A stretch of DNA of 64,000 nt from Henckelia pumila (taxonomy: Eukaryota > Streptophyta > Magnoliopsida > Lamiales > Gesneriaceae), in the NCBI RefSeq assembly GCF_033568475.1, contig NC_133123.1:153651753-153715752 (forward strand), read 5' to 3'. Under the pieces are notes generated by a model, which was not told the origin of the DNA, searched no databases, and was given only the letters and a program-made list of their open reading frames with translations. The translations under genes and the position numbers were made by a program. Below, in pieces: positions 1 through 64,000 of this stretch. Each line of letters opens with the position of its first letter. The first letter of the stretch is position 1.

Positions 1-72
1 AATATTCCTTGAAATGATCCAAACGGGAATTAAATTAATTGTGCTGAACACGATGGAAATAAAGTCAACGCT

Positions 73-189
73 AATACAAAGATATCACAGGTTTGGGCTA
101 ATTGCATTTACATTCCCTGTGAAAAGTCTAAATACAAAGATATCACAGGTTTGGGGCTAATTGCATTTACATTCCCTGTGAAAAGTCTA
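73..189. repeat. 58-bp direct duplication in CNL copy 1 upstream region
   Basis: Two adjacent near-identical units (73-130 and 131-189, one base longer) begin with AATACAAAGATATCACAGG and run into the left end of the MITE that follows. The duplicated segment therefore holds host promoter sequence plus the first ~35 bp of the MITE. Copy 2 of the gene has a single counterpart near 38,350. The duplication must have occurred after the MITE inserted. Confidence 0.85.
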
Positions 190-416
190 AAAGACATAAA
201 ACCCCATGTGTAAAATTAATAACATGTTAGACCCTATGTTTTAAAAAAATTAGCATAAAAACCCCTATGAGAGGGTATAAATGTACCCGATTTTGTATAA
301 CATAGGGGTGAAATATGCTACATTTTAAAAAAATGAGGGATGCATTAGCCTATTAATTTTACACAAGGAGTTTTATGCCTTTTAGACTTTTCATTGGGGT
401 GTAAATGCAATTAGCC
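155..416. mobile_element. Mutator-like MITE (foldback) just upstream of CNL copy 1
   Basis: The ends are inverted repeats of about 70 bp: the left end GGCTAATTGCATTTAC matches the reverse complement of 401-416, and the match continues to about 225 and back to about 350. The flanks CAGGTTTGG (146-154) and CAGCTTTGG (417-425) look like a 9-bp target-site duplication with one mismatch. Long terminal inverted repeats with a 9-bp duplication suggest a MULE-type MITE. It has no coding capacity. It ends 33 bp before the CNL start codon and is absent from the paralogue's upstream region. Confidence 0.8.
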
Positions 417-449
417 CAGCTTTGGGCACAGTGAAATCAGAAATCAACA

Positions 450-3110
450 ATGGCAGCAGCTTATGCATCTCTTCTCTCTCTCACGCATATTCTCGATCAG
501 TTATCGCAACACCCACCGCGCCAAATGGTTGTTCTTGACAAAGCTCAGATCCGTTCTCTACTTCCAAATATCATTTTCTTGCAAGAATTTCTGGAAGAGT
601 TTTCGCTGACGAGGGGGGATGAGATTCGGGCACTGGAGGAAAAAATTGTAATCTTAGCATATGCAGCAGAAGATATGATCGAAGGTCGTCTGGTGGATCA
701 AATTCTTGAAGATTCTGAAGCTAGAAGTACTCTGTTCCGTCAAAAGTTGCAAATTCGTCAAAATTCTAAACTCAAAAGTGATATTTTGAAGCAGATATTC
801 ATTGTTAGCAAAATTAACCTTTTTTTAAAGATAATGTCACTCCCCAATATATTGTGGAGCTCCACTCTGTTCAGTCGACATTTGCAGAATGTTCTAGAAG
901 AATTCCGTTCTCTGAGGAACGATGCGATGAAGATTAAGAGAACCGAAGGGATCAAAATCGGAAAAGATGCCACTGTTGGTTCTTTCGTACGAGTTGCATC
1001 CAGTAGCAATAATACTATGGTGGGATTTGATAAAGATTTGATTCAAATAATGGACACACTCACTGGGGACCAATCAAGTCTCCAGATTCTCTCCATCGTC
1101 GGGATGGGTGGCATCGGCAAGACTACCCTCGCTAAAAAGGTTATCCACGATCCCTTGATTGTGAACCACTTTGATCTTTGTGCTTGGGTTACAATATCTC
1201 AACGATATAGCGTGCACAAAATCCTTTTAGACCTATTAAAAGAGATGGGAGTTGAAGAAATCACTCAAGAGAATGATGATGAATTAGAATCAACTCTACA
1301 TAGAAGTTTGTTTGATAGAAGATATTTCATTGTGATGGATGACATGTGGAATGTCAAGGTTTGGGATGGCATAAACAGGTTTTTACCGGATAATAACAAT
1401 GGTAGTCGAGTCATGGTCACCACGAGACTATCAAATGTTGCTGACTATTGTGTATCGTGTACCTCGCATCAACTACATTTTCTGGACAAGGATCAAAGTT
1501 GGGTTTTGTTTTGTGACAAGGCGTTTGGTAAAGAAAGTTGCCCTCCTGAGTTAGAGGATTTAGGACAGAGAATCGTGCGAAATTGTAGAGGACTTCCTCT
1601 AGCTATTGTTGCCATCGGTGGACTTCTTGCAAAGTCTAGCCTAAATGTTCATTATTGGGAGTATGTTGCTCAAAACACATATGAGTCATTAAATATGGGA
1701 GGTAATGGGCTCTGTTCTGAGGTATTTTCTTTAAGTTATAAGCACTTACCTATTCATCTAAAACCATGTTTCCTTTACATGGCGATATTTCCGGAAGACC
1801 ATAAGATTAGAATTTCAAGGGTCGTTAAACTATGGATAGCGGAGGGGATTCTTAAACCGATAAGATCTAGAAGTTTGGAGGAAATTGCAAAGGATAATTT
1901 ACAAGATCTAATTGATAGAAATCTTGTTCAGGTTCATGACTATGGGTCTAGAAACAAAATCAAAACTTGCACCATCCATGATCTCTTCAAAGACCTATGC
2001 CTCAGGGAAGCTCAAAATGAGAAATTTGCTCGTGTCACTATGATGCATAGCCTCAACAATCATAGCACAGTCATTGATAATAATCGTCGGATTATTAGTA
2101 AGCGAAGCTCCGACGAAGAGGAGTTAAAATCCACGTTGGCAAAGCTGCATGAACTTCCAACAATACAGAAAAGGGATTATATCTTCTCTACCGAAGACAT
2201 CGTGCGATTAGTTAACTCTAGATTCATAGATTACGACGCTGGAATTTTTTCAAGTCTGTTGAATACTTTAGAATCCCTATCCCTACTATGGAATCTGCAG
2301 ACTGTCACCATTTCTGGTATGATGCCAATAAATCTACCCGCCGAAATATGGGAAATGCCACAACTCAGGCATCTGAAAAGGGAAGTAGGAGTCTTTCATT
2401 TGCCTGATCCACCGAGCACCAACATAGAAAATGGCAGGGGAGATATCATTGTTCTGAAAAACCTGCAAACACTCTACAAGATAAGGAACTTCAAGTGTAC
2501 AGATGAGGTCGTTGATAGAATCCCAAACTTAAAAAAACTGGGAATTACTTACCAGCGATTCTCCAGGGGCATTGGATGGGATTACCATGAAGTATACAAT
2601 CTTTCCATTTTACACAATCTCGAATCACTTATCTTTGACAGTTATGAGAACGTGCTGCGAAATCTCCGCTTTCCACAATCACTCAAGAAGTTGACTTTGG
2701 AAAGGTGCGGAGTGCCTTGGGAAGATTTGACGGTGGTTGGCACACTGCCTCGTCTTGAAGTTCTGGATTTGGCACATTATGCAGCAAAAGGGCGTGAGTG
2801 GAACCCTGTGGAAGGACAATTCCTTGAATTGAAGTCCTTACGAATTGAACTTACGGATCTTGTGGAGTGGATAGCAGACAGCTCTCATTTCCCTAGCCTT
2901 GAGAAACTGGAACTTCGGTGTCTTAGATGCTTACAGGAAATCCCAGAAGGTATTGGAGAAATACCAACACTTCGATCGATTTCATTAGCACTCTGTAGGG
3001 ATTCAGCCTATTCTTCTGCAAAGAAGATACAAGAGGAACAACAAGACCTTGGAAATTATGACCTTCTGGTCCAGGTTCCAGTGAGCTGGGGTACTAGACA
3101 ATTGATGTAA
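450..3110 (+). CDS. CC-NB-LRR (CNL) disease-resistance-type protein, copy 1
   Basis: An intronless 886-residue protein, probably an intracellular immune receptor. The N-terminal coiled-coil region (about 1-150) has an EDVID-like motif reading AEDMIE. The NB-ARC domain follows, with P-loop GMGGIGKTT at 218-226, RNBS-A around FDLCAWVTIS, kinase-2 FIVMDDMW (Asp 297-298), RNBS-B GSRVMVTTR, GLPLA at 381-385 and RNBS-D CFLYMAIFPED. The MHD motif reads IHD (509-511). An irregular leucine-rich repeat region occupies about 590-870. The ATG at 450 lies in AACAATGGC and aligns with the start of the paralogue at 38,400. Length and motif order match the R1 / late-blight-homologue CNL clade of asterids. 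The frame is unbroken. Its pathogen specificity cannot be inferred. The paralogue is roughly 95% identical by eye; the main difference is at residues ~108-130 of the coiled-coil region. Confidence 0.95.
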   Translation: MAAAYASLLSLTHILDQLSQHPPRQMVVLDKAQIRSLLPNIIFLQEFLEEFSLTRGDEIRALEEKIVILAYAAEDMIEGRLVDQILEDSEARSTLFRQKLQIRQNSKLKSDILKQIFIVSKINLFLKIMSLPNILWSSTLFSRHLQNVLEEFRSLRNDAMKIKRTEGIKIGKDATVGSFVRVASSSNNTMVGFDKDLIQIMDTLTGDQSSLQILSIVGMGGIGKTTLAKKVIHDPLIVNHFDLCAWVTISQRYSVHKILLDLLKEMGVEEITQENDDELESTLHRSLFDRRYFIVMDDMWNVKVWDGINRFLPDNNNGSRVMVTTRLSNVADYCVSCTSHQLHFLDKDQSWVLFCDKAFGKESCPPELEDLGQRIVRNCRGLPLAIVAIGGLLAKSSLNVHYWEYVAQNTYESLNMGGNGLCSEVFSLSYKHLPIHLKPCFLYMAIFPEDHKIRISRVVKLWIAEGILKPIRSRSLEEIAKDNLQDLIDRNLVQVHDYGSRNKIKTCTIHDLFKDLCLREAQNEKFARVTMMHSLNNHSTVIDNNRRIISKRSSDEEELKSTLAKLHELPTIQKRDYIFSTEDIVRLVNSRFIDYDAGIFSSLLNTLESLSLLWNLQTVTISGMMPINLPAEIWEMPQLRHLKREVGVFHLPDPPSTNIENGRGDIIVLKNLQTLYKIRNFKCTDEVVDRIPNLKKLGITYQRFSRGIGWDYHEVYNLSILHNLESLIFDSYENVLRNLRFPQSLKKLTLERCGVPWEDLTVVGTLPRLEVLDLAHYAAKGREWNPVEGQFLELKSLRIELTDLVEWIADSSHFPSLEKLELRCLRCLQEIPEGIGEIPTLRSISLALCRDSAYSSAKKIQEEQQDLGNYDLLVQVPVSWGTRQLM

Positions 3111-3691
3111 TTTGTAAACTACATTATTAATTCGTTTTCTGTATTGCTTCACCTTCAATGCCGTCATTTGATGTATTTTAATCGGTATGTATTTGTCCAG
3201 CATCATGTTTGTGTTACCTGCAGCCTTTGTTCGTTCTTTGATTGCATCTCATCTGATTTTATGTGCTCTTTTCCTTGCTGGTCTCATGTGATCCTATTTC
3301 TGCTGTGCCGGTTGTGTTTGATTCAACTCGTTTGTTTATTATTAATATCTATATGTTTCCTTCGTTTGTTGATCTTGCAAGGAATCCCACATTTTTTAGC
3401 CCTTTCATGTGATCCTATCGTACACTGAAAACTCGTAGTTCCTAGATATGTGATGTTGTCCAGATTGTTGCAGAATAGAAGATAGTAGATGAACAATCTC
3501 AAAAACTTCTCGTTCATTGGGTTTTTTCATTGATAAAAACAGCAAAGTTCGTTCTGTGACTGCACCGCGATAAATGTCTTGTTGAGCATGAATGTGCACA
3601 TTCTCTTGGCTGCTCCATTCTTGAGTAAAAACCAATCTTCGTACTTTAGTGTTATGGACTAATCTAATACGGAGCTGAAAGCGGAAGACTA
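3111..3691 (+). other. 3' flank / probable 3' UTR of CNL copy 1
   Basis: No coding sequence is seen. The stretch aligns with 41,061-41,557 downstream of copy 2 and so belongs to the duplicated block. The TTA at 3652-3654 is the unoccupied counterpart of the Harbinger insertion site downstream of copy 2. Confidence 0.7.
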
Positions 3692-4029
3692 AGGGAGTTT
3701 TTGCAATAGATTATGATTTTGTATAAGTGATTAATTTATAGATTATAAAAAAGTTAAGAAAAATCAAAAGTTGGTAGTGTTTGAAAACAAATGTGAAAAT
3801 CTAAAAATCAAAGTTGGGTTGTGTTTGATAAATAAATGATTAGAGTGATTTTAACAATGACCTTTTTATAAGAATCACTTTTGTAGAATCATAATCACCA
3901 CATGACTAGCTTTTGAATTTCAATTAAATTAAGCATAAACTAACACATAATCTAGGTTTAAAAAACACACAAAAATAATTTTTTCAAGTCAAAAGCAATC
4001 ACTTTTTTTAGTGATTGCAAACACCCCCT
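3692..4029 (-). mobile_element. 338-bp MITE, family member also at 37,231
   Basis: The imperfect terminal inverted repeats AGGGAGTTTTTGCAAT and AGGGGGTGTTTGCAAT (reverse complement of the right end) bound a non-coding AT-rich body. The same sequence occurs in opposite orientation at 37,231-37,572. In the flank of copy 2, GGCTAATATATCTT near 43,594 reads straight across the site, so this insertion is specific to copy 1. The superfamily is uncertain because the target duplication is not clear. Confidence 0.75.
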
Positions 4030-4899
4030 TATATATCTTATTCAATACACTTTGGACTATTTATAATAAAATAGTCTTACAAATTGCAATAACAGAATAA
4101 CACGATTAATGCTAAGAATTAAGAAACCAATTAACAGAACAAACAATTTAATAAGATCTTTATTGACGAAATCTCCCATTTTAACCCATTAATTTAGGTG
4201 ATACCAATAACATACATAATCAAGAAATAGAAGACAAGAAACGACTCCCAAAGAGTAAAAAATTCAAAAGCAAAAGGCAACGAAAGAGTCTAGCATCTCT
4301 GAGGTGCGTGACATAAATTATAAAATAATTACACTTGATAAAAAAATAAAAAATAATAATAAAAAAAAAGTTCAATGGAAAGTCCACAAGTCCAAATCTA
4401 CGAGATACTAAATCACAAGATTCTTTTAGAAATACTAGTAAAAAACATGTTTTATAACCAAGAAGTTATATGATTGAACTAAAAATGTTACTCCCTCCGT
4501 CTCAATTATATAAAACACATTTTTTATTTGTTTGTCACAAAAATATATATATATATTTATATATATCATATTTAATAATACTTATTTTTTTACATTTTTT
4601 ACCAACTAGTATGATATATGTGCATCACACGTGGGTAAACATGAATGCACAACGAATAACCGTAAAATATTTAAATAAATATAGGCATATAATTTATTTA
4701 TTTAACATCTTTTTAATATCACAAAGTGTTATATAATTTATTTATTTTTTTTTATCATTTTAGACAATTATGATTTGTTGAATACTTTAATGACTCGATT
4801 TTCACCTCATTCAGCTTCATTTCGTGACAATCACCAAGTATCCAAACAACTAAGAAAATGCACATGATAATCAAACCACAGCCAGTTGGTGCAGCAATC
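4030..4899. other. Duplicated 3' flank with a Stowaway end
   Basis: AT-rich and non-coding. It aligns with 43,595-43,727 and 43,948-44,400 downstream of copy 2. At 4491 the motif CTCCCTCCGTCTCA after TA is a Stowaway (Tc1/mariner MITE) terminus that is also present at 44,279. That element therefore predates the gene duplication. Its right end cannot be found here. Confidence 0.6.
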
Positions 4900-5364
4900 T
4901 ATTGGTCCCTGGTGCGGCATCACGAGATAAAAACTATGGAAATTGAAGAATAAAATAGACACCAAGATTTACGTGGAAAACCCCAAAATCATTGGGTAAA
5001 AACCACGGGCAAGACCAAAAGATTCCACTATAATATTTGAAGAATTACAACCTCTCTCTGTGTTTTCAAAAAGACATTCACTCTTTTATACATGAGAAAA
5101 ACTTATCTCACAAATATATATAGAAATAAACAAGGGAGATGAAGAACACTCACGGATCAGATGAGAGAACTTGAGAAGGGATGCTCTGAAAGTATCGCGG
5201 AATGCATCTATTTATAGGACTTCATCTTCGGTGTGGACATGCAAAACAAATTCACAATTGAATTTTCTTTGCATGAATTTAATGCATGTCTCCTTGCTGT
5301 CCTCGGTTGAATATGTCACTTGCTGCCATTTGCCTTCCAGCTCATTTGACTATTCAAACTGACA
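4900..5364 (-). repeat. Copia 3' LTR (left on plus strand)
   Basis: Matches 12,057-12,523 closely from GGTCCC to CAAACTGACA. Its outer terminus reads TATTGG instead of TGTTGG, so the canonical TG end is mutated. Confidence 0.93.
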
Positions 5365-5439
5365 TTTCTCCCACTTGGAGATTTGATTGAGAATCAAACA
5401 CATCTTCACACATCCTTTAAATCTTGCCATTCCCGCTGC

Positions 5440-6449
5440 TTACGTTTTTGCGAGGCCACTTGAGGATCTACACCACTCAAACTTCTCTGTGCTAACTGGC
5501 TTGGTCAGAATATCAGCTATGTTATCCTTTGTATGGATCTTCAGCATGTCCACACTTTCTTCCTCTACTACTTCCCGTACAAAGTGAAATTGCACTCCAA
5601 TATGTTTAGTCCTAGAATGAAAGGCTGGATTCCTTGCAATGTGCAAGACACTTTGACTGTCACAAAACAAAGGAATCTTTTCTTGTTTGTGCCCAAGCTC
5701 TTCCAATAACATTTTAATCCATATTGCCTACTTGCAAGCTTGAGTAGCTGCCATGTATTCTGCCTCCGTTGTAGATAATGCCACAACTATTTGCAGTTTT
5801 GAAACCCAGCTGACTGCACCTCCTGCAACTGTAAACACATAACCTGTAGTAGATTTTCTCTTATCTGGATCATCTGCGTAATCTGAATCCACATAGCCCT
5901 TAAGCGTAAAATCTGATCCTCCAAAACATAATGCAGCATTTGAGGTACCCTTAATGTATCTAAGGATCCTCTTAACCGTGCTCCAATGCTCTTGTCCAAG
6001 ATTCGCCATATACCGACTGGCTGTTCCCACTGCTTGTGCAATGTCTGGTCTTGTACAAATCATGGCGAACATTAAACTTCCCACTGCTGATGCATAAGGT
6101 ACTAGAGACATATCCATCCTCTCTGCTTCACTGCTAGGGCACATCTCAGAGGATAACTTGAAGTTAATAGGAAGAGGGGTTGAAACTGGCTTACTATCTT
6201 GCATGTTAAAGCGTTGCAAGACTTTCTTCAAATAATTTTTCTGGGAAAGCCAAATCTTATTGTTGCTTCTGTCTCGGTGAACTTGCTTCCCTAGAATCTT
6301 GTTTGCTGGTCCCAAGTCCTTCATATCAAATTCCCTAGCCAACTGTGCCTTCAATTCTTGGACCCGATCTTTGTTGGGGCCTGCTACCAACATTTCGTCC
6401 ACGTACAACAACAAAATGATATAATCATCATCACCAGACCTCTTGAAAT
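5440..6449 (-). pseudogene. Copia pol remnant: end of reverse transcriptase and RNase H
   Basis: This is the downstream half of the reverse transcriptase plus RNase H, separated from the upstream half by the solo LTR. The catalytic YVDD box reads YVDE (around 6400). The conserved segments KYLKKVLQRF-like, GTASRYM, WVSKLQ and STTEAEYMA are recognisable. An in-frame TAG at 5728-5730 cuts the RNase H, and the same frame continues through the CDSQS and HTKDNIADILTKP region to 5440. After removal of the 2,599-bp insertion its frame agrees with that of 9134-10,318, so the insertion accounts for the split but not for the stops. Confidence 0.9.
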
Positions 6450-6454
6450 ACGTA

Positions 6455-9048
6455 TGTAAGGCCCTAAAATATTAAATTATTAATTATGAGATTTTAGAAT
6501 TTAATTCCATCTTATGGGCTAATATTGATTTGAGAAGTTAAAGAAAGGATAGATTTAAATTTCCGAACCGAAAATATTTAATTTGAGAATTTACGGATTT
6601 TGAGAATTAAATTCCGAGAATTCTTAAATTAAACGAATAAATATTCGATTTGAATATTTATGGGATTTAAGATTAAATTCCATGTTTCGGGAATTAAAGA
6701 GGATGAATTTTGAAGATACAACCCGATCAGAGACTGATTTGCAAATATCGAAGTTGCAAGGGCTAAAGTGCAAACGGCCGGGATTATTTAATTAATCCGA
6801 ATTTAATTTATTTTAATCCGAGTATATTTAATTTGGGAATATTTAGAGTTTCGATTTAAATTCTAACATTCTTAAATTATTTAGGATTGAAATTGAATTA
6901 AAAAGAAGGCCGAGGACTGAATTGCAATTAATGAAGACTTGAGGGACTAAATTTCAAATATGCAATACATATCCGATTTTCTGAAGCTTACTCAGACTTG
7001 ATACGTGTCTGTCAATATCAAATTCAGAAATGAGAACAGAGGAGCTCGAACCCTCTTCCATTTCCTTTTCTTTTCGATTTTCAAATCGCCGTAACTTTTG
7101 CGTCGGTCGTCCGATTTCAATTCCGAAAGATGTTCTGGAATCCTTACGATGAGGCCTTAGATTTGATGTAAGTATTTTATTATCTCGGAATGTTTTGAAG
7201 ATTGAAATGTGGCAAAGATCATATTATGAATGTATGTTTGTGTTTTGAGTTCGTATGCCGTGCAATATCGAAGTCGGATTGAAAATGAACTAAGGAACGA
7301 ACTTGTTATGATTCCCGGCTTGTATTTGATATATTTAGCTGCTGTTATGAGGATTAGAATGATGTATTAATGATTTAGATGCACGTATGATTTTCATATG
7401 AAGTTAAATAAGTTAGCTTCGAAGTCGATATTAAGTCGGTTCCCGATTTTCAATCGCTACGCCGCCGATTGATGTTTTGACATCGTTTTGATAGCTTATA
7501 ACTGAGTTGAGATAGTTGTTTAGATGTTATGAATGTTATGGCATTTGTATTTCTCGATTTCAATTGAGTTTCGAAGGCTAACGATTCACAACTCCGAGTT
7601 GTATCGAATAAGAAGAAGTTAAAGTTTGAAATGATGTTGATTGAATCTATATTGATGATTTTGATTCAATTCTAAAATGATTGAATAGAATGAGGTTTGA
7701 TATACATGTTTTGATTATATGTTTCAGAGTTTAATAGGAGACTATTGACTCAAGAACCTCAACTTGAAACCGAAGAAGAAGTGATCAAGATTGAAGTGAA
7801 AATGATTGAAGATTGATTGATGTTTGGATGATCAGATTTTGTAGGAGTTGTGGTACTTCCTATCCAGATGTGGAACATGACAAACTCAAGAATGAAAGGT
7901 ATAAGATGACATCGAGAGTCAGGACTCTGATACTCGAGATTGATGAATCTTGAGTAGTCCGCCAAATCACATACTTGTTATGTTTTACTTTTGATTGAGA
8001 ACTTGTTATTGTTTTTGTCGATCCATCATAGGTAGTGGATCTTTATTACTTTTGATATGATTGTATATTGAATTGATTCTATGCCAAGGTTGCGGTTAAC
8101 CTTATTTTCTAGCCCGAAATGGCTACGATAGATGGATATCCATGTCAAGATCGTTTACGATTCTTGATGGAAATGAAGTGATAAGAATCAATTCTTGAGG
8201 TAAGCGCGCTATATAAATTGAAGTCTTGATTTGAAGTTTGAGTCGATATTGCGTTATGTTTACTCTATTCTTGAGTTGACATGTTTAGAGTTGATATGAA
8301 TTTATTTAACGCATTTATATGTCGATTATACTGAGAATGATTTCTCACCGGAGTTTATCCGGCTGTTGTCTTTGTTTTGTATGTGTGCATTGCAACAGAT
8401 GGGGCAGGAGCTTGCTTGAGAGTAAATTGATAGCTCGGGAGAGTGATGTAGCAAGTGTGGACTCGGGTTAAGTTGAAGAATGATAGTTAAATAGCATTGA
8501 ACTTGACATTGAAATCTTGTTTAGAAGCTCACTTTTGAGAATTAGTGTAGCTTATTGATTTATGTCTTTTATGCTATTCATTGGATGTATTATATTATAT
8601 GAGTTGTTGATAGGAACTTGGTATATAAATGTATGCATGTTCTCAGATTTTATAACATGCTTAGAACTGATTTGTATGATAATATATACCTTGTTCAAAG
8701 TTTTGACAGCAAAAGTCAGCAGCAGAATTCGAGCAAAAGGCGGCTTGCTCGATCGGGTAAATGTTACCGATCGAGCGAGACTTGTATTTCTCGGGCAGAG
8801 ATCTTGATTTTTATTGCCCGCTCGATCGGTAGGTTTTGGCCGATCGAGCGAGGCCAAAATGTGAACATACCCGAGGATTTGCTTTTTCTTGCTCGCTCGA
8901 TCGGCTGACTTTAACCGATCGAGCGAGGCTCGGGATTTTTTTAAAAAAAATATTCTGCTCTTGATTTATTATTCTTTAATTGTTTGATTAATTGTTTAAT
9001 TAATCATTAGTTGCCCTAAAACGAGATTAGCAACCCGAGATCCCCACA
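6455..9048 (+). mobile_element. Solo LTR of a Gypsy-type element, inserted in the Copia pol
   Basis: A single 2,594-bp LTR (TGTAAGGCCC to CCCCACA) with perfect ACGTA duplications at 6450-6454 and 9049-9053 and no internal domain. It is homologous to the interrupted LTR at 51,304-63,890, which is followed by a primer-binding site; that shows this is an LTR and gives its orientation. Near its 3' end it has three hairpins with GCTCGATCGG and CCGATCGAGC arms (about 8741-8782, 8816-8853 and 8890-8930). It arose by LTR-LTR recombination after insertion. No convincing ORF is seen in it. Confidence 0.92.
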
Positions 9049-9053
9049 ACGTA

Positions 9054-11359
9054 CAAGGGTCTGAACTGAGTCTGTTGTACCCAAGGCTCATGATATAGGA
9101 ATCAAATCTCTTGTACCAACACCTCGGCTCCTATTTGAGACCGTACAGAGATTTGTTCAACCTGAAAACCAAGTTCTCTTTGCCCTTTTCTGCAAAACCT
9201 TCTGGCTGGAGCATATAGATTTCTTTTTCAAGATCGCCATGAAGAAATTCCGTTTTCACATATAATTGTTCTAGATGTAGGTCAAACACCGCACACATTG
9301 CCAATACTACTCTGACTGTTGAAAGTCGAACCACAGGAGAAAATATTTCATTGAAGTCAATACCTTCTTTCTGAGCATACCCTTTGACAACCAATCTTGC
9401 ACGATACCGCTCCACTTGGTTATTGCCATCACGCTTGATCTTATAGACCCATCTGTTACCGATAGATTTCCTTCCTCGTGGTAGTGCAACAAGATCCCAA
9501 GTTTTATTCATGTCCAATGCTTCCAATTCTTCCTGCATCGCTGTCATCCACAGGGATACATCCGAGCTTTGAGTAGCCTCATGGAAACTCGATGGCTCAC
9601 CATCCTCTGTTAATAGACAATATACAATGTTGCTTTCAGTGACATAATCTGAAAGCCAACCTGGTGGTCTTCTCTCTCGAGTTGACTGTCTCACTTTGGA
9701 AACTTCTGAATCAACTGGTTCTTGTACCTCGTGCTCTGGTACCGCTTCACAAGAAACTTGATCTTCGTCTGTCTTATTTTCCACTTGAATGATAGTAGTT
9801 TCTGAATTCAGTGTGCCTTTGTCTCCCTTCACTTTATCTTCCTCGAAGATAACATCTCTGCTGATGATAAGCTTGTGGACAGTAGGATCCCACAAGCGAA
9901 ACCCCTTTACTCCATCAGCATAGCCCAAGAAAATACACTTTCTAGATTTGGAATCCAACTTTGATATTTCTTGTTCATTGTACATAACGTACACCGGAGT
10001 TTCAAATGTATGTAACCGAGAATAATCAGCTGGCTTGCCAGTCCACACCTTCATTGGAGTCTTCAAATCAATCGCCACTGAAGGAGAACGATTGATGATG
10101 TAAGAAGCGGTTTTGACTGCTTCTGCCCAAAATGACTTTGATAGACCCGCAGTACTCAACATGGCCCTTGTTCTGTCCAAAAAAGTTATGTTCATCCGAT
10201 TTGCCACTCCATTCTGCTGAGGCGTGTATGCCATTTTGAACTGTCTTTTGATGCCCTCGTGATGAAAAAATGCATCAAACTCATCACTGGTATATTCTCC
10301 TCCATTGTCAGTCCTCAAACACTTGATTTTCTTGTCAGAATCAAGTTCAACCCGCGCTTTGAAAACTTTGAAGACTTAAAATACATCTGATTTTTTCTTG
10401 ATTGGATACACCCAACATCTCATAGAGAAATCATCAATAAACGAGACAAAATATCTCGCTCATCCTAGGGATACCACCGGTGCTTGCCAAACATCAGAAT
10501 AAATCAGCTCCAATATTCCTTTGTTCTTGGCAGTAGACGTGCCAAACTTCAATCTGTGTTGTTTACTGGTAACAAAATGCTCACAAAAGGGTAGAGTCAC
10601 TTTTGTAAGCCCCGACAACAGCTTACGTTCTGATAGAATCTTCATTCCTCGTTCTGACATATGCCCAAGCTTTCTATGCCACAACACTGTTGATTCTTCC
10701 CCCGAACCAAGTGATGCAACAGCTATTTCCGCCTCTTTGTGTGTTTCCCCCAACAATACATATAGATTTGCAGCAACCTTTTTCGCCTTCATAACCACAA
10801 GCGCGCCTTTTACATTCTTCATGATCCCTTTCTCGACACGGGTTTTGCACACAATATCATCCAATTGCCTTAAAGACAAAAGATTTTTTGTCAGACCCTT
10901 CACATGTCGTACCTCATGTATGGTATGAATAGTACCATCAAACATTTTGATTTTTATGGTACCGACCCCAGAGATTTCCAAGGCATGATCATTTCCCATG
11001 AATACAGATCCTCCCGAGACTGGTTCATACTGGTCGAACCATTCTCTCCTTGATGTCATATGCCACATCGCTCCTGAATCCATAATCCATGCATCACAAA
11101 ATTTGTGTCTGCCTTCCGCAACCGTTGCTGCTTTGCTGAATAATATTTCACCACCGCCTGAAGTACTGGCCACATTTCCTTGAGATCCCTTCTCGATGCT
11201 CTTCGTACATTCTCTCTTGAATTTCCATTTACCGCCACATATAAAGCAGTAAATATTCTTCTTCTTACTTCTACCATATTTGTGGCTCCCACTGGAGTCA
11301 CGCTCCGTCAATCTTCCTCTCGTCATCGATAAAGCCTCTGCTTGCTTCGATGTTGCCAA
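9054..11359 (-). pseudogene. Copia pol remnant: zinc knuckle, protease, integrase, start of reverse transcriptase
   Basis: Read on the minus strand, the order is: a nucleocapsid zinc knuckle whose His is replaced by Lys; a protease with DSGA; a GAG-pre-integrase segment (LWHRKLGHMS) in which one zinc-binding Cys is Phe (CEHF); an integrase core (TDNGGEY, YTPQQNGVANR); and the reverse transcriptase N-terminal half (ERYRARLVVKGYAQKEGIDF). The first RT catalytic Asp is Tyr (QLYVKTEFL). In-frame stops lie at 10,460-10,462, 10,376-10,378 and 9131-9133. The reading continues past the last stop to the solo LTR junction. The domain order gag-pro-int-RT identifies Copia. Confidence 0.92.
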
Positions 11360-11429
11360 CCTATCTTCCTTGTTCCTTCGACGACTCTCTTCTCCAAGAA
11401 CCGCAATTAATACGTCGTCAAAATTTAAA

Positions 11430-12005
11430 TTATCTGAAAGAACATTGTTGGTAACATTGATGATGAGCTGATCGTATGAATCTGTAGACTTTGAAGTAGA
11501 AGCTCCACAGTTCTTTTTCCTCTATTTTATGCCCCATAGAGGTGAGCCGGGAAAATAGAGTATTCAGTGTGTTGATATAGTCGGTCATCAATGATGATTC
11601 CGCCATCCGAAGAGTATAAATCTTTCTCTTTAAGAAAATATTGTTGTGTAGTGACTTGACCTCGTACAGTTTTGCCAAAGTATCCCAAATAACTTTTGCG
11701 CTCTTTATTTCAGAGATACTTGACAAGACTTAATCCGCTATTGTCAAGTACAAATTGGCAACAGCATTGTGATTCATCTCATTCCACTTTTGAGCATCCG
11801 TGATGTCCGTCGGTCTATCTCCAATAGCTTCCAAACAACGCTCCTTTGTTAGAATTGTTTTCACCTTCAATTTCCACAGCAAAAATTGCTCCCATTGAAC
11901 TTTTCTATCTCGTATTTTTTCGTCATCTTGACTACAAGAATCCTGCCTTATAAAATCTTCAAAAAATCTTTTCTGATGTGGAAGATCAGTCAAAGCTGCA
12001 ACCAT
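11430..12005 (-). pseudogene. Copia gag remnant
   Basis: Begins at the ATG at 12,003-12,005, shortly inside the primer-binding site. It contains Tnt1-like gag segments such as KVKTILTKERCLEAIG and VIWDTLAKLYEVKSLH. An in-frame TAA at 11,730-11,732 splits it. A frameshift between about 11,360 and 11,500 separates it from the zinc-knuckle region. It is clearly non-functional. Confidence 0.88.
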
Positions 12006-12042
12006 ATAGCATACTCAAAATTTTAAGAAATGTTATGCCAAG

Positions 12043-12054
12043 GCTCTGATACCA
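12043..12054 (-). other. Copia primer-binding site (initiator tRNA-Met)
   Basis: The minus strand reads TGGTATCAGAGC, complementary to the 3' end of initiator tRNA-Met, 2 bp from the 5' LTR boundary at 12,057. Confidence 0.9.
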
Positions 12055-12056
12055 CT

Positions 12057-12523
12057 TGTTGGTCCCAGGTGCGGCATCACGAGATAAAAATTATGGAAAT
12101 TGAAGAATAAAATAGACACCAAGATTTACGTGGAAAACCCCAAAATCATTAGGGTAAAAACCACGGGCAAGACCAAAAGATTCCACTATAATATTTGGAG
12201 AATTACAACCTCTCTCTGTGTTTCCAAAAAGACACTCACTCTTTTATACAGGAGAAAAAATTATCTCACAAATATATATAAAAATAAATATGGGAGATGA
12301 AGAACACTCAAGAATCAGATGAGAGAACTTGAGAATGGGATGCTCTGAAAGTATCGCGGAATGCATCTATTTATAGACCTTCATCTTCGGTGTGGACATG
12401 CAAAACAAATTCACAATTGAATTTTCTTTGCATGAATTTAATGCATGTCTCCTTGTTGTCCTCGATTGAATATGCCACTTGCTGCCATTTGCCTTCCAGC
12501 TCATTTGACTATTCAAACTGACA
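12057..12523 (-). repeat. Copia 5' LTR (right on plus strand)
   Basis: 467 bp from TGTTGGTCCC to AAACTGACA, canonical TG...CA ends, followed by the CAATC target duplication. Confidence 0.94.
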
Positions 12524-13283
12524 CAATCCATGAACCAAAATCTGTCCAAACGCATGAACAAATCATAAAACACTCACTGTCGATGAAGGGCAACAATGGG
12601 ATCACCGGAGAAGTAACAACCGAGGGACAAACTCAAGCAATGCAAAAAATCAAAGATCAAATGTACAAATTGTTAAAAGGGATGAGCTTTAAAACCCACA
12701 ATAAATGTTTAAAGCAGTAATCCAATCTTGTGAATTGGAGATCCCAAAATCTTGGTTCAATGGGGCAACTGAGTTATAAATATTAGTTCAAGTACTTAGA
12801 ATTTACAATATCTCATTCCTAGAACAACCAAGTAGGATAGACCTGCAACATGTGGTGAGGTTAAGTTATCTTTTAATGAATATTACTGATATCTAAAAAG
12901 TAGATTACATCAGGTTACTCTAGATAGGAGATCACCTATATAAGTTCAAAGTGATGGTCGCTTTGATGGGAATACTTATAAATCTAAGATATGGTCCAGG
13001 ACACAACATGAGAACTAAATATGTTAAGGTTACTATTATGTAAATAATATTGAATTGCTTTACATAAAGGTTGACTAGTTCAAGAAAACATGTCACTGTG
13101 CTATTAAATCCGACAGTATTAAAGATGATTGTCTACACCGTTAAATCACATAGATACAAGACAGTTTAGTCTTACGGAAAGAGAGATTTACTCTTACCTC
13201 GAGAGACCAAATTCGTTTTCTTCCATAGCACTATCGTTCATATACATTATAGTTGATATCCAAATAATAACACAATTGCATTG
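12524..13283. other. Unclassified spacer right of the Copia element
   Basis: Together with 4861-4899 this is the Copia target locus. A short open frame starts at the ATG at 12,583 and ends in TAA at 12,718-12,720 (about 45 codons, lysine- and glutamine-rich). I do not recognise it and see no splice or domain signal that would make it a gene. The rest is AT-rich with nothing identifiable. Confidence 0.3.
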
Positions 13284-13390
13284 ATGATAATTACTCGAAT
13301 TTTGCCAGAGGATGGATGGCAATACCATGAAGTTAACTAACTTGTCCATTTATATATTCAATCTTGAATCACTTTTTCTACAATGTTTGC
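13284..13390 (+). pseudogene. CNL leucine-rich-repeat relic
   Basis: The nucleotide sequence aligns with CNL copy 1 at about 2543-2640 (LRR codons ~699-730). Shared blocks include AATTACT...CCAG, GGATGG, TACCATGAAGT and AATCTTGAATCACTT. No frame stays open through it and the flanks do not align. It is a short, old fragment of a former CNL copy between the two intact genes. Confidence 0.75.
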
Positions 13391-13780
13391 CCTCTTCCAT
13401 AGGTTAAGTACAAATACTATATTATCAAAGATCTCTATTTACTATTACCTATTATCTATTATCTATCTATTTATATTTATACCTATCTAAAATAGTTAAT
13501 AAAATGGCAAAGTTTTACGATTGTGAATTATCGACTTTGCCCTTTTATTCTCTTGCCCATGTATTCCTAATAAATATACATAGGGATATAAAAGTAATAT
13601 ACAACACACATAGTACATTTTGTGTAAGGACATATAAGTAAATTTTTATAGGGCATTAATTAGTGCCTCATAATGGTTTCATATATCTTTTTATTAGACA
13701 TTTATTATTGACATTTAATTGGTCAAAATGGTGTCTTCTACAACTAAAATATGAATAACATATACAAAGAAATTTTTTTG
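13391..13780. other. AT-rich spacer
   Basis: Low-complexity AT-rich sequence with short TATCTATTATCTATC-like repeats near 13,450. I see no gene and no element ends. Confidence 0.5.
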
Positions 13781-14735
13781 ATTGTGTGAATGAAATATTA
13801 GATCAATTATATTAGTAATTAAAATATGAATTATATACAATGATATTTTAAACTATTAAATTCTAAAAATATAAAATGCCATGTTTAAATAATAATAACA
13901 ATAACCATAAAACGAGTTTAGAAGAAATGATTTATTTAATAGTAAAAAAAAGCATCAATAAAAAAAATAAAATTTAGGATAAGGCTACCGTTACTTAACA
14001 TGAAGATTTCATTTAATTTATTTTCATAAAATATTCATGGTATGCAATTTATGAGGATGATGTTTTTTTGAATGTGTGAATAAAATATTAGATTAATTAT
14101 ATTAGTAATTATATATACAATGATATTTTAAATTATTAAATTCCAAAAATAATAAACAATGCTATGTTTAAATAATAATAACAATACCTATAAAATGGGT
14201 TTAAAAGAAATGATATTTTAATAATAAAAACAAGTATCAATAAAAAAAACAAAATTAGTACAAGACCCCCAATACTTAACATGACGATTTCATTTAATTT
14301 GTTTTCATAAAAATTTATTCATGGTATGCAATTTATGAAGATGATTATTTTTTGATTGTGTGAATGAAATATTAGATCAATTATATTATTAATTATTTAT
14401 ACAATGATATTTTAAATTATTAAATTCCAAAAATAATAAACAATGTTATGTTTAAATAATAATAACAATAACCATAAAATAGGTTTAGAAGGAATGATAT
14501 TTTAATAGTAAAAACAAGTATCAATAAAAAATCAAATTTAGGACAAGACCCCCTTTACTTCCCGTTACTTAACATGTCGATTTCATTTAATTTGTTTTCA
14601 TAAAAATTTATTCATGATATGAAATTTATGAAGATGATATTTTTTTATTGTGTGAATGAAATGTTAGATCAATTATATTAGTAATTATATATACAATGAT
14701 ATTTTAAATTATTAAATTTTAAAAATAATAAACAA
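13781..14735. repeat. ~290-bp tandem repeat, just over three units
   Basis: Units start at the motif ATTGTGTGAAT (first AATGTGTGAAT in unit 2) at 13,781, 14,071, 14,355 and 14,647, giving spacings of 290, 284 and 292 bp. Shared landmarks inside each unit are TTAGATCAATTATATTA, AATAATAATAACAATA and TTTCATTTAATTTGTTTTCAT. The fourth unit is partial. The units have diverged by substitutions and small indels. It is strongly AT-rich and non-coding. Confidence 0.85.
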
Positions 14736-15999
14736 TGTTATTAGCCAATAAAAAGTGAGTAATATTAGGTTGATATAACGGGAATTTGGAGATAAATCCC
14801 CAATCCAAAACTCAAGTTAATGATCAGTCTCCATGTCATAAAATTGTATTCTGCAATCCCCAACACAACAAAATCTTTGTTTCTACTCCCTATTCCACAT
14901 TTTATCAGATTTTCCCTTTATAATTTATTTTATTTTATTTACCTTCTTAATTTTACTTTCCTTTTATTCACTTTACTTCCCTTTCCCCTTCCCCAATTTT
15001 CATTCTAACGTAAATCCCTAGCCACCCAACTCTACCCAATTTCATCTCTTCTCTCATTCTTCGATTCCGTTGAGATAGTTAAATCTCTTCCTCCTCTCTT
15101 CTCCTCAACGTCGAGAACCCACAAAAAATCCAGGGTCCATAGGAACCAATCAACTATGGGTGAAAACGAGCTGCAAAGTAAACGAGAAAGTGATTTTTTT
15201 CTTATTTGTTTTTTAATTTGGTCAATTTTCATGCGATCTGTGCCGGAATGTTTTAATCTTCTCAAATTCTTGGAAATCAATCGTATGTCCGGTTCTGAAA
15301 ATTTATTTGTAAGTTTGATAGTTCAAACCAGATTTAGTGAACGATTTGTTTGAATAAAACGATGTATATTTAGGTGATTATGATACTCACAAAATGAGTG
15401 CAATCTTTTTTGTTTCAATAATTTAATTCAATATGAGTAATTTTCCCTCTATTTTCTTCTTACTGTTCATGTTAGTAGAGATGTATAATGTATTAGTGGT
15501 ATAATCTTTGGAGTATTACTGTCATTCTTTGCTCCAATGCCCACGTGATTGATCTTATCTAAGACCTGCATTTTCGTGGCAAAATTTTTTCGGTACCTTC
15601 CATTGTACGTTTATATTTGCAGTATCATTCGTTGAAATGATCAAAGTTTTACTAGCAGAAGTATCACGAAAGTAATTACATCGTATTTATTTTGGCCTTC
15701 TAATCTTGTTATGATTCCATTAGCAGCATTTTTAGATCAAAATGGTTAATTTTATTATTTTACCAAATTACCAAATGTTTTCCTTCTTTTCTTTATGCTT
15801 TTTCTTTCTTCCAAAATTCATGCTTCTTTTTTCATATTTGAGGTCTCATGCCCCCTCAAGTGTCAATTAGAAAACTCTAGCAAAAAATGACAACCGATGG
15901 AACCGACCACTGGCCATTGCCATACGAAGAATGAATGTTTTGAAGCGAGCCGTGACAAGAAACAAGCAGAAGCAATGGAGGAGATGAAGACAGTGGGTG
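14736..15999 (+). other. Possible promoter and pyrimidine-rich leader of an unrecognised gene
   Basis: From about 14,930 to 15,125 the plus strand is rich in CT tracts like those of plant 5' leaders. An ATG at 15,155 (CAACTATGGGTG) opens a frame to TGA at 15,351, but the protein matches nothing I know. The frame may be exon 1 followed by an intron. A less AT-rich patch at 15,880-15,999 could be exonic and is where the TRIM inserted. I cannot support a complete gene. Confidence 0.25.
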
Positions 16000-16825
16000 T
16001 GTAACGTCCCACTTATCAAGACGGGTCTTTCCAGCGTGCTTATGTCCTCACTCACACGCACCCTAAGAAACTTTCCAGGGGGTTACCCATCCTAAAATTT
16101 CCCCAAGTCAAGCACGTTTAACTTTGGAGTTCTTATGTGATGAGCTACCGAAAAGAAGATGCACCTTCTTGATATGAGTACTACATATGAAATCTTTTAA
16201 GCCCTCCTCAACTATGCAGTCTCATACCTACACAGTCTCAGAATCCCTCTCATTCCGGTACGGGATCGGTTCATTCATGTCTCCCTCCGCCTAGAAGCCT
16301 ACCAGGAGCCGCTCATTTTCCGTGCAACCTCTTGGCACCGGCGATCACTCCTTGCCTCTTCAGCCCCGGGCGTCACATGCCCACCAGCTTCCGCTTGGTT
16401 CGTCCCCGAACCATACCGTACTAAGAGAGGTCGGCTCTGATACCATTTGTAACGTCCCACTTATCAAGACGGGTCTTTCCAGCGTGCTTATGTCCTCACT
16501 CACACGCACCCTGAGAAACTTCCCAGGGGGTCACCTATCCTAAAATTGCCTCAAGTCAAGCATGCTTAACTTTGGAGTTCTTATGTGATGAGCTACCGAA
16601 AAGAAGATGCACCTTCTTGATATGAGTACTACATATGAAATCTTTTAAACCCTCCTCAACTATGCAGTCCCATACCTACACAATCTCAGAATCCCTCTCA
16701 TTCCGGTAAGGGATCGGTTCATTCATGTCTCCCTCCGCCTAGAAGCCTACCAGGAGCCGCTCATTGTCCGTGCAACCTCTTGGCACCGACGATCACTCCT
16801 TGCCTCTTCTGCCCCGGGCGTCACA
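16000..16825 (-). mobile_element. TRIM (miniature LTR retrotransposon) with a 70-bp internal region
   Basis: Two 378-bp LTRs (16,000-16,377 and 16,448-16,825; TGTAACGTCCC to GGGCGTCACA) flank only 70 bp (16,378-16,447). The internal segment has a minus-strand primer-binding site TGGTATCAGAGC next to the right LTR, matching initiator tRNA-Met, and a purine-rich stretch next to the left LTR. The target duplication GGGTG is present at 15,995-15,999 and 16,826-16,830. It has no coding capacity, so mobilisation must depend on proteins supplied in trans. The LTRs differ by a number of substitutions, so the insertion is not very recent. Confidence 0.93.
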
Positions 16826-17649
16826 GGGTGTCTCTCCAAGTTTTGATATTTTGGTTCGATTTCTCCAATTATTTCTCCAATTTGTGGTGATTGTTTTATT
16901 TTGTGTCGATTTATGGTAATTATATATTTATATTTATGTTGATAATTTCTTCTAGTTTTATTAGTTTAATTGTTGATTTATATTTGTGTAAAGGGATACT
17001 TATTTTTGATTGATTTTAAAATCATATTGTTTGTTAGTGGTTATACTTCAAAATGAGTAAGAACTTTCGATTGTTGGAAAAGTAATTTATTATTGCTTTA
17101 TTTTGACATTTTCTCCCGATCTATTTTCTCTCATTTCTTCAATCTCAATTTGTGAAAAAATAAATCCATAACCACCGAAGCTACCGACGTAGACAACCAC
17201 CGGTGAATTCGACAATACCTTCCCGCGAAAACCCACGGATAGAGAAGGCAATAGGAAGAAATCTAGCTTTAGGGTTTTCTTTTAAAAAGAAACAAATATT
17301 AACTGTATCATGCGAGAGAACGAGGTAGGGCTGCAGAATTTGTTATTGGGGTATTAATGGGATCCCTTGAAACCATGCTTATGCTGCGATTAAATCAAAG
17401 GGTTTATCAATATATAACTTTTGTGACTCTTGCTAAAAAGTTAAAAATTATCGCAGAGCTTATTTGGAAGTTGTCGATCCAATCCCTACATTTGACATTA
17501 ATACAGATTTATCACATTCTAATGGTGATGTAATTAGATCGGTGGATGTCCGATCGTAGCCAGGACGTAGAAGGACATTATTATTATGATATAATGTGAT
17601 AATCATTATTGATTGTACAAAATTTGACAAACAATCAATTTGTAACCAC
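16826..17649. other. AT-rich spacer
   Basis: I see no gene. A short segment near 17,160-17,330 is less AT-rich, but its frames are broken and unrecognised. The last ~70 bp resemble the inner part of the foldback that follows. Confidence 0.4.
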
Positions 17650-19261
17650 ATTTATCTGTTAATGTATCACGAGTCAATACAACTGGTACTAAGTTTTTGA
17701 TCAAGCACAAAAATATTATACCAAGTAAAACCAATTTTTTACTACATTTGTCTACTAATGTACTACAAGTAAATTCAGCTGGTACTGAGTTTTTTAAATT
17801 CACACCACCATGGTAAAAATGTATGGAAGATGTGCCAAATTTAACATAAGATTATACAACAATAAGACCGTATTGTAATTTATTTGTCGGCTAATGTACT
17901 ACCGATTAATATAAACAATACTGTGTTTCTGTCGATGCACCAACACCACCATGGTAAACATGTATAGAAGATGTATCAAATTCAACAAAACATCATCCCG
18001 TAAATAGTCTTGATTATACTAACCTTTCCATCTATTGTACTACTGCTCAATCAAACCGGTACTGCATTTCTGACCACGCACCAACACCACCATGATAATG
18101 TATGGAAGATGTACCAAATTTAATAGTACATCATACTGCAAATAACCCCTATTATATCTCATATTCCAATCTATTGTACTACCTATTAATATAATCGGTA
18201 CTGTATTTATTACCAAGCACCAACACTATCATGGTAAAAATGTATGGAAGTTTAACAAAAAATCATATCGCAAATAATGTTTATTATACTTTGTTTTTCA
18301 TTTATTGTACTACAGATCAATAAAATCGGTACTGCATTTTTGACACGCACCAACACCACCATGGTAAACATGTATGAAAGTTGTACCAAATTTAACAACA
18401 CATCATACCACAAATAGTATTTATTGTACCACATGTTTCATCTATTGTACTACTGGAAAATATAATCGGTACCACGTTTTTGATCACACACCAACACCAC
18501 TATGGCAAACATATATGGAATATTTACCAAATTTAATAGGACAACATACCGCAAATAATATCTATTATACCAAATATTCCATCCATGGTACTACTTATTA
18601 ATATACCTAGTACTGCATTTATGACTACGCACCAACGCCACCATTGATGTTACAAAATTGGGACAATCGATGCATACATAAAGTTGTTTTAACCATAGAT
18701 GTTACAAACATATACAATGAATACATATACATGTGTTTATTAATCACCAAATATGCTATAAAATTAGACGATAGAATGCATAAACATGTGATAATCAGTA
18801 TTGATTCTACAAAATTAGATATTTGATGTGTAAACACATGTTTATGACTATTGATTTACAAAATTAGGACATTGGATGCATACATAAGGTTTTAACCATA
18901 GATGTTACAAACATATACAATAGATACATATACATTTGTTTGTTAATTACCATATATGCTACCAATTAGACATTATAATGCATAAACATATGATAATCAT
19001 TATTGATTCTAAAAAATTAGACATTTAATGTGTAAACATGTGTTAGTAATCATTGATGCTACAAAATTAGGACATTGGATGCATACATAACACATGTTTA
19101 CACATCAAATGTCTAATTTTGTGGCATCTATAATGATTATCACATGTTTATGCATTCTAATGTCTAATTTGGTAGCATGTATGATGATTAACAAAAACAT
19201 ATATATGTATCCATTGTATATGTTTGTAACATCTATGGTTAAAACAACCTTATGCATGCAT

Positions 19262-20716
19262 TGTAGCAACCCAACCCGGATCCACTACCTAATCAGAGAT
19301 TATGAGCATAATTAAACATGCATTAAAATAAGTCGCTGCGGAAGACTTAAATAAACAGACCGGCAGAATACAACCGGTTAAACAAATTCGATTTATACAA
19401 CCAAATCGAATAAATAACCTAAAGGTAAAGACCTACAGCTAATCTTGCCGTCTTCACTGGTCTCTGGCTACTCCAAGCCCCTGGTGCTCAACCTGCACCT
19501 ACAACTGCCTCGTCGAATGGGGTGTCCATACAGAAATACTGGATGTGAGCTCTAAGCTCAATACGGAAGCAATGATATATATAATATATGCAACACATAA
19601 ATGAATTTAAAATCAATGGTTAAATCACTTTCTCTGGGCATCGGGAATACACAGTACCGGCTAGAGAGCAACTCTGCGGGGTACTCGTATATTCCTAAGA
19701 CACGAATCCTCAGGAAGAATCGCCTCGACTGATGGAAACTGTCATGACTCACATCATCCCGATGCAGTCTCCGTAAAAACATATGCATGTGCTAAAACCG
19801 TAAAACATGGTAAATCATATAGCACATACTCATACAACACATATAATATATATCATGCTGGCCATCTCAGTCAGTACTTACGTACCTCTACAATTGCTGG
19901 TCAAACCTAGCTCCGCTGACCTAGACTCCAAGCCTACTAGTCCAGCTACTGCTACTACAATGCAATTACCCATGCATCAATAATAAAGCTCTAAAAGCCT
20001 TAACTAAGCTACTGCATACTCCTAAATAATTTAAGGAGACCACAGCTATACCTGCGTCCGTCGTCACCCCACTGATGGCGACTACCTTGCAACTAGGGGC
20101 ACACCCCTGTTGCAGCTCCACAGCCTCGAGCACTGCTCCGCTACGCGAGCACTGCCTCGCTACTATGTCAGACACTGCCTGACTATACTAATATATATTT
20201 CCTACTCCAACTCTAAAATAAGAGTACCCAAAGCCCAAAATAGAGCTACTAGGGCGGAGGAGAGGAATTCGGAATTGGCACCAAATGAGGAGCTCGGACC
20301 TCATATTTATAGACGTCGATCGGAAGCTCCGTTCCTCGATCGAACGTTCCGTTCCGGCAGATCGGAAGCTCCATTCTCCGATCGGACGCTCCGATCGCCA
20401 CGTGTCAATTCGGTCCACATGCAACCACACACCTGTCATCGACAGCTGATCGGAAGCTCCGATCCTGATCGGACGTTCCGATCTCCGTGCTTCCGATGTG
20501 GTTCCGAACTCACCAAGATCGGAGGCTCCGATCCTGGATCGGTGGTTCCGATCCCACTCGAGTCTTGGACCCTTTCGGCCATTTTCGAGTGTTCTGGATC
20601 CATTTCTGGACTCCGTTAACTCCTTAGGAATATCCTTAATCATGTTTTACTTAATCCAAGCATGATTACAAGATTAATTACTCAATAATGGTAAATTACG
20701 AATACGGGTCACTACA
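19262..20716 (-). repeat. LARD 3' LTR (left on plus strand)
   Basis: 1,455 bp, same length as the partner LTR. A cluster of GATCGGA...TCCGATC inverted motifs lies at about 20,318-20,560; it produces open but meaningless frames on both strands. Confidence 0.93.
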
Positions 20717-23700
20717 TTCTCCCCCCCTTAAAAGATTTCGTCCTCGAAATCTAGGGTAACACCTCGAGAACGTAAAACAGATTCTTGCCCGAGTGTCTTA
20801 GTCGAAATAGCCTCCGACATACTCAGACTGTTGTCTAATTATATGCAAGCTGCATAAACTCTAAACCACAACAGCATTGTCCTAACTGGAAACCAATGCG
20901 CTACTCGATGGCAATCGATCTTCCTTGTCAACAACGTATCGTGGCACTGATACGTCCTTCGTCGAAACCATGATCTCATTGATTCGCAAAGGATGCAATC
21001 ATCTGACTGATCAAGATTATCACTCCAAGTAAAGATCTTATACTGTCGAAGTCCAAGTCATAACCTGACTGAAACTAACCATCCAATGGTTCCAAAGTCA
21101 ATAGTGATCAACACCTTTAGTTAGGAAACAATCCCAACACTGTGCTGACACAACAAGCCCTAATTCTCTTCAGGAGAATCTAGTTGACACAGGGTCAAAC
21201 TACAACATAACTGCTTAACACAATTCCATAGACTGATTATCCTTCTCATGCCATACAGACAAGGCAATACTGGGAACTCAGACCATCCAGTCTAGTAACA
21301 ATCACAGTTCATGTTTCTTAGGGTATCTCAGCACCCTGCTATGATGAAAACCATCATCATTTTCCAACAATGACGCTAAGTCATTTCCTAGCCTCTGACG
21401 ATCAACATCATCTCAGCCATAGGTTATTCACCCCTGAATTCCAAATCAATGGATATTCTCCCAACAGTTATACATACTCGCAATCACTGTACACAAGACT
21501 AAGGCAAGCTCCCACCAATATGCTCGACTGGGACATTCCACAGTACACAGACATATGGAAACGCTTCCTGTTCCGTCTCGAAACTCAACAGTTACATGCG
21601 CCTGGTATAACTCAACTCGGAGTTCCTGATGATATCATCATCGCTCGTCCCAACCTACCCAGGTTGACATTCTGATCCTGGGACTAAATCCCGACAGATC
21701 TCAATAGTCAAATCGCTTCCTTGCTGAACGCATCAGTCTCATCACTGAACGAATTAGTTCGTCGATTTCCTAGTCGATCAACTACTGACTCGATCATTTC
21801 AATGATCTCGCGCACCACACGCTGAAAATTAACGTCACCCCCTGCCAGACCTAGAGTACTAGATCCTGGTTAGAGTCACATCCCAAAATCAAACAACTAA
21901 TGTCCATAGAAACATCCAATCCTCATTGGATCCTAAACCCAACGGCATACTTAAGTCATCGTCACAGAAACACTATCTTGTGAGTTACAAATTTCTTCGT
22001 TTGTTCTTAACATCAAGTTATCACTTAACTTGACCATACAAGTCAATTGTAATCTTTCGATAGATTCATCTCTGGCAAACCTAGAGACTCTAAATCATTC
22101 GAAATGTCGAATGCTCTCAGATTGTACCAAGTACTAATCTCCTAAGCATAAAGCGACGAAATACTATCCCAAGTATTTCTTTGTTGCTACATCCAATTCT
22201 TTACTGATTGGACCTTACTCATCGACCTCGTCGATTTACTGATTGATACTCAAATCTATCAATCGGATAACTCCTGACCATCAACACCTAAGTGGTTTGA
22301 TCAATTTCTCTTGACTTGACTGTCCCAAGTCTACCATTTCAAACACTGGATTACCAAAAACTCTCTGGTTTTAACAAACCAACGCTTGGTAACCGCACTA
22401 TAGCTATTAGAAATCTCATGACACAATCTCGTGTCTTTCTATTGACAGCTACCTCGTATACATGACTTAATCCATCTAACTCTGACGGAGTTAGCCAAAA
22501 ATCACTAGTAGTCATTAGCACAAATCCTGCGCCATCCCAGCACTACTAACCGCTGCTTTGTTCACCCAAGGCAAACATCGAGATGAACTAAGCCCATTTC
22601 CATCCCATGGAAAATCATACGCTCAACTTCTGAAAAACATCAGACAGTACTAGCGCAACCACTGGACTCACTATCCTTACCTCGTTCATTCGGAATGAAC
22701 ACCACGGTTCGTCAAGTCCAAGAAGAATAATTAAAGAATCCCAAAGATTTCAACAATCTTCGGACACGCTCCTGATCATATCTCTTGTTAAGATTGTACG
22801 ACTATACAAGACCAAGGTAGCTCACCATGATAACCCTCCTGGACAATCAACAAGGTTTCCCGGTCATAGGCCACGCTTCCCTCACATCTCAATAGTCATG
22901 TCCAATCCTCAACACTTGATATAATCCGATACTGATGAAGTCATTCATCATGGAGTAGTCCTCGCATACGCGTTGAAAACAACATCCTAACCAAGTTCTT
23001 GGATAATTCCTATCACAGGAAAATTCCAACCATACTCTGATGACAACCCTTAGTCATCGCTGGTAGAATCCGTCCACCTACTAGATCCACACGCCTAGCA
23101 GTAATCCCAAAGGTCAAAACCTATCTGTTCTAGGTACACACTCGTCAAGGAATCCCTCCAAGACTGGTTCTCACAACAGAATATTCCAACTATATCTCTG
23201 GCACGCTAGAAGATATCAAACCATCGATATCAAACCTGATATCTAATCCAAGGTCATACCCTGTTGGGACTGTCGCCAAATCCCTAGACTGAGTAGCCTT
23301 CCCACCGCCATATCCTGAAGCACAAAGGCTCCCAGGCAACCTCTGAAGTACAAGGACTCCAGAGTAACACTGGCATAGGGTCGCGCCCCATCACGTCTAG
23401 TCATGGTCATAGTCCACAACTCTCGGCATATACTTGACCTGGCAACCCTGATGAAATCCCATCATCACAATTCTCAACCTAACGAAGGTCAGACAACCTA
23501 CTGATCTAAGGAAACAACCTAGAACAAAGCCCAAAGGTTCCAAACCGAATAATCCTTACTGCCCCCAGATGAGTCCACTCATCGCTGGCACTAACTTAGT
23601 CCACTGACTAACTAGATCAATCCTAGGATAACGCCTAGACTAATCACAAGTCAAACTGTCACAGTCGGCCAACTCAAATCTCATGAGCTACAATAGTCGA

Positions 23701-24683
23701 ACACAAATCAACTAGAACAATGCCAATCTTAGCAAAATCATGCAATCATCCACAATTGCTGAATAAATAACACACGTATCATTGCTTCAAGTTATGTACA
23801 ATTTCTTTATTACAATCCCATGTAATATATACAGTATTCAAAATACAATGAAATGTACAACCAACTTAAAATGATACAACCAAAGTATGATGATTCTTTA
23901 CAACTGAAAATACTGTTTACAACTACAATGATACAGTATTTAAATCATCGTACAAGTCTTGTTCCTTGAGCATGAAGCTTCTCATCGACACATGCATCTA
24001 TGCAAGCATACTCCTCGTCCAAGTCTCTCTACATGTCCTCCTACAAAGAACTCCGGAGAAATGGCACATGATAGCTAACCAGCTATGCTCTGCGTCAGTA
24101 CATGTCAGTCGACATCTTCTGCTCTCGATCTATCATCAGCCTTCTTCTTGTAACCACATCATGCTTTGGAACATGAAGTTTCCCGTACGTGTACCAAAAG
24201 CGTCGATACAAACATACCGGCAAAACTATGTTCTGCATGAGTTTAAAGATCTCACTCTCGAAACCTGTCATGCTTTAGGCACTCGAGGCATTCTCTGGTG
24301 AAGATCTATCTGACAATCTCTCCAACTACGAATGGAGAATCTTCAGAGTAGTGTAATCATGGTAATGACTGTACAGATGCAAGCATCAAGTAAGTCCTCA
24401 CCAATCCTATACCACTGCCTCTGGCATCCGGTACTCGATCCAAAGCTAGGATCCACATGAGTAGAAGTCTTGAAAACTCGGACACAATCCATCTCTCATG
24501 CCCGCTCTTGCTAGAATCCCATAAGCCAAATCTTCAGAAATCCTTCCGATTATGATAGTCTTGGGGCAATCAGATCGCCGCATCAACACCTCTTCCAAGG
24601 TCTCGTCAATCCTATAAGGATAACCCAAAGTCTCATTACTATATCCCAAGTCTCTTGCATGCATATGCTCTGATACCAATAAA
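20717..24683 (-). other. LARD internal domain, non-coding
   Basis: The polypurine tract is at 20,717-20,731 (pyrimidine run on plus). The rest has only short random frames of 111 codons or fewer and none resembles gag, protease, RT or integrase. Base composition is more even than in the surrounding AT-rich DNA. Confidence 0.8.
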
Positions 24684-26138
24684 TGTAGCAACCCAACCCG
24701 GATCCACTACCTAATCAGAGATTATGAGCATAATTAAACATGCATTAAAATAAGTCGCTGCGGAAGACTTAAATAAACAAACCGGCAGAATACAACCGGT
24801 TAAACAAATTCGATTTATACAACCAAATCGAATAAATAACCTAAAGGTAAAGACCTACAGCTAATCTTGCCGTCTTCACTGGTCTCTGGCTACTCCAAGC
24901 CCCTGGTGCTCAACCTGCACCTACAACTGCCTCGTCGAATGGGGTGTCCATACAGAAATACTGGACGTGAGCTCTAAGCTCAATACGGAAGCAATGATAT
25001 ATATAATATATGCAACACATAAATGACTTTAAAATCAATGGTTAAATCACTTTCTCTGGGCGCCGGGAATACACAGTACCGGCTAGAGAGCGACTCTGCG
25101 GGGTACTCGTATATTCCTAAGACACGAATCCTCAGGAAGAATCGCCTCGACTGATGGAAACTATCATGACTCACATCATCCCGATGCAGTCTCCGTAAAA
25201 ACATATGCATGTGCTAAAACCGTAAAACATGGTAAATCATATAGCACATACTCATACAACACATATAATATATATCATGCTGGCCATCTCAGTCAGTACT
25301 TACGTACCTCTACAATTGCTGGTCAAACCTAGCTCCGCTGACCTAGACTCCAAGCCTACTAGTCCATCTACTGCTACTACAATGCAATTACCCATGCATC
25401 AATAATAAAGCTCTAAAAGCCTTAACTAAGCTACTGCATACTCCTAAATAATTTAAGGAGACCATAGCTATACCTACGTCCGTCGTCACCCCACTGATGG
25501 CGACTACCTTGCAACTAGGGGCACACCCCTGCTGCAGCTCCACAGCCTCGAGCACTGCTCCGCTACGCGAGCACTGCCTCGCTACTATGTCAGACACTGC
25601 CTGACTATACTAATATATATTTCCTACTCCAACTCTAAAATAAGAGTACCCAAAGCCCAAAATAGAGCTACTAGGGCGGAGGAGAGGAATTCGGAATTGG
25701 CACCAAATGAGGAGCTCGGACCTCATATTTATAGACGTCGATCGGAAGCTCCGTTCCTCGATCGGACGTTCCGTTCCGGCAGATCGGAAGCTCCGTTCTC
25801 CGATCGGACGCTCCGATCGCCACATGTCAATTCGGTCCACATGCAACCACACACCTGTCACCGACAGCTGATCGGAAGCTCCGATCCTGATCGGACGTTC
25901 CGATCTCCGTGCTTTCGATGTGGTTCCGAACTCACCAATATCGGAGGCTCCGATCCTGGATCGGTGGTTCCGATCCCACTCGAGTCTTGGACCCTTTCGG
26001 CCATTTTCGAGTGTTCTGGATCCATTTCTGGACTCCGTTAACTCCTTAGGAATATCCTTAATCATGTTTTACTTAATCCAAGCATGATTACATGATTAAT
26101 TACTCAATAATGGTAAATTACGAATACGGGTCACTACA
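24684..26138 (-). repeat. LARD 5' LTR (right on plus strand)
   Basis: 1,455 bp; near-identical to 19,262-20,716, with its own GATCG-core hairpin cluster at about 25,740-25,985. Confidence 0.93.
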
Positions 26139-27235
26139 TGCATCCAATGACCTGATTTTGTAACATCAATGGTGATGTAGGTGGGTGGTCAGACGCAGTA
26201 CCGGTTATATTGACCATTAGTACAATAGATCGAAAATGAAGTATAATGGAGACTATTTGCGATATGATGGTTTGTTACATTTGGTACATCTTCTATACAT
26301 GTTTACCATGGTGGTATTGGCGCGCGACCAGAAACGCATATTTGGTTTAAGAGTCTAGTAGTATAATATAGGGAAAATGTGGTATATATAGAGGCTATTT
26401 GTGGTATGATGTGTTGTTAAATTTGGTACATCTTCTATACATGTTAACCATGGTGGTGTGGGTGCGTGGTCAAAAACGCAATACTGGTTATATTGTCCGG
26501 TAGTACAATATATGGAAAATGAGGTATAATAAAGGCTATTTGAGGTAATATGTATTGTTAAATTTGGCACATCATCCATACATGTTTACCATGGTGGTGT
26601 TGGCTCGTGGTAAGAAACACGGTACTAGTTATATCAATCAGTCGTACAATAAATGGAAAATGAAGTATAATATAGACTATTTACTGTATGAGTTTATGTT
26701 AAATTTGGTACATGTTCTATGCATATTTACCATGATGGTGTTGGTGTGCGGTCAGAAACGCAGCACTAGTTATATTGTCCAGTAGTACAATATATGGAAA
26801 ATGAGGTATAATAGATGCTATTTACGGTATTATATGTTGTTAAATTTGGTACATCTTCCAACATGGTTACCATAGTGGTGTTGGTTTGTAGTCAGAAACG
26901 TAGTACTAGTTATTTTAATCAGTAGTACAATAGATGAAAAAAGTAAGTACAATAGAGATTATTTACGGTATGAGTTTATGTTAAATTTGGTACATCTTTC
27001 ATACATGTTTATCATGGTGGTGTTGGTTCGTGGGCAAAAACGCAGTATCGATTATATTGAACAGTAGTACAATAGATGGAAAAGATAGTATGATAGAGAC
27101 TTATTGTGGTATAATATTATGTTAAATTTGGTATATCTTCCATAATTTTTACCATGGTGGTGTTGGTGTGTATTAAAAAATTTAATACTAGCTGTACTAA
27201 CTCGTAGTACATTAGTAGACAATTGTAGTATACAA

Positions 27236-28134
27236 TATATGGAAAATTTGGAAGCCCAATGTTTGCTCAATGGTTGATCAAAAGCCGCTACTCGAACACA
27301 ACATATTCAAAGTGATGAAGAAGACCAAGATGATATCGAAGGAATATCCGAAACTACGACGGGATAAAATGCGAGTGAAGCAGAATAAAATGTTATAGAT
27401 TGGTAATATAAGATGTTAAAATTCTAATATATATTTATTTAATAAATATAATAGATATTTTTATAGAGATATGAACTATTTGATTGAGTTTATTTAAAGA
27501 ATATGTCTTATAAATTTTTTTTTAAAAAAAGTTTGAAATGAAAAATTCAGTTTCAGGCCTTCATCGCGGCGCGGGCGCGCCAATGCTGCGCATATGTCTT
27601 ATAAAAAAATTTTAAAAAAATTTGAATGCAAAATTCAGTTTCAGGCCTTCACCGCCCAAGAGGCGCGCCCACGCCTCTCACCTGCGCGGCCGCGCGGCTG
27701 CTGCGCAGGATTGCGCCAGCATTGGCGCGCCCGCGCAGGTGAGAGACGCGGCCGCTTTGCTGAAATTAATGCGCAGCAGCTGCGCAACGGCGCAGGTGAT
27801 AGGCGCAGCCGCGCCACCCCTGCGCATTCAAAAGAAAATGGAGTTTTTTTTTAAATTACAAGGTTTGAACCGGACCCTGAACTGTTGGTTAACCGGACCG
27901 AAACAGCCGGTTCACCAATCCGGACCAGAACCGACCATGGGCGGGCCGGTTAAGGGTTGGTAAAAAACCAACCCGAAACCGGCGGACCCGGACCGTGGCC
28001 AGGTCTATGTGCAAGATCTTGAATAACAATGAAAAATAACATTTATTATGGTAAGGTTAATTTCTTCATTACAAGCCAATATATAAATTTAATCACTATT
28101 ATTAAAATCGTATCAAACATTATATAACGAACAA
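27236..28134. other. Spacer with a GC-rich patch and a hAT-like end
   Basis: 27,560-27,830 is unusually rich in GCGC and CGCG for this window. It follows a partial duplication of the segment AAATTCAGTTTCAGGCCTTC (near 27,544 and 27,631). From about 27,860 to 28,006 a run rich in CCGG and AACCGG ends in GGCCAGGTCTA, resembling the terminus of hAT-type MITEs with nucleotide-biased arms; the opposite end is not found. No gene can be supported here. Confidence 0.4.
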
Positions 28135-29492
28135 TGATAGTCGTGTTTTGTTTGCATATTTTAATGTTATTTTGTTAGTAGTTTGCATACATTCATATGT
28201 ATGTGTTCATGTTTTATCTTAGTTTTGTTTTATGCATGCATTTAGCTACATAATATAATTCCGGGTTTAATGTGTAGAAATTATCAAACTTTAAGAAGAA
28301 ATTGGATTTTTGCAAAGACTCATGCGCTCGATCGGATATACTCCTAGGATCGAGCGCGACATCTGAAGATTCAAGGCAGTGGGCAAAGCATTTTTCAAGT
28401 GCGCGATCCAAGGAACTCACGCGATCGAGTGCGGCCGAGGAAAGTCAAAAAAGTAAGAACGCAATTTTTCATGAGCTCGATCGGACGTACTCATGCGATC
28501 GAGCGCGCTAGTCTGTTCGGGAAATATTTTGTAATTTTGGAAACTTTGTTATTTTGGACTCTAGCTTTTATTAGGCTTTAATTCCGATTTTTAGAGATTA
28601 TTATCATACTTTTGGAGATCTCTAAGGCGGCTATATTTTATTTTCCATCGCTCTCTCAAGTTTTCTTCTCTTCTTTTGAATTTTTCTTGAGTTTTTGATG
28701 AATCGTTGTAACTAACTTTTATACTTGGTTGAGAGAGACAAAACCTTGATATAATTTATTCATGAGATTCAATTTTCACTGTTTAATTCTTATTGACTAT
28801 CGATTTTTGATCTGTTTTATTTCATGTTTGTGTGTGAGATTTTAGCATTGGCCATCTTAGGATTTTGCTATGAAAACTATAGCTAAATTAGAATTCAAAT
28901 CCGTAATTGTTTGAATCAATTAATTTGCGAAGCAACTACGTTTGATATTTTCTGTTGTTGAATTTATTAAACCGTAGGATCAACTATTTACTAGGCTAAA
29001 TACATTCGCTGGTGCATGTGTTGTCTAGATTCATCAGTTTTACTCGTTTGAATGCTACCGTATTTAAATCTGATCGCTGGTATTGGTTTAATTTATGGGG
29101 TAAGAGTTAATCTAGAATGCTGGTGTCTAATTAACTAAAATTAAGGTGAAACAAGAATTAGTTTTCCAATGATGAATATTTGATATGATTAATTATTTTT
29201 AGGGAATCGATGATTGAATGAATAAATATCAAGGGTGTAGTCGACCGATATCAAGTCTCGTCTCTTATTGATTTTTCCAGTTTAATTTTTGATCTTGCAT
29301 GCTAGTGATAATATTAAATGTTAATTGCTTAAATTTTAGTAGTTAATCCCAATCTCAAAACCCCCTTTAGTTTATTTAGAACACATTAAATTTACCTTTT
29401 TCTCGTGGGAACGATCCCTACTCACACTACTTCATTATTTGTTTATCTGATTTAGTTGGGTAATTTGGGCGTGACACGATTAAGCGCTACCA
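28135..29492 (+). repeat. Athila-like 5' LTR
   Basis: 1,358 bp. Contains paired CGCTCGATCGG and GATCGAGCGCG motifs (28,324-28,510) able to form hairpins. Confidence 0.93.
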
Positions 29493-29743
29493 AATTTTGG
29501 CGCCGTTGCCGGGGAACAGTGTTTAATTTATTGTGTTTTTTTATTTTTATTTTATTTTGATTAATCTTACTCTCTTCTCTTTTCTTTGTTTCTAGTTCTC
29601 TCTCGTTCATGCTTGCAAGTGATTTTGCTGAAGAAGACTTTCTCTACGACCCGAAAATTGAAAGGACTTTGCATAGGCGAAGGAGAGAACTTCGTAGAAA
29701 ACAACAAGAGGAAGCTGCTCGAGCTGCTTTTCCAGAATAAGAG

Positions 29744-30780
29744 ATGGTTGCTAACGCGAATCTGAGTCTTAGACAATTGGGCACTCCTGATCCCAATCAA
29801 CAACTTTTATGCATTAATTTTCCTACTTTAGAAAATAATGCAACTTTCGAGCTTAAATCTGAATTGATTCACTTATTACCTTCCTTTAATGGTCTTGCAG
29901 GTGAGGACCCGAATAAACACTTGATGGAATTCCACGTGGTTTGCACAAGTATGAAACCCCATGGAGTGACAGAGGAGCAGATCCAGCTGAGAGATTTTTC
30001 TTTCTCTTTGAAGAGTGCTGCTAAGGATTGACTATATTACTTGCCCTATGGTTCTATCACAACTTGGACAGAGATGAAAAGAATCTTTCTGGAGAAATAC
30101 TTCCCAGCCTCTAGAGCCGCGAACATCCGGAAGGAAATCTATGGAATCAAGCAATACTCGGGGGAATCACTACATGAATACTGGGAGCGGTTCAAGAAGC
30201 TTTGTGCTAGCTGTCCGCAACATCAGATAAGTGAAAATATTTTAATCCAATACTGCTATGAAGGTTTGTTGTCTCATGACAGGAATATGCTAGATGCGGT
30301 CAGTGGAGGAGTCTTTGTGGACAAAACTCCAGTTCAAGCAAGGAATTTAATCGAGAATATGGCTGCCAATTCTCAACAATTTGGCACCAACAGGAGTGAT
30401 CCAGCACCCAGAAGGAACAATGAGGTATATGTTTCTTCCCTTGAACAACAACTGATTGATCTGACGTCTCTTGTGCGTCAAATGACTGTAGGTAATGGAC
30501 AAAATATGAAGGTTTGTGAAATTTTCACTACAAGGGGACACGCAACTGACATGTGTCTCACGCTTCAAGAGGGATATGCTGAGCAAGTCAATGCATCAGG
30601 AGGATTTCCCGGACCACCACAACAGAAGTATGATCCTTATTCGAACACATACAATCCAGGTTGGAAGGATCATCCCAACCTCAGATATGGAAAACCCTTC
30701 GGTGAATCAGCCTGCACCTCATGTGCAGCCGAATAATCAAGATTATAGGCCACCATATCATCCACAACAACAGCATCCTT
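29744..30780 (+). pseudogene. Athila-like gag remnant
   Basis: Shows the retrotransposon gag core: LKSAAKD before a stop, then ITTWTEMKRIFLEKYFP and EYWERFKKLCASCPQH. A TGA at 30,029-30,031 sits where the family has Trp, and the same frame resumes to 30,736. The zinc knuckle has one Cys replaced by Phe (CEIF). A frameshift occurs near 30,700. It is a former nucleocapsid/capsid gene and not functional. Confidence 0.88.
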
Positions 30781-30912
30781 AAATTCCCACGCCTGGTGAG
30801 TTTCTAGAGAACATTGTTAAGGATCTTGCTACTAATACTGTAGCTTTTCAACAGGAAACTCGAGCAAGTATCCAAAAGTTGAATAATCAAATGGGGCAAT
30901 TGGAAACCGCAG

Positions 30913-31755
30913 TTGGAGGAATTGAATTCGAACAACTTACCATCACAGACTGTGGTGAATCCAAAGGAGAATATGAGTGCAATTACCTTGAGGAGTGGAA
31001 AGGAGTTGAAGGTTAATAAAGAAGTGGTGAAAGAACCGGTAGAGGACGAAGATGACAAGGAATCTAAGGTGGAGGAGAATAAAAAAATTCAAGAAGCACC
31101 AAGAGATAAGTTTCCTCCCCTTTCTGAGTATAAGATTTTTGCCCCTTTTCCCTTAGCATTGAAAGAGTCTAGGAAGGAGGAAGAAATTAAGGGGTTGTAT
31201 GAAGTTTTTCGTAGATGTGAGGTAAATATTCCTTTGTTAGATGTTATCAAACAAGTACCTTGCTATGCTAAATTTTTAAAAGAGTTGTGTACTGTGAAGC
31301 GAAAATACAAACTGATGTAGTGTCAGAAAGTTGAATTGGGAGAACAGGTTTCTGCTGTAATTCAAAGAAAAATACTTACAAAATGCAAGGACCCAAGTAT
31401 GTTTTCTATTCATTGTAAAATAGGAGATGTTCAGCTTGACATGACCATGCTAGATTTAGGAGCATCGATTAATGTCATGACATACTCTATTTATGTTTCC
31501 TTAAATCTTGGGCCTTTGACTGAAACTACAATCGTTATCCAAATGGCTGATAGATCTACTTTTTATCCTAGGGGTCTGTTAGAATATGTGCTTGTGCAAG
31601 TTGGTAATTTGGTTTTTCCTGCTGATTTCTATGTGCTTGATATGAAAAATAATGATTTGAATAGTCCTATTTTGCTTGAAAGACCATTTTTGAAAACTTC
31701 AAAGTCTGTTATAGATGTGAATAATGGTACTCTCACTATGGAGTTTGATAGGTAG
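30913..31755 (+). pseudogene. Athila-like gag tail and retropepsin remnant
   Basis: The first part (NMSAITLRSGKEL) is the linker common to Athila gag-pol. A TAG at 31,318-31,320 interrupts the frame, which then continues through an aspartic protease with MLDLGASINVM as the catalytic region, the DLGAS variant usual in this lineage. The flap and C-terminal segments (VIQMADRS, FPADFYVLDM) follow. The frame ends at 31,753-31,755. RT sequence should follow but is missing. Confidence 0.88.
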
Positions 31756-33330
31756 ATTGTTAAGTTTCATATTTTTTATACCCTTCAAATTCTTGATTGT
31801 GAAATTATTGTTAATAATTTTGATGTCATTAAACACTTTTCGCAAAAACACAAGAAGTTTGTGAATAGGGATAAAGTTAGGAGATCATTGTAAGACCCGC
31901 TGAGAATTTTAATGCTAAAAATTTTTCTTCTGATTTGCAGGCATCTAAAGCTGAGCCGAAACTTCCTCCGGATTGATCAAGAGTAATTTCCCAGAAATCA
32001 AAGCAGAGGAAGCAAAGAACAAACATTACTGAAAAACTGCGCAAGTGGGTGAAGGTGGTTAGGAAAACTAGATATGAACCACCATGAGTAAAAGGAAAAT
32101 GCAGTCGGGCCGACGACTGTAAAAAGAGGCGCTGACTAGGAGGCAACCCAGTGTTATTTTCTTTTAGTTAGTTTTTATCTTTCATTTTGTTTTTGCGTTT
32201 TATTTTTGTTGATTTCAGAAACCGAATGCCGCCACCTCCGCAGTCAAAGTTTCAATATGATTCTTCCGTGATGCTGTCAGATGATGAAGAGGACAGTGCC
32301 AACACTTAAACCAGGGGATTTTTGTTTTACATTCTTGCTTTGCATTTTGTTTAGTTTTTTGTTGTTTCTTGTGTTTGAGGCATTGAGGGCAATGCTTCAT
32401 TTAAGTGTGGGGGGTGCATTCATTACATTCATTGCATTCATTTTGTTTTTGTTTGTTTCGTATGCATAAGTAGGATGATGATTGTTAGCCTATGATGATG
32501 AAAGTAAAAAAAATGAAAATTTTGAAAATTTTTACTCTTGATTGGATTTGAGAAACAGTAGGTTGATTGTTGAATATTAAGCACGCTTGTTTAACCAGTG
32601 AAGTGTAGTGATGTATTTGATATTGTGAATGTCTGTTGGACCATTGCACAACAATAGGTGTTTGTGAAACTTGATGGTTCTTGAGTCTCGATGATCTTGT
32701 TGATTTAGCATTTACTCTCTGGGTACTTTTAGAATAGAAAATAAATAAACTTTATAACATGTTTATGAGCAATCGACTCCATCCGGGTTGCGAGAGAGAT
32801 GTTTGAAACCCTACTCATCTTGTTTGTGGCTAAGTTTGCGGAAAAAAAAAATGGGGTTAAGCCTTGAAAAAAAACTTAGTAAGACATCAGCTTCATCCGG
32901 GCTTGGAATGTGAATGAAATCCTATTCACTATTTCATAGCAAAGAATGCGGGTAATTATTGGGACTGTAAAAAGAAGTAAAATAATTGATGCGTAATATG
33001 CTTAAGAGAGTTTATGTTTTGTTGATGGATTGTTGGGAGGAGAGTTCTTGATTGTGAGACTTGCACTGAATTGTTTTTAGGTCGGCGAACAGTCTTGACA
33101 CTTTGTCTTTTGAAGTTGCACGTAACTGGGGTAACATGTCACACACACACATTCGCATTCGACTGAAGGTGTATCATTGATGATCGAGAGTACATGTGCA
33201 CTTGTTTTTTACTTTTGTGAGAAGATTCTTTTTTGAGGCTATTTTATGCATGATCGTCCTTACTTATGTGTTTCATTCTGTTGTTGTATGACTTACTCGA
33301 GGGCGAGTAAGGATTAAGTGTGGGGGTATT
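31756..33330 (+). other. Athila-like 3' internal region, non-coding
   Basis: Holds sequence typical of the 3' untranslated end of this lineage, including AGGAGGCAACCCAGTG at 32,140 and GTGTGGGGG motifs (32,405 and 33,318). No frames of interest. The junction with the protease remnant marks the deletion of the rest of pol. Confidence 0.6.
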
Positions 33331-35138
33331 TGATAGTCGTGTTTTGTTTGCATATTTTAATGTTATTTTGTTAGTAGTTTGCATACATTCATATGTCTTT
33401 GTTCATGTTTTATCTTAGTTTTGTTTTATGCATGCATTTAGCTACATAATATACTCCCGGGTTTAATGTATAGAAATTATCAAAATTCAAGAAGAAATTG
33501 GATTTTTGCAAAGTCTCATGCGCTCGATCGGATATACTCCTAGGATCGAGCGCGACATCTGAAGATTCAAGGCAGTGGGCAAAGAATTTTTCATGCGCTC
33601 GATCCAAGGAACTCACGCGATCGAGCGCGGCCGAGGAAAGTCAATACAGTAGGAACACAATTTTTCATGCGCTCGATCGGACGTACTCATGCGATCGAGC
33701 GCGCTAGACTGTTCGGGAAATATTTTGTAATTTTGGAAACTTTGTTATTTTGGACTCTAGCTTTTATTAGGCTTTTATTCCGATTTTTAGAGATTATTAT
33801 CAGACTTTTGGAGATCTCTAAGACGGCTAGTTTTTATTTTCCATCGCTCTATCAAGTTTTCTTCTCTTCTTTTGAATTTTTCTTGAGTTTTTGATGAATC
33901 GTTGTAACTAACTTTTATACTTGGTTGAGGAAGACGAAACCTTGATATTATTTATTCATGAGATTCGATTTTCACTGTTTAATTCTTATTGACTATCGAT
34001 TTTTTATCTGTTTTATTTCATGTTTGTGTGTGAGATTTTAGGATTTGCCATCTTAGGATTTTGCTATGCAAACTATAGCTAAATTAGAATTCAAATCCGT
34101 AATTTTTTGAATCAAGAAATTTGCGAAGCAACTACGTTTGATGTTTTCTGCTGTTGAATTTATTAAATCGTAGGATCAACTATTGACTAGGCTAAATACA
34201 TCCGCTGGTGCATGTGTTGTCTAGATTCATCAGTTTTACTCGTTTGAATTAGGGCTGTAAACGAGCCGAACCGGCTCGCAAAATTTTCGAGCCGGCTCGA
34301 AAAAATATTCGATTCGAATTCGAATTTTTCGAACTCTAGCCGAACTCGAGCCGAACTCGAACTATTATACGAGCCGAACTCGAGCCTAATATATTATGTT
34401 CGAATATTCGCGAGCCGGCTCGCGAACATTTATATAATATATATTATAAATAATATTATATGTATTATATTATATATAGATAATATTATATAAATATTAT
34501 ATAATATATTCGAACCGAACTCAAACTCGAACTCGAACTCGAATTCTCTATCGAATCAAACTTGAGCCGAAAATAAAAAAAGTTTCGAGCTTCGAGCCGA
34601 ACTTCGAATATCTCAATTCGAACTCGAGCTCGAACTCGAACACTAAAATTTTGCTATAGTTCGGCTCGGTTCGGCTCGTTTACATCCTTAGTTTGAATGC
34701 TACCGTGGATTTAAATCTGATCGTTGGTATTGGGTTAATTTATGGGGTAAGGGTTAATCTAGAACGCTGGTGTCTAATTAACTAAAATTAAGGTGAAACA
34801 TGAATTAGTTTTCCAATGATGAATATTTGATAGGATTAATTATTTTTAGGGAATCGATGATTGAATGAATAAATATCAAGGGTTTAGTGGACCGATACCA
34901 AGTTTCGTCTCTTATTGATTTCTCCAGTTTAATTTTCGATCTTGCATGCTAGTGATAATATTAAATATTAATTGCTTAAATTTTCAGTAGTTAATCCCAA
35001 TCTCAAAACCCCATTTAGTTTATTTAGAACACCTTAAATTTAATTTTCCTCGTGGAAACGATCCCTACTCAGACTACTGCATTATTTGTTTATCTGATTG
35101 AGTCGCATAATTTGGGCGTGACACAATTAAGCGCTACC
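33331..35138 (+). repeat. Athila-like 3' LTR with a nested MITE
   Basis: Aligns with 28,135-29,492 except for the 449-bp insertion at 34,250-34,698. Confidence 0.93.
34250..34690. mobile_element. hAT-type MITE in the Athila-like 3' LTR
   Basis: Inverted ends TAGGGCTGTAAACGAGCCGA and TAAGGATGTAAACGAGCCGA (reverse complement of the right end). A perfect 8-bp duplication GTTTGAAT flanks it (34,242-34,249 and 34,691-34,698), as for hAT elements. The body is rich in TCGAA and CTCGAG repeats. The 5' LTR near 29,046 is the empty site with a single GTTTGAAT. Confidence 0.93.
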
Positions 35139-35410
35139 AAACAGGAATTAACTACATTAATCCTGGGGAGAGGAATATTTCATATCACTATATCACAACT
35201 TCTTTATTCTTATTATATCATTTTTTTTTTACTTTTTGTAGTGTGGTATGGAAGTTTTATTTACGTTTTCAAATTAAATGTAATCGCAGCATATATTTAT
35301 TTACACACCAAAAAAAAAAAATTTATTTGCAAGAAAAAATCGGAAAAAAACGGAGAATAGGGAATTTATAAGAACTGCATATTTAAGAAGATCTTCGTGG
35401 CAGACTAAGA

Positions 35411-36184
35411 GAGTGTTTGGTAGAGCTTCTACAAAGTATTTCTTAGCTTCTAGCTAGCTGCATAGAAGTGTTTTTGAGTGTTTGTGAATGTTAAATTTTG
35501 TTTTAGCATCTACAATTTTTACCCAAAAGCAAGAAGCTAAAATTTGAATTATTTTTTTGCTTCTGTCTTTTTGGTTAAGGTATAAAATTACAAGTTGACA
35601 TATATAGCTCTTAATAAACTTATCATATTACATATGCTTTTATTATTATTTTTTAAATATTTTTTAATTTTACATTATTATTACAAGTATTTTTTAAAAA
35701 AAATAATTTTAAATTTTACATTATTATTACAAGCATTTTTAAAAAAATATTTTTTAAAATTTTACATTATTATTACAAGAATTTATTTAAATATACATAT
35801 ATATATTGCATTTTCATAAATTTTTGTACATATCTTGTACATTTATACAAGTTTTTTTATCTTTATTTTTATTAATATTATATATTTTTCAAGTATTAAT
35901 CTTATAAAAAATAAAATATTTTTGATACAAAATTCATAATGTAATAATAATATATAAACTCATTTTTTATAGTGTGAGTATCAAAAATTAAATAATCAAA
36001 TAAGGGTATAGTTGTCATTTAGTTAAAATAAGCTTGGAAGTAATTATTCTCCAAACACTAAACTTTAGCTTGTATTAACTTTCAACTTCTATTTTTAAAC
36101 ACTCCATACGTTAGCTTCTCACCAACTTCAAAATAATCTCTACTAAAATCACTTTTAAATAAGTAAAAGCTCTCCAAAACACTC
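35411..36184. mobile_element. 774-bp MITE, same family as 36,360-37,085
   Basis: Ends GAGTGTTTGGTAGAGCTTC and, reversed, GAGTGTTTTGGAGAGCTTT. Most of the sequence aligns with the second copy downstream, including TTACATTATTATTACAAG tracts. It is non-coding and its target duplication is unclear. Confidence 0.8.
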
Positions 36185-36359
36185 TCTAAAAGAGACGAAA
36201 GAAAAATCAAAAAGCTCTGAAAGCTTTCTTGGCGAGTTTATTTTCTCATGAGTCCAGTGCACAGTCGGCGCCTATGCCTGAGGGAAGCTCAAAAGGAGAA
36301 ATTTTGTTGTGTTACTATGATGCATGACCTCAACAATCATAGCAGAGTCTATTATAAAA

Positions 36360-37085
36360 GAGTGTTTGGTAGAGTTTCTACAAAGTGCTTCTTAGCTTCT
36401 AGCTACTAGCTACATAAAAGTGTTTTTGAGTGTTTGTGAATGTTAACTTCTGCTTTAGCTTCTACAACTTTTACCCAAAACATGAAGCAAAATTTTGATG
36501 ATTTTTTTGGCTTCTGCTTTTTTGTTTAAGGTATAAAATTACAAGTTGACATTTATACTTAATAAAATTATCATATTACATATTCTTTTATTTTAAATTT
36601 TTTTTAATTTTACATTATTATTACAAGCATTTTTTTAGAAAAATATATTTTTTAATTTTACATTATTATTACAATAATTTATTTAAATATATGTATATAT
36701 TGCATTTTCATAAATTTTTTGTACATATCTTGTATATTTATACAAATTTTGTCATTTTTTATATTTTTATTTTTATTAATCTTGTATATTTTTTCAATTA
36801 TTATAAAAATAAAATATTTTTGATATAAAATTAATAATGTAATAATAATATATAAAGTCATTTTTTATAGTGTAAGTATCAAAAATTAAATAATTAAATA
36901 AGGGTATGATTGTCATTTAGTTAAAAAATTAAGCTTGAAAGCAATTATTCTTCAAACACTAAACTTTAGCTTGTATTAGCTTTCAACTTCTATTTCCAAA
37001 CACTTCATGATTTAGCTTCTCACCAACTTCAAAATAATCTTTACAAGAATCATTTTTAAATAAGTAAAAGCTCTTCAAAACACTC
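36360..37085. mobile_element. 726-bp MITE inside the CNL pseudogene
   Basis: Starts GAGTGTTTGGTAGAGTTTC and ends in AAAGCTCTTCAAAACACTC. The adjoining CNL sequence resumes directly at GCGTCGGCTTATT, the counterpart of a continuous stretch near 40,034 in copy 2. Confidence 0.85.
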
Positions 37086-37230
37086 GCGTCGGCTTATTCT
37101 TCTGCCAATCTCCAGCGAAGAGGAATGGCAAAAAAGGTCTTTGACATTCGTTCATTGGAATGTAGTGAATTAAAATCCACATCTTCAAAACGCGCTGCCT
37201 AAACTGCTAAGATCACTCAACATGGGTTAT

Positions 37231-37572
37231 TGAAGTGTTTGCAATCACTAAAAAAAGTGATTGTTAGCTTTTGGCTTAAAAAAATCATTTTTGTGTGTTT
37301 CTTAAACTTAGATTATGTGTTAGCTTATGTTTAACTTAATTGAAATTCAAAAGCTAGTCATGTGGTGATTATGATTCTCGAAAAGTGATTTTAATAAGAA
37401 GGTCATTGCTAAAATCACTCTAATCACTTATTTATCAAATACTACCCAACTTTGATTTTTAGATTTTCACATTTGTTTCCAAACACTACCAACTTTTGAT
37501 TTTTCTTAACTTTTTTTATAATCTATAAATTAATCACTTCTACAAAAATCACAATCTATTGTAAACACTCTC
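37231..37572 (+). mobile_element. 342-bp MITE inside the CNL pseudogene
   Basis: Reverse-complement relative of 3692-4029. Ends AGTGTTTGCAATCACT and, reversed, AGAGTGTTTACAATAGATT. CNL-like sequence continues on its right. Confidence 0.8.
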
Positions 37573-37739
37573 TATATCTTTTCTTACAAAGAAACTGTGC
37601 AAATAGTTAGCTCTAGATCATACATTGATTTCAACAATGTATTTTTTTTAAAAAAAAATCTGTTGAAACCTTTAAAATCTCTATCACCACTATATATGGA
37701 ATCTGCATAGTGTTACCATAGCCGGTTTTTCTAGTGCGT

Positions 37740-38097
37740 TGTCAATTAATTTTTAAATTTAATAAATTTAAAATTATTTAATTTCTAGCGAGTCCAACGG
37801 GTCTAACCCGAATTGGACCCGTGGAATTCGCAGAATGAGTCCCAAGTTTAGCCAAACTCGTCTCATACCCATACCCGCACCGTTGCCTTAAAAACACCAT
37901 TGGTTTTGTTGAGAAAACAATAATTTTTTTTTTGAAACAACACTAACATAATACAAGCATCCAATGTCACGTTTTACATAAGCTGTAAGGAATTGGATAT
38001 TAAATTTTACAAAATAAAATAAATCTCAATAATTAATAAAATAAATATAAATTTTCTCATGTTGTAATAGTTTTAAAATATGTTCCAAAAAATTCTC

Positions 38098-38128
<31 letters not shown>

Positions 38129-38399
38129 TTATATATGTTCCAGAAAGATTGTTAGAATGTGAAAGACCACAAGTCTTTTTATATTACATTCAGACAAGCT
38201 GGCGGCCACGGCCCACGTTCAATGTGATTGAAATATGTTTTAAGAAATATGTTTTAAGAATTCGTGTCATTCGATTCAAAAACCCTAAAAATTGTGACAA
38301 AGAAATATAAAATTCAAACGAGTTACTGCAATTAGCCTTAAAGTCAATGCTAATACAAAGAAATCACAGATTGATTGATTTTGGAACCTCAAATCAACA
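37740..38399 (+). promoter_or_regulatory. Region upstream of CNL copy 2, with a truncated hAT-type relic
   Basis: 37,740-37,897 is an inverted, truncated relative of the MITE at 49,656-50,250 (shared GGGTCTAACCCG-like blocks and AAATTTAATAAATTTAAA). An AT dinucleotide run lies near 38,105-38,135. The segment AAGTCAATGCTAATACAAAG (38,341) aligns with 62-81 upstream of copy 1, and only ~59 bp separate it from the ATG, against nearly 370 bp in copy 1. No TATA box can be assigned with confidence. Confidence 0.55.
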
Positions 38400-41060
38400 A
38401 TGGCAGCTTATGCATCTCTTCTGTCCCTCGGACATATTCTTGACCAGTTACTGCAACACCCACCGCGCCAAATGGCTGTTCTTGACAAAGCCCAGATCCG
38501 TTCTCTGCTTCAAAATATCACTTTCTTGCAAGAATTTCTGGAAGAGTTTTCGCTGACGAGGGGGGATGAGATTCAGGCACTGGAGGCAAAAATTGTAATC
38601 TCAGCATATGCAGCAGAAGATATCATCGAAGGTCGTCTGGTGGATCAAATTCTTGAAGATTCGGAAGCTGGAAGTACTCTGTTCCGTCAAAATTTGCAAA
38701 TTCTTCGAAATTCTAATGTCGAAAGTACAAGAGGAGGGATGTTTAGTCATTTCAACCTTTTTTTAAAGAAAATGACACTCTCCAATATATTGTGGAGCTC
38801 CACTCTGTTCAGTCGACATTTGCAAAAGGTTCTAGAAGAATTCCGTTCTCTGAATAAAGATGCGATGAAGATTAAGAGACTCGAAGGGATCAAAATCGTG
38901 CAGCAGCCAAGAAAAGATGCCACTTTTGGTTCTTTCGTACGAGTTGCTTCCAAAAGCAAGAATACTATGGTGGGATTTGATAAAAATTTGATTCAAATAA
39001 TGGACACACTCACTGGGGACGAATCAAGTCTCCAGATTCTCCCCATCGTCGGGATGGGTGGCATCGGCAAGACTACCCTCGCTAAAAAGGTTCTCCATGA
39101 TCCATCGATTGTGAACCACTTCGATCTTCGTGCTTGGGTTACAATATCTCAACGATATAGTGTGCACAAAATACTTTTAGGCCTATTAAAAGAGATGGGA
39201 GTTGAAGAAATCACTCAAGAGAATGATGATGAATTAGGATCATCTCTACATAGAAGTTTGTTTGATAGAAGATATTTCATTGTGATGGATGACATGTGGA
39301 GTGTCAAGGTTTGGGATGGCATAAAGAGGTTTTTACCGGATAATAACAATGGTAGTCGAGTCATGGTCACCACGAGACTATCAAATGTTGCTGACTATTT
39401 TGTATCGTGTACCTCGCATCAACTACATTTTCTGGACAAGGATCAAAGTTGGGTTTTGTTTTGTGACAAGGTGTTTGGTAAAGAAAGTTGCCCTCCTGAG
39501 TTAGAGGATTTAGGACAGAGAATCGTGCGAAATTGTAGAGGACTTCCTCTAGCCATTGTTGCCATCGGTGGACTTCTTGCAAAGTCTAGCCTAAATGTTC
39601 ATTATTGGGAGTATGTTGCTCAAAACACATATGAGTCATTAAATATGGGAGGTAATGGGCTCTGTTCTGAGGTATTTTCTTTAAGTTATAAGCACTTGCC
39701 TATTCATCTAAAACCATGTTTCCTTTACGTGGCCATATTTCCGGAAGACCATAAGATTAGAATTTCAAGGGTCGTTAAACTATGGATAGCGGAGGGGATT
39801 CTGAAACCAATAAGATCTAGAAGTTTTGAGGAAATTGCAAAGGATAATTTAAAAGATCTAATTGATAGAAATCTTGTTCAGGTTCATGATTATGGGTCTA
39901 GAAACAAAATCAAAACTTGCACCATCCATGATCTCTTCAAAGACCTATGCCTCAGGGAAGCTCAAAAGGAGAAATTTGTTCGTGTCACTATGATGCATAG
40001 CCTCAACAGTCATAGCACAATCATTGATAATAATCGTCGGCTTATTAGTAAGCGAAGCTCCGACGAAGAGGAGTTAAAATCCACGTTGGCAAAGCTGCAT
40101 GGACTGCGAACAATACAAAAAAGGGATTATACCTTCTCTAATGAAGAAATTGTGCGATTAGTTAACTCTAGATTCATAGATTACGACGCTGGAATTTTTT
40201 CAAGTCTGTTGAATACCTTAGAATCTCTCTCCCTACTATGGAATTTGCAGACTGTCACCATTTCTGGTTTGATGCCAATAAATCTACCTGCTGAAATATG
40301 GGAAATGCTACAACTCAGGCATTTAAAAAGGGAAGTAGGAGTCTTTCATTTGCCTGATCCACCGAGCACCAACATAGAAAATGGCAGGGGTGATATTATT
40401 GTTCTGAAAAACCTGCAAACACTCTACAAGATAAGGAATTTCAGGTGTACGGATGAGGTCGTTCAAAGAATCCCAAACTTAAAAAAACTGGGAATTACTT
40501 ACCAGCGATTCTCCAGGGGCATTGGATGGGATTACCATGAAGTTTTCAATCTTTCCAATTTACATAATCTCGAATCACTTATCTTTGACAGTTATGAGAA
40601 TGTGCTGCGAAATCTCCGCTTTCCACAATCACTCAAGAAGTTGACTTTGGAAAGGTGCGGAGTGCCTTGGGAAGATTTGACGGTGGTTGGCACGCTGCCT
40701 CATCTCGAAGTTCTTGATTTGGCACATTATGCAGCAAAAGGGCTTGCGTGGAACCCTGTGGAAGGACAATTCCTTGAATTGAAGTCCTTACGAATTGAAC
40801 TTACGGATCTTGTGGAGTGGATAGCAGAAAGCTCTCATTTCCCTAGCCTTGAGAAATTGGAACTTCGGTGTCTTAGATGCTTACAGGAAATCCCAGAAGG
40901 TATTGGAGAAATACCAACACTTCGAACGATTTCATTAGCACTCTGTAGTGATTCAGCCTATTCTTCTGCAAAGAAGATACAAGAGGAACAACAAAACCTC
41001 GGAAATTATGACCTTCTGGTCCAGGTTCCTGTGAGCTGGGGTACTAGACAATTCATGTAA
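38400..41060 (+). CDS. CC-NB-LRR (CNL) disease-resistance-type protein, copy 2
   Basis: An intronless 886-residue paralogue of the gene at 450, probably a cytoplasmic immune receptor. All nucleotide-binding motifs are intact: P-loop GMGGIGKTT (218-226), kinase-2 FIVMDDMW, GSRVMVTTR, GLPLA and RNBS-D CFLYVAIFPED. The MHD position again reads IHD (509-511). The coiled-coil region has AEDIIE as the EDVID-like motif. Compared with copy 1 it has one Ala fewer at the start, a different segment at ~108-125 and four extra residues (near VQQPRK), which balance in length. The LRR region (about 590-870) differs by scattered substitutions. The central NB-ARC coding DNA is nearly identical to copy 1, which fits recent duplication or gene conversion. 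The frame is unbroken. Confidence 0.95.
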   Translation: MAAYASLLSLGHILDQLLQHPPRQMAVLDKAQIRSLLQNITFLQEFLEEFSLTRGDEIQALEAKIVISAYAAEDIIEGRLVDQILEDSEAGSTLFRQNLQILRNSNVESTRGGMFSHFNLFLKKMTLSNILWSSTLFSRHLQKVLEEFRSLNKDAMKIKRLEGIKIVQQPRKDATFGSFVRVASKSKNTMVGFDKNLIQIMDTLTGDESSLQILPIVGMGGIGKTTLAKKVLHDPSIVNHFDLRAWVTISQRYSVHKILLGLLKEMGVEEITQENDDELGSSLHRSLFDRRYFIVMDDMWSVKVWDGIKRFLPDNNNGSRVMVTTRLSNVADYFVSCTSHQLHFLDKDQSWVLFCDKVFGKESCPPELEDLGQRIVRNCRGLPLAIVAIGGLLAKSSLNVHYWEYVAQNTYESLNMGGNGLCSEVFSLSYKHLPIHLKPCFLYVAIFPEDHKIRISRVVKLWIAEGILKPIRSRSFEEIAKDNLKDLIDRNLVQVHDYGSRNKIKTCTIHDLFKDLCLREAQKEKFVRVTMMHSLNSHSTIIDNNRRLISKRSSDEEELKSTLAKLHGLRTIQKRDYTFSNEEIVRLVNSRFIDYDAGIFSSLLNTLESLSLLWNLQTVTISGLMPINLPAEIWEMLQLRHLKREVGVFHLPDPPSTNIENGRGDIIVLKNLQTLYKIRNFRCTDEVVQRIPNLKKLGITYQRFSRGIGWDYHEVFNLSNLHNLESLIFDSYENVLRNLRFPQSLKKLTLERCGVPWEDLTVVGTLPHLEVLDLAHYAAKGLAWNPVEGQFLELKSLRIELTDLVEWIAESSHFPSLEKLELRCLRCLQEIPEGIGEIPTLRTISLALCSDSAYSSAKKIQEEQQNLGNYDLLVQVPVSWGTRQFM

Positions 41061-41557
41061 TTTGTAAACTACATTATTAATCTGTTTTCTGTATTGCTTC
41101 ACCTTCAATGCCGTCATTTGATGTCTTTTCATTGTTATGTATTTGTCCAGCATCATGTTTGTGTTACCTGCAGCCTTTGTTCGCTCTTCGATTGCATCTC
41201 ATCAGATTTTATGTGCTCTTTTCCTTGCTGGTCTCATGTTTGATGCAACTCATTTGTTTATTGCTAATATCTATACGTTTAATTCGTTTGTTGATCTTGC
41301 AAAGATTCCCACATTTTTTAGCCCTTCCACTGTTGAAGGCTATCGTACGCCGATATATGATGTTGTCCAGATTGTTGCAGAATAGAAGGTAGTAGATGAA
41401 CAATCTCAAACACTTTTAGTTCATTTGGTTTTTTCAATGATAAAGTCAGCAAAGTTCGTTCCGCGACTGTGATAAATGTCTTGTTGAGCATATGAATGTG
41501 TACATTCTCTTGGCTGCTCCATTCTTGAGTAAAGCCAGTCTTGGTACTTTAATGTTA
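41061..41557 (+). other. 3' flank / probable 3' UTR of CNL copy 2
   Basis: Aligns with 3111-3654 but lacks the ~40-bp piece containing GATCCTATTTCTGCTG present in copy 1. No coding sequence. It ends in the TTA target of the Harbinger element. Confidence 0.7.
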
Positions 41558-43555
41558 GAGCATGTACAAAGATGTGAGAAAATTGGTGTGGTCAAGTTAG
41601 TAACTTGATCGCATGATGATGTCAGCGTTGATAACTTCATTGTACGTTTCTACAGTGGTGTGGTGATGTTGTAGTGGTGATGTTGAAATAGGTACATCAA
41701 TTAAAATTTACACAAGTAAATAAAAGTGGACAAGTTTCACTATGCATCCCTATGTAAATTTCAAATATGTTCGATTAGGTCTTTTTGAAGATTGTGGTGC
41801 ATTTCTCGGTTTCGAATACTGACATGTCGTTCTAAAAAGGCGTTGAACTCTACAGTAGGATCTCTTGAAGGGACAACGTTTGGTGACACATGTTCATCAT
41901 CTATAGTTGGAAAATCGTGATCTTCGAGTATATCCTCCCTTTCGTCCTTCACAATCATGTTATGTAGAATGATACATATTTTCATTATATAATCTAGATC
42001 AAATGGATCTCACAAGCGAGATGAACCTCTCACTATATGCCAGCGTGCTTGGAGTACACCAAAGGCTCGTTCTACATCTTTTCTCACCCCCTCTTGATAT
42101 TGTGCAAAAATCCTTTGTTTTTGCGAGAGGGGTCGGGGGATAGTTTTGACAAAGGCAGCCCAAGATGGATAAATGTCGTCGGCAAGATAGTCTCCCATGT
42201 TGTATTCATTCTCGTTCACCTCAAATTGCACTGGAGGGGCTTCTTCCTTTGCAAGATTTAAGAACAAGTTGGACCTCTCTGGTACGTTGATGTCGTTTTT
42301 GCATCCTGATACGCCGAAATATGCATGCCAAATCCATAAATTTTTTGATGCAACCGCTTGTAGTATGATTGAAGGTTCTTTTTGATGTCCACTTTGATAT
42401 TGCCCTGCCCAAGCTGCCGGATAATTTTTACAAGCCCAATGCATGCAATCAATGCTTCCAAGCATCCCGGAAAATCCTCTTCTAGAATTTTCAGCATTTA
42501 GCCGAGCAACGTCCTCAGATGTTGGTTGCCTCAAATATTGTTCAGAAAATATCTCATTCATCCCCTTGCAAAATGTTTTCAAACACTCCAACGATGTCGA
42601 TGCACCAATCCTCAAATATTCATTAACAGCATCGCCTGCAACATCATATGCAAGCATCCGAACAACAGCCGTAACCTTTTGTAGTGATGACAACCCGAGT
42701 TTATCGGTTTCGTCCCTCCCTAGACAAAGTAAGACACATTGGTCTGTAAAGCTTCCACAATTCTAAAAATCAAAGGTATTCTCATACGGAATCGCCTTCG
42801 AAAATCATGCTCGTTGTAGACGGGGCTGTCGGCGAAATAATCTTTAAATAATTTTCGAGCCCCGGCAACACATTCTCGATTTTTTGATTTCCGTTTGTAG
42901 CCACGTACGCGACTTGACTCCCTGATTGAAGCGTACAAACGTTCATTATTAGTTTCTGGGTTATTGAATGTGGTGGGGAGATAAAGTCGTCCATCATCGG
43001 ATCATGTGACATAATTTTATCGTCCGATGATGAAGAACTCATGTGTGCCATGAAAAATATTGAAAATTAAGTGTGTGAATATGCAAAAAAAAAAGTGGAA
43101 ATGTGTAAAATGAAATGGAAATGAGTATATTTATAGGAAATTTCATGAATTTTGAAAATTATGGCTGTTTGTACTTTTTAGAATATTTTTAAAAAAATTC
43201 GGAATTTTTTTAAATTTTTTTTTGAATTATTAATAATTTTTTTGAAAAAAATCAGTCTGAAATTGATATGGCCGTTGATCTTCAACGGAAAAATCATCTC
43301 GGCCCTTCTTTTTTTTGTTCATTTTTTTTTTAAATAAAAGGGCCAGATTTTTCTGGCCCTTTATTTATCAACGACCAGATCTTTCTGGCCATTGATTTAA
43401 AAAAAAATTTATTAATTGATGGGCTTGACTGCGCGGAGAGGCTCCGCGCGGGGCCCAACACTTGATCGCACGCGGATGTTCCTTGCCCCTTGGAGGGGTG
43501 AGTGATGGGGGCGATCAAGTTGGGGTGGAACTTGATCGCCCCCTTGGGGATGCTC
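41558..43555 (-). mobile_element. PIF/Harbinger DNA transposon
   Basis: Flanked by TTA at 41,555-41,557 and 43,556-43,558, the target duplication of this superfamily. The ends GAGCATGTACAAAG and GAGCATCCCCAAGG (reverse complement of the right end) are terminal inverted repeats. ACTTGATCGC motifs occur near both ends. The paralogous empty site, with a single TTA, is at 3652-3654, so the boundaries are certain and the insertion postdates the gene duplication. The single recognisable gene is a broken transposase; no Myb-like second ORF is visible. Confidence 0.95.
41761..43051 (-). pseudogene. Harbinger DDE transposase (HARBI1/ALP1-like), broken
   Basis: The start is taken at the ATG at 43,049-43,051 (MAHMSSSSSD). 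After a frameshift the RRRFRMRIPLIFRIVEAL region follows in 42,720-42,930, and after a second shift the main domain in 42,010-42,705. The latter has GMLGSIDCMHWACKN (first catalytic Asp), YNMGDYLADDIYPSWAAFVK (second Asp) and VRKDVERAFGVLQARW (Glu). A TGA at 42,010-42,012 occupies a position that is usually Trp, and the same frame resumes through CIILHNMIVKDER to 41,761. Two frameshifts and one nonsense codon make it inactive, although the catalytic triad is still readable. Confidence 0.9.
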
Positions 43556-43727
43556 TTATGGAGTAATCTAATAAGGAGCTGAAAACGGAGGAAGGCTAAT
43601 ATATCTTATTCAATCGGCTTTTGACTATTTATAATAAAATAGTATTACAAATTGCCATAACAGAATAACAGATTAATGCTAAGAATTAAGTAACCAATAA
43701 CAGAACAAACAATTTAATAAGATTTTT

Positions 43728-43947
43728 GGCTCCCAGAGGGTGTTCAAGTCGGTGGAATAGGTGAACTCTACGCCAGAGGTCAGAAGTTTGATTCTCCCTA
43801 CCAACACCTTTTTGGACTAGTCTGTCACACCGGGTTTGTCTAATGTGGTTTACTTGACTAACGTAGTTTGCAGACTATTGCGTTAATCCGGCGATTTATC
43901 CAGTACGCATCAAAAATAGCGGTTGCGGATTCCCACGTTATAAAAAA
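43728..43947 (+). mobile_element. tRNA-type SINE
   Basis: A ~220-bp insertion starting GGCTCCCAGAGGG, with a B-box-like GTTTGATTC near 43,786 and an A-rich 3' end. It is flanked by ~17-bp direct repeats (43,711-43,727 and 43,948-43,964, AATTTAATAA then GATTTTT or TATCTTT). The flank of copy 1 (near 4147-4163) has the sequence once without the insertion. Long target duplications and a poly-A tail indicate LINE-dependent retroposition. The A box is weak, so the tRNA of origin is unclear. Confidence 0.85.
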
Positions 43948-44278
43948 AATTTAATAATATCTTTATTGACGAAATGTCCCAATATTGTCACCCATTAATT
44001 TAGGTGATACCAATAGCATACATAATCACGAAATAGAAGACACGAAACGACTCCCAAATAGTAAATAATTCAAAAGCAAAATGCAGTGAAAGAGTCTTAG
44101 CATCTCTGAGGTGTGGAACATAAATTATTGGGGAAAAAAATCAATGGAAAGTGCACAAGTCTACGAGATACTAAATCATAAGATTTTTTTATATAAATAT
44201 TATTAGAAAATATGTGGTCCGCACATAAAATCAATTATTTTATTACCAAGAAGTTATATGATTGAACTAAAAATGATT

Positions 44279-44731
44279 CTCCCTCCATCTCAATAATACA
44301 AGACACGTTTTTTCTTTTCTCAAATATATAGACATATACCATATTTTATGATAGTTTTTTTCACATTTTTTTACCAATATACTCATATTAACTACATCTT
44401 GACAATTACGCACAGTGGCGGAGCCACACTTATTGCCACCCGCCCGGGTGGCACAAATTTTTTTAAAAAAATTAAATATATTAATTTTAAGGATTTTGGA
44501 TTAATTTAATGATAGCCCAGATATTTTATTCCAAAATATTGAAGGAGTCAAGGGATAAAAACTGTTGCCCGGGTAGAAATTTTGGGCTCCGCCATTGATT
44601 ACACAACAATTTTTTAATACATTAAATATATAGGATTACAATAGAAAGTGTTTACATAATTTGTTTCTCAATTATTTTTCTTAATCTGTGTGGGAAAAAA
44701 AATTAAGATCATATAATCAAGACGGAGAGAG
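44279..44731. mobile_element. Stowaway (Tc1/mariner) MITE carrying a nested hAT MITE
   Basis: Ends CTCCCTCCATCTCAATAAT and, reversed, CTCTCTCCGTCTTGATTAT, with TA after the right end. The Stowaway terminus CTCCCTCCGTC is also at 4491 by copy 1, so it was present before the duplication. It is about 260 bp without the nested element. Confidence 0.85.
44413..44597. mobile_element. 185-bp hAT-type MITE
   Basis: Ends CAGTGGCGGAGCCAC and, reversed, CAATGGCGGAGCCC. Flanks ATTACGCA (44,405-44,412) and ATTACACA (44,598-44,605) form an 8-bp duplication with one mismatch. No coding capacity. Confidence 0.88.
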
Positions 44732-44968
44732 TACTAATAATGAAATATATAATGATCTACTTCACTGTCCAATTCAAGAAAAAAACTATTGACTCAATAC
44801 TTTATATATAACTTTGAAACATGAATATATCATAAGCATAAAAATCAAATTGTTTAGAAATACATTTAGCACATTTGGTACAAAGTGATATATAGATGGA
44901 AATATAAAGAGATAAATAAAAATACTCTAAAACATTGACTCAATATTAAATGAGAATAAACAATTATA

Positions 44969-45558
44969 CATGTCAAAACGGGCGGGCCGACCCGCAACCC
45001 GCCTCAACCCGCCTTTAGGCGGGGCGGGGCGGGGCGGGGCGGCTCATCATTTGGGCGGACCTCCAAATGCTCAACCCAACCCAACCCGCCTTGGGCCGCG
45101 GGTTGGGTAGGTCGGCCCGCTAATTTTTTATTAATTTTTTTAAAAATAAATGTTATTTTTTTAATTAAAAAAATTATAAAACACTTGAAATTTTAAGAAA
45201 ATCAAAAATAAAATTTAATCAAATAGTTTAATCAATATTAGAAAGTATTACTATAAAAAATTAATAATATATAAATTTAATTAGTAAAATAAAATATGAA
45301 AAAATTAAAAAAATAATAAATATTTAAGTATCATCAAAATTCATTCAAAATAAGTTCAATAAAACTAAAAAATATGTATAAAAGCACTAAAAAATACAAT
45401 TTTGCAAAAAAAAAAATTAATAAAAAAAAAAATTGGCGGGCCAGCCCGCCCTAACCCGCGGCCCGCCTCCAAATGGGCTAAGATTTGCCCAACCCAACCC
45501 AACCCATTTCTATGGCGGGGCAGGCTGGTCCGGCGGACTAAGCCCATTTTGACAAGTG
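44969..45558. mobile_element. ~590-bp hAT-like MITE with GC-rich ends
   Basis: Inverted ends TGTCAAAACGGGCGGGC and, reversed, TGTCAAAATGGGC, with GC-rich subterminal arms around an AT-rich centre. A short GGGGC tandem run lies at 45,018-45,041. An exact target duplication was not found. Confidence 0.75.
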
Positions 45559-47121
45559 TATAAACAATGAAAAACAAAACATACTAAATCATTGTAATAA
45601 TTAATATTTAGATATTGAAGTTAGCATTTTTAATTAACAAATAACATAATAGCTAAAATTTTAAGTCGTTAATTTTTTGTCATGTTAGTTTATTATTTTA
45701 TTTTTTATTTGAAATTTTCCAACTCTCATCTAATATATATATATATATATATATCTTATTAAAGTAGATACCCTATAATTAACAAACTTTCAATTAATTG
45801 GTGAAGTATGATTTGAAATTACCATTATCTCATAACTTAATTTTCAATAAAACCAAAATTATTTGGCAAAATAGTCATTTTTTACGGTTTTCTATTTTCT
45901 AGCCATAAGATGCTCACTTTGTGCCCTTTTATATTCCTTTATTTACAAAAATGACACTCACTTTATAAGATATATATATATATATATATTTTGAATATTT
46001 GTTTAGGAAAACGTTATATTTTTATTATTTTTTAATTTTACAATTTATTATTTAATGTATTCGTTAAAAAAACGAAATGTACTAGCATGCAACGCGTGCA
46101 GCGAAATACTAGTATATATTATTTTTCTAATAGCTTAAAGTACTATAATTTTAATTTTAATTTTTTTTATATATTATCACTTCATCGTTTTCTATAAGAA
46201 TTAGTCAGAGTCATAAAGTACATAAATAATAATCAATATATATTGATTTATTAATTTATCACTCAATTTAATCGCACTAAAAACCTTCAAAATTATATGA
46301 AATTGTATTTCAATACTCAACGTGATATATATGTCACTTAATCCATTATATTAATAATATGATATATATTATAATAAACAATGTTCTTTTACAAAAACTT
46401 TTGATGAAAACTAATTACATAATAACAAATATCACTAAAATCGCTAGTGTTGTTGTTATTATTGTTGTTCGTAATAGTAGTAGTAGTAACTAGTAAAACA
46501 AATAAATGATTTTTATTATATATAAAGTAATTAATAACAAAATACTAAATAATCCACTAACTTTTATTATCATTATATATTATTTTATTCTTAATTTCAT
46601 TTCAATTTTTTAAATTTTGTGTAGGTCTCGTATTATATTTATTCATAAAATGGGTTGATCTGATCCGTATATAGATTGAAAAACAATATTTTGGCATAAA
46701 AAGTCATTTTTCATGGAATAGATCGAGCAAGAGATCAGTTTCACCAAACTAATTCGTGAGACGGTTTATATTAGATATAATATAACATTAAATAATACTT
46801 AAATTTAATCAAATTTATAATCTAAATAACTAAGTAACAATCAAATAATCTATTTATTTATATTTATTTTGAGATATATTATTTTTCTAATAGTAGCTAA
46901 AATCTTATTTCCGGATCTTAAGTTTTTTCTATAAATGTGGATTAAGTTTTAAGTTTTAGTTTTCAGTAACTATCTTCGAATTAATTTTATTATTGAATTT
47001 AATTTTATACATTTATACATTTATTTTTATTTTATAATCATTCTTTTCAATGTTTTTGGCACTTAATGACAAGTTAATTTACGTCACAACAAATTTTTTT
47101 TTCATTTTTAATTATAAATAA
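45559..47121. other. AT-rich spacer
   Basis: Contains TA dinucleotide runs near 45,738-45,754 and 45,970-45,990 and otherwise AT-rich unique-looking DNA. No gene, no element ends that I can define. Confidence 0.5.
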
Positions 47122-48700
47122 TGTTGGAGATCAGATGTGTGTAGTAAGGGTGAATACACACTTTAAAAATAGCTCGTTCTTGAAATGTTCAAATATGAAT
47201 CGAGCACCGATAAATTATATCGAGTTTGGTTACAAAATAAAGTGGAACACTAAAAATAATTCATCTAAAAACTAATTAAGCACTTCGAAAATCATTTGAA
47301 AATATTGCAAGTTAATACAGTAAAAGCATTTTGGTTGAAGCATTTCATCAAACACTTTGAATGCAACATTTTGGTGTTTTAGAGAGAACACATAAATTTC
47401 TTGCAAATCATCCAAAAACAACAAGAAATAAGTAAATGTGATAAAGTAAAGATGCACGAATTTTTTTTTAGGATGTTCGGAGCTCAATCTCCTACGCCAC
47501 ACATTCTTCCTCATAGGGAATGATACACTAGAAGACTTTGGTTATTACAACGTCTTGTAATACACCCACTTAAACCTTAGGACTTACCCCACCGCCTAAG
47601 TCGGAACTCCTAGATTATTAGTTCTCTCCAATGAAATAAAACTAAAGATACAAAGTTTACACATCTTTAACGTCTTTGTGCAAATATTTTCACTCAACTA
47701 ATCTATACAAATCTAAAAAATGTGTGTGAGTAAGTTGGGGTGTGAACAACTTGACTGTGAGAGCTCAATAATTCTTTTGTGTTTTTCACACCAAGTGCAA
47801 GCTCTCAACTAGCCGAATGGATCTGTTTTGACGCCATCTTCATGTGAAAAAGCTCTAACTTAGCTGATTAATATTTTGGTTGTTCACTCTCTCTTTTCTT
47901 CAATCTTTAGATCTTGAATTTATAGCATCCAAGAATGATATAGACGTTAGACACAAGAATATGACTGTTGAAAAATAACATAACGATCATATTTTCACTT
48001 TTGGAAAGTACCTTTGACAGATTGACAAAATCTGGAAGTGGACCAGTCAAATGGAGAGAGCATGTGACAAGCTAGGTGAGCGATCGAGTGAGAGCAGGTT
48101 ACAAGCTTATTGAGCGGTCGAGTGAGAGCAGGTGACAACACCTCGACTTGTTGAGAGACCAAGTGATAAAATCTCGACTGCTTGAGCAAATGTTGTCTTG
48201 TAACTCTTGATCTTGAATTTCCAACTCCACAACAATCACTCAATTTGTTGTTTATATGAGAAATTTATGATCAAAATACCAGATCTGCTCGAAGCGGTCG
48301 AGGAGATGTTGAGCGATCGAAGTTTTATAGATCATGATGTGTTGATTTCTGGGCAAAATGATAAGCATAAAAAGTTGTAGCCCTTGTTCTTGCTTTCCAA
48401 CGCATCAAGAATTACTCAATTTGGATTTCATATGAGAGAGATATGCTTGAAATATCAGGTCTGCTCCAAAAAAAATCGAGGACAAAGCAGGCGAGCGCAT
48501 ATGTTCTGTTCGAGTGATTTAATCTCTTGATTCGTAGATTTCTGGGCAAATGGATAGACATAAATGTTGTAGCAGTTTCTCTTATCTTTCCATAGAATCA
48601 AGAATCACTCTATTTTGAGTTTGTATGAGAGAAAAAACAGACTTTGTACAATATTGAACTATGTCAGCAACCTGTACAGAACCAGCAACTTCAACATGAT
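47122..48700. other. Possible LTR-retrotransposon fragment
   Basis: A less AT-rich stretch starting TGTTGGAGATCAG, with internal GAGCGATCGAGTGAGAGCAGG and GAGCGGTCGAGTGAGAGCAGG repeats (48,077 and 48,111). Composition and the GATCGAG motifs resemble the LTRs elsewhere in the window. No second copy, primer-binding site or coding domain is present, so the assignment is weak. Confidence 0.3.
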
Positions 48701-49655
48701 TTATCATCTCTTGTTAAGGATTTTAGTTTTGGCGGACACATGTTGCACCTGTAGCAGTAGAATGATAAAAACTTAGAAAATAAAATAACTCATTAGACTG
48801 GTGAACAAGACCAGAACAAAACCAGTAGAAACTTAACCGTAGAGAAAATCATAGAATTTTAGAAAATACCATTTGTCTAAAAACAGTAATCTGGAAGAAA
48901 ACCAGTAGATATTCCATATAGCATCACTTAAGCGTAATAGTTTTTAAACATATCAGAACCAATAGAACAGAACCAATAGACTTACAAGTATGCAGAATCG
49001 ATAAGCAAGCTTCGGAAATATATATAGTCGTTCTGATATGATAAGACATCACATTTAATAACATCGTACTAAGCATCACGTGAGTATTTTTTTTTCACTA
49101 CACGGAATGATACGAGCCAAAGTGAACTCACATCTCTGGACATAAGTCACATTGTTCAGATGAACCATTTAACCGGATTTAACATGTTGTTCATTGGACT
49201 CAATATCCAAACCAAAGTTCGTTGTCCAGTGGACTCAATCTCCAGGCCGAAGTTCATTGTCCAGGGCTCTGTCTTTGGTTAATGATTTTTATTCATTCTA
49301 TATTTTGATCTTTCGATCATACATTCATTCGATCGATGATCAACCAAGATATTATTTCATTTAGATAAATGCAATAATCATGTATAAGCAAAAACAAATC
49401 AAGAAACTAGGATGAACAATATTTGAGATGATGTCTCATTATAATTTTCAGGCCGAATGCCAAAAAGGTTGTACAAAAAAGATAATATTTCTCACAGAAT
49501 GAAACCTTATGGAGAGAAAACCTCACCTCAATACTTACTCTCTGAATGAGTAGATAACTTCAGATTCCTATAATTTTTGGATATATCATATGTTAGTAAT
49601 ACTACCGGATGCTAGACTAGTTCATGATCAAAATTCGTACTCAAACAAGTGTGGA
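48701..49655. other. Spacer without recognised features
   Basis: A short direct repeat (GTTCATTGGACTCAATATCC and GTCCAGTGGACTCAATCTCC, 49,190-49,245) is the only structure seen. No gene. Confidence 0.45.
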
Positions 49656-50250
49656 TAAGGATGGCAACAGAGCGGGTCATGGGCGGGTTTGGCTAAACCC
49701 GGGACCCTTCACGCCTTTCTTTGGACTCGCCCTGTCCTGCAAACCCGGGGGGTCCAATCCGGGTTAAACCCGTTGGACCCGCCAAAAATTAAATATTTTT
49801 AAATTTATTAAATTAAATAATTTAAAAATTAACAAAAATCATTAAATTTAATTTCAAATATATATTGATAATATTTAAGACAAAAAATATTCTCACAAGT
49901 TAAAATTTATCAACTATAATTAATTAATAATTATTAGCAAAAAAATATTATAATTATATATTTTTATACTAAACATATCATAATAAAATAAATTCATTTC
50001 AATCCAATAATATTATACACTCAAATTATGGATAAAATATTATTTGGTATAAAAATATAATTATAATATATTATTAATATTACATATATATTTTATATGT
50101 ATATATATAAATACATATTTTAAATTTATATACATATATATTATGGCAGGGCTCGTGCCGCCCCAAATCCGTTTATGGACCCGCTTAGGCGGGTCTATAC
50201 CTGCCCTGCCATGGCGGATTTGATGCGGACCCGACCCATTGTCATCTCTA
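49656..50250. mobile_element. 595-bp hAT-type MITE
   Basis: Ends TAAGGATGGCAACAGAGCGGG and, reversed, TAGAGATGACAATGGGTCGGG. Flanks AGTGTGGA and AGTGTGTA form an 8-bp duplication with one mismatch. CCCG-rich arms surround an AT-rich centre. A truncated relative is at 37,740-37,897. Confidence 0.85.
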
Positions 50251-51303
50251 AGTGTGTACCTCTTTGTTAATTTACAAGAAAATTCATAATAATTTTAAAG
50301 TAGTTCCAAAATTTTTGAAATATTGACAGTAAGTATAACTCATAAATTTATACAATTTTGTATTTAAAATGTGCCAGAATTCCAGGTTGATTGTTTCCTA
50401 GATTTAACATTTCCAAACTGTTTTTCTAAGTAGATTGACCACTTTAAAAATCAAGTTCTATAGATTTAAGGATTCATTAGAAAATTCATAACAATTCATA
50501 CACCTGTCTAAAAATTGTGAAACATGAAATATAAGTCTAAACCAAGTGCAGAAAACGTCGGAACTATCGAAAAACGAGAAACGTGACGACGTGTGGAGTA
50601 CACGCGCCATGCCGCCGACGCGTGGCTGAGCTCAAGCCACCACGCACGGCCGGAATTTTTAAAGCAACTTCTTCTCATGACGATCTACAACTTTTATGTT
50701 GAACACATTTTAAAATTCATGACGAAGTTTGCGCAGTTTTTTAAAAACAAAGAAGGTGATCATGCTTGTTCTGGTCGTCTGAAAACAGTGCTTCCGGCAA
50801 CATTCTGGATGATAGGCTGAAATATTTTGAAAGTAGTAAACATTTTAACAATGTTTGTGTTGGAATCGAAGTGAAATGCATCCAATAAAAATGAGAAAAA
50901 AAGCAAGAACTTGCTATCTTGAAGCTGTTTTTCTGAAAAATTTTCCAAAAATTGTTTTCATAAATTTGAATTTTTTGGAAAGATTTGGATCGGGATATTG
51001 TACACCTCTAGTACACCCCGAGTTCTGGGTAATAAAGGAGTGTTGTGTGAAATTTTGGGAATTTTTTGACAAAGTTTGATATTTTCCCTCTTTTGTGACT
51101 AAAAACACTTTTTTTATCCTCTTTTTCTCACCATGAAGAAGAACAATCTTCAAACTCTCAAACCATATGAAAATAAAAGTTTTAAAAGTGATAAAGTTCA
51201 TCTGATGATTGCCCTATTTATAGAATAATTCCGAGCAACATGCCCAATATCACAAGAACACGTCTCAAACATGGGAGGTGGAGTAGAGGTTAAGTAATCC
51301 AAT
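50251..51303. other. Spacer, perhaps an old retroelement untranslated region
   Basis: A GC-rich patch at 50,550-50,655 (CGTGACGACGTGTGG, ACGCGCCATGCCGCC) sits in AT-rich DNA with no LTR ends visible. No gene can be supported. The last five bases, CCAAT (51,299-51,303), should be the target duplication of the LTR that begins at 51,304. Confidence 0.4.
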
Positions 51304-52297
51304 TGTAAGGCCCAGAAATATTAAAGTATTAATTATGGAATTTGAAAATTAAATTCCATATTTTGGGTAAACATGGATTTAAGAATCTATGGAAATTATA
51401 TATGTACTTTCCGAGCCGGAAATATTTAATTTGAGAATTTACGGATTTTGAGAATTAAATTCCGAGAATTCTTAAATTAAAAGAATAAATATTTGATTTG
51501 AATATTTATGGAATTTAAGATTTAATTCCAACTTTCGGAAATTAAAGAAGATGTATTTCGAAGATGTAATCCGATCAGAGACTGGTTTGTAAATATTGAA
51601 GTTTGAAGAACTAAAGTGCAGAAGGCCGGGATTATTTATTAATCCGAATTTATTTAATTTTAATCCGAGTATATTTAATTTGAGAATATTTAGAGTTTCG
51701 ATTCAAATTCTAATATTCTTAAATTATTTAGGATTGAAATTGAATTAAAAAGAAGGTCGAGGACTGAATTGCAATTTACGAAGTTTCAAGGACTAAATTG
51801 CAATTATACCTGAACATATCCATTCTAATATATTATTCAGAATTGGATACGTGCACTTTGCATATGAAATCAGATTTTTGAAGCTGAAAGTCGAGACCCT
51901 TTCTTTTCTTTTGGAAAGTTTGTTCTTCAAATCTTTATAACTTTTGCTCCGGTTATCCGATTTCGATTCCGTAAATTGTTCTGGAATCCTTGAAACGAGG
52001 GCTTAGATCTCGTGTAAGTTTTTTGATGTTTTTAATGGAATTCAAAATCAGTGTATGGCAGAAATCAGTACGTTTGCATATGATCATGTTCTTGAAGTGT
52101 TGTATCGTTTCTTTTCAAAAACTGAATCAACAAACGGCTATCGATTGTGTTCTTATGATTTCCAGCTTATGATTCGAATTATATACCTGCTGATATTTGA
52201 TATTATGATGAGAGGTTGCTGGTTTTAGAAGATATATGTCGATATGAGTTGAGAATTGATTTCGATGTTTTGTCGGTTACCGATTTTCAATCGCTAC

Positions 52298-54950
52298 TGA
52301 AACGACCCTAACTCTATAATAAATAAATATGCGGAAATTTTTTTTTTTTTTTTTTATACTTACTAAATAAAATATGTACATATATGCCCATACATATATG
52401 CACAGAATAAAAATATTTAAAATGAATAAACAATTAAATACTTAAATAAAAATGCATTCTTAAAAATATAATAAATATCTGAGTCAAACATTAATTAAAA
52501 ATATACTGCATAAGTAAATAAAAGTTTGCATGCACTGAAAATATTAAATAAATATTCTAGACCCTCAATCACTGAAAATAATAAAAATGTATCATGCTGA
52601 CAAAAACAATAACATGCATAGCGACTCAGAATATTTCACGGTCACGGGGCCACTGCATGCATGCTCATACGTCCTCGCCTCCGGTGGGTACAATGTCATC
52701 CTCAACGTACTCACCTGCACCATACCAGTGTAGTGAGCCTAGAGGCCCAACATACTAACATAACAAGGGTTTAAAATAATTTAAACCAATTTAATACTAA
52801 TACATACATATACATGAATGAGCATGCTTAAAAATTTACATAACATAACTTACTTAAATAAACATAATACATAACATAATACATAACCATATTGAGCAAT
52901 TTATTTTCTAACATAGCATGGTTGTATCCGTAGTGTAACCTTAAATCATACATTAAATACTGATCAGCGTGGAAACCTACGTACGTGGCCGGTGACGAAT
53001 CACCTCTTAAATTGGCAGTAAACTGCCCTTCAATCATATGGGGACGAATCCCCCTTAAATTGTCACACTACTTCAACTTCCAACATAAAATATTTTTTAT
53101 TGCTCAACTTAAACATTAAATCATGCATAAAATATTATTTCATGAATGCATGTACTTGAATAAAATGTGTGTCCATCATATATATTTAATTTAATTTCTT
53201 ATTAACATATAAATATTAAAATAACTCAAATGCATAAAAATAATTAAATATATAATCAGGACACATGCAAATTTTCTCATGGATGGTCCTGGACTGCTGG
53301 CCCTACACACAAGCCCATTAACTTAAATCTGGTCCATTAACATACTTAAACCCAATATCTTAAACTTTAAGCCCAAATAATTATTCTAAGCCCAATTAAA
53401 TTAATAAAGCCCATTAAAATACACTAAGCCCAATAACAACTTAAACTGGCCCAATGGGCCCAAAAACCCAAGGACTGGCCCATTAACTTTTATGGGCCCA
53501 AAATCCCATAAAATAAATGGACTAACTTAATTAAAAATTTTAAAAGTCCAAATAAAATTATTTGGGAGTCCAAATAATTTTATTTCAATTTATTTGACTC
53601 AAAAACACATAAATTTGTAAAATACTTTAAAAATAAAATACTCGAGCCCGGCCCACCAAACTCGGACCCGGACTCACTAACCCGACCCACTACCTAGCCG
53701 ACCCGACCCGGACCACTCAGACCCGACCCAGACCCCTAACCTAGCCCAACCCGATCCCCCCTCTCCCATTGCCTCTCGGCCGTGAGCAGCAGGCCCTCTT
53801 GGCCTGCTGCCGGCCGGCTCCGGCCGCCCCTGGCCGGAGCGCCACCGCCCGGACGTAGCCCACGTCCGGGCGGACCTAGCCTGACCAGGCCCCAGCCCCA
53901 TGCACGACCAAACCAAGTTCCCGAAGCCACCCCTTCCGAAACCCTAAACTGTGACCTCCTGGGGCCGATTTGATGTAGCTCGGTCATAGCTCCCTTTCCA
54001 GCCTGAACCGTCCGACTCCAACCGACCCTAAGGCTCCCTAGGACCCTCTTGACCGAACCCTCAGCCCTGAACCAGTCCATGACATCAAACAAAATCGTGA
54101 ACCATGGATATGCACGCAAACCACAAAACTTCAACCGATTTTTTCTGAAAAGTAATGAAAGAAATTCGATGTCTACACATTCCATATAATATACCACTGA
54201 TATCGTACGAAAAATGGGAAAGAAACATGCCTTTCACCGATTTATGGAGTTTAGAAGCGTGTACGACGGACTTCGGGACGACGGGACGACGACGGGGTGT
54301 CTTGGCTGCTTGGAACCTTCGAAAAAACTATGGAGTCACCTTGGCTTGAGGAAGAAGATGAAGATGAAGATGGAGAATGGGGGTGGTGTCGGCTGATGCT
54401 TGGGAAGGAGGAAGGGGTCGGCTAGTAGGTTTAGGTTTTAGTTTAATTAGGAAATAGGGTAATTAATTATATAATTAAGGATATAACATATATAAAATAT
54501 AACTTAATTAAAATTCTAAAAGAAACCTTTAAAATCTGAAACATAAAATAAAATCTCGAAATATAATTTTAGGGGAATTTTAAAAATAGTAAAAAGTCAA
54601 TATTTTGGCTAATTTTTGAATAAAAAGGACTCCTAAAATTATAAAATTAAATACTTAAAATTTTGAGATAATAAAACTCAAAATAATATTTTAAGGCTCT
54701 AATAAGGCTCATAAAATAATTTGGGTGGAAAGTTGTCATCTCGTTCGTCCACGGTCCCGTCCACGCGATCAAATAATAAAAATACTAAAAAATCATAAAA
54801 ATCACTAATTATGGGTTAAATGCTTAAAAATAAATTAAATCATGCATAAATAATTCACATAATTATTTAACCCATAAATCATAAATTTAAATAATTAAAT
54901 ATCCTAATTATGCAGGCGGATTTATGTAATTAAAAATACCGGGTGTTACA
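52298..54950 (-). repeat. Chromovirus 3' LTR (left on plus strand)
   Basis: 2,653 bp, TGAAACGACC to GGTGTTACA on plus. A homopolymer T run near 52,340 and a CCCGACC-rich, GC-rich stretch at 53,640-53,900 occur in both LTRs. Open frames inside it duplicate exactly in the partner LTR and look incidental. Confidence 0.95.
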
Positions 54951-54995
54951 ATTCTCCCCCCCTTAAATTGAATTTCGTCCTCGAAATTAAAGTAC

Positions 54996-57900
54996 TTACC
55001 CGAACAACTCCGGGTAGCGAGTCCTCATATCCTCCTCGGTCTCCCAAGTAGCTTCCTCCTCCGAGTGATTCAGCCACTGGACTCTGACCATCGGTATGAC
55101 CCGCGTCCTAAGCCTCCGCTCCTCTCTAGCCAAAATCCGCACGGGTCTCTCCTCGTAAACAAGATCTGGCGGCAACTGTAAGGGCTCAAAATCCAACACA
55201 TGCGACGGGTTGGAAACATATCTCCGAAGCATGGATACATGGAATACGTTGTGCACTGCCGCTAGCCCTGGAGGTAGAGCTAAACGATAGGCCAACGTGC
55301 CAACTCGCTCCAAGATCTCGAATGGCCCTATGTATCTCGGATTAAGCTTGCCTCTCCGCCCAAAACGCGCTACTCCCTTCATAGGTGACACCTTCAAGAA
55401 TACGTGATCGCCTACCGCGAACTCCAAATCGCGTCGTCTGGCATCCGCATAACTCTTCTGCCGACTCTGCGCAGTCCTCATCCTATCTCGAATCTGCGTC
55501 ACAATGTCAGCTGTCTGCTGCACAATCTCTGGACCCAACAAAATCCTCTCTCCAACCTCATCCCAATGCACCGGAGATCTGCATCTCCTCCCATAGAGCG
55601 CTGCATATGGAGCCATACCTATAGACGACTGAAAGCTGTTGTTATAGGTAAACTCCACTAATGGCAGTCTAGTCTCCCAAGATCCTCGAAAATCGATAAC
55701 ACAAGCTCTCAGAAGATCCTCGAGAACCTGGATCACTCTCTCGGACTGACCATCTGTCTGGGGATGAAAAGTTGTACTGAACAAAAGCCTAGTCCCCAAA
55801 GCTGTGTGCAGACTCTTCCAAAATGCTGATGTGAATCTCGGATCTCTGTCTGACACAATAGACACTGGTATGCCATGCAGTCTAACAATCTCTCTGATGT
55901 AAAGCTCTGCATACTGTGTCAAAGTATAAGTAGTCCTCACCGGCAAGAAATGAGCTGACTTGGTGAGTCTATCCACAATCACCCAAATCGCTGTACATCC
56001 TCTGGCACTCCTCGGTAAGCCAACTACAAAGTCCATCGTAATATTCTCCCATTTCCATTCCGGAATAGGGAGAGGTCTAAGAAGTCCTGCTGGACGCTGA
56101 TGCTCTGCTTTGACTTGCTGACAAGTCAAGCACTCTGACACCACTCTCCCGATGTCACTCTTCATACCGGGCCACCAATACAATAGCTGCAAGTCTTTGT
56201 ACATCTTCGTACTTCCGGGGTGAATGGAGTACGGAGATGCGTGAGCCTCTGTCAAAATCTCAGCTCGCAACTGATCGACGTTCGGTACCCACATCCTACC
56301 ACGGTACTGAACGATGCCATCCTCCACTGTATACAAGAGATTACCTCTAGCCTCATCTCTCTGTCTCCATCGCTGTAACTCCTCATCAGTGGACTGTCCC
56401 TCTCTAATCCGATCTCTCAAAACTGGCTGCACCGTCAACACTGACAAGCTCGGTGCATGGCCGCTCGGATAGCACTCCAAACCAAATCTCTGAATCTCGG
56501 TCTGTAGTGGTAACTGCACAGTCAAACATGATACCACAGACGACTTCCGACTCAAAGCATCTGCCACTACATTAGCTTTACCCGGATGGTAGCTAATGTC
56601 ACAATCATAGTCCTTCACCAACTCCAACCATCTGCGCTGTCTCATGTTCAACTCCTTCTGGGTGAAGAAGTACTTGAGGCTCTTGTGATCGGTGAAAATC
56701 TTGCACTTCTCGCCGTAAAGATAGTGCCTCCAGATTTTCAAAGCGAAGACCACTGCTGCCAACTCCAAGTCATGCGTCGGGTAGTTCTGCTCATGAATCT
56801 TCAACTGTCTCGACGCATACGCAATAACCTTACCACACTGCATAAGCACTGCGCCTAAACCAAGTTTAGACGCGTCGGTGTAAACCACTAACTCCTCATG
56901 TGGTACTGTCATCGCTAACACTGGTGCTGTAGTGAGTGCTTCCTTCAGCTGATCGAAGCTCCTCTGACAGTCTGAACTCCAGATAAACTTCGCATTCTTC
57001 TTGGTCAAGGAAGTCAAGGGTACTGCAATAGAGGAAAAACCCTTGATGAACTTCCTATAATACCCCGCCAAACCCAAGAAACTGCGAATCTCTGAAGCAT
57101 TCTTCGGAATACCCCAATTCTGCACTGCCTCCACCTTAGACTGATCGACTGCAACTCCATCTCTCGAAATAATGTGGCCAAGAAATGCCACCTGCTCAAG
57201 CCAAAACTCGCACTTGCTGAACTTGGCATACAACCGATGCTCCCTCAAAGTCTGCAATGCGGTCTGAAGGTGCTGTCTATGCTCCTCGATGCTCCTAGAA
57301 TAGATCAAAATATCATCAATAAAGACTATGATGAACTGATCCAGATATGGCTGAAAGACTCGGTTCATGAGATCCATGAAAACCGCTGGAGCATTGGTCA
57401 ACCCAAATGGCATCACCAAGAGCTCGTAATGCCCATATCGTGTCCGGAAAGCAGTCTTGGACACATCTGCATCCCTAACACGCAACTGATGGTAACCAGA
57501 TCGCAGATCGATCTTGGAGAACACTGAAGCTCCCTGCAACTGGTCAAACAAGTCCTCTATCCTCGGCAGCGGATACTTGTTCTTCACTGTGACTCTGTTA
57601 AGCTCTCGGTAATCGATGCACAGTCTCATACTGCCATCCTTCTTCTTCACAAACAACACCGGAGCTCCCCAAGGAGAAAAGCTAGGTCGAACAAAGCCTT
57701 TCTCTAACAACTCCTGAATCTGCTCCTTCAACTCTTTCATCTCGGTAGGAGCAAGCCTGTACGGTGCCTTAGAGATAGGCACGGTGTCTGGCACTAAGTC
57801 AATACTGAACTCCACCTCTCTTACTGGTGGAATTCCTGCCACATCCTCCGGAAAGACATCCGGAAAGTCACGAACCACCTCTAACTCTGATAATGATCTG

Positions 57901-58369
57901 CTAGATGGCTCTGAAGTCGTGACAATACTCGCTAGAAACCCCTGGCAACCCCGTCTCAACAACTTCCTCGCCTGAATATAGGATATCACCTGAGGAATAT
58001 CACTGCTCTGAGATGCATGAAAAGTGAACGGGTCGCCCCCTGTAGGTCTCACTGACACTGATCTCCGACGAAAATCAATCGAAGCTCCATTGACTGTCAA
58101 CCAGTCCATACCCAAAATAAGATCAAAACCACTCAAAGGCAAGACTACTACATCTGCTCGAATGGAGTGTCCCTGCAGCTCTAACTCCAGTCCTCGAATA
58201 ACCTTCGAGGTAGACATAATCTGCCCTGACGGCATAGTAACATCATACCCGCTGTCACTACTCTCAGGTGTGATGCCTACCCGCCTGATAAACTCCAGGG
58301 AGATAAACGAATGCGTAGCTCCTGAATCTAGCAACGCAAACGTGGAGTTGCCTCCAACTAGAATTCTCC
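54996..58369 (-). CDS. Chromovirus Pol: protease, RT, RNase H, integrase, chromodomain
   Basis: An unbroken frame of about 1,120 codons, probably the second exon of gag-pol. With the Leu codon at 58,332-58,334 (start of [12 protein letters not shown]) as residue 1: protease about 1-95; reverse transcriptase about 195-375 with [18 protein letters not shown] and catalytic FIDD (~338-342); RNase H about 475-600 with [14 protein letters not shown]; integrase about 640-900 with an HX-CX2C zinc region (CLTCQQ), [17 protein letters not shown] and [10 protein letters not shown]; and a C-terminal chromodomain about 1065-1110 with [16 protein letters not shown], which places it in the Tekay/Del lineage. 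It ends at 54,996-54,998. No initiator Met is needed if the upstream intron is spliced; a TAG at about 58,413 blocks the frame upstream. Confidence 0.95.
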
Positions 58370-58573
58370 CTGCACGCAGAAAATTCCCAACAGTTTCATA
58401 CCACTTCTAAATTTTCCCAAACGAGTCACTACAAGTTCTTAATTCTAATCACAAGTAAAACATGCTTCCTATTCTAACATGCAGTTAAATGACCCAAATA
58501 ACAAGAATTTCAAATTAAATACTAAATCTTTAACCAAAGGAGAATTTATTAAAATACTAGGGATAGGATGTAC
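58370..58573 (-). other. Putative 204-bp GT-AG intron between gag and protease
   Basis: The gag frame runs through SLITG and then meets a stop after three more codons, and the protease frame opens only after a gap. On the minus strand a GT at 58,573-58,572 and an AG at 58,371-58,370 bracket AT-rich, stop-filled sequence. Removing it joins the two frames in phase within a Gly codon, at the point where related elements have a continuous gag-pro. Donor and acceptor contexts are moderate. This is inference from sequence only. Confidence 0.65.
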
Positions 58574-59612
58574 CGGTGATCAAGGAGGTGTCTGGATCGA
58601 CCTCCTCAGCCTGCATCACGAACACCCTACCAGCGGTGTTCTTCTTCCTGGGGCAGTTAGCAATCTGATGCCCCGGCTCTCTGCAGTGGAAGCAAACTCC
58701 TGCTCCCAATAGGCAAGGTCCCGAATGCATCTTCTGGCACTTCGGGCAAGTGGGATGAGCTATGGCATTAGGGGCCCCGCCCCTCTGCTGCTGCTGCGGC
58801 CTCTGCTGCTGATTCGGGCCCTTAGCCGGCCCTGTATACTGCTTCTTCGCAGGAGGCTGCGAAGATGGTCGCTGATAACCTGTCTGTACAAACTGCCTCT
58901 TACTCTGTTGCTCTCTCTGGATCGCTCTCCGACCCTCCTCAGAACGCAAAGCCCTGCTGACTGCAGACTCATATGTAAAAACGTCTGCCATGCGCACGTC
59001 GTGCCTGATCTCAGCCTTCAGGCCCTCAACAAACTGACGCAGCTTCTCCTGCGGACTATCGGCAATCATGGGCACAAAACGACAGCCCCTCTCAAACTGG
59101 CTTATGTACTCCACCACAGATCTGTCCCCCTGACGGAGACTCATGAACTCCCGGATCATGCGACTGCGCACATCCTCAGTGAAATATTTGGCGTAGAAGA
59201 TACGCCTAAACTCAGCCCATGTCAGAGTAGGTAGATGGACTCCTCGTACTGCACCCTCCCACCATGAGGCTGCATCGCCTCGCATCATGTATGTAGCACA
59301 GCTCACCCTGTCGGCGTCTGTGATCCCCATATAGTCAAAGATGGACTCAAGTGAGCGAATCCATCCCTCAGCCACCAACGGATCGGTGGTCCCCAAGAAC
59401 TCCTTAGGCCCCTTCTTCTGGAACCTCTCGGCGACGTCCTCCTCGTGGGACAGTCTGGGACGGGCTGCCTGCTGCTCCAGCAAGGCAGTAATACCCGCCA
59501 TCATCGTGGCACTGGCCTGCTCCAGTGCTGTCATGGGGTGCTGCTGAGGTGGCGGTGGAGGTGGAGGTGGATGTGGAGGTCTCCCACGTCGATTCACCTG
59601 TCTGGGAGGCAT
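58557..59612 (-). CDS. Chromovirus Gag
   Basis: About 351 residues from the ATG at 59,610-59,612 (MPPRQVNRRG); an alternative ATG lies five codons upstream at 59,627. A proline and glutamine run near the start is followed by the retrotransposon gag domain (GDAASWWEGAV, TWAEFRRIFYAKYF, EYISQFERGCRFVPM) and a CX2CX4HX4C zinc knuckle (CFHCREPGHQIANC). If the transcript is unspliced, translation stops at 58,557-58,559 and gives Gag alone. If spliced, it continues into Pol. The frame is intact. Confidence 0.93.
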   Translation of the reverse strand: MPPRQVNRRGRPPHPPPPPPPPQQHPMTALEQASATMMAGITALLEQQAARPRLSHEEDVAERFQKKGPKEFLGTTDPLVAEGWIRSLESIFDYMGITDADRVSCATYMMRGDAASWWEGAVRGVHLPTLTWAEFRRIFYAKYFTEDVRSRMIREFMSLRQGDRSVVEYISQFERGCRFVPMIADSPQEKLRQFVEGLKAEIRHDVRMADVFTYESAVSRALRSEEGRRAIQREQQSKRQFVQTGYQRPSSQPPAKKQYTGPAKGPNQQQRPQQQQRGGAPNAIAHPTCPKCQKMHSGPCLLGAGVCFHCREPGHQIANCPRKKNTAGRVFVMQAEEVDPDTSLITGTSYP

Positions 59613-59783
59613 TCTGCACCACCACATATTTATTTACGTAAATCGCCATGATAACTAAGTGTTTTAAAATTAATGCTAACTTAAATTCTAGAAATTAAAT
59701 CATGCTATAAACATTTAAAACTTACAGACCGGTAGCGTGGATTTCTGAGCTCGCATAGCAGTGAGGACCCCTCCGAGGACCGT

Positions 59784-59795
59784 GCTCTGATACCA
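59784..59795 (-). other. Chromovirus primer-binding site (initiator tRNA-Met)
   Basis: TGGTATCAGAGC on the minus strand, 2 bp inside the 5' LTR end at 59,798. Confidence 0.92.
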
Positions 59796-59797
59796 AC

Positions 59798-62456
59798 TGA
59801 AACGACCCTAACTCTATAATAAATAAATATGCGGAAATTTTTTTTTTTTTTTTTTTTATACTTACTAAATAAAATATGTACATATATGCCCATACATATA
59901 TGCACAGAATAAAAATATTTAAAATGAATAAACAATTAAATACTTAAATAAAAATGCATTCTTAAAAATATAATAAATATCTGAGTCAAACATTAATTAA
60001 AAATATACTGCATAAGTAAATAAAAGTTTGCATGCACTGAAAATATTAAATAAATATTCTAGACCCTCAATCACTGAAAATAATAAAAATGTATCATGCT
60101 GACAAAAACAATAACATGCATAGCGACTCAGAATATTTCACGGTCACGGGGCCACTGCATGCATGCTCATACGTCCTCGCCTCCGGTGGGTACAATGTCA
60201 TCCTCAACGTACTCACCTGCACCATACCAGTGTAGTGAGCCTAGAGGCCCAACATACTAACATAACAAGGGTTTAAAATAATTTAAACCAATTTAATACT
60301 AATACATACATATACATGAATGAGCATGCTTAAAAATTTACATAACATAACTTACTTAAATAAACATAATACATAACATAATACATAACCATATTGAGCA
60401 ATTTATTTTCTAACATAGCATGGTTGTATCCGTAGTGTAACCTTAAATCATACATTAAATACTGATCAGCGTGGAAACCTACGTACGTGGCCGGTGACGA
60501 ATCACCTCTTAAATTGGCAGTAAACTGCCCTTCAATCATATGGGGACGAATCCCCCTTAAATTGTCACACTACTTCAACTTCCAACATAAAATATTTTTT
60601 ATTGCTCAACTTAAACATTAAATCATGCATAAAATATTATTTCATGAATGCATGTACTTGAATAAAATGTGTGTCCATCATATATATTTAATTTAATTTC
60701 TTATTAACATATAAATATTAAAATAACTCAAATGCATAAAAATAATTAAATATATAATCAGGACACATGCAAATTTTCTCATGGATGGTCCTGGACTGCT
60801 GGCCCTACACACAAGCCCATTAACTTAAATCTGGTCCATTAACATACTTAAGCCCAATATCTTAAACTTTAAGCCCAAATAATTATTCTAAGCCCAATTA
60901 AATTAATAAAGCCCATTAAAATACACTAAGCCCAATAACAACTTAAACTGGCCCAATGGGCCCAAAAACCCAAGGACTGGCCCATTAACTTTTATGGGCC
61001 CAAAATCCCATAAAATAAATGGACTAACTTAATTAAAAATTTTAAAAGTCCAAATAAAATTATTTGGGAGTCCAAATAATTTTATTTCAATTTATTTGAC
61101 TCAAAAACACATAAATTTGTAAAATACTTTAAAAATAAAATACTCGAGCCCGGACCACCAAACTCGGACCCGGACTCACTAACCCGACCCACTACCTAGC
61201 CGACCCAACCCGGACCACTCAGACCCGACCCAGACCCCTAACCTAGCCCAACCCGATCCCCCCTCTCCCATTGCCTCTCGGCCGTGAGCAGCAGGCCCTC
61301 TTGGCCTGCTGCCGGCCGGCTCCGGCCGCCCCTGGCCGGAGCGCCGCCGCCCGGACGTAGCCCACGTCCGGGCGGACCTAGCCTGACCAGGCCCCAGCCC
61401 CATGCACGACCAAACCAAGTTCCCGAAGCCACCCCTTCCGAAACCCTAAACTGTGACCTCCTGGGGCCGATTTGATGTAGCTCGGTCATAGCTCCCTTTC
61501 CAGCCTGAACCGTCCGACTCCAACCGACCCTAAGGCTCCCTAGGACCCTCTTGACCGAACCCTCAGCCCTGAACCAGTCCATGACATCAAACAAAATCGT
61601 GAACCATGGATATGCACGCAAACCACAAAACTTCAACCGATTTTTTCTGAAAAGTAATGAAAGAAATTCGATGTCTACACATTCCATATAATATACCACT
61701 GATATCGTACGAAAAATGGGAAAGAAACATGCCTTTCACCGATTTATGGAGTTTAGAAGCGTGTACGACGGACTTCGGGACGACGGGACGACGACGGGGT
61801 GTCTTGGCTGCTTGGAACCTTCGAAAAAACTATGGAGTCACCTTGGCTTGAGGAAGAAGATGAAGATGAAGATGGAGAATGGGGGTGGTGTCGGCTGATG
61901 CTTGGGAAGGAGGAAGGGGTCGGCTAGTAGGTTTAGGTTTTAGTTTAATTAGGAAATAGGGTAATTAATTATATAATTAAGGATATAACATATATATAAA
62001 ATATAACTTAATTAAAATTCTAAAAGAAACCTTTAAAATCTGAAACATAAAATAAAATCTCGAAATATAATTTTAGGGGAATTTTAAAAATAGTAAAAAG
62101 TCAATATTTTGGCTAATTTTTGAATAAAAAGGACTCCTAAAATTATATAAAATTAAATACTTAAAATTTTGAGATAATAAAACTCAAAATAATATTTTAA
62201 GGCTCTAATAAGGCTCATAAAATAATTTGGGTGGAAAGTTGTCATCTCGTTCGTCCACGGTCCCGTCCACGCGATCAAATAATAAAAATACTAAAAAATC
62301 ATAAAAATCACTAATTATGGGTTAAATGCTTAAAAATAAATTAAATCATGCATAAATAATTCACATAATTATTTAACCCATAAATCATAAATTTAAATAA
62401 TTAAATATCCTAATTATGCAGGCGGATTTATGTAATTAAAAATACCGGGTGTTACA
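59798..62456 (-). repeat. Chromovirus 5' LTR (right on plus strand)
   Basis: 2,659 bp; differs from the partner by about four substitutions and length changes in a T run and two TA-rich sites. Confidence 0.95.
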
Positions 62457-63890
62457 GCTACGCCGTCGGCTTAATTGTTGAAATCGTTTTGATAGCCTAT
62501 GATTGAGCTGAGGATCTTGTGATTTTATAATGATGCTTCTTGATCATAATCGTTATATTTCAGATTTGTTTCAAGCACGATCAGCTCACGAAGTCCGACT
62601 TGGCACCGAAGACGTTTGATTGAAGGTTTGAAGTCGTTTGATCGTTTGAATTGTCTTGCTTTTGAGCTGAATTTGATATCTATTTCTTGATGGAGTTGAA
62701 TAGAGATTGAATAGAGTTTGATATGAATATTTGATATTGTATTTCAGCATTGAAGCATTCAGAATCGAGAAGAAAAAGGTATAAAATGATATCCGTCGAA
62801 GAGGACTTTTGATACTCGAGATTGATGATCTCGAGTTACCTCGAAGCAAATCACATACTATTTGATTGTTATTCTTGATTTAGAATTGTTGTGTCGATCC
62901 ATCACAGGTAGTGGATCTTTATTGCTTACGATATGATATGAGATATGAATTGATTCGATGCCAAGGTCGTTTACGAACCTTATTTCCGAGTCGTTTGCAA
63001 ACTCGTTAGATGTATATCCATGTCAAGATCATTTATGAATCTTGATGGACAAGAAGTGTTAAGAATCAATTCTTTAGATATATGCGCGCTAGATTGATTT
63101 AAGTCTTGAGTCTTGAGAAGTTTCGATTTGATTTGATATTGTTCTAACTGATTTTATATATATCGTTTATACTGGGAATTTATTCTCACCGGAGTTATCC
63201 GGCTGTTTTTGTTTTGTATGTGTGCATGACAACAGAGCGGGCCGGAGCTGATCATCGATGTTATTGACAGCTGGGAGAGAGTCTAGAACGTGAGGACTCG
63301 GGTTGTTGCTGAACTTAGAACTTTTAAAAAAAACATCAAAATTTCTAGAACTATGTTAGTTTGTAGTTCATGTTGGAAACTCGGGAGAGTTATGTTGTTT
63401 ATTGTTTTGTTAACGACTTGTTTGATGTAATAAATATTTGTGTAGATGCTTGAGAGTTTGTTGATGTCTAAATGCATGTTTTGGAATTGATATATCATGT
63501 ATTGGATCATGTTTTTATGATTTAGAATGAAAGGAATCGGGTTTGACAGCAAAATGTTATCTGCTGGTTTTGCTGGAAAACATGCCCGCTCGATCGGGTG
63601 ATTATCACCGATCGAGCGCGGCCTTATTATTTTCAAAACAGAGGATCTGATTTTTGGCTCGCTCGATCGGAAGATTATTACCAATCGAGCGCAGCCCTGA
63701 AGTTTTGGAACCCGAGAGTAGGGCAAACTTGTTCGCTCGATCGGGTGAAATCACCCGATCGAGCGAGGTGACGTTTATCTTTAAAATTTTTTTTTTTTAC
63801 TTTGATCTTGGTTTATTTATTTGATGCTTAATGAATGTTAATTGTTCATTGATTGCCCTAGAATGAGATTAGCAACCCGAGGTCCCCACA

Positions 63891-64000
63891 ACAGGTGGTA
63901 TTAAAGCATAAGTTCTTGGATTGATCTAGAATGAGCGGGGTAGATCGAGTTTTTTATTTTATGATTTCTGTAATTATTTCATTGCGAGCATGTTTTATGT
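63891..64000 (+). other. Start of the second Gypsy element's internal region with primer-binding site
   Basis: TGGTATTAAAGC at 63,896-63,907 matches the initiator tRNA-Met primer-binding site except for two transitions. It lies directly after the LTR, and the element continues past the window edge. Confidence 0.75.

What the first reader, a model, noticed from the sequence alone, without database searches (positions are those of the whole stretch)
58370..58573. Candidate intron between gag and protease as a Gag:Pol switch
Most chromoviruses encode one continuous Gag-Pol. Here a 204-bp AT-rich, stop-containing segment with GT and AG borders separates them; unspliced RNA would give Gag only and spliced RNA Gag-Pol. 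Introns are known in Ogre elements, but I do not know of this one in a Tekay-type element.
Basis: inference. Interest (0 to 1): 0.7.

Follow-up and report, generated by a model that had tools for sequence, protein, structure and literature searches.

The report
Retrotransposon intron between gag and protease
A very abundant plant jumping gene carries what looks like a real, removable intron between its coat-protein gene and its enzyme genes, and the genome itself holds inserted copies that lack exactly this stretch, which suggests the element uses splicing to set how much coat protein and how much enzyme it makes.

Summary
On the minus strand, 58573-58370 is a 204-bp GT...AG segment, 69% A+T, with stops in three frames, between an open Gag frame and an open protease-to-chromodomain frame of an LTR element. 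RNA was not available, but the host genome gives a substitute. The two flanking words occur at intron-bearing distance in 412 places and at intronless distance in 21; all 21 lack exactly GT...AG, and gaps of 31-61 bases give none. Four of four intronless copies tested are LTR-bounded insertions with their own 5-bp duplications and nearly identical LTR ends. Intronless copies scatter among intron-bearing relatives (gag tree: 17 changes, at least 13 on well-supported branches). The best reading is that RNA spliced at these sites was repeatedly reverse transcribed and integrated. Intron length drifts through all three registers while the flanks stay mostly open, which argues strongly against read-through or frameshifting. 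Gag from unspliced and Gag-Pol from spliced RNA follows from the frames; protein ratio and regulation are inferred, and evidence that selection keeps the intron is moderate. Closest known: Ogre (intron between protease and RT). New variant of a known kind; the searches made listed no earlier report.

The parts
58370..58573 (-). The intron: donor GT at 58573, acceptor AG ending 58370, phase 1, 204 bp
   Evidence: exact loss in 21 genomic places
58557..58559 (-). Gag stop codon inside the intron (TAG, intron offset 14), after the Gag tail T-S-Y-P
   Evidence: in-frame stop at this offset in 55 of 56 copies
58574..59612 (-). gag up to the donor (from the probable start M of MPPRQ; start codon inferred), Retrotrans_gag and CCHC knuckle
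54996..58369 (-). pol from the acceptor on: protease, RT, RNase H, integrase zinc domain, chromodomain; first in-frame ATG lies after the protease D-S/T-G motif
59798..62456 (-). 5' LTR (TGTAACA...TTTCA), 2659 bp
   Evidence: LTRs 99.62% alike over 2661 columns, 4 mismatches, 3 gap openings
52298..54950 (-). 3' LTR, 2653 bp
59784..59795 (-). Primer-binding site TGGTATCAGAGC (match to initiator tRNA-Met recalled, not computed)
   Evidence: exact site found in 16 of 20 intronless loci
54951..54960 (-). Purine tract GGGGGAGAAT before the 3' LTR
52293..52297 (.). Target-site duplication GCTAC (other copy 62457-62461)
62457..62461 (.). Target-site duplication GCTAC

Best explanation
A high-copy plant chromovirus (Ty3/gypsy, chromodomain) carries a spliceosomal intron of about 200 bp between gag and protease. 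Shown by sequence: intron anatomy, conserved borders, an in-frame Gag stop just inside the donor, and genomic copies that lack exactly this segment. Inferred from those copies: host splicing removes it from part of the transcripts, and spliced RNA is now and then packaged, reverse transcribed and integrated. Inferred from the frames: unspliced RNA makes Gag only and is the usual genome; spliced RNA makes the Gag-Pol fusion, so the degree of splicing sets the Gag:Pol ratio. Inferred, weaker: the intron is kept because intronless copies, which can make only the fusion, leave few descendants.
For: Exact borders and frames. GT/AG in 60 of 60 intron-bearing copies fetched. 412 intron-bearing and 21 intronless places at the same two anchors, all 21 with the same 27-base gap; control gap 31-61: 0. 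Four of four intronless copies tested, of 21, have own 5-bp duplications (GCACC, GAAGC, CTTTT, AATAT) and LTR 3' ends 99.0-100% alike over 286-295 columns. Intronless copies scatter: 17 changes on the gag tree (at least 13 on starred branches; shuffled mean 18.0), 15 on the pol tree (at least 6; shuffled mean 17.9). Distinct indels that are multiples of three: 4 of 19 in the intron stretch, 10 of 13 in 402 nt of gag, 0 of 2 in 402 nt of pol; in gag and pol the others are each in a single copy. Intron length mod 3 is 22/21/13 and stops lie in three frames in 56 of 56. The first in-frame ATG of pol comes after the protease motif in 56 of 56, and 54 of 56 have no in-frame ATG at the end of the intron.
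Against: No RNA or protein was seen. The intronless state could in part spread by template switching between co-packaged RNAs, so the number of splicing events is uncertain; on the pol tree the label is mildly clustered (22 of 500 shuffles as low, whose bootstrap had not settled). The tip-ward pattern is strong on the gag tree (16 clades for 18 tips; 1 of 1000 random placements as many) but weak on the pol tree (33 of 1000; 89 of 1000 without L001-L030). At least two printed copies have a changed donor (by eye), and one of 56 lacks the Gag stop at offset 14. Gaps of 62-214 bases were not searched. No other plant and no other family could be compared.
Confidence: 0.86

Rival explanations
1. The intronless copies are an older or sister lineage, and the segment is a later insertion; no splicing is involved.
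For: Fourteen of the 20 intronless loci are 82.8-87.0% identical to the window copy on the gag side, two of them (L032, L041) over a part only, and in the first small tree they could look like a basal intronless group.
Against: With 30 further intron-bearing copies the intronless ones fall mostly singly among intron-bearing relatives on both sides; six are 94-97% (gag side) and 98-99% (pol side) identical to the window copy; the missing stretch is always exactly GT to AG.
Confidence: 0.04
2. Gag and Pol are joined by stop-codon read-through or ribosomal frameshifting across the segment.
For: In the window copy the segment is 204 nt, so gag and pol happen to be in the same frame.
Against: Stops in all three frames in 56 of 56 copies (3, 8 and 6 in the window copy) and intron length in all three registers (22/21/13), while gag and pol are each stop-free for 150 nt in 52 of 56.
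Confidence: 0.02
3. Pol is translated on its own by internal initiation or re-initiation.
For: Two separate open frames.
Against: First in-frame ATG of pol lies after the protease D-S/T-G motif in 56 of 56 copies, and only 2 of 56 have an in-frame ATG in the end of the intron.
Confidence: 0.03
4. It is a true intron but a neutral passenger: splicing happens at some rate and has no regulatory role; most copies keep it because most packaged RNA is unspliced.
For: No ratio or regulation was measured; 412 of 433 anchored places keep the intron; the pol tree gives only weak evidence that intronless copies are dead ends.
Against: In intron-bearing copies the Pol frame is reached only by splicing (frames), so they need it to make their enzymes; in-frame Gag stop kept in 55 of 56; on the gag tree intronless copies are almost only at tips.
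Confidence: 0.12

Closest known systems
Ogre (Ty3/gypsy, Tat lineage) intron
   Same: A short intron (mean 274 bp) separates two ORFs of one polyprotein and is spliced from a subset of transcripts so that the whole polyprotein can be made (PMC6317226, passages, citing Neumann 2003 and Steinbauerova 2008).
   Different: [quoted passage not shown] here it lies between Gag and protease of a chromodomain element. The 2008 paper is not held.
Bianca (Ty1/copia)
   Same: Two ORFs separated by a stretch of similar size (mean 172 bp; PMC6317226, passages).
   Different: Other superfamily; the passage does not say that splicing was shown.
BARE1 (Ty1/copia) facultative 104-nt intron
   Same: A short U-rich intron near the Gag end sets Gag versus Pol (PMC3735527, passages).
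   Different: Reversed logic: spliced RNA gives Gag only; [quoted passage not shown]
EVADE (Ty1/copia); CRR; Bagy2 env
   Same: Plant LTR elements whose transcripts are spliced (PMC12786077, passages; PMC3735527, passages).
   Different: Other introns and products: subgenomic RNA, removal of rt, env. That CRR is a CRM-type chromovirus is recalled.

Membership tests
Chromovirus (Ty3/gypsy with chromodomain) | Pol order protease-RT-RNase H-integrase | tested here: met
   RVP_2, RVT_1, RNase H, integrase zinc domain in this order; the integrase core itself was not listed at E 0.001
Chromovirus (Ty3/gypsy with chromodomain) | Chromodomain at the integrase C-terminus | tested here: met
   PF00385 at residues 1090-1134 of 1136, E 5.8e-5, 23.4 bits, just under the curated cut-off of 25.1
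Tekay (Del) lineage | Placement in the Tekay clade by RT/integrase phylogeny | not tested
   no reference set of plant elements was at hand; LTRs of 2.65 kb and a tRNA-Met-like primer site agree with one Tekay family described in PMC2533021 (LTR 2.1 kb, tRNA-Met; passages)
Ogre-type intron | Intron between protease and RT | tested here: not met
   the intron precedes the protease
Spliceosomal intron | GT...AG borders, A+T-rich, frame-independent length | tested here: met
Spliceosomal intron | Removed from RNA at these borders | tested here: inconclusive
   strong but indirect: 21 genomic places lack exactly this segment, 4 of 4 tested are LTR insertions with own duplications. No RNA was available
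Spliceosomal intron | Branch point and splice-site scores | not tested
   no plant splice-site model was run

The most novel reading that the evidence does not exclude
The intron is a switch that the element itself keeps by selection. Splicing is the only route to its enzymes, spliced RNA leaks into replication at a rate that left about 5% of anchored copies intronless, and each intronless copy is close to a dead end because it can make only the Gag-Pol fusion; the intron therefore persists although it is lost again and again.
Probability: 0.5. Interest if true: 0.75.

Novelty: new variant of a known kind. Interest (0 to 1): 0.63.

Why it matters
It adds a chromovirus with an intron at a new place, gag to protease, to the few plant LTR elements reported to control Gag and Pol by splicing. 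The intronless copies also turn the genome into a natural experiment: they record how often spliced RNA is packaged and integrated, and let one ask from sequence alone whether losing the switch stops an element from spreading. The BARE authors wrote that retrotransposons must avoid packaging, reverse transcribing and integrating spliced RNA (PMC3735527, passage); this family appears to do it repeatedly and has survived.

Tried and rejected
Rejected: read-through or frameshift, internal initiation, private insertion or decay, one old intronless lineage. The first tree (26 intron-bearing copies close to the window, 20 intronless) suggested a basal intronless group; adding 30 intron-bearing copies removed that impression. 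My first random-placement test overshot the number of intronless tips and overstated the contrast; conditions on the number, and the pol-side result is then weak.

Led nowhere: scan of IMG/VR with an 87-aa protease piece (23 stretches matched a pattern, no relative confirmed); Rfam on 52000-63000 (no match); other families of the same genome by a degenerate protease pattern (not completed); flanks of the pair L034/L035 (not completed). No other plant genome could be searched. I did not score the splice sites with a plant model and did not identify a branch point.

Rows dropped: L007, L015, L021, L024 (no exact first anchor word); the 21st intronless place (contig C129) was not fetched, so trees hold 20; L032 and L041 dropped from the gag clade counts (long branches; only part of their gag side matches), L052 and L054 from the pol clade counts there (long branch on the pol side) and. 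L017 has a one-base deletion in exon 2, so the fixed-offset print makes its intron one base short; one search shows its AG in place. The 'net length' figures printed for gag402 and pol402 mean nothing, since those slices have fixed length. In one search the pol side gave 7 of 10 indels not multiples of three; without L052 and L054 and terminal gaps it gave 2, both single-copy.

Full report
WHAT IS THERE. The finding lies in an LTR retrotransposon on the minus strand with both LTRs, at 59798-62456 (5') and 52298-54950 (3'), 99.62% identical over 2661 aligned columns; they end in TG...CA and are flanked by the duplication GCTAC; a primer site TGGTATCAGAGC follows the 5' LTR and a purine tract precedes the 3' LTR. 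One open frame (59633-58557) encodes Gag with a capsid domain and a CCHC knuckle (the knuckle just below Pfam's cut-off). The next (58406-54996) encodes protease, RT, RNase H, the integrase zinc domain, an SH3-like domain and a weak but well-placed chromodomain; the integrase core did not reach E 0.001. The host genome is an unnamed 885-Mb assembly.

THE SEGMENT. Minus strand 58573-58370 begins with GT and ends with TGCGTGCAG, 204 bp. The donor splits a glycine codon; read on, Gag gains T-S-Y-P and stops at 58559-58557. The Pol frame has its protease start (R-I-L-V-G-G...D-S-G-A) right after the AG. Both borders are phase 1. In 56 copies aligned by anchors the segment has mean G+C 0.31, against 0.57 and 0.50 in the 200 nt on either side, and carries stops in all three frames in 56 of 56.

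CONSERVATION. GT and AG are present in 30 of 30 copies most like the window and in 30 of 30 taken in order along contig C1 (L051-L080). The in-frame Gag stop at intron offset 14 is present in 55 of 56 (TAG or TAA; L063 is the exception). At least two of the rows printed have a changed donor (by eye). Intron lengths fall in all three registers (22, 21 and 13 copies; range 201-213; L017 is one base off in this count). Of 54 copies (L052 and L054 left out), 4 of 19 distinct indels in the intron stretch (with its 27 exon bases) are multiples of three, against 10 of 13 in 402 nt of gag, where the three others are each in a single copy; 402 nt of pol show two, both single-copy, neither a multiple of three. 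Gag and pol are each stop-free for 150 nt in 52 of 56. The flanks are thus largely held in frame and the segment is not, which read-through or frameshifting could not serve across the family.

THE GENOMIC RECORD OF SPLICING. If RNA is spliced here and sometimes reverse transcribed, the genome should hold copies without exactly this segment. Gap 0-30 gave 21 places, every one with 27 bases, which is exactly the loss of GT...AG. Gap 31-61 gave none. Gap 215-245, the intron-bearing distance, gave 412. Gaps of 62-214 were not searched. So 21 of these 433 places (4.8%) are intronless. Eighteen of the 20 fetched have no stop in the Gag frame in the 27 bases and the 150 nt on either side, as natural DNA.

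THEY ARE SEPARATE INSERTIONS. All four have the 5' LTR start and the 3' LTR end, and a different 5-bp duplication each: GCACC, GAAGC, CTTTT, AATAT. The last 286-295 columns of their 5' and 3' LTRs are 99.3, 99.0 (no mismatch, one gap), 99.65 and 100% alike. By these marks they are young products of the element's own reverse transcription and integration; 17 of the 21 were not tested.

THEY AROSE MORE THAN ONCE. Trees were built from the gag side and the pol side apart, for 56 intron-bearing and 20 intronless copies. The gag tree needs 17 changes of state, at least 13 of them forced by well-supported branches, about as many as shuffled labels (mean 18.0; 166 of 500 shuffles as low). The pol tree needs 15, at least 6 forced (shuffled mean 17.9; 22 of 500 as low), and its bootstrap had not settled. 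Template switching between co-packaged RNAs could produce part of this scatter, so the number of splicing events is a range, not a count. L034 and L035 lie 14 kb apart and may be a local duplication; L039 and L048 may share one loss.

IS THE INTRON KEPT BY SELECTION? A loss that cannot be undone and costs nothing should build up intronless clades. On the gag tree 18 intronless tips form 16 clades, where random placement conditioned on the same number gives a mean of 5.6 (1 of 1000 reaches 16). On the less resolved pol tree it is 17 clades for 20 tips against 12.2 (33 of 1000). Without L001-L030 the figures are 14 against 5.5 (2 of 1000) and 14 against 9.2 (89 of 1000). The sample is uneven: 20 of 21 intronless places but 56 of at least 412 intron-bearing ones. 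I take this as moderate evidence that intronless copies leave few descendants. The reason offered, that they can make only the fusion and not free Gag, is inference.

HOW IT MOST LIKELY WORKS. Shown: anatomy, conservation, exact genomic loss. Inferred with high confidence: host splicing of part of the transcripts, with occasional packaging and integration of the spliced form. Inferred from the frames: unspliced RNA gives Gag with a short intron-coded tail; spliced RNA gives Gag-Pol. A separate start for Pol is unlikely, since its first in-frame ATG lies after the protease motif in 56 of 56 copies and only 2 of 56 have one in the end of the intron. Not shown: the splicing ratio, the protein ratio, any regulation.

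WHAT IS KNOWN. I read passages, not whole papers. Neumann 2019 (PMC6317226) says that most plant groups use one ORF, some two, and that Bianca and Ogre have two ORFs separated by on average 172 and 274 bp; [quoted passage not shown] The BARE paper (PMC3735527) lists Bagy2, Ogre and CRR beside BARE1 as plant elements that splice, and reports that DNA copies of spliced BARE RNA could not be amplified from barley DNA. A 2025 review (PMC12786077) says plant LTR elements generally lack introns, with exceptions including Ogre and EVADE. The Diaspora paper (PMC1142308) suggested that packaging of an improperly spliced RNA could give an env-less element in one step. A sunflower study found spliced isoforms in two copia elements and no Tekay element in its expressed set (PMC7730604). 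Passages of PMC2832683, PMC2533021 (an Ogre family with an intron in pol), PMC6523491 and PMC6696364 mention no such intron in a chromovirus, and the words intron and splic do not occur in PMC3059260. My searches listed no report of an intron between gag and protease of a chromovirus; several lists were cut (20 of 46, 20 of 22, 20 of 84, 20 of 128, 15 of 22 papers shown), I judged most by title and abstract, and the library is open-licence PMC only, so this is not proof of novelty.

VERDICT. It works like the Ogre switch, but it is not an Ogre intron: it sits one domain earlier and in a chromovirus. The Tekay label was not tested.

Noticed in passing
63575-63768: Three 47-bp units spaced 73-74 bp, the second and third 72% and 77% like the first, with an inverted GCTCGATCGG / CCGATCGAGC core; beside, not inside, the element.
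   Followed up: no
53736-54233 and 61238-61735 (-): Each LTR holds a 165-aa stop-free frame; in the 5' LTR it lies in a very G+C-rich stretch (0.745 at 61200-61399). Whether it is coding was not examined.
   Followed up: no
59546-59580: Hexanucleotide repeat GAGGTG (5.8 copies) in the 5' end of gag; on the coding strand it falls in the proline run of the Gag N-terminus.
   Followed up: no
L034 and L035 (G000:C2:5256767 and 5271108): Two nearly identical intronless copies 14 kb apart in the same orientation, perhaps a local duplication; the flank fetch did not complete.
   Followed up: partly
L032, L041 (gag side); L052, L054 (pol side): Copies that match the family only in part, or sit on very long branches, on one side of the junction, pointing to chimaeras, nested insertions or truncations.
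   Followed up: no
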